DNA of 64,000 nt from Polaribacter sp. MED152. Lineage in GTDB: Bacteria; Bacteroidota; Bacteroidia; Flavobacteriales; Flavobacteriaceae. Made by a program: the position numbers and the translations under genes. The number at the start of each line of letters is the position of its first letter. The first letter of the stretch is position 1. Location: NCBI RefSeq assembly GCF_000152945.2, contig NC_020830.1:2118501-2182500 (forward strand), in the 5' to 3' direction. A model generated the notes under the pieces. That model did no database searches. It saw only the letters and a list, made by a program, of their open reading frames with translations, and was not told where the DNA came from. Shown piece after piece: positions 1-64,000 of the stretch.

Positions 1-30
1 CATTGGTTTTACTAATTCTTCTGGATACAT
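1..30 (-). CDS. Bacilliredoxin (BrxA/BrxB, YphP/YqiW family), N-terminal fragment
   Basis: The reverse complement of the first 30 bases reads ATG followed by codons for MYPEELVKPM, which is how members of the bacilliredoxin family commonly begin. The family reduces or forms mixed disulfides with low-molecular-weight thiols in the cytoplasm. Only ten residues lie inside the window and the redox CxC motif is off the edge, so the call rests on a short but characteristic N-terminus plus a good promoter immediately upstream. It is transcribed divergently from the TerB/DnaJ gene. Confidence 0.6.
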   Translation of the reverse strand, partial: MYPEELVKPM

Positions 31-48
31 AATTAATTATTTAGGTTG

Positions 49-79
49 CAAATATAATCAATATTAAAGCAAAATTCAA
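49..79 (-). promoter_or_regulatory. Bacteroidota-type promoter of the bacilliredoxin gene
   Basis: On the minus strand a perfect -7 element TATATTTG occupies 56 to 49. A TTG at 79-77 lies 20 bases upstream, matching the TTG-N17-20-TAnnTTTG pattern known for the Bacteroidota primary sigma factor. Confidence 0.6.
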
Positions 80-188
80 CTTCAAAATAATTCTTCTGAC
101 TATGTGTTTATCAATTAAATTGATGCTTAAAATTACCAACAATAATCCTAACGTTTGTTTATATTTGAAGCTAAATTTTAAAAAGAAG

Positions 189-953
189 ATGAGTAATTTT
201 TCTAAGTGGTTAGGAGCAGGTTTAGGTTTTACTTTAGGAGGCCCAATAGGTGCAGCAATTGGTTTTGCAATTGGTAGCTTTGTAGATGGTTTTACATTAG
301 ACGAATTTAAGCAAGAACAAATAGATTACAACAGAGATCGTAAACCAAAAGGTAATTTTAGAAGGGCCAATACACAATCTGGAGATTTTGAAATGAGTCT
401 TTTAGTCTTAGCTTCTATTGTTATAAAATCTGATGGAAAAATAGATAAACGCGAATTAGATTTTGTTCGCAGTCAATTCTTAAAAATGTATGGTAAACAA
501 AGAGCAAATAATGCTTTTAAATTGTTTAAAGGAATTGTAAAAAAGCAAATTTCTGCACGTCAGGTTTGTATACAAATTAGAGAACACATGTCTCATTCTG
601 CACGTTTGCAATTGTTACACTTTTTATTTGGTATTGCTAAAGCAGATGAATTTGTAACCGAAAAAGAGGTAGAAGAAATACGCAAAATTGCTGGCTATTT
701 ATACATTAATCAAAGTGATTATGAATCTATCAAAGCCATGTTTTATAACGAATCTGATAATGCTTATAAAATTTTAGAAATTACTAAAAACGCAACAAAT
801 GATGAGGTTAAATCTGCCTACAGAAAGATGGTAAAAAAATACCATCCAGATAAAGTACAAGATTTGGGTGAAGAACATATAAAAGGTGCAAAAGAAAAAT
901 TTCAAAGCATACAAACAGCCTACGAAAACATTAAAAGTGAACGTGGAATGTAA
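189..953 (+). CDS. TerB- and DnaJ-domain protein (DjlA-like co-chaperone)
   Basis: A 254-residue protein. The N-terminus is a glycine/alanine-rich hydrophobic hairpin (GLGFTLGGPIGAAIGFAIGS) that probably inserts in or lies on the membrane. A helical TerB-like region follows (about residues 65-165). The C-terminus is a J-domain (about 190-254) with the diagnostic HPD tripeptide in KKYHPDKV, which stimulates Hsp70 ATPase in this family. This order matches DjlA of other bacteria. I chose the ATG at 189 rather than the upstream ATG at 102, because residues before MSNFSKW are low-complexity and the homologous start has this form. The client of the co-chaperone cannot be told from the sequence. Confidence 0.85.
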   Translation: MSNFSKWLGAGLGFTLGGPIGAAIGFAIGSFVDGFTLDEFKQEQIDYNRDRKPKGNFRRANTQSGDFEMSLLVLASIVIKSDGKIDKRELDFVRSQFLKMYGKQRANNAFKLFKGIVKKQISARQVCIQIREHMSHSARLQLLHFLFGIAKADEFVTEKEVEEIRKIAGYLYINQSDYESIKAMFYNESDNAYKILEITKNATNDEVKSAYRKMVKKYHPDKVQDLGEEHIKGAKEKFQSIQTAYENIKSERGM

Positions 954-1046
954 CCTATAATTTATTACGAAAAAGTTAAAGATTTCTATTAAAATAAGTA
1001 AACTTTAATTTTAAGTAACCACACTTAAAAATTACTAGAAAATCCT

Positions 1047-1054
1047 TAATTTCG
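1047..1054 (+). promoter_or_regulatory. Candidate ileS promoter (-7 variant TAATTTCG) and leader
   Basis: TAATTTCG differs from the Bacteroidota -7 consensus TAnnTTTG only by C for T near the end. A TTA at 1025-1027 lies 19 bases upstream where TTG is expected. Initiation here would give ileS a leader of about 125 nt. That leader holds two copies of TGAAAGCG (near 1079 and 1150) and three very short ATG-stop frames. I see no T-box. Confidence 0.4.
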
Positions 1055-1185
1055 CAGTCTCATTAAAAATGAGCCTAAATGAAAGCGAAAACTTTAATTT
1101 TTAGAGCTTTATGATGATCACATTGTAAGTTTCTAAAATGATAAAAGTTGAAAGCGCATCATGAATTAAAATAAAAAAAATCCAG

Positions 1186-4100
1186 ATGAAATTTCCTGAA
1201 TACAAAGGACTAGATTTACCAAAAGTAGCAGAAGAAATCTTAAATTCTTGGCAAGAGAATAATATATTCGAAAAAAGTATTACATCTAGAGAAGGTGCAG
1301 AACCTTTTATATTTTTTGAAGGTCCACCATCAGCAAATGGTTTACCAGGAGTTCACCATGTTTTGGCAAGAGCTATTAAAGATATTTTTCCTAGATATAA
1401 AACCATGAAAGGTTTTCAGGTTAAAAGAAAAGCTGGTTGGGATACTCATGGTTTACCTATAGAACTTGGTGTAGAGAAAGAATTAGGAATTACTAAAGAA
1501 GATATTGGTAAAAAAATATCTGTAGAAGATTATAATGCAGCTTGTAGAAAAGCGGTTATGAGATATACAGATATCTGGAACGATTTAACTCAGAAAATGG
1601 GGTATTGGGTAGATATGGAAGACCCATACATTACCTATGAACCAAAATATATGGAATCTGTTTGGTGGTTGTTAAAACAGATTTATAACAAAGAATTAAT
1701 CTACAAAGGGTATACAATTCAGCCTTATTCACCAAAAGCAGGTACAGGTTTAAGTTCTCACGAATTAAATCAGCCAGGTACTTACCAAGATGTTACAGAT
1801 ACAACTGTTGTTGCACAGTTTAAAGCTATAAATGATACTCTACCAGATTTTTTACAAAACGAAGGTGATATCAATTTTATAGCTTGGACAACCACACCTT
1901 GGACATTACCAAGTAATACAGCATTAACTGTTGGCCCAAAAATAGACTATGTTCTTGTAGATACGTTTAATCAATATACATTTGAACCTGTAAAAGTAGT
2001 GTTGGCTAAAAATTTAATTAGCAAGCAATTTGGAGGTAAAAATGCATTTGAAGTAGAAAACAGAGAAGCATTACAAGACTACAATAAAGGCGATAAAAAA
2101 ATACCATATTTTGTTGTAAAAGAATTTATTGGTAAAGATTTAGTAGGTATAAAATACAAGCAATTGTTAGATTATGCTTTGCCAAATGATAATCCTCAAG
2201 ATGCGTTTAGAGTAATTTCTGGAGATTTTGTTACCACAGAAGATGGTACAGGAATTGTACATACAGCACCAACTTTTGGAGCAGATGATGCTTTGGTTTC
2301 TAAGCAAGCATCACCAGAAATTCCACCATTATTGGTAAAAGACGAGAATGATAATTTAGTTCCGTTAGTAGATTTACAAGGTAAATTTAGACCAGAAGTA
2401 AAAGATGATGTTTATGGTTTTGCAAATGAATATGTAAAGTCTGAATATTTAACGGAAGATGATCTTGCAGAAGAATTAAAAGTACAGCAAGAAAAGTTAA
2501 AAGATGTACTAAAAAATCAGAAGCAGTATTTATCTGTAGATGAACGTTTAGGTCTTAAATTAAAGAACGAAAACAAAGCGTTTAAAGTAGAAAAATACAA
2601 GCACAGTTACCCAAATTGTTGGAGAACAGACAAGCCAATTTTATATTATCCATTAGATTCTTGGTTTATCAAAATTACTGATGTAAAAGATAGAATGCAC
2701 GAACTAAATAAAACCATAAACTGGAAACCAGAATCTACAGGAACTGGTCGTTTTGGAAATTGGTTGGCAAACGCAAACGATTGGAATTTATCTAGATCTC
2801 GTTATTGGGGAATTCCATTACCAATTTGGAGAACAGAAGATGGTAAAGAAGAAATCTGTATAGGTTCTGTAGAAGAACTAAAATCAGAAATGGCAAAAGC
2901 TATAAAAGCTGGAGTTTTAGATAAAGATATTTTTGAAGATTTCGAAGTAGGTAACATGTCTGATGAAAATTATGCGAAAATAGATTTGCATAAAAATATT
3001 GTAGATGATATTACACTAGTTTCAGCTACAGGTAAACCTATGAAACGTGAATCTGACTTAATAGATGTTTGGTTCGATTCTGGTTCTATGCCTTATGCTC
3101 AATGGCATTATCCATTTCAAAATAAAGAATTGGTAGATACTACTTGGAGAAAGGCAGATTTTATTGCAGAAGGTGTAGATCAAACACGTGGTTGGTTCTA
3201 TACTTTACATGCAATTGCCACTATGATTTTTGATGATGTTGCTTATAAAAATGTGGTGTCTAATGGTTTAGTGTTAGATAAAAACGGTCATAAAATGTCT
3301 AAACGTTTAGGCAATGCAGCAGATCCGTTTACAACTTTATCCACTTATGGTGCAGATGCCACAAGATGGTATATGATTTCTAATGCCAATCCTTGGGATA
3401 ATTTAAAATTCGATTTAGAAGGTATAGAAGAAGTAAAACGTAAGTTTTTTGGAACATTATACAACACCTATTCTTTCTTTAGTTTATATACCAATATTGA
3501 TGGTTTTGCATATAAAGAAGCAGATATTGCTTTAAACGAAAGACCAGAATTAGATAGATGGATTTTATCTGAATTACATACTTTAATTAATAAAGTAGAT
3601 AAATTTTATTCAGATTATGAGCCAACAAGAGCTGCAAGAGCAATATCAGATTTTACTCAAGAATACTTAAGTAACTGGTATGTACGTTTAAGTAGAAGAC
3701 GTTTTTGGAAAGGTACTTACGAAACAGATAAAATTTCTGCTTACCAAACTTTGTATACGTGTATGACGACTGTTGCAAAATTAGCAGCACCAATTGCTCC
3801 GTTTTTTATGGATCGCTTGTATCAAGATTTAAATTCGGTAACGCAAAAAGAGCAATCAGAAAGCATACATTTATCAGATTTCCCTAAGTTCGATGAAAGC
3901 TTCGTTGATAAAAGTTTAGAGCGTAAAATGGAAAACGCACAAACAATATCATCTTTAGTATTATCACTTAGAGCAAAAGAAAAGATAAAAGTTCGTCAGC
4001 CATTGCAAAAAATTATGATTCCTGTTGATAATGCTCAGCAGAAAGAAGAAATTTTAGCAGTAGAAAACTTAATAAAACACGAAGTAAATATTAAACAAAT

Positions 4101-4653
4101 TCAGTTAATGGAAGACGCTTCAGATATTTTAATCAAACAAATCAAACCTAATTTTAAAGCATTGGGCCCTAAGTTTGGTAAAGACATGCGTTTTATAGCA
4201 GCTGAAGTTCAGAAGTTTACTCAAGAAGATATTAACAAAATAGAAAAAGATAAAAACATTTCTATAGAACTTAATGGTAAAAATATTATTTTAGAAGCCT
4301 CAGATGTAGAAATTTCATCTAAGGATATAGAAGGTTGGTTGGTAGCGAACGAAGGTTCATTAACAGTTGCATTAGATGTTACCATAACTGAAGATTTGCG
4401 TAAAGAAGGTGTAGCAAGAGAACTGGTAAACAGAATTCAAAATGCACGTAAAGATGCAGGTCTAGAAGTAACAGATAAAATAAAACTAACAGTTTTAAAT
4501 TTCGATAATTTACAACAATCTATAACTGATAATAAAGACTACATTATGAGTGAGACATTAACCCAAGAATTGGTTTTTGTAGATGAGTTAGAAGAAGGTA
4601 CAAACATTGAGTTTGATGCCATTGAAAGTAAAATATTAATCGAAAAAATTTAG
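1186..4653 (+). CDS. ileS: Isoleucyl-tRNA synthetase
   Basis: Charges tRNA-Ile with isoleucine in the cytoplasm. At 1155 residues it is the long, eukaryote-like type of IleRS. The class I signature appears as GPPSANGLPGVHH near residue 46, a HIGH motif variant, and the KMSKR loop is intact as KMSKRLGN near residue 703. Between them lies the large CP1 editing domain, and after residue about 800 comes the anticodon-binding helical domain. No C-terminal zinc-finger cysteines are present, as expected for this type. The long type is known to be less sensitive to mupirocin, which is an inference for this protein. The gene is followed after 4 bp by a DksA-like gene, suggesting co-transcription. Confidence 0.98.
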   Translation: MKFPEYKGLDLPKVAEEILNSWQENNIFEKSITSREGAEPFIFFEGPPSANGLPGVHHVLARAIKDIFPRYKTMKGFQVKRKAGWDTHGLPIELGVEKELGITKEDIGKKISVEDYNAACRKAVMRYTDIWNDLTQKMGYWVDMEDPYITYEPKYMESVWWLLKQIYNKELIYKGYTIQPYSPKAGTGLSSHELNQPGTYQDVTDTTVVAQFKAINDTLPDFLQNEGDINFIAWTTTPWTLPSNTALTVGPKIDYVLVDTFNQYTFEPVKVVLAKNLISKQFGGKNAFEVENREALQDYNKGDKKIPYFVVKEFIGKDLVGIKYKQLLDYALPNDNPQDAFRVISGDFVTTEDGTGIVHTAPTFGADDALVSKQASPEIPPLLVKDENDNLVPLVDLQGKFRPEVKDDVYGFANEYVKSEYLTEDDLAEELKVQQEKLKDVLKNQKQYLSVDERLGLKLKNENKAFKVEKYKHSYPNCWRTDKPILYYPLDSWFIKITDVKDRMHELNKTINWKPESTGTGRFGNWLANANDWNLSRSRYWGIPLPIWRTEDGKEEICIGSVEELKSEMAKAIKAGVLDKDIFEDFEVGNMSDENYAKIDLHKNIVDDITLVSATGKPMKRESDLIDVWFDSGSMPYAQWHYPFQNKELVDTTWRKADFIAEGVDQTRGWFYTLHAIATMIFDDVAYKNVVSNGLVLDKNGHKMSKRLGNAADPFTTLSTYGADATRWYMISNANPWDNLKFDLEGIEEVKRKFFGTLYNTYSFFSLYTNIDGFAYKEADIALNERPELDRWILSELHTLINKVDKFYSDYEPTRAARAISDFTQEYLSNWYVRLSRRRFWKGTYETDKISAYQTLYTCMTTVAKLAAPIAPFFMDRLYQDLNSVTQKEQSESIHLSDFPKFDESFVDKSLERKMENAQTISSLVLSLRAKEKIKVRQPLQKIMIPVDNAQQKEEILAVENLIKHEVNIKQIQLMEDASDILIKQIKPNFKALGPKFGKDMRFIAAEVQKFTQEDINKIEKDKNISIELNGKNIILEASDVEISSKDIEGWLVANEGSLTVALDVTITEDLRKEGVARELVNRIQNARKDAGLEVTDKIKLTVLNFDNLQQSITDNKDYIMSETLTQELVFVDELEEGTNIEFDAIESKILIEKI

Positions 4654-4657
4654 AAAC

Positions 4658-5035
4658 ATGCCAGATGTTAAAGTAAAATATTCTGAAGAAGATCTTAAAG
4701 AATTTAAAGCAATCATCGAGAAGAAAATTGCAAGAGCAAATGAAGATTTAGAGTTGTTGAGAGCAGCTTATAAAAATGATGCAAATAATGGTACAGATGA
4801 TACTTTATCATCATTCAAATCTTTTGATGAAGGTTCTGATGTTATGAATAAAGAAGCAAATGTACAATTGGCAATAAGACAAGAAAAATTTATTAGAGAT
4901 TTAAAAAACGCATTGTTGAGAATCGAAAACGGAACTTATGGTGTTTGTAGAGTTACTGGTAAATTAATTCAGAAAGAGCGTTTAAAATTAGTACCACATG
5001 CTACTTTAAGTATTGAGGCTAAAAGAGCTCAGTAA
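4658..5035 (+). CDS. DksA/TraR-family protein with a degenerate zinc finger
   Basis: A 125-residue protein with the DksA/TraR layout: an N-terminal coiled coil (about residues 8-95) and a C-terminal motif YGVCRVTGKLIQKERLKLVP. DksA binds the RNA polymerase secondary channel and works with ppGpp. In this protein only one of the four zinc-binding cysteines remains, the others being replaced, while the surrounding fold residues (TGKLI, KERL) are kept. It sits 4 bp after ileS and ends before a strong hairpin terminator, so it is probably the last gene of the ileS operon. Whether it acts on RNA polymerase is inferred from the family only. Confidence 0.85.
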   Translation: MPDVKVKYSEEDLKEFKAIIEKKIARANEDLELLRAAYKNDANNGTDDTLSSFKSFDEGSDVMNKEANVQLAIRQEKFIRDLKNALLRIENGTYGVCRVTGKLIQKERLKLVPHATLSIEAKRAQ

Positions 5036-5054
5036 TAATTACTAAAAAATTTAT

Positions 5055-5081
5055 AAAGCTTCTTTTAAAGAAGCTTTTTTT
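5055..5081 (+). terminator. Intrinsic terminator of the ileS operon
   Basis: Perfect 11-bp inverted repeat AAAGCTTCTTT / AAAGAAGCTTT (5055-5065, 5067-5077) followed by a run of T to 5081. The next gene begins at 5082, directly against the T-tract. Confidence 0.85.
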
Positions 5082-5726
5082 ATGAAAAATATTTTCCTAC
5101 TCCTTTTAATAAGTTTAACTACTGTGATGTTTTCGCAGAAAAAAGTGATGAAAAAACTGCAAACAAATGCAGCAGAAATTACTGTTTACACAAAAGGATT
5201 GGACAATATTATACTCGAAAATTCATCTACAGAATTTATAGAAGTAATTTTAGAAGCAAAAAGTTACGATGAACAGCTTATTAAAATTACTGCAGATGAT
5301 AAAACTGTAGCCGTTAATTTTGATTTTGAAGGCACAGAAACTAGAGAAGTAATCTTTAGAAAGTTTATAACAAAACGCTTGCAAAGAGCTACAGCAATAG
5401 TAAAAATACCAAAAGGTAAAAAAGTATATATATTTGGTGAAAATGTAGATGTAGAAAGCAAAAGTTTGCAAAATGATTTAGCAGTTTATTTAGACAATGG
5501 TATTGTAAAACTAAATACTGTAAAAGCTAACTTAATTTTAAAACTGTATTCAGGAAATGTTTATGCCAATTTAAAATACACAAATTATAAGGTATTTTCT
5601 AAGTCTGGAAAAATTATGGTTGATGGTGTAAAAAAAGAAAAAGAGTATGCAAAGGTTGTAAATACATCTCAAGATGAAACTACAATAAACTCTTTAAAAG
5701 CTAATATTTTCTTATCCACACAATAA
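5082..5726 (+). CDS. Secreted DUF4097-like beta-strand protein, function unknown
   Basis: A 214-residue protein with a clear signal peptide (MKNIFLLLLISLTTVMFSQ). The mature part alternates short beta-strands with turn residues (DNGIVKLNTVKANLILKLYSGNVYANLKY), which resembles the repeating strands of DUF4097-type adhesin-like proteins. I see no catalytic motif. The start codon abuts the T-tract of the upstream terminator, leaving no room for a separate promoter or leader. Expression therefore depends on read-through or on a promoter within the preceding gene. It lies just upstream of lspA, which has its own promoter. Confidence 0.7.
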   Translation: MKNIFLLLLISLTTVMFSQKKVMKKLQTNAAEITVYTKGLDNIILENSSTEFIEVILEAKSYDEQLIKITADDKTVAVNFDFEGTETREVIFRKFITKRLQRATAIVKIPKGKKVYIFGENVDVESKSLQNDLAVYLDNGIVKLNTVKANLILKLYSGNVYANLKYTNYKVFSKSGKIMVDGVKKEKEYAKVVNTSQDETTINSLKANIFLSTQ

Positions 5727-5741
5727 ACATAATAATATTAC

Positions 5742-5749
5742 TATTTTTG
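5742..5749 (+). promoter_or_regulatory. -7 promoter element for lspA
   Basis: TATTTTTG matches TAnnTTTG exactly and lies 19 bases before the lspA start codon. No clear TTG was found at the -33 position. Confidence 0.5.
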
Positions 5750-5768
5750 TGACTTTAAAAATAATAAA

Positions 5769-6398
5769 ATGTCTAAAAAAGCACTAGCTATTCTTACTAT
5801 TCTAATTGCGATTATATTAGATCAAGTTATTAAAATCTACGTAAAAACTAATTTTATTTTAGGAGAAGAGGTTTTAGTTTTCGATTGGTTTCGAATTCAT
5901 TTTGTAGAGAATAATGGTATGGCTATGGGTTTTGAATTTGGTGGTAAAACAGGTAAGCTGTTTTTAACCTTATTTAGAATTTTTGCTGTAGGTTTAATTA
6001 TTTATTGGCTATCTAATAATATTAAAAGAAAAGTACACAATGCAGTAATTATTGGTATTGCTTTAATATTTTCAGGTGCTGTAGGTAATATTATAGATTC
6101 TATTTTTTACGGTGTTATTTTCGATCATCCAAAGCATAGTGTAGCTACATTATTTCCAGAAACTACAGATGGTGAGTTTTTTTACGGGAAAGTGGTAGAT
6201 ATGTTCTACTTTCCAATTTGGGAGGGTGTTTTACCAGATTGGATTCCTTTTGTTGGTGGAGAAATGTACACCTTCTTTCAATACATTTTTAACCCAGCAG
6301 ATTCTTACATAACTATTGGAGTTGCTTTATTATTTATTTTTAGCAAACAAGCGTTTCCTAAAGAAGATAAAAAAGAAAAGCAAGCTGTAGAAGCATAA
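5769..6398 (+). CDS. lspA: Lipoprotein signal peptidase (signal peptidase II)
   Basis: Cleaves the signal peptides of diacylglyceryl-modified prolipoproteins in the inner membrane. The 209-residue protein has four hydrophobic segments. It carries the conserved blocks ENNGMAMGF, GAVGNIIDS and FNPADSYITIG; the aspartates in the last two are the catalytic pair of this aspartyl protease family. It is longer than the usual 160-170 residues because of an insertion between the blocks (about residues 118-160), a common feature in Bacteroidota. The many predicted lipoproteins in this window (GldD, the DUF5689 protein, the HMA protein) would be its substrates. Confidence 0.97.
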   Translation: MSKKALAILTILIAIILDQVIKIYVKTNFILGEEVLVFDWFRIHFVENNGMAMGFEFGGKTGKLFLTLFRIFAVGLIIYWLSNNIKRKVHNAVIIGIALIFSGAVGNIIDSIFYGVIFDHPKHSVATLFPETTDGEFFYGKVVDMFYFPIWEGVLPDWIPFVGGEMYTFFQYIFNPADSYITIGVALLFIFSKQAFPKEDKKEKQAVEA

Positions 6399-6473
6399 TA
6401 TATTTTCTATTTTTTAATATTTAGTACCAATAAATAAAAGCGCAAATTTGCCTGTTTAATTCTACATAAAAGT

Positions 6474-6481
6474 TATTTTTG
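6474..6481 (+). promoter_or_regulatory. -7 promoter element directly before uvrC
   Basis: TATTTTTG is a full match to TAnnTTTG and ends 3 bases before the uvrC ATG at 6485. The predicted transcript would start at or next to the start codon. Confidence 0.5.
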
Positions 6482-6484
6482 TGT

Positions 6485-8290
6485 ATGAATACTTCTTTAG
6501 AGCTTCAAATAAAAACACTGCCTTCTTCACCAGGAGTTTATCAATATTTTGATAAAGAAGAAAAACTGATTTACGTTGGTAAAGCAAAAAATTTAAAGAA
6601 ACGAGTATCTTCTTATTTTACAAAAACACACGATAGTGGAAAAACTAGAGTGCTTGTAAAAAACATTAATACAGTAAAACATATTGTAGTTAATACAGAA
6701 ACAGATGCACTTTTATTAGAAAATAATCTAATTAAAAAATACAAACCAAAGTATAATGTACTTTTAAAAGATGATAAAACTTACCCTTGGATTTGTATTA
6801 AAAAAGAACGTTTTCCTAGAGTTTTTATGACCAGAAGAGTTATTAAAGATGGTTCAGAATATTATGGTCCATACACTTCTGTTAGAACAATTAAAGCACT
6901 ATTAGAATTAATAAAAGAACTCTACACACTTAGAACGTGTAAATACGATTTAAGCAGAGAAAAAATAAATACAGGCAAATACAAAGTTTGTTTAGAATAT
7001 CATTTAGGCAATTGTTTGGGGCCTTGTGAAGCTTTAGAAACTGAAGCCCATTATAATAATTCCATTAAAGAAATTCGAAATATTATTAAAGGTAATTTTA
7101 AAGAAAGTTTAGAAAGACTAAATACTTTGATGATGGGTTTTGCAGAAAAAATGGAGTTCGAAAAAGCCCAAAGAATTAAAGAAAAATTAGATAGGTTAAG
7201 CAATTACCAGGCAAAAAGTACCATAGTAAATCCTACTATAAATAATGTAGATGTTTTTTCGATTATTTCAGATAAAACACATGGTTATGCTAATTTTATT
7301 AAAATATCTAATGGCTCTATTATACAGTCTCACACTACAGAAATTAAGAAAAAATTAGAAGAGTCAGACAAGGAATTGTTAGAACTGTTTATTTTCGAAA
7401 TTAGACAAAGGTACAACTCAACATCACCAGAAATTTATGTTCCATTTCAAGTAAATATTGGTGAGAATGTAAAGGTTACTATACCAAAAGTAGGAGATAA
7501 AAAACGCATTGTAGAACTTTCAGAAAGAAATGCCAAATACTATAAATTAGAGCAATTAAAGCAAATTAAAATTGTAGATCCTGATAGGCATGTAAAAAGA
7601 ATTATGGCTCAAATGAAGGCAGATTTGCGCTTAAAAGAAGAGCCAAGGCATATAGAGTGTTTTGATAACTCTAACATACAAGGTACAAACCCTGTTGCAG
7701 CTTGTGTTGTTTTTAGAGATGGTAAACCTAGCAAAAAGGAGTACAGACATTATAATATAAAAACAGTAGTTGGCCCAGATGATTTTGCATCTATGGAAGA
7801 GGTTGTTTTTAGAAGATACAAAAGGTTGCTTTCGGAAGGTGAATCTTTGCCTCAACTAATTATTATTGATGGTGGTAAAGGTCAATTATCATCTGCAGTT
7901 AAAAGTTTAGAAATTTTAGGCTTAAGAGGTAAAATTGCCATTATTGGTATTGCAAAACGTTTGGAGGAAATCTATTATCCAGATGACCCAATACCTTTGT
8001 ATTTAGATAAAAAATCTGAAACCTTAAAAATCACACAGTTTTTAAGAAATGAAGCACATAGATTTGGTATTACCTTTCATAGAAACAAACGTAGTAAAAG
8101 CGCTATACAAAGTGAGTTAGAAAGTATACCAGATGTTGGTAAACAGACTATTACAACTTTATTACGTAAATTTAAGTCCGCAAAACGTGTAAAAGAAGCC
8201 AGTTTAGATGAGTTAAAAGCGGTTATTGGTAATGCAAGAGCATTAAAAGTGTACAATTTTTATCATTCAAAAAAAGAAAATGAAAAATAA
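6485..8290 (+). CDS. uvrC: Excinuclease ABC subunit C
   Basis: Makes both incisions around a DNA lesion after UvrAB loading. The 601-residue protein has the GIY-YIG nuclease domain at the N-terminus (SPGVYQYF ... IYVGKAKNLKKRVSSYF, residues about 14-45). A UVR motif follows (EKMEFEKAQRIKEKLDRL, near 220-237), then the RNase H-like 3'-side nuclease domain (IECFDNSNIQGTNPVA ... IIIDGGKGQL) and a C-terminal helix-hairpin-helix region (IPDVGKQTITTLLRKF). The ATG at 6485 matches the family N-terminus; the upstream TTG at 6479 would add only two residues. The last 11 bp overlap the following patatin gene. Confidence 0.97.
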   Translation: MNTSLELQIKTLPSSPGVYQYFDKEEKLIYVGKAKNLKKRVSSYFTKTHDSGKTRVLVKNINTVKHIVVNTETDALLLENNLIKKYKPKYNVLLKDDKTYPWICIKKERFPRVFMTRRVIKDGSEYYGPYTSVRTIKALLELIKELYTLRTCKYDLSREKINTGKYKVCLEYHLGNCLGPCEALETEAHYNNSIKEIRNIIKGNFKESLERLNTLMMGFAEKMEFEKAQRIKEKLDRLSNYQAKSTIVNPTINNVDVFSIISDKTHGYANFIKISNGSIIQSHTTEIKKKLEESDKELLELFIFEIRQRYNSTSPEIYVPFQVNIGENVKVTIPKVGDKKRIVELSERNAKYYKLEQLKQIKIVDPDRHVKRIMAQMKADLRLKEEPRHIECFDNSNIQGTNPVAACVVFRDGKPSKKEYRHYNIKTVVGPDDFASMEEVVFRRYKRLLSEGESLPQLIIIDGGKGQLSSAVKSLEILGLRGKIAIIGIAKRLEEIYYPDDPIPLYLDKKSETLKITQFLRNEAHRFGITFHRNKRSKSAIQSELESIPDVGKQTITTLLRKFKSAKRVKEASLDELKAVIGNARALKVYNFYHSKKENEK

Positions 8291-10475
8291 ACTGTTTCTA
8301 ATTTTTTTACTTCCTTGGTTTGTTTTTGCACAACAAAATCAGCCTAAAGTAGGATTGGTTTTAAGCGGAGGTGGAGCAAAAGGGTTTTCACATATTGGCG
8401 TTTTAAAAGAAATAGACAAAGCTGGCATTCATTTAGATTATATTGCTGGTACAAGTATGGGTGCTATTATTGGTGGCTTGTATGCTGCTGGGTATTCTGC
8501 TGCTCAAATAGAAGATATTGTTGTAAACACAGATTTTATGACATTATTGAGAGATAAAATTCCTAGAAGCTCAGAAACCTTTTTCGAAAAAGAATATGGA
8601 GAAAAAACCGTAATTACATTACCTGTAAATAAAGGTAAAATCGGTTTTCCAAGAGGAATTTCTAAAGGTCAAAACGTTTTAAATTTACTCTTAGAATTGT
8701 TCGATTCTTTAGATGGCAACCAAGATTTTTCAAAATTACCTACGCCTTTCTTTTGTATTGCTACAGATGTAGAAAATGGGAATCCTGTTATTCTAGAAAG
8801 CGGTTCGTTACCAATTGCATTAAGAGCAAGTGGTTCTTTTCCTTCGTTATTAAATCCTGTAGAAGTTGGAGATAAACTTTTGGTTGATGGTGGTATTGCC
8901 AATAATTTTCCTGTAAGTATTATGAAAGACAAGGGAATAGATATTGTAATTGGTGTAGATGTAGAAGGGAAGCTGTTTGAAAAAGATAAAATAAATTCGG
9001 TTGTTGCGCTTTTAAATCAAATTGTTAGCTATCAAATGTATAACAAGTCTGATGAAGAAATTAAAAAGCTAGATGTATACATTCATCCAGAAATTTATGA
9101 ATACTCTGTTGTAGATTTTGAAAGAAAAGAAGAAATCTTAGAAAAAGGAGAAATTGCAGCAAAGAAATACACAAAAGTATTTAAAGAAATTGCAGCAAAA
9201 CAAACTGTAAAAAAGAAAAGACCCGAAATTAAAATGCATACTGAAAAAATGTTAATTTCAGACATTGCATTAAAGGGAAACAACAATTATACAAGATCTT
9301 TCGTACTTGGTAAATTGAATATTTTAGAAGGCGATAGTTTGTCTAGACAAGATATTACAAAAAGAATTTACTTGCTTTCAGCTACTAGAAATTATAATAA
9401 AATTGAGTATAATTTCATAAAAAAAGTGGATGGTTCTTACCTATTAAATTTCAATTTAACAGAATCTAATGAACGTGCAAACTTGAAATTGGGTGTTCAT
9501 TATGATTTTTTATACAAATCTGGAGTTTTAGCAAATTACAATCATAAACGCCTTTTTGGAAAGAATGACATGCTTGCTGTTAACCTTATTTTAGGAGATA
9601 ATTTAAGGTATGATTTAAACTATTTTGTAGATAATGGTTTTTACATTAGTTACGGACTTAGATCTAGGTATGACCATTTTAGAGCGAACTCAAAATTCAA
9701 TTTGGCTATAGCAAATGATAATGATGTAAATAGTTTAAATATAAAATATACAGATATTACTAATCAGCTCTATTTACAAACCACTTTTGATAGAAAATTT
9801 GCAATTGGCATTGGTTTAGAGCACAAATATATTAAGGCAAGTACAGAAACGATTACTTCAAATGCTGGGGAAACCATTATAGATAACAGCGAGTATTTAA
9901 ATTCTTATGGGTATATTAAACTAGATACATATGATCAGCAATACTTTGTTACAAAAGGATTTTTTGCAGATTTAGGAGCAAGATGGTTTATGAACTCTAC
10001 AAATCATAACAAAGATTTTAAACCTTTTTTACAAACACAAGGAACCTTGGGTTTTGCAACTACTTTTTTCGATAAATTAACTTTTCAATTAACCAATGAA
10101 GCTGGCTTTACATTTAATAATCCAGAGTCTGATATTTTCGATTTTTATTTAGGTGGATATAATCAAAACTATATTAATAATTTTTCACGCTTTTATGGTT
10201 ACGATTTTGCAAATCTTACAGATGATTCTTATGTAAAATCAGAATTAAACTTAAGGTATCGTTTTGCAGATAGGCATTATGCAACTTTTATTGCAAACTA
10301 TGCAAGGCTAGACTCTAATGTGTTTAAAGACATAGATTTGTTTAGAGACATAAAATCTGGTTATGCAGCAGGTTATAGCTACAATAGCGTTATTGGGCCA
10401 ATAGAACTCAAGTACGCTTGGTCTCCAGACACAAAACAAAATTTCTGGTTATTTAATTTAGGATTTTGGTTCTAA
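8280..10475 (+). CDS. Patatin-like phospholipase fused to an outer-membrane beta-barrel
   Basis: A 731-residue exported protein. After a signal peptide (ending FVFAQ) comes a patatin domain with the oxyanion motif SGGGAKGFSHIG (residues 29-40), the nucleophile GTSMGA (Ser59) and the DGG aspartate motif (about residue 204). A POTRA-like segment follows (about 325-400) and then a C-terminal 16-strand-type barrel ending in FNLGFWF. The layout matches RssA/PlpD-type (type Vd-like) proteins, in which a lipase is joined to a BamA-like barrel. It overlaps uvrC by 11 bp and is therefore likely co-transcribed. The lipid substrate is unknown. Confidence 0.93.
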   Translation: MKNKLFLIFLLPWFVFAQQNQPKVGLVLSGGGAKGFSHIGVLKEIDKAGIHLDYIAGTSMGAIIGGLYAAGYSAAQIEDIVVNTDFMTLLRDKIPRSSETFFEKEYGEKTVITLPVNKGKIGFPRGISKGQNVLNLLLELFDSLDGNQDFSKLPTPFFCIATDVENGNPVILESGSLPIALRASGSFPSLLNPVEVGDKLLVDGGIANNFPVSIMKDKGIDIVIGVDVEGKLFEKDKINSVVALLNQIVSYQMYNKSDEEIKKLDVYIHPEIYEYSVVDFERKEEILEKGEIAAKKYTKVFKEIAAKQTVKKKRPEIKMHTEKMLISDIALKGNNNYTRSFVLGKLNILEGDSLSRQDITKRIYLLSATRNYNKIEYNFIKKVDGSYLLNFNLTESNERANLKLGVHYDFLYKSGVLANYNHKRLFGKNDMLAVNLILGDNLRYDLNYFVDNGFYISYGLRSRYDHFRANSKFNLAIANDNDVNSLNIKYTDITNQLYLQTTFDRKFAIGIGLEHKYIKASTETITSNAGETIIDNSEYLNSYGYIKLDTYDQQYFVTKGFFADLGARWFMNSTNHNKDFKPFLQTQGTLGFATTFFDKLTFQLTNEAGFTFNNPESDIFDFYLGGYNQNYINNFSRFYGYDFANLTDDSYVKSELNLRYRFADRHYATFIANYARLDSNVFKDIDLFRDIKSGYAAGYSYNSVIGPIELKYAWSPDTKQNFWLFNLGFWF

Positions 10476-10478
10476 GAA

Positions 10479-12725
10479 TTACACTTTAGTACTTAAATAA
10501 AACTCTTCGTAAGTTTCAAGTAAGTTCATAAGCGCTTTCATTAAATCTTTTGTTTCTAAAAGAATACTAAAGTAAAGTGTTGTGTTTTTAGGACTTGTTT
10601 CGTCTGTTCTAATTCTGGCAACTTGCTTTTCTATAGATAAAGAAACATTACTTAATAACTCTCTTTTTTGAATTAATAACGGATTTAAATCATCGAAATT
10701 ACGCTCGTTAAAAATAGTAGAAATGATACCTAAAATGGTACTCAATTCATTATTAATAAGCTTTAAATCTTTAATTTGACCTTTCTTTAAATTCTTGTGG
10801 TTGTTATTAACATGCTTAAAACTTGCTCTAGAAATATAACTTATAGATTGTGCTGAATCTTGTAAATATCCTAAAACTGAAATATAGAATTTACTCGCTT
10901 GCACAGATGTTTCATCTAACGATTTAATGAAATAGAAAACATTGTCTTTTAAATCATCAATTTCATCATTTAACTTTTCTACGTGCTTATCTGTTTTTCT
11001 AAGTTTGTTTAAATCGTGATTTGCCAAATCATTTACAACATGTGTATACAATTTTTCAATTCTGGTGGCAACTTCAGAAACGTGTCCAGAACTTTCATCA
11101 ATAACACCATTAATAGTAATTAATTCAGATCTTTCTATATATGTTTTTCTCTTTATTTCTTGCGCTTTTTTTCTATGCGCTATAGAATTCTTAGTAATTA
11201 AAGCAGCTACAACTACCAATAAAATTGGAATGAAAATAATATGTAAATGAATTAAATAAGCAACAATACCTGCAGCTACAAATGCCACTAAAGCAGTTAA
11301 AAACCAACCACCAATTACATTTAAAACCCCAGCAACTCTATATACTGCACTTTCACGACCCCAAGCTCTATCTGCTAGAGAAGTACCCATGGCTACCATA
11401 AATGTTACATAAGTGGTAGATAAAGGTAGTTTCATAGAAGTTGCTATAGAAATTAAAACACTAGCCATAACTAAGTTTACAGATGCTCTTACTAAATCAA
11501 AAGCAGGCATTTCTATAGTTTTATCATTTGGCAATTTTACGCTTGGTTTTTCAAATTTTGAGTTTATAAATGTTCTTGTTTTTTCAGGAAGCACATAATT
11601 AATACCCACATTTACAAACATGGCAAAACGCACAACTACTCTAGAAACGTTATTAGGTTGAAATTTTTCATGACCTTCACCTTGTCTAGATAAGTTAATA
11701 CCTGTTTCAATTACAGATTTTGCTTTAGAAGATGTCCATAATGTAATAACCATAATTAAACCAGCAAGTAGTAATAACCACACATTAGATTTTACTTTCG
11801 CTGCTAAACTTGCCATAGAAAAGGTTTCTGCACTTACGCCAGAAACACTCCAGGTTTCATAAGAATTTAAAGCTGCAATTGGCACTCCAATAAAGTTTAC
11901 TAAATCATTTCCTGCAAAGGCCATAGCTAGAGAAAATGTACCTATACCTATAATTAAAACAAGAATATTTAATTTAAAAATTTTGGTTAGTAGGTAGGAT
12001 AGAGCCGTCCAAAGTACAAAGCTAATAGCAATAATGCTTATGGTATTACCCTCCATTACATGAGCAATGTTTTCGTAAAAATCTGTACCCTTTAAACCTT
12101 TAATTATAATAAAATAGGTAATTGCAGTAATTGCAAAACCACCAAATAAAGAATTAATATAGGTAGGTCTGCTAGCAAAGTTAAAAGAGTATATAAGTCT
12201 AGAGAAATATTGTACAATAGCACCAACACTAAACGCAACTACAACAGAAAGTAGAATACCTAATATTATATCAGTAGCTGTGTCGTAATTAATGTATTTC
12301 CAAATAGAGGCTATTCCTTCAGCATCATTTTGTGATATTTTAATAAAAGCAATAACTACAGCAGAACCAAGCAATTCAAATACAATAGAAACTGTAGTAG
12401 AAGTTGGCATACCTAAAGAGTTAAAAAGGTCTAAGAGCAGAATGTCTGTAATCATAACTGCCATAAAAATGAACATCACATCTTGAAAAACAAACATACT
12501 TGGGTTAAAGATTCCTTTTCTGGCAACCTCCATCATTCCGCTAGAAGATACAGCACCAAAGAAAACACCAACACTGGCAATAATCATAATATTTCTTACA
12601 GAAATTGCTTTAGAACCAATAGCAGAATTTAAAAAGTTTACAGCATCATTACTAACACCTACAACTAAATCTACAATAGCTAAAGCTGCTAGAGCAACTA
12701 GCATTAACACATAAGGATCTCCCAT
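10479..12725 (-). CDS. pitA: Pit-family inorganic phosphate transporter with C-terminal PhoU-like domain
   Basis: A 748-residue inner-membrane protein. The first about 520 residues form the two inverted PiT repeats; signature segments are GVSNDAVNFLNSAIGSKA near the N-terminus and AFAGNDLVNFIGVPIAA mid-protein, with a second-half SLADRAWGRESAVYRVAG. PiT proteins import phosphate with H+ or Na+. The last about 220 residues are soluble and helical, with PhoU/DUF47-like character, and probably regulate transport. It ends only 3 bp from the convergent patatin gene. Its promoter region carries two 11-bp-spaced ATAACA repeats, which fits control by phosphate starvation. Confidence 0.93.
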   Translation of the reverse strand: MGDPYVLMLVALAALAIVDLVVGVSNDAVNFLNSAIGSKAISVRNIMIIASVGVFFGAVSSSGMMEVARKGIFNPSMFVFQDVMFIFMAVMITDILLLDLFNSLGMPTSTTVSIVFELLGSAVVIAFIKISQNDAEGIASIWKYINYDTATDIILGILLSVVVAFSVGAIVQYFSRLIYSFNFASRPTYINSLFGGFAITAITYFIIIKGLKGTDFYENIAHVMEGNTISIIAISFVLWTALSYLLTKIFKLNILVLIIGIGTFSLAMAFAGNDLVNFIGVPIAALNSYETWSVSGVSAETFSMASLAAKVKSNVWLLLLAGLIMVITLWTSSKAKSVIETGINLSRQGEGHEKFQPNNVSRVVVRFAMFVNVGINYVLPEKTRTFINSKFEKPSVKLPNDKTIEMPAFDLVRASVNLVMASVLISIATSMKLPLSTTYVTFMVAMGTSLADRAWGRESAVYRVAGVLNVIGGWFLTALVAFVAAGIVAYLIHLHIIFIPILLVVVAALITKNSIAHRKKAQEIKRKTYIERSELITINGVIDESSGHVSEVATRIEKLYTHVVNDLANHDLNKLRKTDKHVEKLNDEIDDLKDNVFYFIKSLDETSVQASKFYISVLGYLQDSAQSISYISRASFKHVNNNHKNLKKGQIKDLKLINNELSTILGIISTIFNERNFDDLNPLLIQKRELLSNVSLSIEKQVARIRTDETSPKNTTLYFSILLETKDLMKALMNLLETYEEFYLSTKV

Positions 12726-12751
12726 TTTTGGCGATTATTTTTATTTGGCAA

Positions 12752-12796
12752 CAAAGTTAAATACACAGTAAGTTGATAATGTTATCTTAATGTTAT
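12752..12796 (-). promoter_or_regulatory. pitA promoter with two Pho-box-like repeats
   Basis: Read on the minus strand, ATAACA occurs at 12796-12791 and again at 12785-12780, exactly 11 bp apart. A perfect -7 element TAACTTTG follows at 12759-12752. The proximal repeat ends 20 bp upstream of the -7 element, where an activator would replace a poor -33 contact. The 11-bp phasing is that of PhoB/PhoP-family dimer sites. Confidence 0.6.
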
Positions 12797-12893
12797 GAAA
12801 TTTATGCCCTATTTACAGAGGTAAATTTATAATTTTTATTTCTAATGCTAAGGTTTTAAGGTGTTTAAAAATTATTTTAAACCAATTTCTTCA

Positions 12894-12972
12894 TTAACAT
12901 TTGCTTAACAGGTTTTTAACCCAAGCATAATTTACAGCTAACAATCAATTTACAGATGAGGAACTACATTTG
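12894..12972 (+). promoter_or_regulatory. Six-unit Pho-box-like array and promoter of the TonB receptor gene
   Basis: Hexamers in strict 11-bp register: TTAACA (12894), TTAACA (12905), TTAACC (12916), ATAATT (12927, degenerate), CTAACA (12938), TTTACA (12949). Ten bases after the last unit comes a perfect -7 element TACATTTG (12965-12972), and the start codon is at 12996. Tandem TTAACA-like repeats every 11 bp are the known form of Bacillus PhoP boxes and closely resemble cyanobacterial Pho boxes. I infer a PhoB-type response regulator binds here. Confidence 0.75.
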
Positions 12973-12995
12973 CAACGAAAATTTATTTACAAGAA

Positions 12996-15800
12996 ATGAA
13001 GAAAATACTATTTATAACTTTATTATGCTTAAGTCAATTTATTAATGCTCAAGAAAAGGGTACATTAAAAGGTTTACTTTCAGATAAAGAATCAAACAAT
13101 GAGCCTTTGCCATTTGCAAATGTGGTAATTAAAGGTACAACTATAGGTACAACTACAGATTTTGATGGTAAGTATACATTATCTGTCCCTGCAGGTAGTC
13201 ACATTGTAGTGTTTAGTTTTTTAGGGTATAAATCAATTGAAAAACCATTTACAATTAAAGCAGGAGAAACTGTAACTATAAATCAAATAATGTCTGCTGA
13301 AGAAGGTGTTGCTTTAGATGATGTAGTAATTAAAACAACAACTACCAAAGATAATGCTAACGCACTTTTATTAGAGCAGAAAAAAGCCACTGTAATTAAA
13401 GAGAGTATAGGTTCTCAAGAATTAGCGAAGCAAGGTGTAAGTGATGCAGCAGGTGCAGTATCAAAAATATCTGGTGTATCTAAGCAAGAAGGTTCTAGTA
13501 ACGTTTACGTGCGTGGTTTAGGAGATAGATATTTAAATACAACAATGAACGGTTTATCATTACCTTCTAATGATGTAAACAAAAAGAATATCGATTTAAA
13601 CTTATTTCAATCAGAAGTAATACAAAGCGTTTCTATTAGTAAAGCATATTCACCAGAATTTTATGGAGACTTTGCTGCAGGTAATGTAAACATTGTTTCT
13701 AAAGAATATAAAGGTGATGGTTTCTTTGATGTTGCTGTAGGTACAGGAGTAAATACTAGAGCTGCAGGTAAAGACTTTAAGAAAACTAAAGGTACAGGTC
13801 ATGTAGGTTTCTTTAGAAGATATGAGCACAACCCATTTGCACAGGTTTTATCTCATGGAATTGATCCAGAAAATGGTGGTGAACCAATTAACCTAAACAT
13901 TGGTTTAAGTGGTGGTAAATCTTTTGATTTTGGAGATGATTCACGTTTAAGCTTATATGTTACAGCATCTTTTCAAAACGGATATGAATATAGAGAAGGG
14001 CCAGCAGTAGATTTTACAAATGTATTTAAGGTAAGATACCCAACAGCTCAAGAATACGAGTACACTACAGCTACAACTGTAATGGGTAATGCACTATATA
14101 AAATTAATGATGATCATAAAGTAAAATACACTTCAATGTTCTTAAACAGTTCATCAGACCAAGTAGGGTATTTTGGTGTGAATGGTTTAGGTGAAAATAG
14201 AGATGCTATTTTAAACACAGACGAAGGCTTTTTTCAATTAAATGTACAATTTAATCAAGATTTAATCTTTGTAAATCAATTAACAGGTGAGCATGACTTT
14301 TACAATGCTACAGACGAAGATCCAGAGTTTAAATTAACTTGGGGAATTGGTTTTAACAACGTTTTCTCTCATGAGCCAGACAGAAGAAGAATTAGTTTAG
14401 AGAATTATCAATTTTCATTAGATAATGATCCTACAACAAATGCATCTTTCTATAATAACATTGTATTTGACAACCAAAGATACTTTCAAAAAATTATTGA
14501 TTCTGAATTGAACAGTAGAATTAATTTAGAGCAAGTAGTTTCTGATAATTTTAGCTTAAACTATGGTTTTAATGGAAGAAGAAAAACGCGTAATTTTGAG
14601 AATATTAGATATGGTTACGATTTTTTAACTCCAAATGTTGAAATCGCAGATCCAAATAACATAGATTCTGTTATAAATATTGAAAACTTTCGTAATGTTT
14701 ATAACACAGAAGTATTTAATTCTGTAGATCCTTCAAGATATCCTACTGCTAATTTTCCTGGAAGAAATGAAAATACATATTTTGGTAAATTAAGTGTATT
14801 TGGTGCTTCTTTAGGAGGTGTATTACAAGTAGGAGAAAAATTAACAGTTGTTCCTGGTATTCGTTTAGAGTCTTTTGAGCAGTTTATATCATATGATGTA
14901 ATTAACATCAATCCAAATGATCCTAAATTTAGAAACGCTAAAGAAACATTTTGGTTACCATCTTTAAACTTAAAATATGCTTTAAATGATGACCAAAACT
15001 TACGTTTCACATTTAGTAAAACAGTTTCTGTACCAGAATTTAAAGAAGTAGCGCCATTTGTATATGAAGGTGTAACACAAAGAATTGGTGGTAACCCAGA
15101 TTTATTAGATAACCCGTCTTTTTCAGATGTATTTAATATTGACTTAAAATACGAATGGTTTATCAATAGAGGAGAAGTATTGTCTTTAAGTGCTTTTGGT
15201 AAACAAATTAACGATCCAGTTAACTTAGTTATTGCAAGTGATGCAACAGGTGTACAACGTTATTTTAGAACAGGAGATAAAGCAACTATTTTAGGAGTAG
15301 AATTAGAAGCAAGAAAAAACTTAATCACAGACGAAGATGATAATGCTCAACTTACTGCTGGTTTCAACTTTACATATATGCATACTGAGCAAGATTTATA
15401 TGCCAATGTATCTGGAAGTGCTTTTACTACATCATTCAACAGAGCTACAGATCAGTTACAAGGTGCGTCACCAATCTTGGTAAATGCAAACATAAACTAT
15501 AGCCCAACAAAATGGGAAAACTACAAACCAACTGCAACATTAGTATTCTCTTATTTTGCTGATAGAATTGATGCATTAGGATCAGGACAGATTGGTAATA
15601 TCGTAGAAAAATCTGTACCAACCTTAGATTTTGTTTGGAAAAACAATATTGGAGAAAACATAGAAATCAACTTTAGTGCAAGCAATATTTTAGATCCAAG
15701 AATAGAAAGAGTAAGAGAAGGTACACCTTTAGGAGACATCGTTTTATCTGGATATAATAGAGGTAGTAATATTAGCTTAGGATTCAATTATAAATTTTAA
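12996..15800 (+). CDS. TonB-dependent outer-membrane receptor, predicted phosphate-starvation regulated
   Basis: A 934-residue protein. A signal peptide (ending INAQ) is followed by a carboxypeptidase-D-like beta-sandwich (residues about 22-105, with PFANVVIKGTTIGTTTDFDGKY). A plug domain follows (about 125-240, with SNVYVRGLGDRYLNTTMNGL) and then a 22-strand-type barrel ending in SLGFNYKF. Such receptors import ligands too large or scarce for porins using TonB energy. There is no SusD partner; instead a lipoprotein gene follows after 33 bp. The promoter has the Pho-like array and the gene is divergent from pitA, so a phosphorus compound is the likely ligand, which is an inference. The substrate itself cannot be read from the sequence. 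Confidence 0.9.
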   Translation: MKKILFITLLCLSQFINAQEKGTLKGLLSDKESNNEPLPFANVVIKGTTIGTTTDFDGKYTLSVPAGSHIVVFSFLGYKSIEKPFTIKAGETVTINQIMSAEEGVALDDVVIKTTTTKDNANALLLEQKKATVIKESIGSQELAKQGVSDAAGAVSKISGVSKQEGSSNVYVRGLGDRYLNTTMNGLSLPSNDVNKKNIDLNLFQSEVIQSVSISKAYSPEFYGDFAAGNVNIVSKEYKGDGFFDVAVGTGVNTRAAGKDFKKTKGTGHVGFFRRYEHNPFAQVLSHGIDPENGGEPINLNIGLSGGKSFDFGDDSRLSLYVTASFQNGYEYREGPAVDFTNVFKVRYPTAQEYEYTTATTVMGNALYKINDDHKVKYTSMFLNSSSDQVGYFGVNGLGENRDAILNTDEGFFQLNVQFNQDLIFVNQLTGEHDFYNATDEDPEFKLTWGIGFNNVFSHEPDRRRISLENYQFSLDNDPTTNASFYNNIVFDNQRYFQKIIDSELNSRINLEQVVSDNFSLNYGFNGRRKTRNFENIRYGYDFLTPNVEIADPNNIDSVINIENFRNVYNTEVFNSVDPSRYPTANFPGRNENTYFGKLSVFGASLGGVLQVGEKLTVVPGIRLESFEQFISYDVININPNDPKFRNAKETFWLPSLNLKYALNDDQNLRFTFSKTVSVPEFKEVAPFVYEGVTQRIGGNPDLLDNPSFSDVFNIDLKYEWFINRGEVLSLSAFGKQINDPVNLVIASDATGVQRYFRTGDKATILGVELEARKNLITDEDDNAQLTAGFNFTYMHTEQDLYANVSGSAFTTSFNRATDQLQGASPILVNANINYSPTKWENYKPTATLVFSYFADRIDALGSGQIGNIVEKSVPTLDFVWKNNIGENIEINFSASNILDPRIERVREGTPLGDIVLSGYNRGSNISLGFNYKF

Positions 15801-15833
15801 TAAAATAAAAAACTAATCACGAATTAATTAAAA

Positions 15834-17066
15834 ATGAATAAATTAAACTTTAGAACAATGAGAAATAAATTTTTATTTGCAATGACAATTGCAGCAGCCT
15901 TATTCACGTCTTGTGGAGAAGATGGTACAGCTGATATCGTAATTAACGATAATAGTGTTACAAACAACACAACAAACAATACGAATGGTGGTGGAAACAC
16001 AGGAAACCAAGGACAAACAATTGAGTTAAATGGTACTTACACTACTAACTTAACTTTAGATGCTGCAAACACGTATACTATTACTGGACCTACAGTTATC
16101 GAAGATGGTGCTACTTTAACAATACCTGCAGGTATGGTTATTAAAGCAGCAGCTACTGGTGCAGATGTATATTTAGCAGTAGCTCAAGGAGGTAAAATTA
16201 TTGCAGAAGGTACTTCTTCTCAGCCAATTATTTTTACTTCTGGTGCAAACACACCTAATTCTGGAGATTGGGGTGGTTTAATTTTATTAGGTAAAGCACC
16301 TGTAAATTCAGTAACAGGTAGTGCAACTGCAACATCAGAAATAGGAAACTTACCTTATGGTGGTTCTGAAGCTGATGACAATTCAGGAACTTTACGTTAT
16401 GTAAGAGTTGAATATTCAGGAGGTAAAGCATCTGGTCAGTCAGAAAACAACGGTTTTTCTTTCTATGGTGTAGGAAATGGAACTATTGTAGAGTACATTC
16501 AAATGTTTGAAGGTGCAGATGATGGTATTGAATTTTTCGGAGGTACTGTAAACGTATCTAATTTATCTGTAGTAAACTCTCAAGATGATTCAATTGACTG
16601 GACAGAAGGTTACACAGGTACTATTACAGATGCTTATGTTAAGCATGGTGTAAGTCATGATAAAGGTATTGAGGCAGATGGTTACAATACAGATGTAGGT
16701 AACAACTCTAACCCAATATACTTCTCTAAGCCAACTGTAACTAACTTAACTATTGTAGGTTTAGGTTCAGGTACTGGTAATGAAGCTATTCGTTTAAGAG
16801 CTGGTACTCAAGGTATCTTTTCTAACGTAAAATTAGAAGGTTTTGCTGAAGGATTTGACTTAGATGGAGATTCTGGAGATAACCCAACTGGAGCTGGTGT
16901 TTTAAGTGGAGATTTAAATGTAAACTCTGTTATTTTTGTAGACGTTACTGTTAACATGAAAAACGATACAGGAGAAACTTTTACAGAAGCAGATTTCTTA
17001 ACTGTAGATCCAAATGCTACAGGTACAGATTATGCAACTTGGGGTGCAGGATGGACAAGATCGTAA
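15834..17066 (+). CDS. Secreted lipoprotein with right-handed beta-helix-like repeats
   Basis: A 410-residue protein with a lipoprotein signal (AALFTSC lipobox) and a long Asn/Thr/Gly-rich linker (about residues 38-62). The mature domain has repeated short strands separated by Gly/Asp turns (ENNGFSFYGVGNGTIVEYIQ, FEGADDGIEFFGGTVNVSNLSV). This pattern suggests a parallel beta-helix. A second ATG at 15858 gives a more typical signal peptide and may be the true start. The gene lies 33 bp after the TonB receptor and before a strong terminator, so the two form an operon. I infer it is a surface-exposed accessory protein of the receptor. Homologues are sometimes mislabelled as transporters; nothing here supports that. 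Confidence 0.8.
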   Translation: MNKLNFRTMRNKFLFAMTIAAALFTSCGEDGTADIVINDNSVTNNTTNNTNGGGNTGNQGQTIELNGTYTTNLTLDAANTYTITGPTVIEDGATLTIPAGMVIKAAATGADVYLAVAQGGKIIAEGTSSQPIIFTSGANTPNSGDWGGLILLGKAPVNSVTGSATATSEIGNLPYGGSEADDNSGTLRYVRVEYSGGKASGQSENNGFSFYGVGNGTIVEYIQMFEGADDGIEFFGGTVNVSNLSVVNSQDDSIDWTEGYTGTITDAYVKHGVSHDKGIEADGYNTDVGNNSNPIYFSKPTVTNLTIVGLGSGTGNEAIRLRAGTQGIFSNVKLEGFAEGFDLDGDSGDNPTGAGVLSGDLNVNSVIFVDVTVNMKNDTGETFTEADFLTVDPNATGTDYATWGAGWTRS

Positions 17067-17082
17067 TCACAAATTGATAGAT

Positions 17083-17117
17083 AAAAAAAAGCAGGCTTAA
17101 AGCCTGCTTTTTTTATT
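17083..17117. terminator. Bidirectional terminator after the receptor-lipoprotein operon
   Basis: Hairpin AAAAAAGCAGGCT-TAA-AGCCTGCTTTTTT with A-tract and T-tract flanks. It can serve both the lipoprotein gene and the convergent HMA gene. Confidence 0.88.
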
Positions 17118-17131
17118 TTAAGAAATAGGAA

Positions 17132-17569
17132 TTAAGCTTTTTTATCTTTACAACAAGCCATTTTACAATCTTCTTTACATTCCATTTTATTTTCGCTCAT
17201 TTCGCATTTTTCTTTACAGTCTGCAGTACATTCATGCTTTTTAGCAGAAGGTTCAGATTTGATTGCAGAAGATTCTGAAGCTTTGTATAATTCACCTCCA
17301 GCAATACCATCTACAAAAGCAATAAGCTCTTTTTTAGAAGTAGTATTAGCATCAAACTGTATGTTAGCAATACTATCTTTAAAAACTACTTTTGCATCTA
17401 AAACACCTTCTTTTTTAGAAAGTTTAGATTGTATTGTTTTTGCACAACCAATTTCGCATGTCATACCAGAAATGGCTAAGGACACGTTTTCTTTTTGCAC
17501 TTCTTTGGCACACCCTACTAAAATAAAACAAGCAAGTACTATCGTATAAACTATTTTTTGCATTCTCAT
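17132..17569 (-). CDS. HMA-domain lipoprotein with cysteine-rich metal-binding tail
   Basis: A 145-residue lipoprotein (lipobox ILVGC). Residues about 30-90 resemble a heavy-metal-associated domain, but the metal loop is GMTCEIGC, with three residues between the cysteines instead of two. The last 35 residues hold seven cysteines in two CxxxCxxxC runs (HECTADCKEKC and CKEDCKMACC). Cysteines four apart lie on one face of a helix, a layout seen in copper-storage proteins. I infer periplasmic binding of a soft metal such as Cu(I). The start may be the ATG at 17569 or the one at 17563. No metal pump or regulator gene is adjacent. Confidence 0.82.
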   Translation of the reverse strand: MRMQKIVYTIVLACFILVGCAKEVQKENVSLAISGMTCEIGCAKTIQSKLSKKEGVLDAKVVFKDSIANIQFDANTTSKKELIAFVDGIAGGELYKASESSAIKSEPSAKKHECTADCKEKCEMSENKMECKEDCKMACCKDKKA

Positions 17570-17594
17570 TAGAAAATATTATTTAATTATTGTA

Positions 17595-17602
17595 CAAATT
17601 TA
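17595..17602 (-). promoter_or_regulatory. -7 promoter element for the HMA lipoprotein
   Basis: The reverse complement reads TAAATTTG, a full match to TAnnTTTG, 25 bases upstream of the start codon. Confidence 0.55.
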
Positions 17603-17663
17603 TCAATATTTAAATAGGTTTTTAAATAATTGTTCCACTTTTGCAAAAACTTTAACCAAGCTT

Positions 17664-18536
17664 ATGAATAATCAACAACAGAAATGGTTGTATCTTCTTT
17701 TATTATCATTTGTTTGGGGAAGCTCCTTTATATTAATGAAGAAGGCTTTAATAGATTTAACGCCTGTTCAAGTAGGGGCTTTACGCATGTTAGTTGCTGG
17801 AGTTGTTTTATTGGCTTTTGGCTTTAAAAGTTTAAAACAAATAAAGAGAAAACACTACAAGTATATTTTTTATACAGCCTTGTTGGGTACATTTTTTCCT
17901 GTGTTTTTATTTGCTTTTGCAGTAAATGGTATAGATAGTTCTATAGCTTCTATTCTTAATTCATTAACCCCTTTTAATACATTTATTTTTGGAGTTTTAG
18001 CTTTTGGATTAAAATTTAAAAAAGAACAATTAGTAGGTATAGTTATAGGTTTAGTAGGTACAGTTGTACTTATTGTTAAAGGCGCAGATCTAAATCCGAA
18101 TCAAAATTATTGGTTTACGTTATTAGTGGTAATAGCCTCTATAGGTTACGCTTTAAATGTAAATTTGGTTAAGAAATACCTAAGTGATGTAAGTGCTCTA
18201 AGTATTGTTACAGGTAATTTTTTATTATTAGTGATTCCTGCTTTAATAGTGCTTTATTTTTCTGATTTTTTTCAAACCATAGAGTTTACAGAATCTAAAA
18301 CTAGTGCTTTAGGTTATGTGGCTGTTTTGGCTATTTTTGGAACAGGAATTGCCAAGGTTTTTTACAATAAAATGGTGCATTTGGCTTCGCCTATATTTGC
18401 ATCGTCAGTTACTTATTTAATACCTATAGTTGCTGTTTTTTGGGGCATTTTAGATGGGGAAGAATTGAGCTTAATTCAATTATTAGCAGGTTTAATAATT
18501 TTGCTTGGAGTGTATTTATTGAATAGATCAAAATAA
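17664..18536 (+). CDS. EamA/DMT-superfamily transporter
   Basis: A 290-residue inner-membrane protein with ten predicted transmembrane helices in two EamA repeats. The N-terminal WLYLLLLSFVWGSSFILMKKAL and the mid-protein TLLVVIASIGYALNVNLVKKYL mark the starts of the two halves. Members export small metabolites such as amino acids or nucleotides; the substrate is not predictable here. It is a single-gene unit between a divergent HMA gene and a hairpin terminator. Confidence 0.9.
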   Translation: MNNQQQKWLYLLLLSFVWGSSFILMKKALIDLTPVQVGALRMLVAGVVLLAFGFKSLKQIKRKHYKYIFYTALLGTFFPVFLFAFAVNGIDSSIASILNSLTPFNTFIFGVLAFGLKFKKEQLVGIVIGLVGTVVLIVKGADLNPNQNYWFTLLVVIASIGYALNVNLVKKYLSDVSALSIVTGNFLLLVIPALIVLYFSDFFQTIEFTESKTSALGYVAVLAIFGTGIAKVFYNKMVHLASPIFASSVTYLIPIVAVFWGILDGEELSLIQLLAGLIILLGVYLLNRSK

Positions 18537-18570
18537 AAAAGAGCCAAAGTGTAACACTTTGACTCTTTTA
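18537..18570. terminator. Bidirectional terminator between the DMT and M16 genes
   Basis: Inverted repeat AAAAGAGCCAAAGTGT / ACACTTTGACTCTTTT with one mismatch, flanked by A and T tracts, between convergent genes. Confidence 0.8.
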
Positions 18571-18589
18571 ACTAATATTTTAAAAAGAC

Positions 18590-20638
18590 TTATTCAAAAT
18601 CAGCGTCTGTAACACCTTCATTTACTTTAATCTCTTTAACTTCAAAGTTTAAATCCATTGGTCCTGTTTTAATACCAACTGAATATGGAAATAAAACTCC
18701 GTTTACGGCTTTGTAGTTTCCAAACGTAGTTGGCACTTTTACCTCTTTACCATCTGGAGTTTTAGCTGTTTTTACTTCTTTGGCTTTTAATCCAGTTTTC
18801 ATGTCATAAAAAACCTCAGTATTATTAAACTTAACTACATAGTAGTTTACGCCATCTATTGGCTCAATTCTGTCTAAAGTACCTTTTTTGTAAGCCATAT
18901 CAGAAAATGGTACTAAAGTAGCTTTAGCTTCATCTATTTGTGCTTGTGGCATATCCATTTTTTGACCTCTTGCTGATTGGTAACCAGTTTCACCATTAAA
19001 AACAGATTTCTGCATTACATTACCCATTACAGCAATTTCTTGCAATGTTTTATTTGGTGCAGATGATTTCATGGTCATAACTAATGGTGTACCCTGTATA
19101 GTTGCATTAGATACAATCATAGTAGTTTTAATAGCTTCTACTTTTTCTTTTCCTCCAATGGCTTCAATATACTTGTCAACTACTGTTTCTGCAGTCATAC
19201 CAGCAGGAATTGGTAAAGTCATTGGTGGTTTAACAGTTGGGTTACCTTCTTTGTCGAAATATTTAATTACGTAATCTGTTTTTTCTAAATTCTTAAGAAC
19301 ATCAATACCCTTACCTGTAATTACAATTCTTGCTTTGTTACCTGTAAAGTATTTAATTGCAGCATTCTGTACATCATCTAAAGTTACTGCTTTAATATTC
19401 TTAATATAGTTTTCATAAAAATCTTCTGGCAAGTTGTAACGCTCAATATTTAATGCAAAGTTAGCTACTGTTCTTGGTTTTTGAACATCCATTACAAAAC
19501 CTCCAATATATTCTTCTTTAGAGTTTTCTAATTCTTCAGCAGATACTTTTTTGTATCGCATTTTATTAATTTCTTTTTGTAACTCTACAACAGAACTATC
19601 TGTTACCATGTTTCTAACACTTGCTGTAGCTCTAAATGTACCTGCATATCTATTTTGTCTTAAACTAGAGTAAGAACCATAGGTATACCCTTTATCTTCT
19701 CTTAAGTTCATGAATAAACGAGCAGTACCACCACCACCTAAAATGTTATTTGCTAAAAGAGCTGCATAATAATCATCATCACCTAAAGTTAAATCTACAT
19801 TATTAATAATTGCAATTTCTGACTGAACTGCATTATCCATATTAATAAAATCAATTTCAGTAGTTTCTACGTTTTTAGCTTCTGGAATTTCGTAAGCAGG
19901 GATTTCTCCTTTTTCCCAGCCAGAAAATAAATCTTTAACTAATGTTTTTGTAGCTTTTGGGTCAATATCACCTTCAATTACTAAATATGCATTGTTAGGC
20001 TTGTAGTAAGTGTTGTAGTTATTAATTACATCTTGTAACGTAATTTTTTCTACACTTTCTTTTGATGTAAATTCTCCAAAAGGATGATTTCTTCCGTAAG
20101 TTAAAACGTTTTCTACTCTTCTTGCAGCAGCAGTAACGCTTTTTTCGTTAGATTTAATTCCATCTAAAGTAATTTGAACTTCCTTGTCAAATTCTTCTTG
20201 AGAAAATACAGGATTCTGCATACCATCTGCCATTAAACCTAAAATTTCTGGAAAGTATTTTGTTAAAGATGAACCAAAAGCACCTGAACTAAAAAAGCTA
20301 ATGTTTGCTCCGTAAAAATCTACTTTTTCGTTAAACTCATCTTTAGAGATAGATTTTGTTCCTCTACCTAATAAGCTTCCCATCATTCCAGAAACACCAG
20401 CAATTTCACCCTCTAAATAAGGTTTGTTATCTATAGTTAAGTTTGCAGAAACTCTTGGTAATTTATGGTTTTCTACCATAATTACTTTTAAACCATTGTC
20501 TAGTGTAAACTTAATTGGCTTACCTAATTTAACTACAGGATCTGGTCCTGGTTTAGGCATTGTACTTCTATCTATTTGTGCATTAATAGCCACTGTTGTA
20601 AGAAATAGCGCTACTAATGATAATATTTTTGTCTTCAT
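18590..20638 (-). CDS. M16-family peptidase-like subunit, catalytically inactive, with C-terminal beta domain
   Basis: A 682-residue secreted protein (signal peptide ending AINAQ). Residues about 35-470 have the two-lobed M16 fold. The zinc motif HxxEH is absent; the equivalent region reads VSGMMGSLLGRGT. The substrate-binding Arg/Tyr motif is kept in DKGYTYGSYSSLRQNRYAG. Residues about 470-682 are a separate beta-rich domain with a LolA-like pattern (VFNGETGYQ ... GVNYYVVKFNNTEVFYDMKTGLKAKE ... NGVLFPYSV). It lies 36 bp downstream of an active M16 gene. The usual arrangement is a heterodimer in which one subunit cuts and the other holds the substrate. Confidence 0.92.
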   Translation of the reverse strand: MKTKILSLVALFLTTVAINAQIDRSTMPKPGPDPVVKLGKPIKFTLDNGLKVIMVENHKLPRVSANLTIDNKPYLEGEIAGVSGMMGSLLGRGTKSISKDEFNEKVDFYGANISFFSSGAFGSSLTKYFPEILGLMADGMQNPVFSQEEFDKEVQITLDGIKSNEKSVTAAARRVENVLTYGRNHPFGEFTSKESVEKITLQDVINNYNTYYKPNNAYLVIEGDIDPKATKTLVKDLFSGWEKGEIPAYEIPEAKNVETTEIDFINMDNAVQSEIAIINNVDLTLGDDDYYAALLANNILGGGGTARLFMNLREDKGYTYGSYSSLRQNRYAGTFRATASVRNMVTDSSVVELQKEINKMRYKKVSAEELENSKEEYIGGFVMDVQKPRTVANFALNIERYNLPEDFYENYIKNIKAVTLDDVQNAAIKYFTGNKARIVITGKGIDVLKNLEKTDYVIKYFDKEGNPTVKPPMTLPIPAGMTAETVVDKYIEAIGGKEKVEAIKTTMIVSNATIQGTPLVMTMKSSAPNKTLQEIAVMGNVMQKSVFNGETGYQSARGQKMDMPQAQIDEAKATLVPFSDMAYKKGTLDRIEPIDGVNYYVVKFNNTEVFYDMKTGLKAKEVKTAKTPDGKEVKVPTTFGNYKAVNGVLFPYSVGIKTGPMDLNFEVKEIKVNEGVTDADFE

Positions 20639-20674
20639 AATTTATATCTTATTTTTAAACGAACTTCGATGTTA

Positions 20675-21988
20675 TTATTTTGCTTCTGGTAAATATTCTA
20701 AAAGTAATCTTTGATTCGGATTTAGATATTTTTTAGCAACATCTCTAATTTCTTCTCTAGTAATTGATCTGTAAATATCAATCTCTGTATTGATTAAATT
20801 AGTGTCTCCATATAAAACATTGTAACGTGCTAAAGAGTTAGCAATACCTTCTACACTTGAGTTAGAATTTACAAAGTTGTTTTCGAACTGATTTTGTAAT
20901 TTTTGAAAATCTTTCTCAGAAATTAATTCAGTTTGCATTTTTACGATTTCTGCATCTACTTCTGCAATAATATCTTTTAATTCTGTATCACCTTGTGGTA
21001 AACCATATAAGATATAAGTACCATAATCTTCTTGACTTAGGTTAATTGCACCAGCTTGTAATGCCATTTTCTTATCATCTACTAACTTTTTGTAAAGAAC
21101 AGAACTTCTACCAGTACTTAAATAAGAAGAAATCATATCTAAAACTCTAGAGTCTCTAGTTTTCATAGATGGTGTTCTGTAAGCAGCCATAATTGCAGGT
21201 ATTTGAATATTTGCATCATAGCCTTTAGCAGTCATCTGCTCAGTAATTGGGTCTTCTTTTGGGAAATTTCTAGTAATTTCTTCACCTCTTGGTATAGGTC
21301 CAAAATAGTCTTCAATCATTTTCTTTGCAGCATCTTTATCAATATCACCAGCAACCACTAAAGTTGCATTGTTTGGTACATAGAACTTTTTGTTAAATGC
21401 TAAAAACTCTTCTAAAGTAGCAGCATCTAAATCTTCCATTTTACCAATAGTTGTTCCTTTATAAGGATGCTTTTTAAAGATGTTTTCTTTTACATATTCT
21501 AAGAATTTAGAATAAGGTTGGTTGTCTACACGTAATCTTTTTTCTTCTTTTACAACTTCATTCTGAGTATCTACACCATCTTGACCAATAATTGGGTGTA
21601 ATAAACGCTCAGACTCCATCCATAAACCTAACTCTAATTTATTAGAAGGAAAGATTTCGTAATAATAAGTTCTGTCATCTGTAGTGTTGGCATTATTTCT
21701 ACCACCATTAGAAGAAACCATTTTGAACCACTCACCTTTTTTAATGTTTTCTGTTCCTTCAAATAATAGGTGTTCAAAGAAGTGAGCCATACCTGTTCTT
21801 CCTGGTTGCTCATCTTTAGCACCTACATGATACATTACAGAAGTTACAACAACAGGTGCTGAAGAGTCTTGATGTAATATTACATGCATTCCATTACTTA
21901 AATCATACTCTTCAAATTCTACCTGTTGAGCATTCATAGAAAACGCAACTAATACAGCAGAAGCAAGAGATAAAATACTTTTCTTCAT
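20675..21988 (-). CDS. M16-family zinc metallopeptidase, active subunit
   Basis: A 437-residue secreted peptidase (signal peptide ending FSMNAQ). It carries the inverted zinc motif HFFEH at residues 69-73 and a downstream glutamate cluster (NEVVKEEKRLR, about 143-153) that supplies the third zinc ligand. It has the full two-domain M16B core but not the C-terminal extension seen in its partner. It is the first gene of a two-gene operon with the inactive subunit. Likely role: degradation of peptides in the periplasm or at the outer membrane; the natural substrate is unknown. Confidence 0.95.
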   Translation of the reverse strand: MKKSILSLASAVLVAFSMNAQQVEFEEYDLSNGMHVILHQDSSAPVVVTSVMYHVGAKDEQPGRTGMAHFFEHLLFEGTENIKKGEWFKMVSSNGGRNNANTTDDRTYYYEIFPSNKLELGLWMESERLLHPIIGQDGVDTQNEVVKEEKRLRVDNQPYSKFLEYVKENIFKKHPYKGTTIGKMEDLDAATLEEFLAFNKKFYVPNNATLVVAGDIDKDAAKKMIEDYFGPIPRGEEITRNFPKEDPITEQMTAKGYDANIQIPAIMAAYRTPSMKTRDSRVLDMISSYLSTGRSSVLYKKLVDDKKMALQAGAINLSQEDYGTYILYGLPQGDTELKDIIAEVDAEIVKMQTELISEKDFQKLQNQFENNFVNSNSSVEGIANSLARYNVLYGDTNLINTEIDIYRSITREEIRDVAKKYLNPNQRLLLEYLPEAK

Positions 21989-22154
21989 TGATTTTTTTAT
22001 TTAATTAATAATTTACATTTGTGTTTGACGCTTCATTTTACAGAATGTTACAGAAAATAAAGTTTTTTGTCAGTTACCAAAAATAACAAAGGTTTGCTAG
22101 AAAACATAATGAAATTAAAGGATAAATATTTTTTATTTTTAATATTTAGCTTTA

Positions 22155-22184
22155 TTGCTGATTTCTAAAAAATATGTATATTTG
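22155..22184 (+). promoter_or_regulatory. Promoter of rplU-rpmA
   Basis: TTG at 22155-22157, a 19-base spacer and a perfect -7 element TATATTTG at 22177-22184. The 20 bases from the -7 element (TATATTTGCATCCGCATTTT) are identical to the stretch before the HU gene at 39734. The leader to the rplU start is about 55 nt. Confidence 0.75.
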
Positions 22185-22243
22185 CATCCGCATTTTCAGT
22201 AAGTTAAGTGCAATAATAAGTATAAATACGCAAAACAAATAGT

Positions 22244-22909
22244 ATGTACGCAATCGTAGAGATAGCAGGGCAGCAGTTTAAAGTAGCAAAAGACCAAAAA
22301 GTATACGTTCATCGTTTACAAGGAGAGGAAGGATCAAAAGTAACTTTTGATAATGTTCTTTTACTTGATGATGCTGGAAACGTAACTTTAGGCGCCCCAG
22401 CTATAGAAGGAGCATCAGTAACAGCTCAAATTTTAAGTCACTTAAAAGGTGATAAAGTTATCGTTTTCAAAAAGAAAAGAAGAAAAGGATACAGAAAGAA
22501 AAATGGACACAGACAGTCTTTTAGCGAGATTCAAATTGAATCTATTGCAGCTTCTGGTACAAAGAAAACTGCTAAGAAAGCAGCTTCTAAGAAAACAGAA
22601 ACTACTGCAGACGCTCCTAAGAAAGCTGCTCCTAAAAAAGCAACTAAGGCTAAAGCTGACGATTTAAAGAAAATTGAAGGTGCAGGTCCTAAGGCTGCAG
22701 AAGCATTAGTAAATGCTGGCTTAGATACATTTGCTAAAGTAGCTAAAACAGATGCTGCTAAATTAAGTGAAATTTTATCTGAAGCTAGTTCAAGATTATC
22801 TCATATTGTAACAGATACTTGGCCAAAGCAAGCTGGTTTAGCTGCGGAAGGTAAATGGGATGAATTAAAAGAATTACAAGATAGATTAGATGGTGGTATT
22901 GAAAAATAA
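22244..22909 (+). CDS. rplU: 50S ribosomal protein L21 with C-terminal helix-hairpin-helix extension
   Basis: The first about 103 residues are a standard bL21 ([19 protein letters not shown] ... [15 protein letters not shown]). The protein then continues for about 115 residues, making 221 in all, twice the usual length. The extension is a Lys/Ala-rich linker (about 104-140), then a helix-hairpin-helix-like unit ([21 protein letters not shown]) and a helical tail. Extended L21 proteins are known in Bacteroidota. The tail may bind rRNA or a factor; its role is not evident. rpmA follows after 38 bp, as in nearly all bacteria. Confidence 0.97.
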
Positions 22910-22947
22910 CTAACTAATTTAGCTTTAACTTATAAAAACTCAAGAAA

Positions 22948-23208
22948 ATGGCACATAAAAAAGGTGTAGGTAGTTCGAAGAATGGTAGAGAATCAGAATC
23001 GAAACGTCTAGGTGTAAAAATTTTTGGAGGACAAGCTGCAATTGCAGGTAACATTATTGTTCGTCAGAGAGGTACAACTCACAATCCAGGAGAAAACGTT
23101 TACATGGGTAAAGATCATACTTTACATGCAAAGGTTGACGGAATTGTTGAATTTCAAAAGAAAAGAGATAACAGATCTTATGTATCTGTAACTCCATTTG
23201 AAGCTTAA
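22948..23208 (+). CDS. rpmA: 50S ribosomal protein L27
   Basis: An 86-residue bL27 with the conserved N-terminus [20 protein letters not shown] and the core [21 protein letters not shown]. Its N-terminal tail reaches towards the peptidyl transferase centre. There is no N-terminal propeptide of the Firmicutes type. It is the second gene of the rplU operon and is followed by a strong terminator. Confidence 0.98.
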
Positions 23209-23226
23209 GAAATTAAGTTCAAAACT

Positions 23227-23263
23227 AAAAAAGCTCAAACATTAATTTGTTTGAGCTTTTTTT
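23227..23263 (+). terminator. Intrinsic terminator after rpmA
   Basis: Hairpin AAAAAGCTCAAACA-TTAAT-TGTTTGAGCTTTTT followed by a T-tract. Confidence 0.9.
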
Positions 23264-23323
23264 ATTGCTTACTTTTCACTCATAAAGGTTTCTCATTCAA
23301 CTTTATAGAAAAATATTCTAGCT

Positions 23324-25231
23324 ATGAAACAGCTTCTTTTCAGCTTCTTTTTGCTTTTTACAGTTACTTTAAAAGCGCAATTGGCAACAGATTTTCAAAA
23401 GATTGAAAATTTTATCATCGAAGAAAAATTAGATTCAGCCGTTTTTTACCTAAACAAATTAAAAGATGGTAAAGACAAGGTATTTTTAAAGAAAATGATT
23501 CTTAAAGATGAAATTTCTTATAAAGATTATTATCAATTTATTTCAAACCTAGCAAAAAGAGAAAATTTAGATTTTATTGCTGTTGCTAATTATATCAACA
23601 AAGAAGTTAAAACGCCTAAAATTAGTAAGGGTTTAAACAGAGATTTTTTTAATATTAAGTGGGTTTTAATAAGCAAACTTAGAAATGAAATCCATTTAGA
23701 AGAAGCAAATCAAGAGCAACTTAAATTAGAAAGCTATATATCAAAATTTAAGGATGCAAGTGATAATTACTTATGGGCAAGTACTAAAATACAAACACAC
23801 CCTCTTGTAATTCATCTTATAGAAAAGAATATAACAGAAGGTAAAGAGTTAATTAGGAAAGGTGTAGCAATTGCAAAAGAGTTAGAAGATGTAGAATTAG
23901 AAATTACCTTCTTGAGCCATTCAAAAGGATTTTTAATTTATGAAAATAAACTAGAGGAATATATTGCTACTTGTGAATATATTCTAGAGTTAGAAAAACA
24001 GTTAGAGGAAAAAACTAGTTATTATTATGGTACCATTACAGATTTAGTAAATGCCTATATTTATAAAGGTGAAGACGATGAAAAGGTTTTAAAACTGATA
24101 GATGAATTGTACAATTCGTATTCTAAACTCTATTCTTATATGCTTTATGCACAACTTATGTCTACAGCAAAAGAAAAGCCAGAAATTAAAAATCTAATTC
24201 TAACAAAATTTAACACTTCTAATGTTTTAGAACTTGTAAAAAAGTTTGATGAGTTGGGTAAAGACCTAAATTTAAACGAATATTATCATCTTATAAATAA
24301 AAGTTCTGATGCTTTAGCAGAACACGATTATTTTGAGGAAGCTTTACAATACAAACACAAGGCACTTCAAATTACTAGAGATATTTATTCTGAAGACCTT
24401 ACAAGATCGCTTACAAAATATAAAAACCAAGAAGCTTTAAAAATTAAAGAGGAAGAAATTGGTTTAGAAAAAGAACAAAGGCAATTGTATTTTATTATTG
24501 CATTGCTTTGTTTTGCATTGCTTATCATCACTTTTGTAGTGCTTAGAAAAATTAAAGATCAATCAAATGAATTAGCACGTAAGAATAAGTTAATTGAAAT
24601 ATCATTAGAGGAAAAAGAGACGCTAATTAAGGAGATGCATCATAGGGTTAAAAATAATTTTCAAATTATAAATAGCTTGTTAGATCTTCAAACGGATGAA
24701 ATAAAAGATATAAAAGCGCTGCAAATATTAGAGAAAGGACGCAATAGAATTAAATCTATGTCTTTAATTCATCAAAAATTATTCAGAAGTAAATCTGGTT
24801 TAATCAACTTTAATGAATTTGTAGATTTGTTGGTGAAAGAACTTTCTTACCTGTATAAGTTGGAAGATAATTTAGATGTTACTGCAAATATTAAAGACAT
24901 ATTTTTTGATATTGATACAGCCATACCTTTAGCATTGGTGTTGAATGAAATTATAACCAATTCTTTTAAGTATGCGTTTGAAACAGAGAAAAATAATAAA
25001 TTAGAAATTACTTTAGATAAGCAAGACAGTCAAGATTACTTATTAACGATAAAAGACAATGGTTCTGGTTTTACAAAAGATTTTGAAATTGAACAAACAA
25101 CAAGTTCTGGTCTAAAATTGGTAAAAAGATTAGTTAGGCAATTGCATGGTAAGTTGACTATTATAAATAACGAAGGTGTTACTTTTGAAATTGAGTTTCA
25201 AGATACAGCAACTAGAAAAGAGATAAACTAA
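23324..25231 (+). CDS. Membrane sensor histidine kinase, HisKA_2 type
   Basis: A 635-residue protein. A signal peptide leads into a large helical periplasmic region (about residues 20-385) that looks TPR-like. One transmembrane helix follows (FIIALLCFALLIITFVVL, about 388-408), then a short coiled coil. The phospho-acceptor motif of the HisKA_2 family is KEMHHRVKNNFQIINSLL (about 437-454). The ATPase domain has N-box NEIITNSFKYAF and G-box DNGSGF. Its partner is the LytTR regulator 5 bp downstream. The signal and target genes are unknown; TPR sensors usually detect a protein partner. Confidence 0.93.
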   Translation: MKQLLFSFFLLFTVTLKAQLATDFQKIENFIIEEKLDSAVFYLNKLKDGKDKVFLKKMILKDEISYKDYYQFISNLAKRENLDFIAVANYINKEVKTPKISKGLNRDFFNIKWVLISKLRNEIHLEEANQEQLKLESYISKFKDASDNYLWASTKIQTHPLVIHLIEKNITEGKELIRKGVAIAKELEDVELEITFLSHSKGFLIYENKLEEYIATCEYILELEKQLEEKTSYYYGTITDLVNAYIYKGEDDEKVLKLIDELYNSYSKLYSYMLYAQLMSTAKEKPEIKNLILTKFNTSNVLELVKKFDELGKDLNLNEYYHLINKSSDALAEHDYFEEALQYKHKALQITRDIYSEDLTRSLTKYKNQEALKIKEEEIGLEKEQRQLYFIIALLCFALLIITFVVLRKIKDQSNELARKNKLIEISLEEKETLIKEMHHRVKNNFQIINSLLDLQTDEIKDIKALQILEKGRNRIKSMSLIHQKLFRSKSGLINFNEFVDLLVKELSYLYKLEDNLDVTANIKDIFFDIDTAIPLALVLNEIITNSFKYAFETEKNNKLEITLDKQDSQDYLLTIKDNGSGFTKDFEIEQTTSSGLKLVKRLVRQLHGKLTIINNEGVTFEIEFQDTATRKEIN

Positions 25232-25236
25232 ATTTT

Positions 25237-25941
25237 ATGGGCAAAATTAAAATTTTGGTGGTAGAAGATGAGATTATCATAGCAGATAATATTTGTAAAA
25301 CGCTAGAGAGCTTAAATTATAAAGTTTTTGAACCTGTAATTAATTTTTCTGAAGCAGTAGCTAGTATAGAAAGCCATAAACCAGATATTTGTATTTTAGA
25401 TATTCAATTATCAGGTAAAAAAACAGGGATAGACTTAGCTAAAAAAATAAATGCAGAATATAAGTTTCCTATTATTTTTTTAACCGCAAATGCAGATTCT
25501 GAAACACTAAATAAAGCGAAAGAAGTATCGCCAAATGCATATTTGGTAAAGCCTTTTAGTAAAAATGAATTGTATACTTCTATAGAATTGGCCATTTCAA
25601 ATTATGCAAAAAAGGCCTTAAAGTTTGACCAAAAAGCAGTTTTTGTAAAAGAAAAAGGAGGCTTTAGTAAAATAAAATTCGAAGACATTCTTTTTATAAA
25701 AAGCGATCATGTGTACGTAGAAATTATACTTACCAATCACAAAAAAATAATATCTAGAATTAGTTTAAATGAAATTTCAGAAAAATTAAATGCAAGTTTT
25801 CAAAGAATTCATAGAGGTTATATTATCAATCTCAACTACTTAGAAAAGGTAAATCAAGATGCCGTTTTTGTTGCAGATTTTGATATTCCAATTGGAAAAA
25901 AATACAGAGAGGATTTAATGCAAAAGATGAATTTATCTTAG
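25237..25941 (+). CDS. LytTR-family response regulator
   Basis: A 234-residue two-domain regulator. The receiver domain (about 1-120) has the acidic pair ED (10-11), the phosphorylation site Asp55 in DICILDIQLSG and Lys105 in LVKPFSK. The LytTR DNA-binding domain (about 135-230) has FEDILFIKSDHVYVEI and FQRIHRGYIINLNYLEKV. It is co-transcribed with the upstream histidine kinase. LytTR proteins bind direct repeats upstream of their targets; I did not identify such a site. Confidence 0.95.
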   Translation: MGKIKILVVEDEIIIADNICKTLESLNYKVFEPVINFSEAVASIESHKPDICILDIQLSGKKTGIDLAKKINAEYKFPIIFLTANADSETLNKAKEVSPNAYLVKPFSKNELYTSIELAISNYAKKALKFDQKAVFVKEKGGFSKIKFEDILFIKSDHVYVEIILTNHKKIISRISLNEISEKLNASFQRIHRGYIINLNYLEKVNQDAVFVADFDIPIGKKYREDLMQKMNLS

Positions 25942-26081
25942 TTTTTTAACTTTCAGAACATTATTAAAGTGTTTAAGAACATTTTTTATTAGATATACTT
26001 AAATTAACCTAACTTTAACCAAAGTATAATTTCTATTTAATAATGTTGGGGGATATTATAACTAATTAAAATTATACCTAT

Positions 26082-26109
26082 AAGCCACTCTTAAAGAGTG
26101 GCTTTTTTT
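26082..26109 (+). terminator. Intrinsic terminator
   Basis: Perfect 11-bp stem AAGCCACTCTT / AAGAGTGGCTT with a T-tract, 140 bp after the response-regulator stop. The long distance leaves room for a 3' UTR or a small RNA between 26010 and 26109. Confidence 0.85.
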
Positions 26110-26147
26110 ATGTAATAAATGTTACGTTACTACTTACTACTATTTTG

Positions 26148-26155
26148 TATTTTTA
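26148..26155 (+). promoter_or_regulatory. Candidate -7 element before waaA
   Basis: TATTTTTA, one mismatch to TAnnTTTG, ends 6 bases before the waaA ATG. The same TATTTTTACAC string precedes mce at 47451. Confidence 0.35.
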
Positions 26156-26161
26156 CACCTT

Positions 26162-27394
26162 ATGAGTTTTCTATATAATTTAGTAGTTTACCTAGCTAAA
26201 TTTTTCTTAGTACTATTGGCAAACTTCAATAAAAAAATAAAGCTTTTTGTTGATGGTAGAAAAGAAACTTTTTCTAAAATAAGCGAGTTAAAAAACCAAA
26301 AAACAATTTGGTTTCATGTAGCTTCTTTGGGCGAATTTGAACAAGCTAGGCCTATAATAGAAGAATTAAAATGCTCACACTCAAACCATAAAATTTTAGT
26401 TACTTTTTTTTCTCCTTCAGGATATGAGGTTCGAAAAGACTACAAACTAGCAGATGTAATTTGCTATTTACCTTTAGACTCTAAAAAGAATGCAAAGCAA
26501 TTTATAGAAACTCTAAATCCTGAATTAGCCATTTTTGTAAAGTATGAGTTTTGGCCAAATTTTTTAAATGAATTAAAAAACAAGGAAATACCTACAATTT
26601 TAGTATCAGGAATTTTAAGAGAAAAACAACTGTTCTTTAAAAGTTATGGAGGGTTTATGAGAAACTCTTTACACGCTTTTCATCATTTCTTTGTTCAAAA
26701 TGAAACTTCTAAAGAATTATTAGCTTCTATTAACTATAATAATGTAACAGTTGCAGGAGACACTAGGTTTGATCGGGTTTCTAAAATTTTAGAACAAGAC
26801 AATTCACTCGATTTTATCACTCAATTTAAAGACAATAAATACACTGTTGTTGCAGGTAGCACTTGGCCTGAAGATGAAGCGTTATTAATTAATTATATCA
26901 ATAACAATGCATCAGAAAATGAGAAATTTATAATTGCACCACATAATATAAACAATGAGGCCATTGTGCAACTTAAAAAAGCTATTGCCAAAAAGACAGT
27001 CTTGTATTCGGATAAAGCACATAAAAAATTAAGCAATTATCAAGTGTTCATTATAGATACTATTGGTATTCTAACCAAAGTATATGCATCCGCAAATTTG
27101 GCATATGTTGGTGGTGGTTTAAAAACAGGACTGCATAATATTTTAGAACCTGCAACTTTTGGTATTCCAGTAATTATTGGTGATAAATTTAGTAAGTTTA
27201 AAGAGGCTGTAGATTTGGTTAAAATTGGTGGATGTATATCTATTCAAAACCAAAAAGAATTTACAGAAAACATGCTACAATTAAGAGATGATAAAAATTA
27301 TAGAACCTTAACAGGTACTATTAACAAAAAATATATTGAAGACAATTTAGGAGCAACAAAACAAATTATGAATTATTTAAAAACGCAATTATAA
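26162..27394 (+). CDS. waaA: 3-deoxy-D-manno-octulosonic acid (Kdo) transferase
   Basis: Transfers Kdo from CMP-Kdo to lipid A precursor at the cytoplasmic face of the inner membrane. The 410-residue protein has an N-terminal membrane anchor (about residues 3-20) and a GT-B fold. Typical blocks are WFHVASLGEFEQARPIIEEL (acceptor-side glutamate), VAGDTRFDRV and YVGGGLKTGLHNILEPATFGIPVIIG (donor site). The stop codon abuts the ATG of the next gene, so it is probably translated together with the YeeE/YedE pair. Confidence 0.96.
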   Translation: MSFLYNLVVYLAKFFLVLLANFNKKIKLFVDGRKETFSKISELKNQKTIWFHVASLGEFEQARPIIEELKCSHSNHKILVTFFSPSGYEVRKDYKLADVICYLPLDSKKNAKQFIETLNPELAIFVKYEFWPNFLNELKNKEIPTILVSGILREKQLFFKSYGGFMRNSLHAFHHFFVQNETSKELLASINYNNVTVAGDTRFDRVSKILEQDNSLDFITQFKDNKYTVVAGSTWPEDEALLINYINNNASENEKFIIAPHNINNEAIVQLKKAIAKKTVLYSDKAHKKLSNYQVFIIDTIGILTKVYASANLAYVGGGLKTGLHNILEPATFGIPVIIGDKFSKFKEAVDLVKIGGCISIQNQKEFTENMLQLRDDKNYRTLTGTINKKYIEDNLGATKQIMNYLKTQL

Positions 27395-27952
27395 ATGGAT
27401 TTTCTTTTAGAACCTTGGCCTTGGTTTATTGGTGGGCCATTAATAGCTTTATCATTATTCCTTTATTTTTATTTCGGTCAAAATTTTGGTGCATCTACCA
27501 ATTTCGAAACCCTTTGTACAATGGCTGGTGCAGGCAAAGTATCTGACTATTTTAAGAAAGACTGGAAACAAAGAGATTTTGCTTTGTTATTTGTAGTAGG
27601 CTTAATTATTGGTGGTTTTATATCTGCTTATTTTTTAGTTCCAAATCCTGCTATTGATTTAAACCCAACAACAGTGCAAGAATTAACAGATATAGGTTTT
27701 TCTAATGTTGGAGAAACTTATTTTCCTGCAGAAATTTTTAGTGACGATGTTGTGTTTTCCTTAAAAGGATTTTTAATATTAATACTTTCTGGTGTGTTAA
27801 TTGGTTTTGGAACAAGATATGCTGGTGGTTGTACTTCTGGTCATGCAATTACAGGTTTAAGTAGTTTACAATTACCATCATTATTCGCTGTAATTGGCTT
27901 TTTTATAGGTGGTATCATAGCAACATGGTTTATAATTCCAATATTATTTTAA
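27395..27952 (+). CDS. YeeE/YedE-family sulfur transporter, first half
   Basis: A 185-residue inner-membrane protein with about five hydrophobic segments and the family motif GFGTRYAGGCTSGHAITGLS, whose cysteine is central to thiosulfate transport in characterised YeeE. A second motif, GASTNFETLCTMAG, supplies another conserved cysteine. Together with the following gene it makes one split YeeE/YedE unit. It starts one base after the waaA stop. The setting upstream of molybdenum-cofactor genes suggests it could supply sulfur for molybdopterin, which is inference. Confidence 0.88.
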   Translation: MDFLLEPWPWFIGGPLIALSLFLYFYFGQNFGASTNFETLCTMAGAGKVSDYFKKDWKQRDFALLFVVGLIIGGFISAYFLVPNPAIDLNPTTVQELTDIGFSNVGETYFPAEIFSDDVVFSLKGFLILILSGVLIGFGTRYAGGCTSGHAITGLSSLQLPSLFAVIGFFIGGIIATWFIIPILF

Positions 27953-27969
27953 TACAAATTAAATAACAG

Positions 27970-28383
27970 ATGAAAAATATAAAATTTCTAATATTAGGTA
28001 TCTTTTTTGCAATTGTATTAAGTAAATCTCAAGCGATTTCTTGGTATCGTTTTTACGAAATGTTTAAATTTCAATCTTTCCATATGTATGGAATCATTGG
28101 TGGAGCTGTAGTAATTTCGGCTATTATTATGCAGCTATTTAAAAGCGGAAAAATAAAAGACATTAATGGTAATAAAATTGTGCCTAAACCTAAAAAGAAA
28201 GGTGTTATAAGTACTATTTTTGGTGGAACCTTATTTGGTTTAGGTTGGGGAATTTCTGGTGCCTGTGCAGCTCCTGTATTTGTAATTTTAGGTTTCAAAT
28301 TTTTGCCAGCTTTAATCATTTTAATTGGTGCTTTAATTGGTGCTTTTTTATATGGTTTAATAGCAAAAAAATTACCCAACTAA
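27970..28383 (+). CDS. YeeE/YedE-family sulfur transporter, second half (DUF6691-like)
   Basis: A 137-residue membrane protein with four hydrophobic segments and the motif GTLFGLGWGISGACAAPVF, the second-half counterpart of the YeeE cysteine motif. The N-terminus, with SQAISWYRFYEMFKFQSFHMYG, is characteristic of the second subunit in Bacteroidota and Proteobacteria. It is 17 bp after the first half, and its stop codon touches the moaA start. Confidence 0.88.
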   Translation: MKNIKFLILGIFFAIVLSKSQAISWYRFYEMFKFQSFHMYGIIGGAVVISAIIMQLFKSGKIKDINGNKIVPKPKKKGVISTIFGGTLFGLGWGISGACAAPVFVILGFKFLPALIILIGALIGAFLYGLIAKKLPN

Positions 28384-29376
28384 ATGAGTAAATTGGTAGA
28401 TAATTTTGGTAGACAAATAGAATATGTTCGATTAGCGGTTACTGATCGTTGTAATTTACGTTGCCAATATTGTATGCCTGCTCATGGTATAGATATTGTA
28501 CCAAGACAAGAACTGCTTACTTTTAAAGAAATGTATCGTTTAATTCGTGTACTCACAGAATTGGGTGTAAACAAGGTGCGTTTAACAGGTGGAGAACCTT
28601 TTGTTCGGAAAGATTTTGTAGGCTTTTTAGAAATGCTTTCTTATAATGATTTATTAGATGCTATTAATATTACTACAAATGGAGCTTTAATTTCGCATCA
28701 TATTCATAAAATCGAGAAGTTACAGAAAGTTAAAAACATCAACTTAAGTATAGATAGTTTGCAAAGAGAAAAATTTGCAAAAATTACAAGAAGAGATGTT
28801 TTTCCTGAAGTGTATAAAACGTTTGAATTGCTAGAGAAAAGCAGTTTAAATTTAAAGCTAAATGTAGTAGTACAATCTGGTTTTAATACGGATGAAATTG
28901 TAGAATTTGTAAAACTTACAAAAGATAAAAATGTTGCAGTTCGTTTTATAGAAGAAATGCCTTTTAATGGAAAAGGTCAGCGTGAAATGCAAGAGAATTG
29001 GACGTTCAAAAAAATTTTAAATGAAGTGAAAACTGAGTTTGAGGTACAAGAAATTCAATCAGAAAAATCATCAACTTCTAGAAATTATAAAATTGAAAAT
29101 CACTTAGGAACTTTCGGAATAATTCCTGCATTTACAAGAACCATTTGTAATGATTGTAATAGAATACGAATAACAAGTACAGGTACTTTTAAAAATTGCT
29201 TGTTTGATGATGGTGTTTTTAATCTAAGAGATTTTATAAGAAAAGGAGCAAGTAACGATGATTTAAAAGAACTCTTTTTATCTTTAGTAAAAGAAAAACC
29301 AGAAAACGGTTTTATTGCAGAAGCAAACCGTAAAAAAGGAAATGTTTCTGAAAGTATGAGTACAATTGGAGGCTAG
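28384..29376 (+). CDS. moaA: GTP 3',8-cyclase (molybdenum cofactor biosynthesis protein A)
   Basis: Radical-SAM enzyme that converts GTP to 3',8-cyclo-GTP, the first step of molybdopterin synthesis. The 330-residue protein has the SAM-cluster cysteines C23, C27 and C30 in CNLRCQYC. The second-cluster cysteines lie near residues 258, 261 and 275 (CNDCNRIRITSTGTFKNC). It ends in the functionally important Gly-Gly. It heads a run of closely spaced cofactor genes with overlapping or abutting ends. Confidence 0.97.
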   Translation: MSKLVDNFGRQIEYVRLAVTDRCNLRCQYCMPAHGIDIVPRQELLTFKEMYRLIRVLTELGVNKVRLTGGEPFVRKDFVGFLEMLSYNDLLDAINITTNGALISHHIHKIEKLQKVKNINLSIDSLQREKFAKITRRDVFPEVYKTFELLEKSSLNLKLNVVVQSGFNTDEIVEFVKLTKDKNVAVRFIEEMPFNGKGQREMQENWTFKKILNEVKTEFEVQEIQSEKSSTSRNYKIENHLGTFGIIPAFTRTICNDCNRIRITSTGTFKNCLFDDGVFNLRDFIRKGASNDDLKELFLSLVKEKPENGFIAEANRKKGNVSESMSTIGG

Positions 29377-29378
29377 TT

Positions 29379-29552
29379 ATGGTTTATAGTTTTTCATTCA
29401 TATTTGGTGGACTAATTTTGATGCTTGTAGTGCTTAAGTTAAAAAAAACAGATAGAAATATTTTTGACGAGACTAAATCTGTGGAAGGAATTTTTGCTGC
29501 TATTCTAGCTATTATTATCGGAATTGTTACATTATTTATTGGGTGGAAATAG
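29379..29552 (+). CDS. Small two-helix membrane protein
   Basis: A 57-residue frame that begins 2 bp after the moaA stop. It has two hydrophobic segments (FSFIFGGLILMLVVL and GIFAAILAIIIGIVTLFIGW) joined by a short charged loop (KLKKTDRNIFDETKSVE). Position-dependent hydrophobic/charged structure and the tight spacing to moaA support a real gene. It matches no family I recognise. The next gene also encodes a small protein with two membrane helices, so the two could work together. Confidence 0.6.
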   Translation: MVYSFSFIFGGLILMLVVLKLKKTDRNIFDETKSVEGIFAAILAIIIGIVTLFIGWK

Positions 29553-29577
29553 GTCAAATTTTTAATTAGTAAAAGTT

Positions 29578-30126
29578 ATGAATAACAAAAAAGTGCAATA
29601 CACAAAAAAAGAATTTAAGATTGATTTAACCTGGAAACAAAGAATTTCATCTATGTTTTTTACGTCCATCATTTATGGAGCAGTATTGTTTCTATTTGAT
29701 AGGAATCAAAACATAAACTCAATAATTTTTCAAGCAATCTTTTTTGGTGTTTTGTTTGTTTTGATATTTCCTTGGGCTATGAAAAAAATGCTATCTAAAA
29801 AAGTAAATAATATTAAACCTGATTTGCTGAATAATGAAACAGTTGAAGAAGAAATTTTTGCAAACTTATTTAGAGGTATAGAAGGTGTTGGAGGTAAGAT
29901 CTTTTTAACCAATGAGCGATTAATTTTCAAAAGTCATTCTTTAAATATTCAGAAAGGGCAAACTGATATTAATTATTCAGATATAGTTTCTGTAGATAAA
30001 AGAAAAACCGCTAAATTAATTTACAATGGAATTAGAATTATCACAAAACAGGGAGTAAAATATGATTTTGTTGTAAACGATAGAAATATTGAATTGCAGA
30101 AAATTCAACAAAAACTTTCTAAATGA
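29578..30126 (+). CDS. Membrane protein with two TM helices and a GRAM-like domain
   Basis: A 182-residue protein. Residues about 20-70 form two transmembrane helices (SMFFTSIIYGAVLFLF and IIFQAIFFGVLFVLIFPWA). The C-terminal part (about 90-180) has the pattern of a GRAM/PH-like domain: GGKIFLTNERLIFKSH, then NYSDIVSVDK, then GIRIITKQGVKYDFVV. GRAM-type domains bind lipids or proteins. The stop codon overlaps the moeA start (ATGA), so it is translationally coupled to a cofactor gene, though a role in cofactor synthesis is not shown. Confidence 0.75.
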   Translation: MNNKKVQYTKKEFKIDLTWKQRISSMFFTSIIYGAVLFLFDRNQNINSIIFQAIFFGVLFVLIFPWAMKKMLSKKVNNIKPDLLNNETVEEEIFANLFRGIEGVGGKIFLTNERLIFKSHSLNIQKGQTDINYSDIVSVDKRKTAKLIYNGIRIITKQGVKYDFVVNDRNIELQKIQQKLSK

Positions 30127-31310
30127 TATCAGTAAAAGAAGCAAAAAATATTATTTTAAATTCAATTCAAGAATTTGGAGTTGAAGAAGTTCCGTTTCTT
30201 AAATCTGTTGGAAGAATTTTAAAGGAGGACATTGTTGCAGATAGAGATTTTCCACCATTTAATAGAGTTTCTATGGATGGAATTTGCATAAACTTTAATC
30301 AATTCAAAGAGGGGCAAAGAGCATTCAAAGTAGAAGGTATTCAAGCAGCAGGTAGTGAACAAATCACACTACAAAATCCTAAGAATTGTATTGAAGTGAT
30401 GACAGGTGCAGTACTACCTAAAAATGCAGATACTGTAATTCGCTATGAAGATGTATGTATCAAAGATGGCATTGCTACTATTAATGTAGATGAGATTAAG
30501 CAACATCAAAACATTCATCAAAAAGGAAAAGATGGTAAAGCTGGTGCTGTTTTAATTCAGAAAAATAAAATCATTTCGGCTGCAGAAATTGGAGTTTTAG
30601 CTACTGTTGGTAAATCAAAAGTGAAAGTGGCAAAACAACCAAAAGTGATGATCGTTTCCACAGGCGATGAATTGGTTGGCGTAGAAGAAATGCCTTTAGA
30701 ACATCAAATAAGAAGAAGCAATGTGTTTACGTTAGTTTCGTTGTTAGAAAGAATTCAGATTTCATCAGAAACTGCACATATTACAGATGATAAACCAATT
30801 TTAAAATCAAAAATAAAACGTTATTTGCAAGAATATGATGTATTGCTTTTTAGTGGAGCAGTAAGTAAAGGTAAGTTTGATTATTTACCCGAGGTTTTTG
30901 AGGAATTAGGAGTAGAAAAATTATTTCATAAAGTAGCTCAGAGACCAGGGAAACCTTTTTTCTACGGAAAAACGAGTGATTGTAATATCTTCGGTTTTCC
31001 TGGGAATCCGATTTCAACTTTTGTAAATTGTCTAGCATATTTTTATCCTTGGTATTACAAATCTGTAGGATTAGAAACCAAAGAAGAAACAGCTATTTTA
31101 ACCAAAGATGTGGTTTTTAAACCAGGGTTAGAATATTTTTTACAAGTTAAGTTGAGCAATAAATATGGTCATTTGTTAGCAACACCAATCACAGGTAATG
31201 GCTCAGGAGATTTAGCAAGTTTGGTTCATGCAGATGCTTTTATTCATTTACCAAATGATAAAACTGTTTTTAAAACAGGTGAGAATTACCCAATAATAAG
31301 ATATAGATAA
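30123..31310 (+). CDS. moeA: Molybdopterin molybdenumtransferase
   Basis: Inserts molybdate into adenylylated molybdopterin. The 395-residue protein has the MoeA N-terminus (SVKEAKNIILNSI), the block DRDFPPFNRVSMDGICI, the MoCF-domain motif VSTGDELVG and GAVSKGKFDYLPEVF, and the C-terminal GFPGNPISTFV. Its length is typical (about 390-410). The start overlaps the preceding stop as ATGA, and its own stop overlaps the moaC start as TAATG. Confidence 0.96.
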   Translation: MISVKEAKNIILNSIQEFGVEEVPFLKSVGRILKEDIVADRDFPPFNRVSMDGICINFNQFKEGQRAFKVEGIQAAGSEQITLQNPKNCIEVMTGAVLPKNADTVIRYEDVCIKDGIATINVDEIKQHQNIHQKGKDGKAGAVLIQKNKIISAAEIGVLATVGKSKVKVAKQPKVMIVSTGDELVGVEEMPLEHQIRRSNVFTLVSLLERIQISSETAHITDDKPILKSKIKRYLQEYDVLLFSGAVSKGKFDYLPEVFEELGVEKLFHKVAQRPGKPFFYGKTSDCNIFGFPGNPISTFVNCLAYFYPWYYKSVGLETKEETAILTKDVVFKPGLEYFLQVKLSNKYGHLLATPITGNGSGDLASLVHADAFIHLPNDKTVFKTGENYPIIRYR

Positions 31311-31786
31311 TGAGCGATTTTAGTCATTTAAATTCAGAAGGAAATCCTAAAATGGTAAATGTTTCTGACAAGAAAATTACCAAAAGAACAGCCATTGCAA
31401 AAGCAACAATGTTTCTAGGAAATGAAGTAATTGCTCATTTTTTAAATGACGAGTTAATTACCAAGAAAGGGCCTGTTTTTCAAACGGCTATTATTGCAGG
31501 GATTCAGGGTGTTAAAAAGACCTCAGATTTAATTCCTATGTGTCATCCATTATTAATTAATGGGGTAGACGTAGACATAAATATTACAGATGATGAACAT
31601 GTAGATGTTATTTGTAAAGTTACAATTACAGGCAAAACAGGAGTAGAAATGGAGGCCTTAACAGGTGCAAATATTGCGTGTTTAACTATTTATGATATGT
31701 GCAAAAGCATCAGTCAGAAAATGATAATTAAAGAAGTGAAATTGTTAGAAAAAACAGGAGGAAAATCGGATATTAAAAATGGCTAA
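31310..31786 (+). CDS. moaC: Cyclic pyranopterin monophosphate synthase
   Basis: Converts 3',8-cyclo-GTP to cyclic pyranopterin monophosphate. The 158-residue protein has the MoaC hallmarks MCHPLLINGVDVDI, GVEMEALTGANIACLTIYDMCK and the lysine-rich C-terminal KLLEKTGGKSD. It overlaps moeA by one base and the mobA gene by 8 bp. Confidence 0.97.
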   Translation: MSDFSHLNSEGNPKMVNVSDKKITKRTAIAKATMFLGNEVIAHFLNDELITKKGPVFQTAIIAGIQGVKKTSDLIPMCHPLLINGVDVDINITDDEHVDVICKVTITGKTGVEMEALTGANIACLTIYDMCKSISQKMIIKEVKLLEKTGGKSDIKNG

Positions 31787-32882
31787 ACATCAAAAACATA
31801 CCAACTTAGTAAGAAGAAATAATGATAATTTTGCGCCTAATGAAATTGCTATTTTAGGAGCAAAATGTGATATCATCTCAGATTTAGTTTTTAAAGTTTC
31901 TCAAAATTTAAAGAACTATAAATTAGCGTATTTTGATGCTTCTCACGCTAAAAACGTCGAAGAAAATAAACTGTCAGAATATATTTTTCATCATGAAGGA
32001 AATTTACAGATCACCACAACTGGAGCCATAAATAAATACCAACAACGCTTAGATTTTGCCCAGTTTGATTACGTTTTTATTAACGGAAATCATTATCAAG
32101 GAGCAAAACAAATTTTAATATTAGACAAAGCCAAAGAAGCTTCTGTGTTAAAAAGATTAGATCAATTAGATAATATTCAATTTATCATCAAATTGGATTC
32201 AGAAACTGAGTTTTTTGACTTTTTAGTAGAGAAGTATCCAAATATTAAAAACAAACATTGCTATACAATTGGTGAGATTGATAAAATTACCAATCACATT
32301 CATAATTTAGTTCAAGAAAAAATTGCTCCCATAAAAGGTTTGGTTTTGGTTGGCGGAAGAAGTACAAGAATGGGTACAGATAAATCTGAACTCGATTATT
32401 TTGGAAAGCCACAAAAACAAAGAGCAAAAGAATTATTAGAACTTAATAATTTAGAAACATTTTATTCGGTTCAAGAAAGTAGTAATGAAAATGAAATTTC
32501 AGATAAATTTGTAAATCTTGGTCCTTTTGGTGGTATATGTTCTGCGTTTCAAAAAGATCCAAATTCAGCTTGGTTTGTATTGGCTACAGATTTACCATTT
32601 GTGAATGAAGAAATTATTCAATTGCTTTTAAAACATAGAAATCCGTCTAAAGTAGCCACAGCAATAAAAGGTAAAAACAAGGAATTTGTAGAACCTTTAA
32701 TCTCCATTTACGAGCCCAAAGCATATCCTATTTTATTACAATATTTAGCTCAAGGTTATTCTTGTCCACGCAAAATGTTAATCAATTCTGATGTAGAAAT
32801 TGTAGAAATAGATGATGATTTTATTAGAAACATAAACACTCCAGAAGAATTTAAAGCAGCAAAAGAAGAGATAAATTCATAA
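31779..32882 (+). CDS. mobA: Molybdenum cofactor guanylyltransferase with MobB-like N-terminal domain
   Basis: Residues about 185-367 are MobA-like: LVLVGGRSTRMGTDKSELDYFGKPQ is the nucleotide-binding signature, and VLATDLPFVNEE and FVEPLISIY are further blocks. The first about 180 residues resemble the GTPase-like MobB domain in overall layout (NEIAILGAKCDIISDLVFKVS), but the Walker A lysine loop is missing. MobA attaches GMP to molybdopterin to give the bis-MGD precursor. Fused MobB-MobA proteins are known; here the MobB half seems to have lost nucleotide binding. It sits between moaC and moeB. Confidence 0.87.
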   Translation: MAKHQKHTNLVRRNNDNFAPNEIAILGAKCDIISDLVFKVSQNLKNYKLAYFDASHAKNVEENKLSEYIFHHEGNLQITTTGAINKYQQRLDFAQFDYVFINGNHYQGAKQILILDKAKEASVLKRLDQLDNIQFIIKLDSETEFFDFLVEKYPNIKNKHCYTIGEIDKITNHIHNLVQEKIAPIKGLVLVGGRSTRMGTDKSELDYFGKPQKQRAKELLELNNLETFYSVQESSNENEISDKFVNLGPFGGICSAFQKDPNSAWFVLATDLPFVNEEIIQLLLKHRNPSKVATAIKGKNKEFVEPLISIYEPKAYPILLQYLAQGYSCPRKMLINSDVEIVEIDDDFIRNINTPEEFKAAKEEINS

Positions 32883-33959
32883 ATGAAACCTACAAAAAAT
32901 CAACTTTTTAAACGTCAAATTACTTTGTCAGAAATTGGTGAAGCTGGGCAAGAAAAGCTGCAGAATGCTTCAGTTTTAGTGGTTGGTTGTGGAGGTTTAG
33001 GTAGCCCAATTGCTGTGTATTTGGCTTCAAGTGGTATTGGTAGAATTCATTTAGTAGATTTTGATACGGTTGATATCAGCAATTTGCACAGACAAGTTTT
33101 TTATGCTTTAGATGATGTAGGCAAACCAAAAGCCGAAGTTTTACGTAAGTTTATACAACAAAGAGCACCTTTTACAAAAATAGAAGTTACCAACAAAGCT
33201 GTTTCTAAAGACAATATTTTTGAGTTGCTAGAAAACATAGATGTTGTAGTTGATGGCACAGATTCTTTACCAACAAAATATTTGTTGAATGATGCCTGTG
33301 TTCTAAAACAAAAACCTTTAGTGTATGGTTCTTTGTATAAATTTGATGGTTATGTTGCCTCGTTTAATATGCTTCAGCAAGATGGAAGTTATTCCGCGAA
33401 TTTAAGAGATGCGTTTCCTGAAATGGCAACAGATGTTCCTAATTGCGAAGAAGCAGGAACACTAAATGCCATTGTTGGTTTTATTGCAACAGCTCAAGTT
33501 AATGAGGTTTTAAAAATAATAACAGGAGTTGGAAAACCGCTAAATAATGAATTGTTAATTTATAATTCGTTGCAAAACACACAATTAAAAATGAAGTTAA
33601 AATCTATTTTTACCAAAGATAAAATTAGCAAAATCTTCAAAGTACAAACTTATGTAGATGCAGCTTGTGCAAACCAAAATCCTGATTGGCAAATAACACC
33701 TGAAGAACTAAAAGAGAAATTAACTGATGATAATATTGAAATTATAGCAGTATTAAATAATTTGAAATTACCTTTTAAGGTGCATCAAACCATACATATT
33801 AATCAGTTTGATGCAGAAAAGATAGAGGTAGATCACAACAAAACCTATGTTATGGTTTGTCAGCGAGGTTTAAACAGTTACAGAGCTACAGAAAGATTAA
33901 AGAAAAAACACCCCAATTTAAAGGTGTTGAATTTAACTGGGGGAATTTCTAGTTATTAA
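32883..33959 (+). CDS. moeB: MoeB/ThiF-family adenylyltransferase with C-terminal rhodanese domain
   Basis: Activates the C-terminus of a MoaD- or ThiS-like sulfur carrier by adenylylation. The 358-residue protein has the nucleotide loop VVGCGGLGSPIAVYLASSGIG (residues about 34-54), HLVDFDTVDISNLHRQVFY and the region NCEEAGTLNAIVGF. Residues about 265-358 form a rhodanese domain with Cys326 in VCQRGLNS, able to carry persulfide sulfur. The fusion matches eukaryotic MOCS3 in principle. No moaD, moaE or thiS is in the window, so the carrier must be encoded elsewhere. It starts one base after the mobA stop. Confidence 0.92.
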   Translation: MKPTKNQLFKRQITLSEIGEAGQEKLQNASVLVVGCGGLGSPIAVYLASSGIGRIHLVDFDTVDISNLHRQVFYALDDVGKPKAEVLRKFIQQRAPFTKIEVTNKAVSKDNIFELLENIDVVVDGTDSLPTKYLLNDACVLKQKPLVYGSLYKFDGYVASFNMLQQDGSYSANLRDAFPEMATDVPNCEEAGTLNAIVGFIATAQVNEVLKIITGVGKPLNNELLIYNSLQNTQLKMKLKSIFTKDKISKIFKVQTYVDAACANQNPDWQITPEELKEKLTDDNIEIIAVLNNLKLPFKVHQTIHINQFDAEKIEVDHNKTYVMVCQRGLNSYRATERLKKKHPNLKVLNLTGGISSY

Positions 33960-33960
33960 A

Positions 33961-34446
33961 ATGACGAGTAACAAAACTGGTATTGTAAAAATAGTTTCAG
34001 GTAAAAGACCTTGGTACGAAAGAATTTTGGCGTCGGTTTTTTATGGTTCAGGATTTTACCTAATTTTTTTGTTCTACAAAAATGTTGAATATACTTTTAC
34101 AGAAGAGTATTATATAAGTAATTTAGAGGTTCTGTCTGCATTAGTAGTGATTTTTAGTTTTGCAGTGAGATATTCTTATACAGTTAATCATCATTTTGAT
34201 TTTGATCGAAAAAGATATAGAAAGTATTTTTCAGTAGGTCCAATTGGAATTGGAAAATGGGAAAAGTTAAAAACTCTTATAAGAGTTTCTACTTTTTTAA
34301 ACGGACAAGGAAATTGTGAAGTTAATATTTGGGATGTTCATAATAAGAAATACAGAATAGCTTATTTTTTTGAAGTAGAAGATGCTGTAACTTATGGCAG
34401 AACTTTGGCTGATAAATTAGAAATTAAATTTTTGGAAAGAAGTTAA
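33961..34446 (+). CDS. Membrane protein of unknown function
   Basis: A 161-residue protein with two transmembrane helices (about 25-42, ILASVFYGSGFYLIFLF, and about 58-75, SALVVIFSFAVRYSY). A soluble C-terminal part contains KYRIAYFFEVEDAVTYGRTLADKL. It belongs to no family I can name. It starts 1 bp after moeB and ends 3 bp before the MutS-like gene, so it is in the same transcript. Confidence 0.65.
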   Translation: MTSNKTGIVKIVSGKRPWYERILASVFYGSGFYLIFLFYKNVEYTFTEEYYISNLEVLSALVVIFSFAVRYSYTVNHHFDFDRKRYRKYFSVGPIGIGKWEKLKTLIRVSTFLNGQGNCEVNIWDVHNKKYRIAYFFEVEDAVTYGRTLADKLEIKFLERS

Positions 34447-34449
34447 AGA

Positions 34450-36219
34450 ATGCAAAACCCAACAGAATTTTATAAGCAACAAAAGACTAAGTTAGAAGTT
34501 AAATCTACAAACCTTAGAAAAAAATTAATCAATTTAGGTATAATAAGGTTTGCAGTTTTTCTAGTGATAATTATCTCTGTTTATCTTACTTTTAGTGATA
34601 TTCCTTTAGCTTTAACTCTTGGATTTTTAGGATTTTCTTTATTTACTTTTTTGGTGGTAAAATTCATTAGTATAAAAAGAGAAAAAGCAATTATTGATCT
34701 AAAAATTCAAATTAATTCTTTAGAAATCGAGGTATTACAAGGTAATTTTCACGATTTAGAAACTGGTAAAGAATTTGTTGATACTGCTCACTTTTATAGT
34801 AATGATATCGATTTGTTTGGTAAAGGTTCTTTCTTTCAATACACAAACAGAACAGCTACTTTAGAAGGTAAGAAAACCCTAGCTAACATTCTAACTTCTA
34901 ATAATATTGAGGCTATACAAGCAAAGCAAGAGGCCATTGAAGAATTGTCGAACAAAGTAAGTTGGAGACAGCATTTTTCTGCTTTAGCGAGTCTAGTCAC
35001 AGTTAAAGATACTTCGAATACTATTCTAAGTTGGATTGTAAATTATAAATCTGTTTTCTCTAAATATTTAGCTAAAATTCAAGTAGTTTTTTCTATTATT
35101 TCTGTTCTATTGATTGGTTTAATTTCATTCGGAACTTTATCTTTTTCTTTTCTAACTGTTTGGTTTTTTACAGGTCTATTTATAACAAGTAGGTATTTAA
35201 AGAAAACAAATAATTTATATGCTGAAGCAGGCAAAGCAAAAGAGACTTTTAAGCAATATCATCAACTATTAAATGAGATTGAAAAAGAGCAATTTGTTGC
35301 TGAAAACTTAATAGCTAAACAAACTGTAATTCAATCAGAAAACAAAAAAGCATCAACCATATTTAAAGAGTTTTCTAAAATATTAGATGCTTTTGATAAT
35401 CGAAACAATATTGTAATTGCAGTTATAGGAAATGGCCTTTTTCTTTGGGATATTCTAAATGCTTGCAAAGTAGAAAAGTGGATTTCTAGCTACAAACACA
35501 CAGTAGAAAATTGGTTTCAGGTGGTTGCTTATTTTGATGCACAAAACTCATTGGCCAATTTTAAATTTAATCATCCAGCATTTGTGTTTCCAGAAATTTT
35601 GGTAGATAAAGAAATTATAAAGTCTACGAATTTAGGGCACCCTTTATTAAAAGCTCATAAAAGAGTGGATAATGATTTTATAATTAATGATGCCCAATTT
35701 TATATAATAACTGGTGCAAATATGGCTGGTAAAAGTACTTTTTTAAGAACTGTTTCTTTAGCAATAGTAATGGCAAATTGCGGTTTACCTGTTTGTGCAG
35801 AAAGCTTCAAATATCATCCTATAAAATTAATTACTAGTATGCGAACTTCAGATTCTTTAACTGAAGATGAATCGTATTTTTATTCTGAATTAAAGCGCTT
35901 AAAATTTATTGTAGATCAAATACAAAAGGAGAAATATTTTATTATTCTAGACGAGATTTTAAAAGGAACCAATAGTAAAGATAAAGCTACAGGCTCTAAA
36001 AAGTTTGTCGAAAAATTATCTAAATCTAAATCAACAGGAATTATAGCTACTCATGATGTGAGCTTGTGCGCTTTAGAAAATGAATTCACAGCAATCAAAA
36101 ATTATTATTTTGATGCAGAAATTAGCAATAATGAATTGCATTTTGATTACACCTTAAAAAACGGAGTTTGTAAAAATATGAATGCCTCTTTCCTTTTAGA
36201 AAAAATGGATATTGTGTAG
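34450..36219 (+). CDS. Membrane-anchored MutS-family ATPase
   Basis: A 589-residue protein. The C-terminal about 200 residues are the MutS ATPase: Walker A ITGANMAGKSTFLRTVS, the MutS signature SMRTSDSLTEDESYFYSELKRLK, Walker B YFIILDEILKGTNSKDKATG and the H-loop IIATHD. The N-terminal mismatch-recognition and connector domains are absent. In their place are two pairs of hydrophobic helices (about residues 29-70 and 207-245) around a helical MutS-core-like region. It is therefore not MutS1 and probably not in mismatch repair. Homologues occur across Bacteroidota, but their role is not known to me. It converges on gldD with 5 bp between stops. Confidence 0.88.
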   Translation: MQNPTEFYKQQKTKLEVKSTNLRKKLINLGIIRFAVFLVIIISVYLTFSDIPLALTLGFLGFSLFTFLVVKFISIKREKAIIDLKIQINSLEIEVLQGNFHDLETGKEFVDTAHFYSNDIDLFGKGSFFQYTNRTATLEGKKTLANILTSNNIEAIQAKQEAIEELSNKVSWRQHFSALASLVTVKDTSNTILSWIVNYKSVFSKYLAKIQVVFSIISVLLIGLISFGTLSFSFLTVWFFTGLFITSRYLKKTNNLYAEAGKAKETFKQYHQLLNEIEKEQFVAENLIAKQTVIQSENKKASTIFKEFSKILDAFDNRNNIVIAVIGNGLFLWDILNACKVEKWISSYKHTVENWFQVVAYFDAQNSLANFKFNHPAFVFPEILVDKEIIKSTNLGHPLLKAHKRVDNDFIINDAQFYIITGANMAGKSTFLRTVSLAIVMANCGLPVCAESFKYHPIKLITSMRTSDSLTEDESYFYSELKRLKFIVDQIQKEKYFIILDEILKGTNSKDKATGSKKFVEKLSKSKSTGIIATHDVSLCALENEFTAIKNYYFDAEISNNELHFDYTLKNGVCKNMNASFLLEKMDIV

Positions 36220-36224
36220 TTGTA

Positions 36225-36791
36225 TTATTCTTTCCACTCCAAGCTTTCCATTAATTTTAGAATATCACTTTTAATATAAGCAACAGCAGGTAAAATAGAG
36301 TCGTAATTTGGTTTTGCGTAAAAATATAAAGAGCCTTTTATAAAGTTTTTTGTACTATCTGTAGCATGAAATTGTAAGTGAGATGCTGCATTTCCTGTAA
36401 TTTCATATAAACTACCAAACACTTTGTTTTCTTCGTTTACAAAATCTCTAGGTATAATTTGTTCAGCCTTAACAGCATGTTTAAAAACTAATTTTTCTGC
36501 TTCTGTTAAGAGTTCTGTTAGATTATTTTCTACAGGTCTGTAGGTAATGTCTATAGATGCTTTTAGGTTAGGGTATTTAATTTTTAGCCAATTATTCTTT
36601 TCATCTACAGTAATGCTCTGTGTAGGTATTTCAAAAAAATAAGGGCGTTCTAATTCTAATGATTTGTATTTATTTTCTGGATATTCTAAACTCAAATACC
36701 CTTTAGGTTTTGGCAATACTTCATCTTTACAAGAAGTAGTAATTACCAATATGAATACAGCTATTAAATACCTTAAAATTCTATTATACAT
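36225..36791 (-). CDS. gldD: Gliding motility lipoprotein GldD
   Basis: A 188-residue lipoprotein (lipobox VITTSC) with the typical GldD start of the mature protein, KPKGYLSLEYPENKYKSLE. GldD is required for gliding in Flavobacterium and is linked to the type IX secretion machinery. The gene overlaps gldE by 8 bp, the conserved gldE-gldD arrangement. It occupies the end of the mutY-ssb-gldE-gldD run on the minus strand. Confidence 0.93.
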   Translation of the reverse strand: MYNRILRYLIAVFILVITTSCKDEVLPKPKGYLSLEYPENKYKSLELERPYFFEIPTQSITVDEKNNWLKIKYPNLKASIDITYRPVENNLTELLTEAEKLVFKHAVKAEQIIPRDFVNEENKVFGSLYEITGNAASHLQFHATDSTKNFIKGSLYFYAKPNYDSILPAVAYIKSDILKLMESLEWKE

Positions 36792-38112
36792 TTCTTGTAG
36801 CTTTAACTTGTTTTATGCGTTTTTTATCTAACGCTTCAATAGTAAACGTATAATTCTTAAAGTTTATTTTCTCTCCTTTTTTAGGAAATTTACCTGAAAT
36901 TTCTAAGATAAAACCAGCTAAGGTTTCACTTTCTCCTTTCTCTTCCTCAAAGATTTCTTCATCTTCATCATCTAAGACTTTACAGAAATCTTTAATAGTA
37001 GTTTTGCCTTCAAAAATGTAATTGTTGCTATCAATCTTAGAATATTGCAAATCATCATCATCAAATTCGTCATTTATATCACCTACAATTTCTTCAATAA
37101 CATCCTCTAAAGTTACCAAACCACTTGTGCCTCCATATTCATCTACAACAATTGCTAAATGATTTTTACGATCCCTAAAATCGTCTAATAAATCATCTAA
37201 CTTTTTATTTTCTGGTACAAAAAAGGCTTCTCTTACTAAAGATTGCCATTTAAAATTCTTTTTATTTAAATGTGCCAATAAATCTTTAGCATATAAAACA
37301 CCTATAATATTGTCTATATTTTCTTTGTAGACAGGATTTCGAGAATATCCGTTTTCTAAAATTTTATTGAGCACAACTTCATAATTTTCTTCATCAGAAA
37401 GCGCAAAAATGTCTATTCTTGGTTTCATGATTTGCACAGTTTCTGTGTTACCAAAATTTACGATTCCTTCTAAAATCTTTTGCTCGTCTTTGGTTGTTGC
37501 GCCTTCAGAAGTAAGTTCTAATGCCTGTGACAAAGTCTCTACAGAAAAGTTAGAGTTTTTATTGCCTAATTTCTTTTCAATAAACTTTGTTAAAGCGATT
37601 AATGGTAGTGTAAAAGGAGTTAAAATTACATTTACAACATGTATAAATTTAGACATGTTTTTAGAAAAACGAAGCGCATTTCTAGATGCATATACTTTAG
37701 GTAAAACTTCACCAAAAAGTAAAATTAAAAAGGTAACCAATACAATTTCTATTAAAAATCGAATAGGTACCACAAAAAGATATAAGTTAAGCTGATAATC
37801 AAAACCACTAAATAAAGTTTCTGCTAAAGAAGCAAATAACAGTACAATAAGAATATTGATAAAATTATTGGTGATAAGAATAGTTGCCAATAACTTTCTG
37901 GGTCTTTCTAATAGAGTAACGATTACATTGGTTTCTTTACTTTCATTTGAAAGTTCGTTTAAATCTGTTTGAGAAAGAGAGAAAAAAGCAACTTCAGTAC
38001 CCGAAATTAATGCAGAGCTAATTAAAAGAATAATAAGAGCAATTGCATTTATGCCAGTTATAAAATCAATTGATGCAAGTAGTAAGAATAAAGGTTCAGG
38101 ATCTGGATCCAA
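36784..38112 (-). CDS. gldE: Gliding motility-associated protein GldE (CNNM/CorC family)
   Basis: A 442-residue membrane protein: an N-terminal DUF21/CNNM transmembrane domain (about residues 15-195), a pair of CBS domains (about 205-335, with MKPRIDIFAL ... VVDEYGGTSGLVTLEDVIEEIVGDI), then a CorC/HlyC domain (about 350-435). The family is associated with magnesium or cobalt transport; GldE is known to work with GldD in gliding. It lies 19 bp downstream of ssb and overlaps gldD. Confidence 0.94.
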   Translation of the reverse strand: MDPDPEPLFLLLASIDFITGINAIALIILLISSALISGTEVAFFSLSQTDLNELSNESKETNVIVTLLERPRKLLATILITNNFINILIVLLFASLAETLFSGFDYQLNLYLFVVPIRFLIEIVLVTFLILLFGEVLPKVYASRNALRFSKNMSKFIHVVNVILTPFTLPLIALTKFIEKKLGNKNSNFSVETLSQALELTSEGATTKDEQKILEGIVNFGNTETVQIMKPRIDIFALSDEENYEVVLNKILENGYSRNPVYKENIDNIIGVLYAKDLLAHLNKKNFKWQSLVREAFFVPENKKLDDLLDDFRDRKNHLAIVVDEYGGTSGLVTLEDVIEEIVGDINDEFDDDDLQYSKIDSNNYIFEGKTTIKDFCKVLDDEDEEIFEEEKGESETLAGFILEISGKFPKKGEKINFKNYTFTIEALDKKRIKQVKATRNV

Positions 38113-38131
38113 TTTTATGGTTTTTGGTTAA

Positions 38132-38566
38132 TTAAAATGGTAAATCGTCATTTTCTTCTTCAACAATAGTATTTTTTGCAGGTGCTGCAGGTGGTTCTGT
38201 TTGCTGAATTGTATTTGAAGGCTCCGCATTTCTTTTTGTAGTTAGCATTGTCATTTCATTTACTTGAACTTCTGTAGAGTAACGTTTCACTCCATCTTGT
38301 TCCCATTGTCTGTTTTTTAATTTGCCTTCTACGTAAACTTTATCGCCTTTGGTTAAATATTTTTCACAAACCTTAGCCAGCCCATTTCTAACAACAATAT
38401 TATGCCAATCTGTATTTGTTATTTTTTCTCCAGTTTGTTTATTGGTATAGCTTTCTGAAGTTGCTATAGGAAAACGACCCACACAATTTTGATCATCAAA
38501 ATAATGCATTTTTACTTCGTCTCCTAAATTTCCTATTAAAATAACTTTGTTAATTGTACCTGCCAT
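38132..38566 (-). CDS. ssb: Single-stranded DNA-binding protein
   Basis: A 144-residue SSB. The OB-fold domain (about 1-108) shows NKVILIGNLGDEVKMHYF, TDWHNIVVRNGLAKVCEKYLTKGDKVYVEGKL and YSTEVQVNEMTML. A Pro/Ala/Glu-rich tail ends in DDLPF, the acidic tip that recruits repair and replication proteins. The position next to mutY and gldE is conserved in Flavobacteriia. Confidence 0.97.
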   Translation of the reverse strand: MAGTINKVILIGNLGDEVKMHYFDDQNCVGRFPIATSESYTNKQTGEKITNTDWHNIVVRNGLAKVCEKYLTKGDKVYVEGKLKNRQWEQDGVKRYSTEVQVNEMTMLTTKRNAEPSNTIQQTEPPAAPAKNTIVEEENDDLPF

Positions 38567-38606
38567 AGCTTGTTTGTTTCTTACTCAAATGTACTAAAAA
38601 AAATGA

Positions 38607-39650
38607 TTAATTTTTGAGTTTAAAATCTTCTAGGAAATTTGCAATTAGAACTGGTACAGGATAATCTTCTATGTTTTTCCAAGAAATGTTTGCAGAAGTA
38701 AGCTGTTCTGTTTCTATTACCCAAAACTGTGTGTACAAATGCTGATGAGAGAGTTTGTGTACTATATCTTTTTTGTTAAATAACGATATTGAAACATCAT
38801 TTGGAAAAAGTTCGTTAAACATTTCTGATGCTAGCAGCTCCTCTTTAGTGATCATATGAGTGTCTTCCAATAAAGGAAATTGATAAAGTCCTTGCCAAAT
38901 ACCCTTACCTTTTCTTTCTGTAAGAATTGTTTTATCATCTTTAGTTTTTACCACTAAATAGTTAAAGTATCGTTTTTTTACTTTTACTTTCTTTTCTTTT
39001 ACAGGTAAAACTTCAATTAAATTCTTTTGTAAGGCTACACAACTTTCAGAAAAAGGACAAAACATACAAAATGGTTTTTTAGGTTTACATTGTATAGCAC
39101 CAAAATCCATAATTGCTTGGTTAAAAGTACCTGGTTGTGATTTATCGATTAAACTTTGTGCCAGTTCTTTAAACTCTTTTATTCCTTTAGATGAATTAAT
39201 AGGTGTGTTAATGCCAAAATACCTAGAGAGTACTCTATATACATTGCCATCTACAACTGCTGTTGGCTCATTAAAGGCAATTGAGGCAATTGCAGATGCT
39301 GTGTAATCACCAACACCTTTTAATTTTATGATGTCTTTAAACGTACTTGGAAACTCGCCATTAAAATCTGAAACAATTTGTTTGGCAGAAAAGTGTAAAT
39401 TTCTAGCCCTAGAGTAATAACCTAAACCTTGCCACATTTTTAAAACGGTGCTTTCATCTGCATTTGCAAGGTCGAAAACTGTTGGAAAATTGGTCGTAAA
39501 TTTCTGGTAATAGTCTAAACCTTGCGCAACTCTTGTTTGCTGCAACATAATTTCTGACAACCAAATAAAATATGGATTTTTAGTTTTACGCCAAGGCAAA
39601 TCCCTTTTGTTTTGTAAGTACCAGAAAATTAAAGTGTTAGAAAATTTCAT
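38607..39650 (-). CDS. mutY: A/G-specific adenine glycosylase
   Basis: Removes adenine mispaired with 8-oxoguanine. The 347-residue protein has the catalytic glutamate in SEIMLQQTR (Glu33), the helix-hairpin-helix LKGVGDYTASAIASIAFNEP with catalytic aspartate in VVDGNVYRVL, the [4Fe-4S] cysteines (CKPKKPFCMFCPFSESC) and a NUDIX-like C-terminal domain. I chose the ATG at 39650 (MKFSNTLIFWYLQ); the upstream in-frame ATG at 39671 adds an atypical seven-residue leader. It is the first gene of the mutY-ssb-gldE-gldD cluster. Confidence 0.96.
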   Translation of the reverse strand: MKFSNTLIFWYLQNKRDLPWRKTKNPYFIWLSEIMLQQTRVAQGLDYYQKFTTNFPTVFDLANADESTVLKMWQGLGYYSRARNLHFSAKQIVSDFNGEFPSTFKDIIKLKGVGDYTASAIASIAFNEPTAVVDGNVYRVLSRYFGINTPINSSKGIKEFKELAQSLIDKSQPGTFNQAIMDFGAIQCKPKKPFCMFCPFSESCVALQKNLIEVLPVKEKKVKVKKRYFNYLVVKTKDDKTILTERKGKGIWQGLYQFPLLEDTHMITKEELLASEMFNELFPNDVSISLFNKKDIVHKLSHQHLYTQFWVIETEQLTSANISWKNIEDYPVPVLIANFLEDFKLKN

Positions 39651-39733
39651 TTTTAAAAAATAGATTTGCAATATTACATTTTAAAATTCACATAATTTTA
39701 AGTCTTTAAGTTTTCGGAATTGATTAATTATCA

Positions 39734-39741
39734 TATATTTG
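39734..39741 (+). promoter_or_regulatory. -7 promoter element of the HU gene
   Basis: TATATTTG, perfect match, about 50 bases before the start codon. It is the first part of a 20-base stretch identical to that before rplU. A second plus-strand -7 match, TAGATTTG at 39661-39668, may be an additional promoter. Confidence 0.65.
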
Positions 39742-39791
39742 CATCCGCATTTTTGAAACAAAATAATTAAGAATATAGTAAAAATAGAAAC

Positions 39792-40082
39792 ATGACGAAA
39801 GCAGATATCGTATCAAAAATTTCAGATAAATCAGGAATCGAAAAAACAGATGTTTTAGCAACAGTTGAAGCATTTATGACTGAAGTTAAAGATGCATTAG
39901 AAAATGGTGATAATGTTTATTTAAGAGGTTTTGGTAGTTTTATTATCAAAACAAGAGCAGAAAAAACTGGTAGAAATATTTCAAAGAATACAACTATTAA
40001 GATTCCAGCTCATAATATTCCAGCTTTTAAACCAGCTAAAACTTTTACAGAAGGTGTAAAAAATAAAGTAGCTGTTAAATAA
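39792..40082 (+). CDS. hup: HU-family DNA-binding protein
   Basis: A 96-residue nucleoid protein with the HU pattern MTKADIVSKISDKSGIEKTDVLATVEAFM, then GDNVYLRGFGSFIIKTRAEKTGRN and IPAHNIPAFKPAKTF, where the proline at the tip of the beta arm intercalates in DNA. The RNPKT-like segment is altered to SKNTT, as in many Bacteroidota. It has its own promoter and is followed by a tiny basic protein gene and RNase G. Confidence 0.95.
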   Translation: MTKADIVSKISDKSGIEKTDVLATVEAFMTEVKDALENGDNVYLRGFGSFIIKTRAEKTGRNISKNTTIKIPAHNIPAFKPAKTFTEGVKNKVAVK

Positions 40083-40129
40083 CAAAATATTAATCTAAAC
40101 CGTTAAAGGTTTGCAAAACACTAGAATTT

Positions 40130-40219
40130 ATGCCAAGTGGTAAAAAAAGAAAGAGAGCAAAAATCTCTACGCACAAAAGAAAGAAAAGAGCTAGAGCTAA
40201 TAGACACAAGAAAAAGTAA
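40130..40219 (+). CDS. Very small, extremely basic protein (29 residues), possibly ribosome-associated
   Basis: The frame starts MPSGKKRKRAKISTHKRKKR and ends in a His-Lys-Lys-Lys tail. Sixteen of 29 residues are Lys or Arg and two more are His. It lies between hup and rng and is followed at once by a strong hairpin terminator whose 5' arm overlaps its last codon and stop. From memory, near-identical short frames stand at this place in other Bacteroidota genomes. The composition resembles the smallest ribosomal proteins (bL36, bTHX). A ribosomal role is inference, and it is too short for most gene callers. Confidence 0.7.
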   Translation: MPSGKKRKRAKISTHKRKKRARANRHKKK

Positions 40220-40236
40220 GCATTTGCTTACTTTTT
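40211..40236 (+). terminator. Intrinsic terminator after hup and the small basic gene
   Basis: Perfect 12-bp inverted repeat AAAAAGTAAGCA / TGCTTACTTTTT with a two-base centre. The left arm includes the end of the basic gene. Confidence 0.85.
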
Positions 40237-40277
40237 CGTTTATTGTTTAGCGAAAAAATTACAAGTTCATTGACATC

Positions 40278-40352
40278 GAGGTTATTTAAACAAACCTCAA
40301 ATGGTATTACAAATACCTGACAATATTAATCCATCTGCACAAATATGTGCAG
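40278..40352 (+). promoter_or_regulatory. Three consecutive stem-loops in the rng leader
   Basis: GAGGTT/AACCTC (40278-40283 with 40293-40298), GGTAT/ATACC (40303-40307 with 40313-40317) and CTGCACA/TGTGCAG (40335-40341 with 40346-40352). The last ends 18 bases before the rng start. None has a T-tract, so these are not terminators. A structured leader is the known means by which E. coli RNase E senses its own level. Confidence 0.6.
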
Positions 40353-40370
40353 TGTTAAAACCAGTTCAGT

Positions 40371-41921
40371 ATGAAAACAGAATTAATAATTCGTAGTAAT
40401 TCATCTGATATTGATTTTGCCTTATTAAGAGATGGAAAACTTATTGAATTAAATAATGAAACAACTGATAACAAATTCTCTGTTGGCGATATTTTTTTGG
40501 CCAAAATAGGAAAAGTGTTAACAGGTTTAAACGCTTCGTTTGTAAATGTAGGCTATCCAAAAGATGGTTTTTTACATTATCATGATTTAGGAGCGCAAGT
40601 AAACTCATTAAACTCGTTCATTAAGAAAGTAAGCACAGGTAGGTATAAAGAATTCACTTTAAAGAACTTTCGAAAGGAAGCAGACATCAACAAAGACGGT
40701 AGTATTAAAGATGTACTAAAAACAGGGCAAAACCTATTAGTACAAATAGTAAAAGAACCAATTTCTACAAAAGGCCCAAGATTAAGTTCTGAGCTGTCTA
40801 TAGCAGGTAGATTTTTGGTCTTAGTTCCTTTTTCTAACAGAGTATCTGTATCTCAAAAAATTGCAGATCCTAAAGAAAAAGAACGTTTAAAAAGATTAGC
40901 GAAAAGCATTAAACCTAAAGGGTTTGGTGTTATTTTAAGAACTGTTGCAGAAGGTAAAAAAGTAGCAGAATTAGATAAAGATTTGCAAAACTCTTTAGAA
41001 CGCTGGAAAACAATGTGTAAGAGAATACCTAACACAAACACTCCAACTAAAATTTTAAGCGAGCTAAACAGAGCATCTTCTATTCTAAGAGATGTTATGA
41101 ATGAATCCTTCACAAATATTGTAACAAATGACGAAACTTTGAAAGTAGAAATAAAAGAGTATTTACAGGAAATATATCCTGAAAAGGAAAAGATTGTAAA
41201 ACTTCATAAATCTACAGTTCCAATTTTTGAAAAATATGGAATAGAAAGACAAATTAAAACATCGTTTGGAAAAACAGTTTCTATGAGCAAAGGTGCCTAT
41301 TTAGTTATAGAGCATACAGAAGCTTTACACGTTATTGATGTTAATAGCGGAAACAGATCTAACAAAGCAGGTTCTCAAGAAGATACAGCATTAGAAGTAA
41401 ACTTAATTTCTGCCACAGAAATTGCACGTCAATTACAATTGCGTGATATGGGTGGTATTATTGTAGTTGATTTTATTGATATGCATAAAGCTGAAAACAG
41501 AAATAAATTGTTTCAGCATCTTAAAGAGCAAATGGCTTTAGATAGAACAAAACACAAAATTTTACCACCAACTAAATTTGGATTAGTGCAAATTACAAGA
41601 CAAAGGGTTAGACCTGAGTTAAGTATAAAAACTACCGAGCCAAATCCGAATAAAGATGGTCAAGTAGAAGCTCCTATTGTTTTATTAGATAAAATAGAAG
41701 CTGATTTAGAGAAATTCATTTCTAAATTAGAGAGCAGCAAATCAACCAATAAAAAGATTCAATTACATATTCATCCTTTTATTGCTGCCTATTTAACTAA
41801 AGGAGTTAACTCAGTACGTTTTAAGTGGTACTTAAAACACAAAAAGTGGATTACAATTATACCTAGAGACGCTTACACATATTTATATTATAAATTTACT
41901 TCTGTTAAAGAAGAAGTTTAA
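40371..41921 (+). CDS. rng: Ribonuclease G/E-family endoribonuclease
   Basis: A 516-residue RNase E/G. An S1-like domain is near the N-terminus (SVGDIFLAKIGKVLTGLNASFVNVGYPKDGFL). The catalytic DNase I-like domain has the metal-binding aspartates in HVIDVNSGNRSNK and IIVVDFIDM. The C-terminal part is short, so it resembles RNase G more than full-length RNase E and lacks a degradosome scaffold. The zinc-link CPxC motif of E. coli RNase E is replaced by EPNPNKDG, so the usual metal-shared dimer contact is missing. It processes 5'-monophosphorylated RNA, including rRNA precursors, in this family. Confidence 0.95.
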   Translation: MKTELIIRSNSSDIDFALLRDGKLIELNNETTDNKFSVGDIFLAKIGKVLTGLNASFVNVGYPKDGFLHYHDLGAQVNSLNSFIKKVSTGRYKEFTLKNFRKEADINKDGSIKDVLKTGQNLLVQIVKEPISTKGPRLSSELSIAGRFLVLVPFSNRVSVSQKIADPKEKERLKRLAKSIKPKGFGVILRTVAEGKKVAELDKDLQNSLERWKTMCKRIPNTNTPTKILSELNRASSILRDVMNESFTNIVTNDETLKVEIKEYLQEIYPEKEKIVKLHKSTVPIFEKYGIERQIKTSFGKTVSMSKGAYLVIEHTEALHVIDVNSGNRSNKAGSQEDTALEVNLISATEIARQLQLRDMGGIIVVDFIDMHKAENRNKLFQHLKEQMALDRTKHKILPPTKFGLVQITRQRVRPELSIKTTEPNPNKDGQVEAPIVLLDKIEADLEKFISKLESSKSTNKKIQLHIHPFIAAYLTKGVNSVRFKWYLKHKKWITIIPRDAYTYLYYKFTSVKEEV

Positions 41922-41951
41922 AATGTAATAAGGCAATAATTTATTATCATA

Positions 41952-41986
41952 AAAAAACCCGAAACTTTTACAGTTTCGGGTTTTTT
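41952..41986. terminator. Bidirectional terminator between rng and the nuclease-like gene
   Basis: Perfect 15-bp stem AAAAAACCCGAAACT / AGTTTCGGGTTTTTT with a five-base loop, serving the convergent genes on both sides. Confidence 0.93.
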
Positions 41987-42005
41987 GTTTTTAGAATATT
42001 CTGTT

Positions 42006-43061
42006 TTATTTCTTTTTTTTAATCAAATACATATATACAGGGTAATGATCTGAATAACCACCTGTATAACCACCATATGAAAAACTTCTAAAAGGGTAGC
42101 CTTTAAACTGGCCTTTTCTATTGGTTAAAAAACGCTTATTAAAAATCATTGCTTTAAACATTTTATAATCAGAGAAGTCTTTTTCACCTTTATCTAATAA
42201 GGGTGATGAAATTAAGATCATATCAAATAAATTGATGTTATCTCTATATCCTAAGGTGTTAAAACCTCTTCTATGCAAATCTTCATAAGGGTTGTAAATG
42301 TCTAAATCACCCACTTCACTTTTATCACTTTTTGTTTTTAGAACTTCTTTAAAACTAGAGTTTGTTGGGTCATCATTAAAATCGCCCATTGTTATAATCT
42401 TAGCATTTGGGTCTTTCTCTCTAATTTGTGCTATAATTTTTGTGTTTTGGTATGCCGCTTTTTCACGCAAAGGCCTGCTTTTTGCTTCTCCACCACTTCT
42501 AGAAGGCCAGTGGTTTACAATAACATGTATTAATTCATCATCTAAATATCCAGAAACTAAAAGCTGATCTCTGGTATAAACCTTATATCCATTTCTATAA
42601 ATATTAGGATTAAAAACTTCATGATGCACAGGTTTAAAATATCTTTTTTGATACAAGATTGCTACATCAATTCCACGTTTGTCTGGAGAATCATAATGTA
42701 TAATTCCATACCCTTTTTTAGCTAAATTTTTAGACTTCACCAAATCTTCTAAAACACTAAGATTTTCAACTTCCGACACACCTAAAAGAGTAGGAGAAGT
42801 ATTTGCTTTATCTGCCCCAATTTGCACAATAACACTACTTAACTTATCAATCTTATCCCAATAAACCTCGGACCTGTTAGACTTAAGCTCCATCATTGGG
42901 CTAGCTTCATCATTTATAGAAGTGTCGTTAATAGTATCGAATAAGTTTTCTAAATTATAAAATGCTATGGTTCTAATATTGTATTGCTTACCTTTTTTTT
43001 GAGCTTGTACTGTAAAGGCTACTATAAAAAGTAGCACTAAAAAAGATAGTGTTTTTTTCAT
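42006..43061 (-). CDS. Secreted endonuclease/exonuclease/phosphatase-family protein
   Basis: A 351-residue exported protein (signal peptide MKKTLSFLVLLFIVAFTVQAQ). It has the EEP fold motifs: RTIAFYNLENLFD, LLGVSEVENLSVLEDL (metal-binding Glu), VIVNHWPSRSGG, ITMGDFNDDPTNSSF (Asp/Asn pair) and SYGGYTGGYSDHYPVYMYL (final catalytic Asp-His). Family members cleave DNA, RNA or phosphoesters. I used the ATG at 43061 because it opens the signal peptide. It is divergent from a TonB receptor/DUF5689 pair, which suggests digestion of extracellular polymers for uptake. The exact substrate is unknown. Confidence 0.88.
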   Translation of the reverse strand: MKKTLSFLVLLFIVAFTVQAQKKGKQYNIRTIAFYNLENLFDTINDTSINDEASPMMELKSNRSEVYWDKIDKLSSVIVQIGADKANTSPTLLGVSEVENLSVLEDLVKSKNLAKKGYGIIHYDSPDKRGIDVAILYQKRYFKPVHHEVFNPNIYRNGYKVYTRDQLLVSGYLDDELIHVIVNHWPSRSGGEAKSRPLREKAAYQNTKIIAQIREKDPNAKIITMGDFNDDPTNSSFKEVLKTKSDKSEVGDLDIYNPYEDLHRRGFNTLGYRDNINLFDMILISSPLLDKGEKDFSDYKMFKAMIFNKRFLTNRKGQFKGYPFRSFSYGGYTGGYSDHYPVYMYLIKKKK

Positions 43062-43113
43062 TTCTTTAAGTTTTTGCAATAATATAAAACATATTGTATG
43101 CTGGAAATTATAT

Positions 43114-43157
43114 AATGTTATATTAACATTAGGGTTTCTTAAAATATGTTAATTTTG
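43114..43157 (+). promoter_or_regulatory. Divergent control region: 17-bp palindrome plus receptor promoter
   Basis: AATGTTA-TAT-TAACATT (43114-43130) is a perfect 7+7 inverted repeat in the intergenic region. A perfect -7 element TAATTTTG follows at 43150-43157 for the receptor. The palindrome contains one TTAACA facing the receptor and one ATAACA facing the nuclease, the same hexamers as in the pitA region, but without the 11-bp repetition. Confidence 0.5.
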
Positions 43158-43200
43158 CGCGAAATTGGTATTGAATATTTAATTAATTTAAAAAATTTTT

Positions 43201-45954
43201 ATGAAACAAACTGTTTTAACAGTATTATTGTTTTGCTTCTTTATAACAGGGCTGCAGGCACAAAATATTGTAAAAGGAATTGTTGTTGATGGCGATTCTG
43301 AAAAACCTTTAAATGATGTTTCTGTTACTTTAAGCAAAAATAGTTCTTACATGGTAAAAACAGACCAAAATGGTGTTTTTACATTGCAAAAGTTAAGTAA
43401 TGGCAGTTACATTTTACAAATTAAGTTAAAGGGTTACGAAGTTCAAAATTTTCCTGTAGAGCTTACTGGTAATTCAATTGATTTAGGAACTATTTTATTA
43501 TATAAAGATTTTTCTATAGATCAAGATTTAAGTTTAATTACAATTACAGATGATGAATTAAATGATGATGCAAGTGCTGCAGATAATATTGCTGGTTTAT
43601 TACAAGCTACAAGAGATATTTATTTAAGAACAGCCGCTTTTGAATTTAGTTCTTCTTTCTTTAGAATAAAAGGTTTAGATTCTGGTAATGGTAAAGTACT
43701 AATTAACGGAATTGAAATGAATAAGTTATATGATGGAAGAGCTCAATGGAGTAACTGGGGTGGTTTGAATGACGTTTTAAGAAATCAGGAATTTAGTAAT
43801 GGTTTAGCACCATCTAACTATACTTTTGGTGGAATTTTAGGTTCTACAAATATAGATACTAGAGCTTCAGAACAAAGAGCAGGTACTCGTATTTCATATT
43901 CTTCATCTAACAGAAGTTATGTACACAGAGTTATGGCTACACATTCTACAGGTACTTTAGAAGGGGGTTGGTCTATGACGTTTTCTGGAAGTAGAAGAAC
44001 TGGTATAGAGGGTTTTAATGAAGGTACTTCTTACAATGCCTACTCTTTATTTGCGTCTATAGAAAAGAAGATAAACGACAATCACAGCGTAAACTTCACC
44101 TCTATTTTTACACCTAATAGAAGAGGTAAATCATCTCCAAACACTCAAGAAGTTTTTGACTTAAAAGGTATTGCTTATAATGATTATTGGGGATATTTAA
44201 ATGACAGAAAAGTAAACTCTAGAATTAAAGAAGTAGAAGAGCCAATTCTAATGTTAAATCATTATTGGGATTTGAATGATAAAACTTCTTTACAAACAAA
44301 CGTTGCTTATCAATTTGGTAAAATAGGTAACAGTCGTTTAGATTTTAATGGAGGTGCAAATCCGAGTCCAACTTACTACCAATACTTGCCAAGCTTCTTT
44401 GAAAGAAATGATGATTTAGAAGGTGCGTATGAGGCTAGAGACCGTTTTGAGAATGATGGTCAATTAGATTGGAACAGAATTTTTGATGCAAACATTACAA
44501 ACAGAGCAGCTGGTTTAAACAATGCTTATGTTTTGTATGAAGACAGAAATGATGATAAACAGCTTACTGTTAATTCAATTTTAAATTCAGAATTAACAGA
44601 GAATATTACTTTAAATGCAAAATTAGAATACAAAAGATTACGTTCTCATAGTTTTGCTGAGGTAATCGATTTATTAGGAGGTACAGGTTATTTAGATATA
44701 AATCCGTTTGCAGATACTATGGATGCTATGCAAAACAACTTGTTAGACCCAAATAGAGTGGTTGGAGTTGGAGAAACATTCAGGTACAACTACAAATTAA
44801 ATTCAGATGTGGTTGGTGCTTTTACTCAAGCACAATTTAAATACAATAAAGTAGATTTTTATGGTGCTGTAAATGTTTCAAGAACCACACATCAAAGAGA
44901 AGGTTTATATCAAAATGGACGTTTTGTAAATAATTCTTTAGGCCTATCTGAAAAGTTAGATTTTACAAACTATGGTTTAAAAGCGGGTGCAACTTATAAA
45001 ATTACTGGGCGTCATTTAATAGATGCAAATGTTGCTTATATGACTCAAGCACCTACAATTAGAAACTCTTTTTCTAACTCAAGAGAAAACAACACAGTTG
45101 TAGAAGATTTACAAAGCGAAAAAGTATTTTCTACAGACTTAAGTTACATTGTTAGAAGCCCTATTATTACGTCTAGATTAACAGCTTACTACACAAATGT
45201 ACAAGATGCAACAGAAATATCTTTCTATTTTGCAGATGGTGTTGGAGGAGATAACACAGCATTTGTACAAGAGGTTTTATCAGGAATAGAAAGAAATCAC
45301 ATTGGTTTAGAATTAGGTATAGAAGCACAAGTAACTTCTACAATTAAATTAAAAGGTGCAGCATCAATTGGGCAATTTACCTATGCTAATAATCCAGATT
45401 TATACCTAACATCTGATGTTGCAGATAATGGTGGTTTTGATAGCAACTTTAGATCTAAAAACTACGTAGCTTTATTAGAAAACTACAAATTGGCTTCTGG
45501 CCCTCAAAATGCTTATTCAGTAGGATTTGAATACAGAGATCCAGATTATTGGTGGGTTGGTGCAACAACCAACTTCTTTACAAATACGTATGTAGATGTA
45601 GCACCTTTAACAAGATCTTCTAATTTCTATGAAGATGCAGATGGTTTACCATTTAGCGATTACGATCCAGAATTAGCCAAAGAATTATTACAACAAGAAA
45701 AGTTTGACGATTATATGGTTGTAAACTTAATTGGTGGTAAATCTTGGAAAATAGGAGATAAGTTTATTAGTGTTTTTGCAACTGTGAATAACCTATTTAA
45801 CAAAGAATACAAATCTGGTGGATTTGAACAGGGAAGAAACGCAAATTTCAGACAATTAAGAGATGATAAAGCGTTAGATACTCCAGTTTTTGGTAACAAA
45901 TATTGGTATGGTAGAGGTACAACGTACTTTTTAAATGTGAACTTAAGATTTTAA
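43201..45954 (+). CDS. TonB-dependent outer-membrane receptor
   Basis: A 917-residue receptor: signal peptide ending GLQAQ, carboxypeptidase-D-like domain (about 21-100), plug domain (about 115-230, with SSFFRIKGLDSGNGKVLINGI) and a large barrel ending GTTYFLNVNLRF. Periplasmic loops are rich in aromatic and acidic residues. It is followed, with stop and start nearly overlapping, by a DUF5689 lipoprotein, and is divergent from a secreted nuclease-like protein. I infer the three form one scavenging locus, with the ligand being a product of the nuclease. No SusD-like protein is present. Confidence 0.9.
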   Translation: MKQTVLTVLLFCFFITGLQAQNIVKGIVVDGDSEKPLNDVSVTLSKNSSYMVKTDQNGVFTLQKLSNGSYILQIKLKGYEVQNFPVELTGNSIDLGTILLYKDFSIDQDLSLITITDDELNDDASAADNIAGLLQATRDIYLRTAAFEFSSSFFRIKGLDSGNGKVLINGIEMNKLYDGRAQWSNWGGLNDVLRNQEFSNGLAPSNYTFGGILGSTNIDTRASEQRAGTRISYSSSNRSYVHRVMATHSTGTLEGGWSMTFSGSRRTGIEGFNEGTSYNAYSLFASIEKKINDNHSVNFTSIFTPNRRGKSSPNTQEVFDLKGIAYNDYWGYLNDRKVNSRIKEVEEPILMLNHYWDLNDKTSLQTNVAYQFGKIGNSRLDFNGGANPSPTYYQYLPSFFERNDDLEGAYEARDRFENDGQLDWNRIFDANITNRAAGLNNAYVLYEDRNDDKQLTVNSILNSELTENITLNAKLEYKRLRSHSFAEVIDLLGGTGYLDINPFADTMDAMQNNLLDPNRVVGVGETFRYNYKLNSDVVGAFTQAQFKYNKVDFYGAVNVSRTTHQREGLYQNGRFVNNSLGLSEKLDFTNYGLKAGATYKITGRHLIDANVAYMTQAPTIRNSFSNSRENNTVVEDLQSEKVFSTDLSYIVRSPIITSRLTAYYTNVQDATEISFYFADGVGGDNTAFVQEVLSGIERNHIGLELGIEAQVTSTIKLKGAASIGQFTYANNPDLYLTSDVADNGGFDSNFRSKNYVALLENYKLASGPQNAYSVGFEYRDPDYWWVGATTNFFTNTYVDVAPLTRSSNFYEDADGLPFSDYDPELAKELLQQEKFDDYMVVNLIGGKSWKIGDKFISVFATVNNLFNKEYKSGGFEQGRNANFRQLRDDKALDTPVFGNKYWYGRGTTYFLNVNLRF

Positions 45955-45974
45955 TGATATTAAATAAATTAATT

Positions 45975-47396
45975 ATGAAAACAAATAAAACAATCATCTT
46001 ATTATTAGCTTTTGTAGCTAGTATATATTTTACATCGTGTGTAGAGGATGGAGATTTTACTGTACCTCAAAGTATAGGCGCAGAAGAAAATGCAGCAGTT
46101 GAAACAATAGAAGCAGAACTAGCAGATCCAAATAGCGGTTTAACAGAAATTTCTATTTCAAATTTAGCTGGCTTGGTTGTAAATGGTCAAGCAACAGAAA
46201 TTACATCAAACATTGTTGTTAAGGGTTATGTAACATCATCAGACGAAACAGGTAATTTTTACAAAGAATTTTTTATTCAAGATAAGCCAGAAAATCCAAC
46301 AGCTGCAATAAAAGTAGCTTTAGAATTGGTAGATTCTTACAACAAATTTAATATAGGTAGAGAGGTTTATGTAAGATTAAATGGGTTATATGTTGGTGAA
46401 GTTCGTTCAGGAGATGGTGTAGCAACAATTGGTGGTGATAAAAACGATGATGGAGATGAAGTAGAAAACTTATCTCTAAATCAATTAGAAACAAAATTAT
46501 TTAGATCATCAAACACAGAAACTATTGTACCATTAAGCGTAAAATTCTCAGAAATTAACGCCAGTCATATTGGTATGTTTGTTCAAGTAGATAACGCTCA
46601 GTTTCCAACAACTTTAGCTGGTAAAACGTACGTTGATGCTAATGATCAGTTCGATACTCAAAGAACGTTACAAAGTTGTGATGGTTTTGGTTTTACAACC
46701 TTTATCTTAGAAACTTCTGCATTTGCAAGTTTTAAGTTTGCTACACTTCCAGAAGGTGGTGGTTCTATTTCAGGTGTTGTTTCTAAAACTTTTAATGGTA
46801 GTGATTTAGTTTTAGCATTAAATAATAATTCTGATGTGGATATGTCTGGAGCTAGATGTACACCTTTAGATATTAATGACTTTAATGTAATTGTAGAAGA
46901 AGATTTTGATTCTGGTGTAGATAACACAACATTCAATTTTCCTGGCTGGACAAACTTTGCTGAAGAAGGAAGCGAATTATGGACAGAGCAGGTTTTTAGT
47001 GGTAATGGTTATGGAGAATTCAGTACGTTTAGATCTGGAGATGACGTAAATGTTGGTTGGTTAATTTCACCAAGTATAGATATGGATGCTCAAACAAACG
47101 AGTTCCTAAACTTTCAAGTAGCACAGCACCATTTAGATTCTGTAGACAATACTTTAGAAGTATTTGTATCTACAGACTATGATGGTTCTAATGTAGCTGC
47201 TGCAACTTGGCAACCAGTCTCTGCAAACTTACCTGTACCAAGCGATTCTTGGTATGCATTTAAAGATTCTGGTTTGGTAGATTTATCTACTTATACAGGT
47301 ACGCTTTATGTAGGTTTTAAAGTTACAGGTTCAGGTAATGACACTACCTTAGATGGTGCTTATATGATAGACGATTTTAAAGTATTAGCTCAATAA
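45975..47396 (+). CDS. DUF5689 lipoprotein with C-terminal choice-of-anchor J-like domain
   Basis: A 473-residue lipoprotein (lipobox IYFTSC). Residues about 45-290 fit DUF5689, with OB-like strands (ITSNIVVKGYVTSSDETGNFYKEFFIQDKP, VYVRLNGLYVG). The C-terminal about 165 residues look like a choice-of-anchor J jelly-roll (FNFPGWTNFAEEGSELW ... VGWLISPSIDM ... GAYMIDDFKVL). An earlier ATG at 45954 overlaps the receptor stop, but the one at 45975 gives the better signal peptide. It is probably the surface partner of the upstream receptor, analogous to SusD in position only. Confidence 0.85.
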   Translation: MKTNKTIILLLAFVASIYFTSCVEDGDFTVPQSIGAEENAAVETIEAELADPNSGLTEISISNLAGLVVNGQATEITSNIVVKGYVTSSDETGNFYKEFFIQDKPENPTAAIKVALELVDSYNKFNIGREVYVRLNGLYVGEVRSGDGVATIGGDKNDDGDEVENLSLNQLETKLFRSSNTETIVPLSVKFSEINASHIGMFVQVDNAQFPTTLAGKTYVDANDQFDTQRTLQSCDGFGFTTFILETSAFASFKFATLPEGGGSISGVVSKTFNGSDLVLALNNNSDVDMSGARCTPLDINDFNVIVEEDFDSGVDNTTFNFPGWTNFAEEGSELWTEQVFSGNGYGEFSTFRSGDDVNVGWLISPSIDMDAQTNEFLNFQVAQHHLDSVDNTLEVFVSTDYDGSNVAAATWQPVSANLPVPSDSWYAFKDSGLVDLSTYTGTLYVGFKVTGSGNDTTLDGAYMIDDFKVLAQ

Positions 47397-47418
47397 GCTT
47401 ACTTTTTTAAATAAATCT

Positions 47419-47450
47419 AAAACCAGTAAAGTTTTCTTTACTGGTTTTTT
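47419..47450 (+). terminator. Intrinsic terminator after the DUF5689 gene
   Basis: Stem AAAACCAGTAAAG / CTTTACTGGTTTT with a TTTT loop and T-tract. The T-tract runs into the next promoter element. Confidence 0.88.
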
Positions 47451-47458
47451 TATTTTTA
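47451..47458 (+). promoter_or_regulatory. Candidate -7 element before mce
   Basis: TATTTTTA (one mismatch to TAnnTTTG) begins where the terminator T-tract ends and stops 4 bases before the mce ATG, implying a very short or absent leader. Confidence 0.35.
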
Positions 47459-47462
47459 CACT

Positions 47463-47864
47463 ATGAATAAGATAGAACATATAGGTATTGCAGTTAAAGA
47501 TTTAGAAAAATCAAATAAGGTTTTTGCATCGCTTTTTGGTGAAGAACACTACAAAATAGAAGAGGTTTTATCAGAAGGAGTAAAAACATCATTTTTTAAA
47601 ACAGGCCCCAATAAAATTGAACTTTTAGAGGCTACAAATGAAGAAAGTCCTATTGCTAAATTCATAGCCAAGAAAGGCGAAGGTATACATCACATTGCCT
47701 TTGCTGTAGATGATATTCTTAGCGAAATAAAAAGATTAAAAGAAGAAGGTTTTGTTGTTTTAAACGAAACCCCAAAAAAAGGAGCAGACAATAAATTGGT
47801 AGCCTTTGTTCATCCTAAATCTACAAATGGTGTGCTTGTAGAATTGTGCCAAGAAATCAATTAG
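47463..47864 (+). CDS. mce: Methylmalonyl-CoA epimerase
   Basis: A 133-residue VOC-fold enzyme that interconverts (R)- and (S)-methylmalonyl-CoA in propionyl-CoA/succinyl-CoA metabolism. Metal-binding residues lie in MNKIEHIGIAVKDLEKS (His7), the glutamate of PNKIELLEA, GEGIHHIAFAVDDI and GVLVELCQ. Length and motif order are typical. The mutase and carboxylase partners are not in the window. Confidence 0.94.
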   Translation: MNKIEHIGIAVKDLEKSNKVFASLFGEEHYKIEEVLSEGVKTSFFKTGPNKIELLEATNEESPIAKFIAKKGEGIHHIAFAVDDILSEIKRLKEEGFVVLNETPKKGADNKLVAFVHPKSTNGVLVELCQEIN

Positions 47865-47937
47865 TTAAAATACTGCAAACTCTTCTTATCAACTGATTTC
47901 TAATTATTATCTTGCAATCGATTAAACCTTAAAATCA

Positions 47938-48816
47938 ATGTCCAAAAAATTTGATTCTTATCAAAAAAGACGCTTACAATCTTCTTACATATCTGTTGTA
48001 ATTAGTATTGCTTTGGTGTTATTTATGGTGGGTGTTTTAAGTTTAATAGTTTTAAAAAGCACAAAAGTTGCTAACTACGTTAAAGAAAAAGTGGCTATTA
48101 CACTTTTTATAAAAGATAATGTTACTCAGAAGCAAATTAAAACATTTAGAGAATCTTTGTTAGAAGAAGAGTTTACTAAAAAAGCAATTTATACAAGTAA
48201 AGCTCAAGCAGCAAAAAGGTTTAGTGAGCAAATAGGTGAAGATTTTTTAGAGTTTTTAGGAGAAAATCCGTTAAAAAACGGAGTTGACATTTACCTAAAA
48301 GCAGACTATGTTACTCCAGAAAAAGTAGCTGAGTTAGAACAAAGGTTTCAAAAAAATGCTTTTGTAGCTGATGTTTCTTATGATAAACCATTAATAAATC
48401 TACTAACTAAAAATATAAAGCGTATTAGCTTTTGGCTTTTGGTTTTAAGTAGTTTTTTTGGCTTAGTAGCCATGATTTTAATAAACAGTTCTATACGATT
48501 ATCTATCTATTCTAAACGTTTTAATATTAAAACAATGCAAATGGTTGGAGCTACAAAGAGTTTTATTAGAAGACCATTTATTTTTAGAAGCTTAAAATTA
48601 GGTTTGTTAGGTGCATTGATTGCATTAATGGGTATAGCAGTTATTATTTACTATTTAGACAAATACATACCAAGTTTAAACTTTTTAGAAGATTATGTTA
48701 CCTTAACTTACATATCAGGTATTGTAATTTTATCTTCATTAATCATTACTTGGATTAGCACATTTTTTGCAACACAACGTTTTTTAAACTTGCAAACAGA
48801 CGAATTATATTATTAA
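47938..48816 (+). CDS. ftsX: Cell division protein FtsX
   Basis: A 292-residue inner-membrane protein with four transmembrane helices in the FtsX order: one near residue 20-42, a periplasmic loop of about 110 residues (KVAITLFIKDNVTQKQIKTF), then three more helices (about 165-190, 217-243, 258-283). With FtsE it forms an ABC-type complex that activates peptidoglycan hydrolases at the septum. ftsE is not adjacent here. The leader contains TTATCTTGCAATCGAT, close to the ahcY promoter sequence. Confidence 0.95.
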   Translation: MSKKFDSYQKRRLQSSYISVVISIALVLFMVGVLSLIVLKSTKVANYVKEKVAITLFIKDNVTQKQIKTFRESLLEEEFTKKAIYTSKAQAAKRFSEQIGEDFLEFLGENPLKNGVDIYLKADYVTPEKVAELEQRFQKNAFVADVSYDKPLINLLTKNIKRISFWLLVLSSFFGLVAMILINSSIRLSIYSKRFNIKTMQMVGATKSFIRRPFIFRSLKLGLLGALIALMGIAVIIYYLDKYIPSLNFLEDYVTLTYISGIVILSSLIITWISTFFATQRFLNLQTDELYY

Positions 48817-48819
48817 ACT

Positions 48820-49062
48820 ATGAAAAATAAGGTACAGCAAAAACCAGAGTTTTTATTTGGTAAAAGAAATTATATCATAATGCTTATAGGCATTGTGTTT
48901 ATTACTGTTGGATTTATATTTATGTCTGGAGGAGGTAGTGATGACCCAAATGTTTTTAATGAAGAAATCTATAATTGGCAAAGAATTCGTTTGGCACCAA
49001 CTTTAGTGATTATTGGTTTAGCTATCGAGATTTATGCAATTTTAGCAGATCCTAAAAAATAA
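48820..49062 (+). CDS. DUF3098 small membrane protein
   Basis: An 80-residue protein with two transmembrane helices (IIMLIGIVFITVGFIFMSGG and LAPTLVIIGLAIEIYAIL) and the loop DDPNVFNEEIYNWQRIRLAP, typical of DUF3098. The order ftsX-DUF3098-uppP-truB is conserved in Flavobacteriia. The close spacing (3 bp on each side) implies co-transcription with cell-envelope genes. Function is unknown. Confidence 0.85.
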   Translation: MKNKVQQKPEFLFGKRNYIIMLIGIVFITVGFIFMSGGGSDDPNVFNEEIYNWQRIRLAPTLVIIGLAIEIYAILADPKK

Positions 49063-49065
49063 TAT

Positions 49066-49863
49066 ATGGACATTATAGAAGCTATTGTTCTTGGCGTAAT
49101 TCAAGGTCTAACGGAGTTTTTACCAGTTTCTTCTAGTGGTCATTTAGAATTGGCTAAAGCTATTTTGGGTGATACATCTGTACCTGAAGAAAGTTTAACT
49201 TTTACTGTGGTTTTACATTTTGCAACAGCCCTTAGTACATTAGTAATTTTTAGAAAAGAAGTAGCAGAAATCTTAAAAGGTTTATTTCAGTTTAAATGGA
49301 ATGATCAAACTAAATTTTCTATCAAAATTATTATTTCTATGATACCAGCTGTCATTGTAGGTTTATTGTTTGAAGAACAATTAGAAGCCTTTTTTGGAGG
49401 TAAAATACTTTTGGTAGGTATTATGCTTTTAGTTACAGCTGTTTTATTATTATTAGCAGATAAAGCCAAAAACACGAATAAAGAAGTCTCTTTTTCAAAC
49501 TCAGTAATTATTGGTATTTCACAAGCTATTGCTATGTTACCAGGTATTTCTAGATCTGGAGCAACTATATCTACATCCGTTTTATTGGGTATAGACAGAA
49601 CCAAAGCTGCTCGTTTTTCCTTTTTAATGGTGGTACCATTAATCTTTGGTAAAATAGGTAAAGATGTTTTAAGTGGAGATTTAAATTTTCAATCTTCAGA
49701 GATGTTACCAATAAGTGCAGGTTTTATAGCTGCATTTTTAGCTGGTATTTTGGCTTGCAAATGGATGATTGCTTTAGTGAAAAAAAGCAAACTGTCTTAC
49801 TTTTCATTATACTGTGCAATTGTAGGATTTATAGCTATTGCTTACAGCTTATTCTCGGCATAA
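49066..49863 (+). CDS. uppP: Undecaprenyl-diphosphatase
   Basis: Dephosphorylates undecaprenyl diphosphate to recycle the lipid carrier for peptidoglycan and O-antigen synthesis. The 265-residue membrane protein carries both BacA/UppP motifs: GVIQGLTEFLPVSSSGHLEL (residues about 11-30) and AMLPGISRSGATISTSVLLG (about 156-175), with the catalytic Glu, Ser and Arg. It is part of the ftsX-DUF3098-uppP-truB operon. Confidence 0.97.
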   Translation: MDIIEAIVLGVIQGLTEFLPVSSSGHLELAKAILGDTSVPEESLTFTVVLHFATALSTLVIFRKEVAEILKGLFQFKWNDQTKFSIKIIISMIPAVIVGLLFEEQLEAFFGGKILLVGIMLLVTAVLLLLADKAKNTNKEVSFSNSVIIGISQAIAMLPGISRSGATISTSVLLGIDRTKAARFSFLMVVPLIFGKIGKDVLSGDLNFQSSEMLPISAGFIAAFLAGILACKWMIALVKKSKLSYFSLYCAIVGFIAIAYSLFSA

Positions 49864-49875
49864 ATTCAGTTGTTG

Positions 49876-50571
49876 ATGACAGAAGAAGATTATAAAAACG
49901 GACAAGTTTTACTGATTGATAAACCACTTACATGGACCTCTTTTCAAGTGGTAAATAAATTGCGTTGGCATATTAAGCAACGATTTAACATCAAAAAAAT
50001 TAAAGTGGGTCATGCAGGTACTCTAGATCCGTTAGCTACTGGTTTGTTAATTATTTGTACAGGTAAACAGACTAAAGAAATAAATACTTATCAAGGTCAA
50101 ATAAAAGAATATACAGGTACTTTTACAATTGGATCTACTACACCTAGTTATGACCTAGAAACTGAAGTAGATGAAACGTTTTCTACAGAACATATTACTT
50201 CAGATTTATTAAAAGAAACTACCTTACAGTTTATTGGAGATATTCAACAAAAGCCACCTATTTTCTCTGCAATTAAGAAAGATGGTAAACGCTTGTATGA
50301 ATTGGCTAGAAAAGGAGAAACAACAGAAATTAAATCGAGAACAGTTACTATACCTGAATTTGAAATTACAAAAGTAGCGCTACCAAATGTTGAATTTAGA
50401 GTTGTTTGTTCTAAAGGAACTTACATTAGATCTCTTGCTTACGATTTTGGAAAAGCACTTAACTCTGGTGCTCATTTATCTGTTTTAAGAAGAACAAAAA
50501 TTGGAGAATTTTCTGTAGAAAATGCAGAATCTATAGAAGGTTTTATAGAAAAGCTAAAATCTGAAGATTAA
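49876..50571 (+). CDS. truB: tRNA pseudouridine synthase B
   Basis: Forms pseudouridine 55 in the T-loop of tRNAs. The 231-residue protein has the TruB motif KVGHAGTLDPLATGLLIICTG with the catalytic aspartate, QKPPIFSAIKKDGKRLYELARKG and the C-terminal SKGTYIRSLAYDFGKAL. The start is the ATG at 49876; two upstream TTG codons in frame are less likely. It is the last gene of its operon and converges on the next gene with 5 bp between stops. Confidence 0.96.
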   Translation: MTEEDYKNGQVLLIDKPLTWTSFQVVNKLRWHIKQRFNIKKIKVGHAGTLDPLATGLLIICTGKQTKEINTYQGQIKEYTGTFTIGSTTPSYDLETEVDETFSTEHITSDLLKETTLQFIGDIQQKPPIFSAIKKDGKRLYELARKGETTEIKSRTVTIPEFEITKVALPNVEFRVVCSKGTYIRSLAYDFGKALNSGAHLSVLRRTKIGEFSVENAESIEGFIEKLKSED

Positions 50572-50576
50572 TTTTT

Positions 50577-50942
50577 TTATTCGTTTTTAATTTCTTCAAA
50601 GTTTAGAATGGCTTTTATTTTATGTTTAGCATTGGTGTCTAAATACAATTCTTGGTCTTTTAAAAGCTTAATTTTTTTCTCTTTTCCTTTTAGAATAGTG
50701 TACGTCTTTAAGATTTCACCATTTTTTTGAATACGAATACTAAATTTTTTCTTTCCTGTATTTTTTACAATCGCGTAACAATCTTGTCCATAATAAGGGT
50801 TTATTGCACCATCTTGACCTTTTCCTTTACCAGTTATGAGCATGTTTACATTTGCATCAAGTTCAAATTTATTTTCTTGAGAGTAAATTTCTAGGTTAGT
50901 AAATAATAGACAAACAAATAGCAGAGTAAAAACATTTTTCAT
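50577..50942 (-). CDS. Secreted small protein of unknown function
   Basis: A 121-residue protein with a signal peptide (MKNVFTLLFVCLLFTNLEIYSQ). The mature part has short strands (KFELDANVNMLITGKGKG, CYAIVKNTGKKKFSIRIQKNG, TYTILKGKEKKIKLLK) that suggest a small beta-sandwich of immunoglobulin-like type. It contains one cysteine. No catalytic motif or known family is visible. It is a stand-alone gene convergent with truB. Confidence 0.7.
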   Translation of the reverse strand: MKNVFTLLFVCLLFTNLEIYSQENKFELDANVNMLITGKGKGQDGAINPYYGQDCYAIVKNTGKKKFSIRIQKNGEILKTYTILKGKEKKIKLLKDQELYLDTNAKHKIKAILNFEEIKNE

Positions 50943-51031
50943 AATAAATGAATTAAGATTGGTAACGATTAAAACTCTAAATTACTGAAAATGAATGTTT
51001 AGAATTGTTAATGAATAGCCAAAATAATGTT

Positions 51032-52318
51032 TTACTTTTTTTGACTAGAAGTACTTTTATAGAACGTTTCTACCAAAAAACTGAGGAATATTATACCTAA
51101 AGCACTATAGACGCCAATTTTGTTTTCTTCAAATTGCTGATATAGAAGAGTAAGAAAAGCAATAAAACAGATTATTGTTGCTATCAAATGTATCAACTTA
51201 TTTGAATTTAAAGTTTCATGTTTTTTAAAACCAATGAAATTTACAATGGTAAAAATTAGTAAAAAACCAGAACTACCAGCTGTAGATATACTTTTTAAAT
51301 CAATTGTATTTACCAGAGCAACCGCTAAAATTGCAGTAATTAAAAACCCAATTGGTTTACCCCAAAACTTATGACTGAAATATTTAGGCAGTTCATCATC
51401 TTTAGCAATATCAAAATTTACTCTTCCACTTCCTAAAACTGTTGCATTTATTGCAGAAAATGTAGAAATCATAGCTGTTATTGTAATTATGGTAAAGCCT
51501 ATTTTACCTAAGGTTGGCTCTGCTGCTTTAGCCAAAACATATTCTTCTGCACTTGCAATAGCATCAAAAGGTAAGGCTCCAATAGTTACAATGGCAATTA
51601 AAATATAGAGAATAACAACAAATCCAACAGCTCCAAAATAAGCTTTCTCTGTATTTTTTTCTTTGTTTTTTAAATCTCCAATTGAGTTTGCAATCAATTC
51701 AAAACCCTCATATGCTACAAAAATAACCATACCACCAGAAAGTAAAAGAAGTGGAGCTTCCCAATTTTCAGGAGAAAGTTGATCTAAATTCGAAGTGTTT
51801 TGAGATATTCCATAAAAACCTACAGCAATAAAAGCAATAAGAATTATTAATTTAACAACTACAGAAACAGATTCTATAGCACTTACAAGTTTTATACTTA
51901 AATAGTTAATAAAAAGTGCGAGTAGAATAATGGCTGTTTGAAAAATCTTAACATCAACCTCATTATTATCAGTAATTGAAATAAGTTCTGCACTGTAAGA
52001 GCCAAAAGCAGAGGCGTATAAGGCTAACATTACAATGTAACTAATCCATAGCAAATTATTAATACCACCAGCAAATATTCCATTTCCAAATTGATGATGT
52101 ACAAAGCGAACTGTACCTCCGTTTTCTGGATATTTTTTAGAGAGTTTGGCATAAGAATATGCAGTAAGTAACGCAATAATTCCTGCAAACAAAAAAGCGA
52201 TGGGTGTACCACCTTTCGCTAGAGAAACTGCTAAACCAAGAACAGCGAAAATACCTCCACCAACCATACCACCAATACCAATAAATATGGCATCTTTAAG
52301 CCCTATTTTAGCACTCAT
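51032..52318 (-). CDS. APC-family amino-acid permease
   Basis: A 428-residue inner-membrane protein with twelve predicted helices. The APC signature is at the N-terminus (IGLKDAIFIGIGGMVGGGIFAVLG), and a mid-protein block GMVIFVAYEGFELIANSIGDLKNKEKN matches the family's helix 6-7 region. The substrate is not predictable. It stands alone between a small secreted protein gene and rpoD, all on the minus strand but with a terminator upstream. Confidence 0.92.
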   Translation of the reverse strand: MSAKIGLKDAIFIGIGGMVGGGIFAVLGLAVSLAKGGTPIAFLFAGIIALLTAYSYAKLSKKYPENGGTVRFVHHQFGNGIFAGGINNLLWISYIVMLALYASAFGSYSAELISITDNNEVDVKIFQTAIILLALFINYLSIKLVSAIESVSVVVKLIILIAFIAVGFYGISQNTSNLDQLSPENWEAPLLLLSGGMVIFVAYEGFELIANSIGDLKNKEKNTEKAYFGAVGFVVILYILIAIVTIGALPFDAIASAEEYVLAKAAEPTLGKIGFTIITITAMISTFSAINATVLGSGRVNFDIAKDDELPKYFSHKFWGKPIGFLITAILAVALVNTIDLKSISTAGSSGFLLIFTIVNFIGFKKHETLNSNKLIHLIATIICFIAFLTLLYQQFEENKIGVYSALGIIFLSFLVETFYKSTSSQKK

Positions 52319-52448
52319 ATTTTTTTATAAATTAAGTATTTAAAGGTTTATTCGTAAAAATAAGGGAAACTAAAAATACTAACAACTAAAGTTTAAGAGA
52401 AGTTTTATTCTTAAACATTTTATTTTATTACTGGATTAAGGAAAATAT

Positions 52449-52491
52449 AAAAATGCTAAAATATACAAGTGATATACATTTTAGCATTTTT
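52449..52491 (-). terminator. Intrinsic terminator after rpoD
   Basis: Perfect 14-bp inverted repeat AAAAATGCTAAAAT / ATTTTAGCATTTTT with a 15-base centre, 33 bp beyond the rpoD stop. Confidence 0.8.
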
Positions 52492-52523
52492 AAGTTTTCT
52501 TGAAATAAACTAGATAGTAGTTT

Positions 52524-53387
52524 CTATCCTAAATAGTAACGTAAAACTTCGGTTCTAGATTTGTTTTGTAAACGTCTAATAGCTCTTTGTTTTACTTGTC
52601 TTACTCGTTCTCGAGTTAAATCGAAAGTTTCACCTATTTCAGACAGGCTTGATGCTGTGTGGTTACCTAAACCGAAAAACATTTTTATTACTTTAGCTTC
52701 TTTATGAGACAAAGTTTCTAAAGCTCTATCAATTTCTATATCTAATGATTGTTTCATTAAATTTTTATCTGGTCTTGGAGATTCATCAGACTTTAACACA
52801 TTGTATAAATTAGAATCTTCACCTTCTCTAAAAGGGGCGTCCATAGAAACATGTCTGCCAGAGTTTTTCATAGATTGAGCTACATTTCTAACTGTAGTGT
52901 CTAATTCATTTGCAATTTCTACATAAGTTGGTATTCTTTCATTTCTTTGCTCTAACTTAGAATATACTTTGTTGATTTTGCTAATACTACCAATTTTATT
53001 TAAAGGTAAACGAACAATTCTTGATTGTTCTGCTAACGATTGCATGATAGATTGTCTAATCCACCAAACTGCATAAGAAATAAACTTGAAACCTCTAGTT
53101 TCGTCAAAACGTTTAGCAGCTTTTACCAAACCTAAATTACCTTCATTAATTAAATCAGATAATTTTAAACCTTGATTTTGGTATTGTTTTGCTACAGAAA
53201 CAACAAATCGTAAGTTAGCTTTTACCAATTTATCTAGAGCTCTTTGATCACCAGCTTTAATTTTAAGTGCCAATTCTACTTCTTCATCAGCAGTAATTAG
53301 GTCTATTTTACCTATCTCTTGAAAATATTTTTCTAAAGATTTGGTGTCTCTGTTGGTTACTTGCTTTACAATTTTTAATTGTCTCAT
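52524..53387 (-). CDS. rpoD: Primary RNA polymerase sigma factor (RpoD/SigA)
   Basis: A 287-residue sigma-70 protein. It contains regions 1.2 to 4.2: [23 protein letters not shown], the region 2 core [55 protein letters not shown], and the region 4.2 helix-turn-helix [31 protein letters not shown]. Region 1.1 and the long non-conserved insert of E. coli RpoD are absent, the standard form in Bacteroidota. It would recognise the TAnnTTTG promoters listed here. A conserved-looking 63-residue frame precedes it by 24 bp. Confidence 0.96.
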
Positions 53388-53411
53388 ATATCGATTTTAA
53401 TTTTTAAGTTC

Positions 53412-53603
53412 TTAAATAAATAGATTACAATCTCCACAGTCTTTTACCTCTCCATAGTAAGTTTCTCTATACTTATGTATGGTTTTTACAGGGAAACCTA
53501 ATACGTGTTTTTTAATATAAACTACTTTAGAGTTTAAAATACCCATTGCAGATGAGTAGTATTTTTCTTGTTTTGTACTTCGTTTAATTTGAATTAATTT
53601 CAT
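53412..53603 (-). CDS. Small protein upstream of rpoD, function unknown
   Basis: A 63-residue frame with a basic N-terminus (MKLIQIKRSTKQEKYYSS) and a CxxC pair near the C-terminus (DCGDCNLF). It contains many tyrosines and lysines, has a structured middle (VVYIKKHVLGFPVKTIHKY), and is spaced 24 bp from rpoD as in an operon. I believe similar frames occur upstream of rpoD in related genomes but cannot verify it. It could be a regulator of sigma factor expression or an unrelated small protein. Confidence 0.55.
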   Translation of the reverse strand: MKLIQIKRSTKQEKYYSSAMGILNSKVVYIKKHVLGFPVKTIHKYRETYYGEVKDCGDCNLFI

Positions 53604-53617
53604 AATAGTAATGGTTA

Positions 53618-53638
53618 GAACGCAAACAATTTGCGTTC
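53618..53638 (-). promoter_or_regulatory. Leader hairpin upstream of the rpoD operon
   Basis: Perfect inverted repeat GAACGCAAA-CAA-TTTGCGTTC, 15 bases upstream of the 63-residue frame. It has no T-tract. It may be an operator or a 5' UTR stem-loop. Confidence 0.45.
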
Positions 53639-53771
53639 ATTTATTAATAAGTAATACATAATAATTTACCAGTTAGCAGAAAAGCTAGAAGGCAGAGGAA
53701 TAAAATGGTACTGCAGCTTTATAAATAGAAGAATTAATAATCTGTTTGTACGCTTTAATTTTCATAGATGG

Positions 53772-53779
53772 CGAAATTA
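53772..53779 (-). promoter_or_regulatory. Candidate -7 element for the rpoD operon
   Basis: The reverse complement reads TAATTTCG, the same variant found before ileS. It would give a leader of about 165 nt. No TTG was found at the -33 position. Confidence 0.3.
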
Positions 53780-53791
53780 CAAAAAATAAGC

Positions 53792-53869
53792 CGTTTTTGC
53801 TAAAAATTGACGTTTTTTATTCGTTTTTAATCAAAAATGGACTAAAAATGACCAAAAACGACAAATTTT
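53792..53869. repeat. Phased A-tract array (predicted curved DNA)
   Basis: The 367-bp gap between the 63-residue frame and the lipoprotein gene holds eight A- or T-tracts of four to six bases, centred near 53796, 53804, 53816, 53826, 53835, 53846, 53856 and 53866. The mean spacing is about 10 bp. Several read CGTTTTT on one side and AAAAACG or AAAAATG on the other, giving rough mirror symmetry around 53830. Phased A-tracts bend DNA. Confidence 0.55.
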
Positions 53870-53932
53870 GATATTTTATTGAATGAGTCAAACACACTAT
53901 GTTTTGGGTCAATAGAAACTGTAATGGGATAG

Positions 53933-53940
53933 TACATTTG
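53933..53940 (+). promoter_or_regulatory. -7 promoter element for the small lipoprotein
   Basis: TACATTTG, perfect match to TAnnTTTG, 30 bases before the start codon. No TTG at the expected distance. Confidence 0.5.
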
Positions 53941-53970
53941 TACCATAATTAAATAGTAAACGAAAAGATT

Positions 53971-54438
53971 ATGAAAACGATAAAAAGATTTACAGCAATT
54001 TTAGCCATGGCTTCTATAGTATTTGTGGCTTGTGATGCTAAGAAAGAAAAAGAGTATAATTTAGATTTAAATGATGGTACATCAGTATTTTATAATTCTA
54101 ATGATGAAGATGCTTTAAGAATTAATGGATGGACCTCTTTTAACGCAACTAACGAAACTTTAATTGGTTTAGAAGAAACAGATTATGATTTGCCAATGAC
54201 TAGTTTAGAAAACTTAAATGATCCTATTGCAAACCTATCTAACTCTATACCAACTTCATTAAAAACAGAAGAGGTTTTAGAAGATATTGAGGATGTGCAA
54301 GAAGAGTACACAAAATTGATTAACGAAAAGAATGAACCTCTAGATAACGTTAAACAAAACATGGAAGAACTTGTAGAAAAGTTCGATGATTTAAGAGAAG
54401 AATTGAATGAAACAGTAGAAGACTATATTACTGAGTAA
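53971..54438 (+). CDS. Small acidic lipoprotein with coiled-coil tail
   Basis: A 155-residue lipoprotein (lipobox IVFVAC). The mature protein is strongly acidic; residues about 97-150 form a predicted coiled coil (EEVLEDIEDVQEEYTKLINE, ELVEKFDDLREELNETVEDY). No family recognised. It is a single-gene unit with its own promoter and terminator. A periplasmic or outer-membrane structural role is possible but not shown. Confidence 0.75.
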   Translation: MKTIKRFTAILAMASIVFVACDAKKEKEYNLDLNDGTSVFYNSNDEDALRINGWTSFNATNETLIGLEETDYDLPMTSLENLNDPIANLSNSIPTSLKTEEVLEDIEDVQEEYTKLINEKNEPLDNVKQNMEELVEKFDDLREELNETVEDYITE

Positions 54439-54460
54439 TATAGCACATAAAGTGAAAGTA

Positions 54461-54491
54461 AAAAGGGAAGTTATTAACTTCCCTTTTTTTT
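54461..54491. terminator. Bidirectional terminator between the lipoprotein and the thiamine receptor gene
   Basis: Perfect 13-bp inverted repeat AAAAGGGAAGTTA / TAACTTCCCTTTT with one central base, followed by T residues. Confidence 0.9.
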
Positions 54492-54493
54492 GT

Positions 54494-56845
54494 TTAAAAT
54501 CTTAAGGTTGCCCCAATTAAAAAGTTTCTAGTTGCTTGTGGGTAGTACCCTGCACCATCAACAGTAGTAACTGTACCAGGTACAGAAAAATCATCATCAT
54601 AAGTAAAATAATAACCTCTATCTACATATTCAGTATCAAAAATATTATTAATTAATGCTGTTAATGTAATTGAATCGAAGATTTTATTTGGTGTAATTGT
54701 GTACACAATATTTATATCGCTTGTAAAGTAGCTTTCTAAAACATCGTTTGTAGAAATTGCGCTACTTAAGTTGCTTAAAAACTGTTCACCAACATATTTT
54801 GATAATAATGTTAACTGTAAATTATCTGTTGGGTTATAGATAAACATATTACCTACAATTACATTTGGTGAGAACGAAATATCTGTATTCCCTAATAATT
54901 CAGGAGTTGTATTCCCATCTCTTGTAATAAAAAAGTCTCTGTTTTTGTTGGTGCTAAAAGCGGCATTTGGTTTCCAAGAAAATTTATCAGAAAATCGAAT
55001 ATCAGCATCTATTTCTAAACCTAATCTATAACTGCTACCAGATGTTTCTCTTACAGGAGCTCCTACATCATCTAAGGCACCTGTTAAAACTAACTGATTC
55101 TTATAATCCATATAATAAACGTTAGTATTTAATTTAACTTTACCATTATTTAAACGCCAACCTACTTCTAAATCGTTCAAAGTTTCTGGTGTAGAAACTC
55201 CATTCTCAAAATCGTTTCTATTAGGTTCTCTATTTGCAACAGCAAACGAAGCATATAAATTGTTGTTTGCATTTACATTATAAGTTAAACCAAATTTTGG
55301 ATTAAAGAAATCGAAATTAGCATCTACATCTATAGGAGCTCTGTCTGAAGTTAAACCTTGAGTTTGATAAGACACAAAACGCCCTTGTAAATCTGCATAA
55401 CCAGATAATTTTTCTGAGATGTAAAAATTAGCTTTTGCAAAAAGTGAAAAGTCATTTTTTGTAGCATCAGAAAAATAGTAACGATCTCTAATTTCTGTAT
55501 TTGGCGCTAAATCAGACCCCCAAATAACTTCACCAAAATGATCTCCAGTATAATTTGAGTAAGAGATTCCTGTAATTAAATTTAATTTTTCGGTTTTGTA
55601 ATTTGTATTAAAGTTAGCTACGTAAAAATCATTATCTAACCAACGTCTTACAATAACATCACTGCCATCTGCAATTAAATTATTAAAATCTGCAGCAGAT
55701 TCTCCTGGTTTGTATTGCTCAAAAAATCCAGATCCTTTAGTATAATTCAAACCTAAAGTAGTACTCCATTTTTCATTTAACTGCTCATTCCAATGCAATT
55801 GATAATGGTTTTGCCCATAATCATCTACTTCATTTTCATAGGTATATGGGTTTTGTCTTCTATCTTGTGCTAACTGGGTAGCATCTAAACCAAACCAAGA
55901 TTGGTAAGTTCTTTCTTCACCACCAAAAGTTATGGCTTTTATAAGAGTGTTATCATCTGAATAACTACCTTGTAAATAGTACGATTTTAGATCTGTAAAA
56001 GCTCTATCTACATAACCATCAGAATAAATGTCAGACAAACGTCCTGCAAATTCTATATGGTCGTTAATTTTACCTGTACTAAATTTTACAGTATGCTTAC
56101 GTGTGCCAAAAGAACCAAAAGAATTCGAAATTTCTCCATAAGCTTCTTCAGAAACAGCATCTGTTAAAATATTTAAACTTGCACCAAAAGCACCTGAACC
56201 ATTGGTTGATGTACCTACACCTCTTTGCAGTTGTAAGTTTTCTGTAGACGATGCAAAATCACCTAAATTAACCCAAAAAGTTCCATGACTTTCTGCATCA
56301 TTATAAGGTATACCATTTACGGTTACGTTAATTCTTTCTCCATTAGAACCACGGACATTCATGTAAGTGTAACCAACACCTGCACCTGCATCTGAAGATG
56401 AAATAACAGAAGGTAAATAGTTTAACAAAATAGGAATGTCTTGTCCTAAATTACGCTTTGCGATTTCCTTTTTAGATAAATTAGAAAACGTTACAGGAAT
56501 ATCTGCATTTACCCTTACAGCATTTACAAGAACTTCATCTAATACAGTATTTTCATATTGCAGGGTAAAATTGGCAGTTACATTTTCATTGGTAATTACA
56601 ATGCCTTGTAAATAGCTTTTGTAACCTAGATAAGTTACTTGAATAAAATGTTCACCTTTTGGCAAATTTAGTAGGTAAGAACCATCTGCTTTTGTAGTGG
56701 TACCTCTCTGTAAATTTTTTGCATAAACAGTTGCATTGGCTAAAGGTTCGTTGTTTTGGTCTACTACTTTTCCTGAAAGTTGGTAGGACTGTGCGTTTAC
56801 AAGTATACTTGCAAACAAGAATAAAAAATTGATAGTTTTTTTCAT
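54494..56845 (-). CDS. TonB-dependent outer-membrane receptor, predicted thiamine transporter
   Basis: A 783-residue receptor: signal peptide ending LVNAQ, carboxypeptidase-D-like domain (about 20-105), plug domain (about 115-225, with YMNVRGSNGERINVTVNGIPYN) and barrel ending FLIGATLRF. A TPP riboswitch lies in its 5' UTR, which makes thiamine or a phosphate ester of it the probable ligand; TPP-controlled receptors of this kind are known in Bacteroidota. It is transcribed alone, and a bidirectional terminator follows. The PnuC and kinase genes at 58.8-60 kb may complete the pathway. Confidence 0.93.
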   Translation of the reverse strand: MKKTINFLFLFASILVNAQSYQLSGKVVDQNNEPLANATVYAKNLQRGTTTKADGSYLLNLPKGEHFIQVTYLGYKSYLQGIVITNENVTANFTLQYENTVLDEVLVNAVRVNADIPVTFSNLSKKEIAKRNLGQDIPILLNYLPSVISSSDAGAGVGYTYMNVRGSNGERINVTVNGIPYNDAESHGTFWVNLGDFASSTENLQLQRGVGTSTNGSGAFGASLNILTDAVSEEAYGEISNSFGSFGTRKHTVKFSTGKINDHIEFAGRLSDIYSDGYVDRAFTDLKSYYLQGSYSDDNTLIKAITFGGEERTYQSWFGLDATQLAQDRRQNPYTYENEVDDYGQNHYQLHWNEQLNEKWSTTLGLNYTKGSGFFEQYKPGESAADFNNLIADGSDVIVRRWLDNDFYVANFNTNYKTEKLNLITGISYSNYTGDHFGEVIWGSDLAPNTEIRDRYYFSDATKNDFSLFAKANFYISEKLSGYADLQGRFVSYQTQGLTSDRAPIDVDANFDFFNPKFGLTYNVNANNNLYASFAVANREPNRNDFENGVSTPETLNDLEVGWRLNNGKVKLNTNVYYMDYKNQLVLTGALDDVGAPVRETSGSSYRLGLEIDADIRFSDKFSWKPNAAFSTNKNRDFFITRDGNTTPELLGNTDISFSPNVIVGNMFIYNPTDNLQLTLLSKYVGEQFLSNLSSAISTNDVLESYFTSDINIVYTITPNKIFDSITLTALINNIFDTEYVDRGYYFTYDDDFSVPGTVTTVDGAGYYPQATRNFLIGATLRF

Positions 56846-56935
56846 TTTAAAAAATTTAAAACGAATAAAAAGAGGTAATTATTCTTGTAATTAATAGTGA
56901 ATAATTAGTGTGTCATTCAAAGATGACTTTGTTAA

Positions 56936-57012
56936 ACATCCCTAAACAGCATTACCTGTTCTAGGTTCATTGGGTATGATCTCAGCTTTTTACAGCACCC
57001 CTTTTGAGAACG
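56936..57012 (-). promoter_or_regulatory. TPP (thiamine pyrophosphate) riboswitch
   Basis: Read on the minus strand, the conserved THI elements appear in order: GGGGTGC (57001-56995), GCTGAGAT (from 56986), CCC then TGAACCT (56969-56963), GGTAATGC (56956-56949) and GGGATG (56942-56937). Downstream, CAAAG-TCAT-CTTTG (56931-56918) and GTCAT-CTTTGA-ATGAC (56927-56912) overlap and cannot form together, so they could act as the switching stems. No terminator T-tract follows directly. Confidence 0.93.
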
Positions 57013-57015
57013 CTG

Positions 57016-57023
57016 CAAAATTA
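57016..57023 (-). promoter_or_regulatory. -7 promoter element for the riboswitch-receptor transcript
   Basis: The reverse complement reads TAATTTTG, a full match to TAnnTTTG. Initiation about five bases on would place the first base of the RNA at the start of the riboswitch. Confidence 0.6.
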
Positions 57024-57205
57024 AGTGCTAAAAATGTATTATGAAATAGAAATATGCTTTTTTTTACTTTTAGTATATGGTGTAGAAAATTAAGGAATAG
57101 AGCACATCATTACTATCTGTATTCAATAAATTTGTTACTCACTTAAAAGCGATGTATTTAAATTACTTATTTGAATTCATATTCTTTTACTTTAGACACC
57201 AACCC

Positions 57206-58381
57206 ATGAAATTATATAAAAAAGCAGTGCTATTTGTTTTTGTTTTAGCACTAAGTGTAACAACTCAATCACAAGAAAAAGAAAACGAGAGTGGCTTAGA
57301 TAAATTTGTTGAATACTTTACCTTTTATCCTAATAAAAATAAAGTAGCTAAAGACTCAAGTTTATATTTAGCTAAAATTATTACAGCACCAATTGTAAGT
57401 TATTCACCAGAAACCAGCCTTGGTTTTGGTGTAGGAGCAAAATATTTATTCAAATTTAAAGGAAGTGGAGAAGAGACAAGAACATCTAACATGCCAGTTT
57501 CTTTATTATATACATTAAACAGTCAGTTTTTTATTTTCTCAGGATTTGAAATCTTTACCAATCAAGAAAAATGGGTAATTTCAGGTAATATTTTATTTCA
57601 GAACTATCCAAGATTGTATTATGGAATAGGCCAAAATACACCTGAGGAAAATGAAGAAATTTACGATACATATCAATTTTTATTTGAACCAATTTTATTA
57701 AAGCAAGCATTTACACGTTATTTATTTTTAGGTGGTGGAGTTAGGTATAACAAAATTTACGATACTAAAATAGAGCCAAATGGATTGTTAGAAAGCACGC
57801 AACCTTCTGGTTTTAATGGCTCAACTTCTGTAGGTTTTGAGTTGGCTGCTTTGTATGATAGTAGAGATAATATTTTAAATGCTTCTAAAGGATGGTATTT
57901 AGAGCTAACCAAAGGTTATTATGGTACAGCTTTAGGAGGTACACATCAATTTGAATTAACACGTTTTGATTTGCGTCATTACTTAAAAATATCCCAAAAA
58001 AATGATGATGTCTTAGCATTTCAAGCGATTGGTCATTTTGCAAATGGAGATGCACCTTTGTCTGAATTGGCTCTTTTTGGAAACGAAGAAACAATGCGTG
58101 GTTACATAGAAGGTAGATATATTGAAGAAAATTTACTAGCAGCTCAAGTAGAATACAGAAAAACGTTTAAAGATAGCAGATTAGGGATGGTGGCTTTTTT
58201 AGGAGCTGGAGATGTTTTTAATAAATCTAAAGACTTAAGTTTACGTGATTTAAAATTAAATTACGGAGTTGGTTTACGTTTTATGTTAGACAAGAAAGAA
58301 AAATTAAATATTAGATTCGATTTTGGATCTGGAAGTAATACAGATGGTAATTTTTACGTAAATATTGCAGAGGCTTATTAA
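57206..58381 (+). CDS. BamA/TamA-like outer-membrane barrel protein without POTRA domains
   Basis: A 391-residue exported protein (signal peptide MKLYKKAVLFVFVLALSVTTQSQ). Residues about 50-391 look like the bacterial surface antigen (D15) barrel: PIVSYSPETSLGFGVGAKY, GFELAALYDSRDNILNASKGWYLELTKGYYG, and the conserved late segments RGYIEGRY and LNYGVGLRFML. No POTRA domains precede the barrel. I use the ATG at 57206; the ATG at 57152 would put a non-signal segment first. It could be a lone barrel enzyme partner or receptor. Its stop codon overlaps that of arfB on the other strand. Confidence 0.85.
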   Translation: MKLYKKAVLFVFVLALSVTTQSQEKENESGLDKFVEYFTFYPNKNKVAKDSSLYLAKIITAPIVSYSPETSLGFGVGAKYLFKFKGSGEETRTSNMPVSLLYTLNSQFFIFSGFEIFTNQEKWVISGNILFQNYPRLYYGIGQNTPEENEEIYDTYQFLFEPILLKQAFTRYLFLGGGVRYNKIYDTKIEPNGLLESTQPSGFNGSTSVGFELAALYDSRDNILNASKGWYLELTKGYYGTALGGTHQFELTRFDLRHYLKISQKNDDVLAFQAIGHFANGDAPLSELALFGNEETMRGYIEGRYIEENLLAAQVEYRKTFKDSRLGMVAFLGAGDVFNKSKDLSLRDLKLNYGVGLRFMLDKKEKLNIRFDFGSGSNTDGNFYVNIAEAY

Positions 58382-58782
58382 TCTATTCTAGGTTTTTTCC
58401 GCAACGCTTTTTTTAAAGAATTACGTTTATTCTTCTCAACATTTTTTAAAATAGAAGATCTGCTAGGTTTAGTAGGTCTTCTTTTTTTGGGTCTAATTAA
58501 ATTGGTTTTAAGCAATCGTAAAAAACGTTTTATTGATAATTCTTTGTTCTTGTGTTGCGATCTTGTTTCTTCACAAAATAAAATTAATTGATTTTCCTTG
58601 GTTAATTTAGACGCTAATTTCTCTTTCAGCAAATCTTTTTCTTTATCAGATAAAGCCAAAGAATTTTCCAAATCGAAGGTCAATTCAATTTTTGACGAGG
58701 TTTTATTTACATGCTGACCTCCAGCACCAGAGCTCCTAATAGCCTTAAAGTTTAGCTCTTTTACAATTTGCTCTTTATTCAT
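58378..58782 (-). CDS. arfB: Alternative ribosome-rescue factor B (peptidyl-tRNA hydrolase ArfB/YaeJ)
   Basis: A 134-residue protein with the release-factor GGQ loop (SSGAGGQHVNKTSSKIEL, Gly21-Gly22-Gln23) and a basic C-terminal tail (RPKKRRPTKPSRSSILKN ... KKALRKKPR). In ArfB this tail enters the mRNA channel of stalled ribosomes. The start is the ATG at 58782; the longer frame from 58827 has no homologous extension. It overlaps the NadR-like gene by 8 bp at its start. Confidence 0.93.
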   Translation of the reverse strand: MNKEQIVKELNFKAIRSSGAGGQHVNKTSSKIELTFDLENSLALSDKEKDLLKEKLASKLTKENQLILFCEETRSQHKNKELSIKRFLRLLKTNLIRPKKRRPTKPSRSSILKNVEKNKRNSLKKALRKKPRID

Positions 58783-59371
58783 TATTAGCTTTACATTGTA
58801 AATTATTAACGCCAACAAGCAATTCATCTATAGCTTTTGTAGCTGTGTGCAAGCGTGTTTGTTTATCTCCCTTTAATAAAATATAATTACAATTATGAGA
58901 TTTTAGTGCATCTTCAAAGGCAGAAAACATTTCTTTTCTTAAATCTGGTTTGTCTCTAATTTCATCTGCTTCCCAAGGAATATCAATATAGGTGAGCAAG
59001 TATAAATCGTATGAATTATTTTTGGAAGCTTTGTCCAGTTGTTCATCAACAAAACCTCCATAGTAAGCTTCAGAATAAACTTTAGTTTCTAGTAAATCTG
59101 TATCGCAAATAAGAATTTTATTGGCTTTTTGGGCTAAGGTATTTTCTAGTTTCATTTGACCTATAGCAATAGGAAGTAAGTCTTTAGCTTCGCAAGTTTT
59201 TTGCTCTTTGTTCCATTTTTTTTGTAAATATTCACGTGCAAATTCAGGAGCCCAAACAGTATTGTAGTGCTCTGCTAATTGTTTAGAAAGTGTAGTTTTT
59301 CCAGTAGATTCTGGTCCGAATAATACTACTTTAATTAGGTTGTTGGGTTCTTGTGTAAGCTTTTCTTCCAT
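58775..59371 (-). CDS. NadR-like kinase/AAA ATPase
   Basis: A 198-residue protein with Walker A GPESTGKTTLSKQL (residues about 19-32), WAPEFAREYLQKKW and ICDTDLLETKVYSEAYYGG, which match the ribosylnicotinamide kinase domain of NadR. The adenylyltransferase part of NadR is absent. It overlaps pnuC by 37 bp, so the two are certainly coupled. The substrate may be nicotinamide riboside or, if the transporter carries thiamine, thiamine. Both are known partners of PnuC-type proteins. Confidence 0.85.
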   Translation of the reverse strand: MEEKLTQEPNNLIKVVLFGPESTGKTTLSKQLAEHYNTVWAPEFAREYLQKKWNKEQKTCEAKDLLPIAIGQMKLENTLAQKANKILICDTDLLETKVYSEAYYGGFVDEQLDKASKNNSYDLYLLTYIDIPWEADEIRDKPDLRKEMFSAFEDALKSHNCNYILLKGDKQTRLHTATKAIDELLVGVNNLQCKANNE

Positions 59372-59964
59372 GTTAAATAGCCAAAAATGGCAATAAATGT
59401 AAATCCTAAATATTGAAAGCTGGTAAAGGTAAATCCTTTATAGAAATATAAAGGTATAGAAATTAAATCTCCAACAATCCAAAAAATCCAATTTTCTATT
59501 TTTCGTTTCGCCATTAACCACATACCCACAAAGAAAATTGCAGTTGTAGTTGTATCTACATAAGCTACCCAAGAGGTCCATTTATCAAATTTTGTATATA
59601 TTAAATACACAAAAATAAGAGTGGCAATAAATATAAAAACAGAGGTTGTTTTCTCTTTTTTTGTAGTTCTAGAAATTGGGGTAACATGGGTTTCATCAAC
59701 TTTGCTTGTCCAAATATACCAACCATAAATACTCATTATAAAATAGTAGGCATTAATCATCATATCACCTAAAAGTTCCCATTTATAAAGCAAGTAAACA
59801 AATATTACTGTACTTACCATACCTGTTGGGAAAACCCAAATTTTGTTTTGCTTAGAATACCAAACAGATAAAAAGCCAAAAATTACTGCTATTATTTCTA
59901 GGGATGTATCTAGGGTAGAATAGTTTTTGTATTGACCAAAAAGAAAATCGAAAGCTTGCATCAT
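59335..59964 (-). CDS. pnuC: PnuC-family vitamin-precursor transporter
   Basis: A 209-residue inner-membrane protein with about seven helices. Characteristic PnuC segments are SLEIIAVIFGFLSVWYSKQNKIWVFPTGMVS, WELLGDMMINAYYFIMSIYGWYIW and WIFWIVGDLISIPLYFYKG. The family imports nicotinamide riboside, thiamine or riboflavin by facilitated diffusion and relies on a kinase to trap the substrate. The neighbouring NadR-like kinase fits that model. The TPP-regulated receptor 2.5 kb away leaves thiamine (PnuT) as an alternative. Confidence 0.9.
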   Translation of the reverse strand: MMQAFDFLFGQYKNYSTLDTSLEIIAVIFGFLSVWYSKQNKIWVFPTGMVSTVIFVYLLYKWELLGDMMINAYYFIMSIYGWYIWTSKVDETHVTPISRTTKKEKTTSVFIFIATLIFVYLIYTKFDKWTSWVAYVDTTTTAIFFVGMWLMAKRKIENWIFWIVGDLISIPLYFYKGFTFTSFQYLGFTFIAIFGYLTWKKSLHKNPTT

Positions 59965-60413
59965 TATTTACTGAACTTAAAAAAAAGTTTTGACACCCAA
60001 TAGGTGATTAAAATTAAAATCGGGATTATTATAGTACCATAAGTATTTATCCAAAATAGTTTCATAGCTAACTGACCTCCTTGAAAATTGTTCGTTTCTG
60101 AAAAAGTAAATGAGATATTACCAGCTAAAATATATGAAATAACAATCCAAAGAACAGCCAAAGTTATTGAAGCCTTTGAAAGATTGGCTAACATTTTAGT
60201 CATTTTTGTAGATGGATTCTCGAATTCATTTATCCCAAAATATAAAGTTAGGGGTAATGCGATTATTCCAAACCATGTTATAAAGGTGCCTAATGGTAAA
60301 GTATTACTTTCATTCAAAGACAAAGTTAATAGTGATGAACCTGTGATTAGTAATAGGCTTGTTGTACAAAAGAGAAAGAAAGCACAGAGAAAATAGAGTT
60401 TTCTTTTTTTCAT
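59964..60413 (-). CDS. Four-helix membrane protein of unknown function
   Basis: A 149-residue protein with four transmembrane helices (about 7-27, 42-60, 78-100, 121-143) and few charged residues between them. No motif identifies a family. It begins 3 bp after the phosphopantetheinyl transferase gene on the minus strand, and its stop overlaps the pnuC start by one base. It is therefore part of one operon with pnuC and the kinase. Confidence 0.65.
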   Translation of the reverse strand: MKKRKLYFLCAFFLFCTTSLLLITGSSLLTLSLNESNTLPLGTFITWFGIIALPLTLYFGINEFENPSTKMTKMLANLSKASITLAVLWIVISYILAGNISFTFSETNNFQGGQLAMKLFWINTYGTIIIPILILITYWVSKLFFKFSK

Positions 60414-60416
60414 AAA

Positions 60417-61043
60417 TTAAAGAGCATAAACACAAGTAAACCCTTCAAATTCGGTAAAAGCAACGTCGTAAGTAGCAGTTTCTCCATTAAAACGAATTTC
60501 TCCAGTTGTTTTAGCAGATTCAAATTTGAAGTCTGCTACATAAATATGATGTAAAAAAAGCAACTTTTTCTTCCCATAAATTTTATACAAACTTTCTTTA
60601 GCACCCCAAACAATAGTTAATTTTCGAATTAAAGCATCATGGTTTGCAATGGTTTTGTATTCTTCAAAAGGAGTAAATTTATGTGCGATTTTTAAAATTT
60701 TATCTCTTTGTTTTTCAATATCTATACCTACTTCTTTTTCTGTAGAATATATGATTGCTGTAAAATTAAACGAGTGTGTAATAGAAATATACCTTTCATT
60801 TGCTAAATGAGGTTTACCAAATTCATCGTAAATTAAATCAGCATCAGTTAAACCCACTTCTTTTAGTAAATGTCTAATAGATAAAAAACCTTTTTGATGC
60901 AATTCAGACTTCATAGATTGCAATCTTGCCTCATTTTTATCGGTTAATGAAATTGTTTCTTTTAGCGTTTCTAAGCTTTCTTCAATCTTCCAAATGAAGA
61001 CTTTAGTAGTTTGTGAAACTGTTATAGTTTTGTAAAGAGGCAT
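60417..61043 (-). CDS. 4'-phosphopantetheinyl transferase (Sfp-like)
   Basis: Transfers the phosphopantetheine arm of CoA to carrier proteins. The 208-residue protein has the family motifs VGIDIEKQ (Mg-binding Asp) and WGAKESLYK. The size fits the Sfp/HetI group. The start is the ATG at 61043 (MPLYKTITVSQ); the upstream frame to 61103 runs into the ahcY promoter. It is the first gene of the minus-strand operon leading to pnuC. Confidence 0.9.
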   Translation of the reverse strand: MPLYKTITVSQTTKVFIWKIEESLETLKETISLTDKNEARLQSMKSELHQKGFLSIRHLLKEVGLTDADLIYDEFGKPHLANERYISITHSFNFTAIIYSTEKEVGIDIEKQRDKILKIAHKFTPFEEYKTIANHDALIRKLTIVWGAKESLYKIYGKKKLLFLHHIYVADFKFESAKTTGEIRFNGETATYDVAFTEFEGFTCVYAL

Positions 61044-61064
61044 AGGTTTTAGAAAATGATGTTG

Positions 61065-61072
61065 TATCTTTG
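61065..61072 (+). promoter_or_regulatory. -7 promoter element of ahcY
   Basis: TATCTTTG, perfect match, 34 bases before the ahcY ATG, followed by CAATCGAT, which also occurs in the ftsX leader. Confidence 0.6.
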
Positions 61073-61106
61073 CAATCGATAAAATTAGACAATAAATATA
61101 CATAAT

Positions 61107-62414
61107 ATGAGCACAAATACAGCGTATGTACCATTTAAAGTTAAAGATATTTCTTTAGCAGATTGGGGTAGAAAAGAAATTGAATTGGCAGAAGCAGAAA
61201 TGCCAGGTTTAATGAGTTTAAGAGATGAGTATGGAGATTCTCAACCTTTAAAAGGTGCAAGAATTGCAGGTTGTTTACATATGACAATTCAGACTGCTGT
61301 TTTAATTGAAACTTTACAAGCTTTAGGAGCAGAGGTAACTTGGAGTTCTTGTAATATTTTTTCTACACAAGATCAAGCTGCTGCTGCAATTGCTGCAACA
61401 GGCACTCCAGTTTATGCTTGGAAAGGTATGAATGAAGAAGAATTTGACTGGTGTATAGAACAAACTTTATTTTTTGGTGAAGATAAAAAGCCATTAAATA
61501 TGATTTTAGATGATGGTGGAGATTTAACCAACATGGTTTTAGATAAATATCCAGAATTAGCTGCAGGTATTAATGGTTTATCAGAAGAAACAACTACAGG
61601 AGTTCATAGACTTTACGAAAGAGTAAAAAACGGAACATTACCAATGCCAGCTATTAATATTAACGATTCTGTTACAAAATCTAAATTTGATAACAAATAC
61701 GGTTGTAAAGAATCTGCAGTAGATGCAATTCGTAGAGCAACAGATATTATGTTAGCAGGTAAAAGAGTAGTAGTTTGTGGTTATGGAGATGTTGGTAAAG
61801 GTACAGCAGCTTCTTTTAAAGGTGCAGGTTCTATTGTTACTGTTACAGAAATAGACCCTATTTGTGCTTTACAAGCAGCTATGGATGGTTTCGAAGTGAA
61901 AAAATTAGAAACAGTTGTGGCTAATGCAGATATCGTAATTACCACTACTGGAAATAAAGGAATTGTAAGAGGTGAGCACTTTGAAGCAATGAAAGACAAA
62001 GTTATTGTTTGTAACATTGGGCACTTTGATAATGAAATTGATGTTCCTTACTTAAATAACAATAGCGAGAAAGTAGAAATTAAGCCACAGGTTGATAAAT
62101 ACAACATTAATGGTAAAGATATTATTCTTTTAGCTGAAGGACGTTTAGTAAACTTAGGTTGTGCAACTGGGCACCCAAGTTTTGTAATGTCTAACTCATT
62201 TACAAATCAAACTTTAGCGCAAATTGAACTTTGGAATAATGCTGATGCATATGAAAACAAAGTTTATATGCTACCTAAGCATTTAGACGAAAAAGTAGCA
62301 AAATTGCACTTAGCTAAAATTGGTGTTGAGTTAACAGAGTTAAGCAATGATCAAGCAGATTATATTGGTGTAACTGTAGAAGGGCCATACAAGCCAGAAC
62401 ACTACAGATACTAA
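61107..62414 (+). CDS. ahcY: Adenosylhomocysteinase (SAH hydrolase)
   Basis: Hydrolyses S-adenosylhomocysteine to adenosine and homocysteine, NAD-dependent, in the activated methyl cycle. The 435-residue protein has [14 protein letters not shown], the NAD-binding loop [43 protein letters not shown] and [26 protein letters not shown], and ends in HYRY. It is a single-gene unit with a clear promoter and a long hairpin terminator. No SAH riboswitch is present in the short leader. Confidence 0.98.
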
Positions 62415-62438
62415 AATAGATTTAAAAATAATTTTAGT

Positions 62439-62474
62439 AAAAGGTTCTTTCTCTCAGAGAAAGAACCTTTTTTT
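62439..62474 (+). terminator. Intrinsic terminator after ahcY
   Basis: Perfect 16-bp inverted repeat AAAAGGTTCTTTCTCT / AGAGAAAGAACCTTTT with a one-base centre and a T-tract. Confidence 0.9.
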
Positions 62475-62514
62475 ATTGCTAATAAGTAAGAAGATTATAT
62501 ATCTCATTAATATT

Positions 62515-62593
62515 ATTTAAATTTAATCTAAATAAACTTTGTAATTTCAAATCCACGTATTATTTTCGCACTTTATTTAAAATCATTCTAAAT
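62515..62593 (+). promoter_or_regulatory. Twin 19-bp operators and promoter of the PepSY gene
   Basis: Site 1 (62515-62533, ATTTAAATTTAATCTAAAT) and site 2 (62575-62593, ATTTAAAATCATTCTAAAT) agree at 16 of 19 positions, and each is an 8-of-9 dyad. Between them are TTG (62539-62541), a 19-base spacer and TATTTTCG (62561-62568), a -7 variant. Site 1 touches the -33 element and site 2 covers the likely start of transcription, which is a repressor layout. The sites resemble DtxR-type dyads. Confidence 0.6.
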
Positions 62594-62655
62594 GGTTAGG
62601 CTGTTGCCTTCATTAGAATTGGTAAAAATGGTTCTAAAAATAGTGTTTGATTAAA

Positions 62656-63795
62656 ATGGGTAAGAAAAAATATAGTGCTAAAAAATTTATTAATGATGTT
62701 CATCTATGGTTAGGTTTAGCAAGTGGAATTATACTGTTTTTAGTTTGTTTAAGTGGAACAGTTTTAGCCTTTGAACATGAAATAAAAGATGCTTTTTCAG
62801 AGGAATTTTATATTGAAAAAAAATCAGAAAGATTAACTATTGATCAATTGGTTTTAGCTTTAGAAACCAACAATGAAGGCACTGTATCAAGTGTTAAAAT
62901 TCCTGAAAATGAAAGCAAACCTTATAGTTTTAGAGTAAAAAAAGATCCGAAGCAAAGAAGAGGTTCTACAGTTTTGGTAAATCCGTTTACAGCAGAAATT
63001 AAAAAGGTAGAAAAATCTAGTGCAGATGCATTTTTGTCTACGATGTTTAGACTACACAGATGGTTGTTACTAGACACCAAAATAGGTAGACCAATTGTAG
63101 GTACAGCAACAATTATATTTTTAATATTGGCCATTTCTGGTGTGGTTTTATGGTTTCCTAAAAAGCTAAAGTGGAAATATTTAAAACAAGGATTAAAAAT
63201 TAAAACCAAGGCCAAATGGAAAAGAATTAACTATGATTTACACAATACCTTAGGTTTTTATGCCTGTATTTTCTTAATTATTATGAGTATTACAGGTTTA
63301 TGTTGGTCTTTTGCAAGCTACAGATCAGGTTTAAGTACTTTAATTGGTGCAAAAGTTTTTAATAGATCTTCACCCAAATTTAACTTAGCTCAAAATAAGG
63401 ACGGAAAAACCATCTCACTTAACGAAGCTTTAGCAATTACAAACTCAAAATTAGTTTACGAAGGTGATGTTTCTTTGAGTTTCCCTACTAAGAAAAATAA
63501 TTATTTTAGTATTAGTAAAACCAACAAAGAAAACTGGTCTCCTGTTACTTCAGACAGATTATATTTAAGCAATTCTGGTAACGTATTAGAAGTGCAATAT
63601 TTTAAGGACAAACCTTTAAACGTTCAATTTGCATCGTTAATAAAACCAATTCATACAGGAGAAATTTTTGGCAATTTTTCTAAAATAATATATTTTTTAG
63701 CGTGTTTAATAGCTACAAGTTTGCCTGTAACAGGTACTATTATTTGGCTAAATAAATTAAAGAAAAAGAAGAAGAAAAAAGCCAAAGGAGCCTAA
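62656..63795 (+). CDS. PepSY-associated transmembrane protein (iron/siderophore-related)
   Basis: A 379-residue inner-membrane protein with four helices: about 15-37 (LWLGLASGIILFLVCLSGTVLAF), 152-172 (IVGTATIIFLILAISGVVLWF), 197-220 (TLGFYACIFLIIMSITGLCWSF) and 343-363. Conserved histidines lie in VHLWLG, FRLHRWLL, YDLHNTLG and PIHTGE, consistent with haem binding as in PiuB/FsqB-type reductases that act on ferric siderophores. The TTG at 62647 is in frame, but the ATG at 62656 is preferred. A metal-responsive repressor is suggested by the twin operators. Confidence 0.88.
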   Translation: MGKKKYSAKKFINDVHLWLGLASGIILFLVCLSGTVLAFEHEIKDAFSEEFYIEKKSERLTIDQLVLALETNNEGTVSSVKIPENESKPYSFRVKKDPKQRRGSTVLVNPFTAEIKKVEKSSADAFLSTMFRLHRWLLLDTKIGRPIVGTATIIFLILAISGVVLWFPKKLKWKYLKQGLKIKTKAKWKRINYDLHNTLGFYACIFLIIMSITGLCWSFASYRSGLSTLIGAKVFNRSSPKFNLAQNKDGKTISLNEALAITNSKLVYEGDVSLSFPTKKNNYFSISKTNKENWSPVTSDRLYLSNSGNVLEVQYFKDKPLNVQFASLIKPIHTGEIFGNFSKIIYFLACLIATSLPVTGTIIWLNKLKKKKKKKAKGA

Positions 63796-63863
63796 GATTT
63801 ATTTTAATAGGTAGTTTTAAGCTTTCAGTTAGTTTGTAAAAACTTTTACTATTTTGCAAATGC

Positions 63864-63875
63864 TTAATGCATTAA
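63864..63875. promoter_or_regulatory. Perfect 12-bp palindrome before the SLC13-like gene
   Basis: TTAATGCATTAA ends one base before the start codon at 63877, where a bound protein or a stem would affect expression. It could also be chance in AT-rich DNA. Confidence 0.3.
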
Positions 63876-63876
63876 C

Positions 63877-64000
63877 ATGAAAACTACTAAAAAAATAGGA
63901 TTATTTCTAGGGCCACTTCTATTTTTCCTAATCAAATTTTTACCGATAACTTTGGTTTCCCAAAAAGCAGATGCAGTAATTGCAGTTGCTATTTGGATGG
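63877..64000 (+). CDS. SLC13/DASS-family anion symporter, N-terminal fragment
   Basis: Only 41 residues are inside the window: MKTTKKIGLFLGPLLF, a first transmembrane segment, then SQKADAVIAVAIWM. The spacing of a short basic start, a hydrophobic helix and an AVIAVAIWM segment is how Na+/dicarboxylate or sulfate symporters of the DASS family begin. The rest lies past the window end, so the substrate is unknown. Confidence 0.6.
   Translation, partial: MKTTKKIGLFLGPLLFFLIKFLPITLVSQKADAVIAVAIWM

Follow-up and report, generated by a model that had tools for sequence, protein, structure and literature searches.

A predicted double Pho-box promoter between pitA and a TonB-dependent receptor gene in Polaribacter sp. 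MED152

In the flavobacterium Polaribacter sp. MED152, 270 bp separate pitA from a TonB-dependent receptor gene, and two facing operators lie inside this interval. We consider with good confidence that the intergenic region is a double flavobacterial Pho-box promoter, with PhoB as the predicted binder. The region lies in a 64-kb window, the whole stretch of DNA that was analysed, which comprises bases 2118501-2182500 of the 2.96-Mb chromosome. The array facing the receptor gene is very probably the landing site of the flavobacterial phosphate-starvation regulator, as it is kept, in the same promoter position, before phosphate genes in many flavobacteria.

The receptor-facing operator (12894..12954, plus strand) consists of six hexamers in an 11-bp register: TTAACA at 12894 and 12905, TTAACC at 12916, a weak ATAATT at 12927, CTAACA at 12938 and TTTACA at 12949. 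It is followed by TACATTTG (12965..12972, plus strand), a putative -7 promoter element of the receptor operon, proposed from its sequence and from the TTTG distance in orthologues. A sequence-only reading had reported TTAACA-type hexamers every 11 bp with a weak copy at 12927, and all six positions were found again when the sequence was re-read. The six units have 6 mismatches of 36 to TTAACA, a count reached by 0/5000 dinucleotide shuffles of the 270-nt intergenic region, among which the lowest was 8. Spacings of 8 to 14 bp other than 11 gave 14-18 mismatches whichever strand was read. At 11 bp the opposite strand gave 13, which was also the count of the best six-unit array elsewhere in the window (both strands, outside 12820-12980). 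The six-unit 11-bp register thus exceeds chance, and its tandem direct repeats have the arrangement expected of a Pho box. A sequence model of the orthologous promoters, built from 42 sequences with the window's own array among them, scored 47.2 bits at the receptor array. The window's next-best match, at 13.3 bits, is a weak TTAAC-like array at 25999-26040, upstream of a Kdo-transferase gene.

Scanning of named genomes yielded 80 orthologous receptor loci; the closest named relative among those fetched was a Polaribacter MAG, with a receptor 90% identical to that of the window. A seeded alignment of the window with 63 of the loci (64 upstream regions) showed TAAC as the core of units 1, 2 and 5, each of its bases being conserved at 90-98%. 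Unit 4 was TAAC or TAAT, unit 6 was TTTACA and unit 3 was degenerate save for one A. The spacings between TAAC copies were also counted without alignment in the upstream regions of the 80 loci. An exact 11-bp TAAC pair was present in 71/79 receptor upstream regions. Of the other spacings, 22 bp (two steps) was seen in 56% of the receptor regions, 19 bp in 28%, and 6-10, 12-18, 20, 21 and 23-25 bp in 0-6%. When the test was split by ORF-finder classes, the 11-bp spacing was found in 10/21 separated pitA regions and in 24/378 regions of "other" genes. Of these 24 matches, 13 belonged to OprP porins, out of 41 OprP in the set, and 11 to small ORFs resembling the receptor. On the sense strand of unrelated upstream regions at the same loci, the pair occurred in 1/322, and this sole match is an ORF resembling the receptor that fell slightly short of the threshold. 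A small ORF, of about 130 aa and homologous to part of the receptor, lies between the array and the full receptor gene in 11 loci (L046, L052, L055, L056, L058, L069, L074, L093, L100, L108 and L109).

The operator facing pitA (12780..12796, minus strand) consists of two ATAACA units exactly 11 bp apart, the complements of 12780-12785 and 12791-12796. The two copies that the sequence-only reading had placed towards pitA were thus recovered on the minus strand; the putative -7 promoter element of pitA, TAACTTTG (12752..12759, minus strand), falls just beyond the interval given in that reading and is proposed from its sequence and from a TTTG 29 nt from the second TAAC. When the starts of pitA were assigned manually, an 11-bp TAAC pair was present in 41/43 pitA upstream regions, with the consensus ATAACATT...TAACATT. 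It was also kept at loci where pitA lies downstream of the receptor gene rather than divergent from it, so the pair on the pitA side is an independent conserved feature.

Both operators keep a fixed distance to a downstream TAnnTTTG, which we take to be the Bacteroidota -7 element. The distance from the TAAC of unit 5 to TTTG was 29 nt in 61/65 of the receptor promoters scored, and in 35/41 of the pitA regions having the pair TTTG likewise lay 29 nt from its second TAAC. The last TAAC of the OprP arrays was 18 nt from TTTG in 11/13, exactly one unit nearer, and all three are therefore in one helical phase to the -7 element. The window's own distances are 30 nt on the receptor side (unit 5) and 29 nt on the pitA side. 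The repeats of the receptor, pitA and OprP thus hold a constant phase just upstream of the -10/-7 element, as is expected of Pho boxes.

The pitA gene (10479..12725, minus strand) encodes an inorganic phosphate transporter of 748 aa (Pfam PHO4, 103 bits). The TonB-dependent receptor (12996..15800, plus strand; 934 aa) has the Pfam CarbopepD_reg_2, plug and barrel domains and scored 151.6 bits with TIGR01782 (TonB-Xanth-Caul), below the cut-off of 310. It is followed by a gene for a putative surface lipoprotein (15834..17066, plus strand) resembling F. johnsoniae FII and Caulobacter ElpS, with a predicted parallel beta-helix. This order, a TonB receptor and then a beta-helix lipoprotein without a Pfam family, is that of the PUSIV receptor/FII module, and the lipoprotein gene follows the receptor gene in 77/80 loci. 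The available part of a study of F. johnsoniae suggests a beta-helix fold for its FI/FII lipoproteins (PMC8115612), and a receptor/lipoprotein pair of similar kind, Cc0171/ElpS, is described for Caulobacter in the text available of PMC2996285. A pitA homologue was detected by tblastn in 48/80 loci, downstream of the receptor gene in 44/80 and divergent, as in the window, in 4/80. An OprP gene often sits between those of the lipoprotein and pitA (Pfam Porin_O_P in the two tested), and at loci L033 and L036 it separates pitA from the receptor gene. No match to OprP (PF07396) was found in this genome, and loss of OprP may have put pitA and its own pair beside the receptor gene.

Strong induction of the matching module by Pi starvation has been measured, in the literature found, in F. 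johnsoniae only. At Pi depletion, according to Table 1 of the available text of PMC8115612, transcripts of the PhoBR/PUSIV locus changed 8.02-fold (receptor), 9.91-fold (FII lipoprotein) and 3.06-fold (PhoB). At locus L083 the gene order GT28-phoR-phoB-receptor-lipoprotein, GT28 being a glycosyltransferase, matches that of Fjoh_0541-0546 apart from OprP (Fjoh_0542). The PUSIV/PhoBR locus (Fjoh_0541-0549) is thus like L083 in its order of GT28, PhoR, PhoB, TonB receptor and beta-helix lipoprotein, OprP apart, and unlike the window, where phoBR lies elsewhere and pitA is divergent instead.

In the mechanism that we propose, phosphate starvation would cause the PhoR-PhoB two-component system to phosphorylate PhoB, which would bind head to tail with one monomer per 11-bp TAACATTnnnn unit. 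The -33 element of Bacteroidota is TTG-like. The units at the receptor promoter, up to six in number, would extend to the -33 region; there TTTACA, the last of them, would replace the -33 element, and the PhoB array would bring RNA polymerase to the TAnnTTTG element. The single pair at pitA would act in the same helical phase, one unit farther from the promoter. We infer PhoB as the binder and activation as the effect.

For pitA, we lean towards activation rather than repression. A rather doubtful alternative places PhoB on both sides with the receptor gene activated and pitA repressed, the carrier being switched off in starvation. PhoB represses a Pit carrier in E. coli, and pitA has only a pair, without the promoter-proximal unit 6 found in the receptor and OprP arrays. 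Moreover, pitA is not listed in Table 1 in the available text of the F. johnsoniae study (PMC8115612). However, the pair does not cover the start site: it is placed upstream of TTTG, in phase with receptor units 4-5, which argues against this alternative.

The genome encodes a PhoB regulator (L156:5976-6665) in an operon with a PhoR-type kinase. PhoB was its best NCBIfam match, with scores below the curated PhoB equivalog cut-offs (TIGR02154, 221.6 of 296.2; NF053854, 208 of 270). The partner kinase (346 aa) likewise had PnpS/PhoR as its best family, under the cut-off. A PhoB homologue was found at E 1e-60 or better in 142/149 genomes of the family. In 18/80 loci a homologue 75-79% identical adjoins the receptor gene, the phoB-phoR operon being directly divergent from it across the array. 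An operon with a PhoR-type kinase and orthologues beside phosphate genes are both expected of a PhoB. The genome's own phoBR lies away from the window and is divergent from the gene of a T9SS lamin-tail protein. The region between phoB and that gene (L156:6660-6853) contains TTAACA/TTAATC units at 6724, 6735, 6768 and 6779, in one 11-bp register by eye. Judged by sequence, these four units are likely to be an autoregulatory or divergent operator of phoB; the three-unit score of the region is low (2.7).

Across the family, the array recurs at phoB and, in part, at other phosphate genes. Of the 30 best-scoring phoB loci fetched, 27 contained a TAAC pair at 11 bp directed away from phoB; in these 30 loci the divergent gene opposite phoB is a homologue of the window receptor in 10 and of the lipoprotein in 3. 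Three-unit scores of at least 10 at 11 bp were reached by phoB in 25/30 best loci, and by only 0-2/30 at 8, 9, 10, 12, 13 and 14 bp. For plcP, 8/30 reached at least 10 at 11 bp and 0-1 at other spacings; the median was 8.8 at 11 bp versus -3.0 to -0.3 at other spacings, and strict pairs occurred in 7/30. Scores of at least 9.9 at 11 bp were found for 4/12 pstS genes (0 at 9, 10, 12 and 13 bp), and scores of at least 10 for 5/26 PhoX-family genes. As expected of a Pho box, the array thus stands before several phosphate-acquisition genes and at the regulator's own locus, the recurrence being partial for OprP, plcP, pstS and the PhoX family. The proposal of the sequence-only reading that a PhoB-like regulator activates both genes is strengthened in that the 11-bp repeats are of the Pho-box kind, precede other phosphate genes across the family and occur at phoB; PhoB binding and the activation of pitA we still infer.

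Similar pairs were also found at a gene that is no phosphate gene. The regions upstream of moxR (L181:1501-1582 and loci L248-L277) contained an 11-bp TAAC pair of the TTTTTAACCAATtaTTAACAgc type in 30/30 genomes, with TTTG 29 nt away in 22/30. Since moxR has the same spacing and phase, spacing and phase alone cannot identify PhoB. The flanks differ: TTTTTAACCAATT at moxR (TTTTTAACCAATtaTTAACAgc sites) versus the ATAACATT type at pitA, OprP, the receptor gene and phoB, with each class consistent over many genomes. The accessible text on a Riemerella regulator named PhoP reports a DAP-seq motif around 579/583 peaks, with TTTAACA as the most conserved letters, and binding in EMSA to moxR, a TonB receptor and others (PMC9603813). 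The flavobacterial arrays resemble these Riemerella sites in the TTAAC core and in that moxR is a target, with the 11-bp spacing and 29-nt phase in the genomes compared. They are unlike them in that moxR has a pair only, with TTTAACC flanks instead of ATAACATT.

The repeats of the window might accordingly be sites of an RprY-like regulator of the OmpR family, probably the Riemerella "PhoP", responding to envelope or oxidative stress, instead of PhoB; we regard this as improbable. Apart from the TTTAACA motif and the moxR pairs, it draws on peptides encoded by the Riemerella PhoPR primers given in the available part of PMC5399024. These are nearest to the L158 kinase/regulator pair of this genome (best family RprY, under the cut-off), with 17/26 matching residues compared with 13 for PhoBR and 12 for the L157 pair, which is a lean. 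However, the TTTTTAACCAATtaTTAACAgc flanks at moxR are unlike the ATAACATT-type repeats, and the arrays stand at phoB in most of the 30 loci and before some pstS and plcP genes. According to the same partly available source, pstS goes up, not down, in a Riemerella phoPR mutant (PMC5399024), so the Riemerella PhoP is no activator of pstS. If the Riemerella PhoP were instead the PhoB orthologue, its TTTAACA motif would favour PhoB. For the window, PhoB is thus preferred: the context is one of phosphate genes, arrays also stand at phoB, and the arrays are longer.

The moxR pairs, the Riemerella PhoP motif, the lean of the peptides towards L158 and the rise of pstS together indicate that TTAAC pairs at 11 bp are probably also read by a second regulator of the OmpR family. 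The Riemerella "PhoPR" may be RprXY-like rather than PhoBR, in which case the name would be misleading. A further array, of GTTAAC units at 10 bp, was found at L157-type loci (21/30 sense, 26/30 antisense; 0/30 at 11 bp). It lies between the gene of a 534-aa kinase and those of two proteins that look GLPGLI-like by eye (L157:7840-7870 and loci L278-L307), and points to a possible third regulator with one bp less spacing. We tentatively suggest, as an idea we hold less likely than its opposite, that one operator grammar, in which TTAAC units recur every 11 bp and TTTG lies 29 nt from the last pair, serves at least two OmpR-family regulators. PhoB would read long arrays with ATAACATT flanks and the Riemerella-type "PhoP" a moxR-type pair with TTTAACCAATT flanks, while the third (L157) would use the 10-bp GTTAAC array. 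If so, specificity would come from the flanks, the number of units and one bp of spacing, which would offer a route for cross-talk between phosphate and envelope stress.

Genome-wide enrichment of the repeat had been set beforehand as a test of the sequence-only reading, and its outcome was mixed. Raw counts in this genome were below those of the reversed control: TTAACA-N5-TTAACA with up to 1 mismatch occurred 92 times versus 131, and other two-unit patterns 26 versus 39 and 85 versus 117. An excess within this one genome was seen only in the promoter-phase subset: 7 of those 26 matches had the one predicted length out of 17 (P 0.0006 if the lengths are equally likely). Without pitA, this was 6/25 (P 0.003, all 17 lengths again assumed equally likely). 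Besides pitA, the subset contains a second TonB receptor, moxR, a peptidase-like gene and others without a link to phosphate, one of them intragenic. The expected recurrence therefore appeared in the promoter phase and in the relatives, and not in the raw counts. A search of the genome with the sequence model revealed no second strong array among the 150 of 5967 candidates scored. An exact TTAACA-N5-TTAACA at L005 (genome 1848891-1848907) ties with the window array over four units (4 mismatches). At L160:4537-4609 (genome about 2101536-2101608), a TAACATT-N4-TAAC pair with TTTG exactly 29 nt on precedes the gene of a TonB receptor of 867 aa; this receptor, 30 kb from the window array, is predicted to be a second phosphate-regulated one. 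A chance register in AT-rich DNA would fit the genome's pair counts, which do not exceed those of the reversed control, but it has a negligible probability and is refuted by the conservation in orthologous receptor and pitA regions, besides the shuffles.

Tandem 11-nt Pho boxes are known from other phyla. The E. coli PhoB box is a direct repeat of two 11-nt units with the core CTGTCAT, located some 10 bp before the -10 element, and the cyanobacterial SphR box has three or more 8-bp repeats, CTTAACCT, with 3-bp linkers, as given in the available parts of PMC4415409 and PMC1906773 for the former and of PMC1906773 for the latter. The flavobacterial array is like the former in its head-to-tail 11-nt units that end just upstream of the -10/-7 element, and unlike it in core sequence, unit number and the type of sigma-factor promoter. 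With the SphR box it shares the TTAAC core, the 11-bp register, three or more units and a place upstream of phosphate genes. It differs from the SphR box in having TAACATTnnnn units, up to six of them with unit 3 degenerate, a fixed position to the Bacteroidota TAnnTTTG promoter, and OprP, the TonB receptor/beta-helix lipoprotein and pitA as targets. What would be new is a TAACATT-type box tied to the Bacteroidota promoter, in a six-unit form at the receptor gene and a two-unit form at pitA.

A literature search, in part very broad, returned no Pho-box consensus for Bacteroidota in the texts available. Among these texts, B. fragilis PhoB is reported to bind the pstC promoter in EMSA, with no motif given (PMC3547664), and unspecified putative Pho boxes are mentioned near plcP (PMC4796936). 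The available text of PMC8115612 gives no cis element, and the word "promoter" has 0 matches in its main text. Flavobacteria are major degraders in sea and soil, and in the literature found, as far as it was accessible, their phosphate response is catalogued without a cis element. A consensus with a fixed promoter phase would make the Pho regulon predictable from genome sequence in flavobacteria, and would allow a clean test of how the TTAAC arrays are shared out among several similar response regulators.
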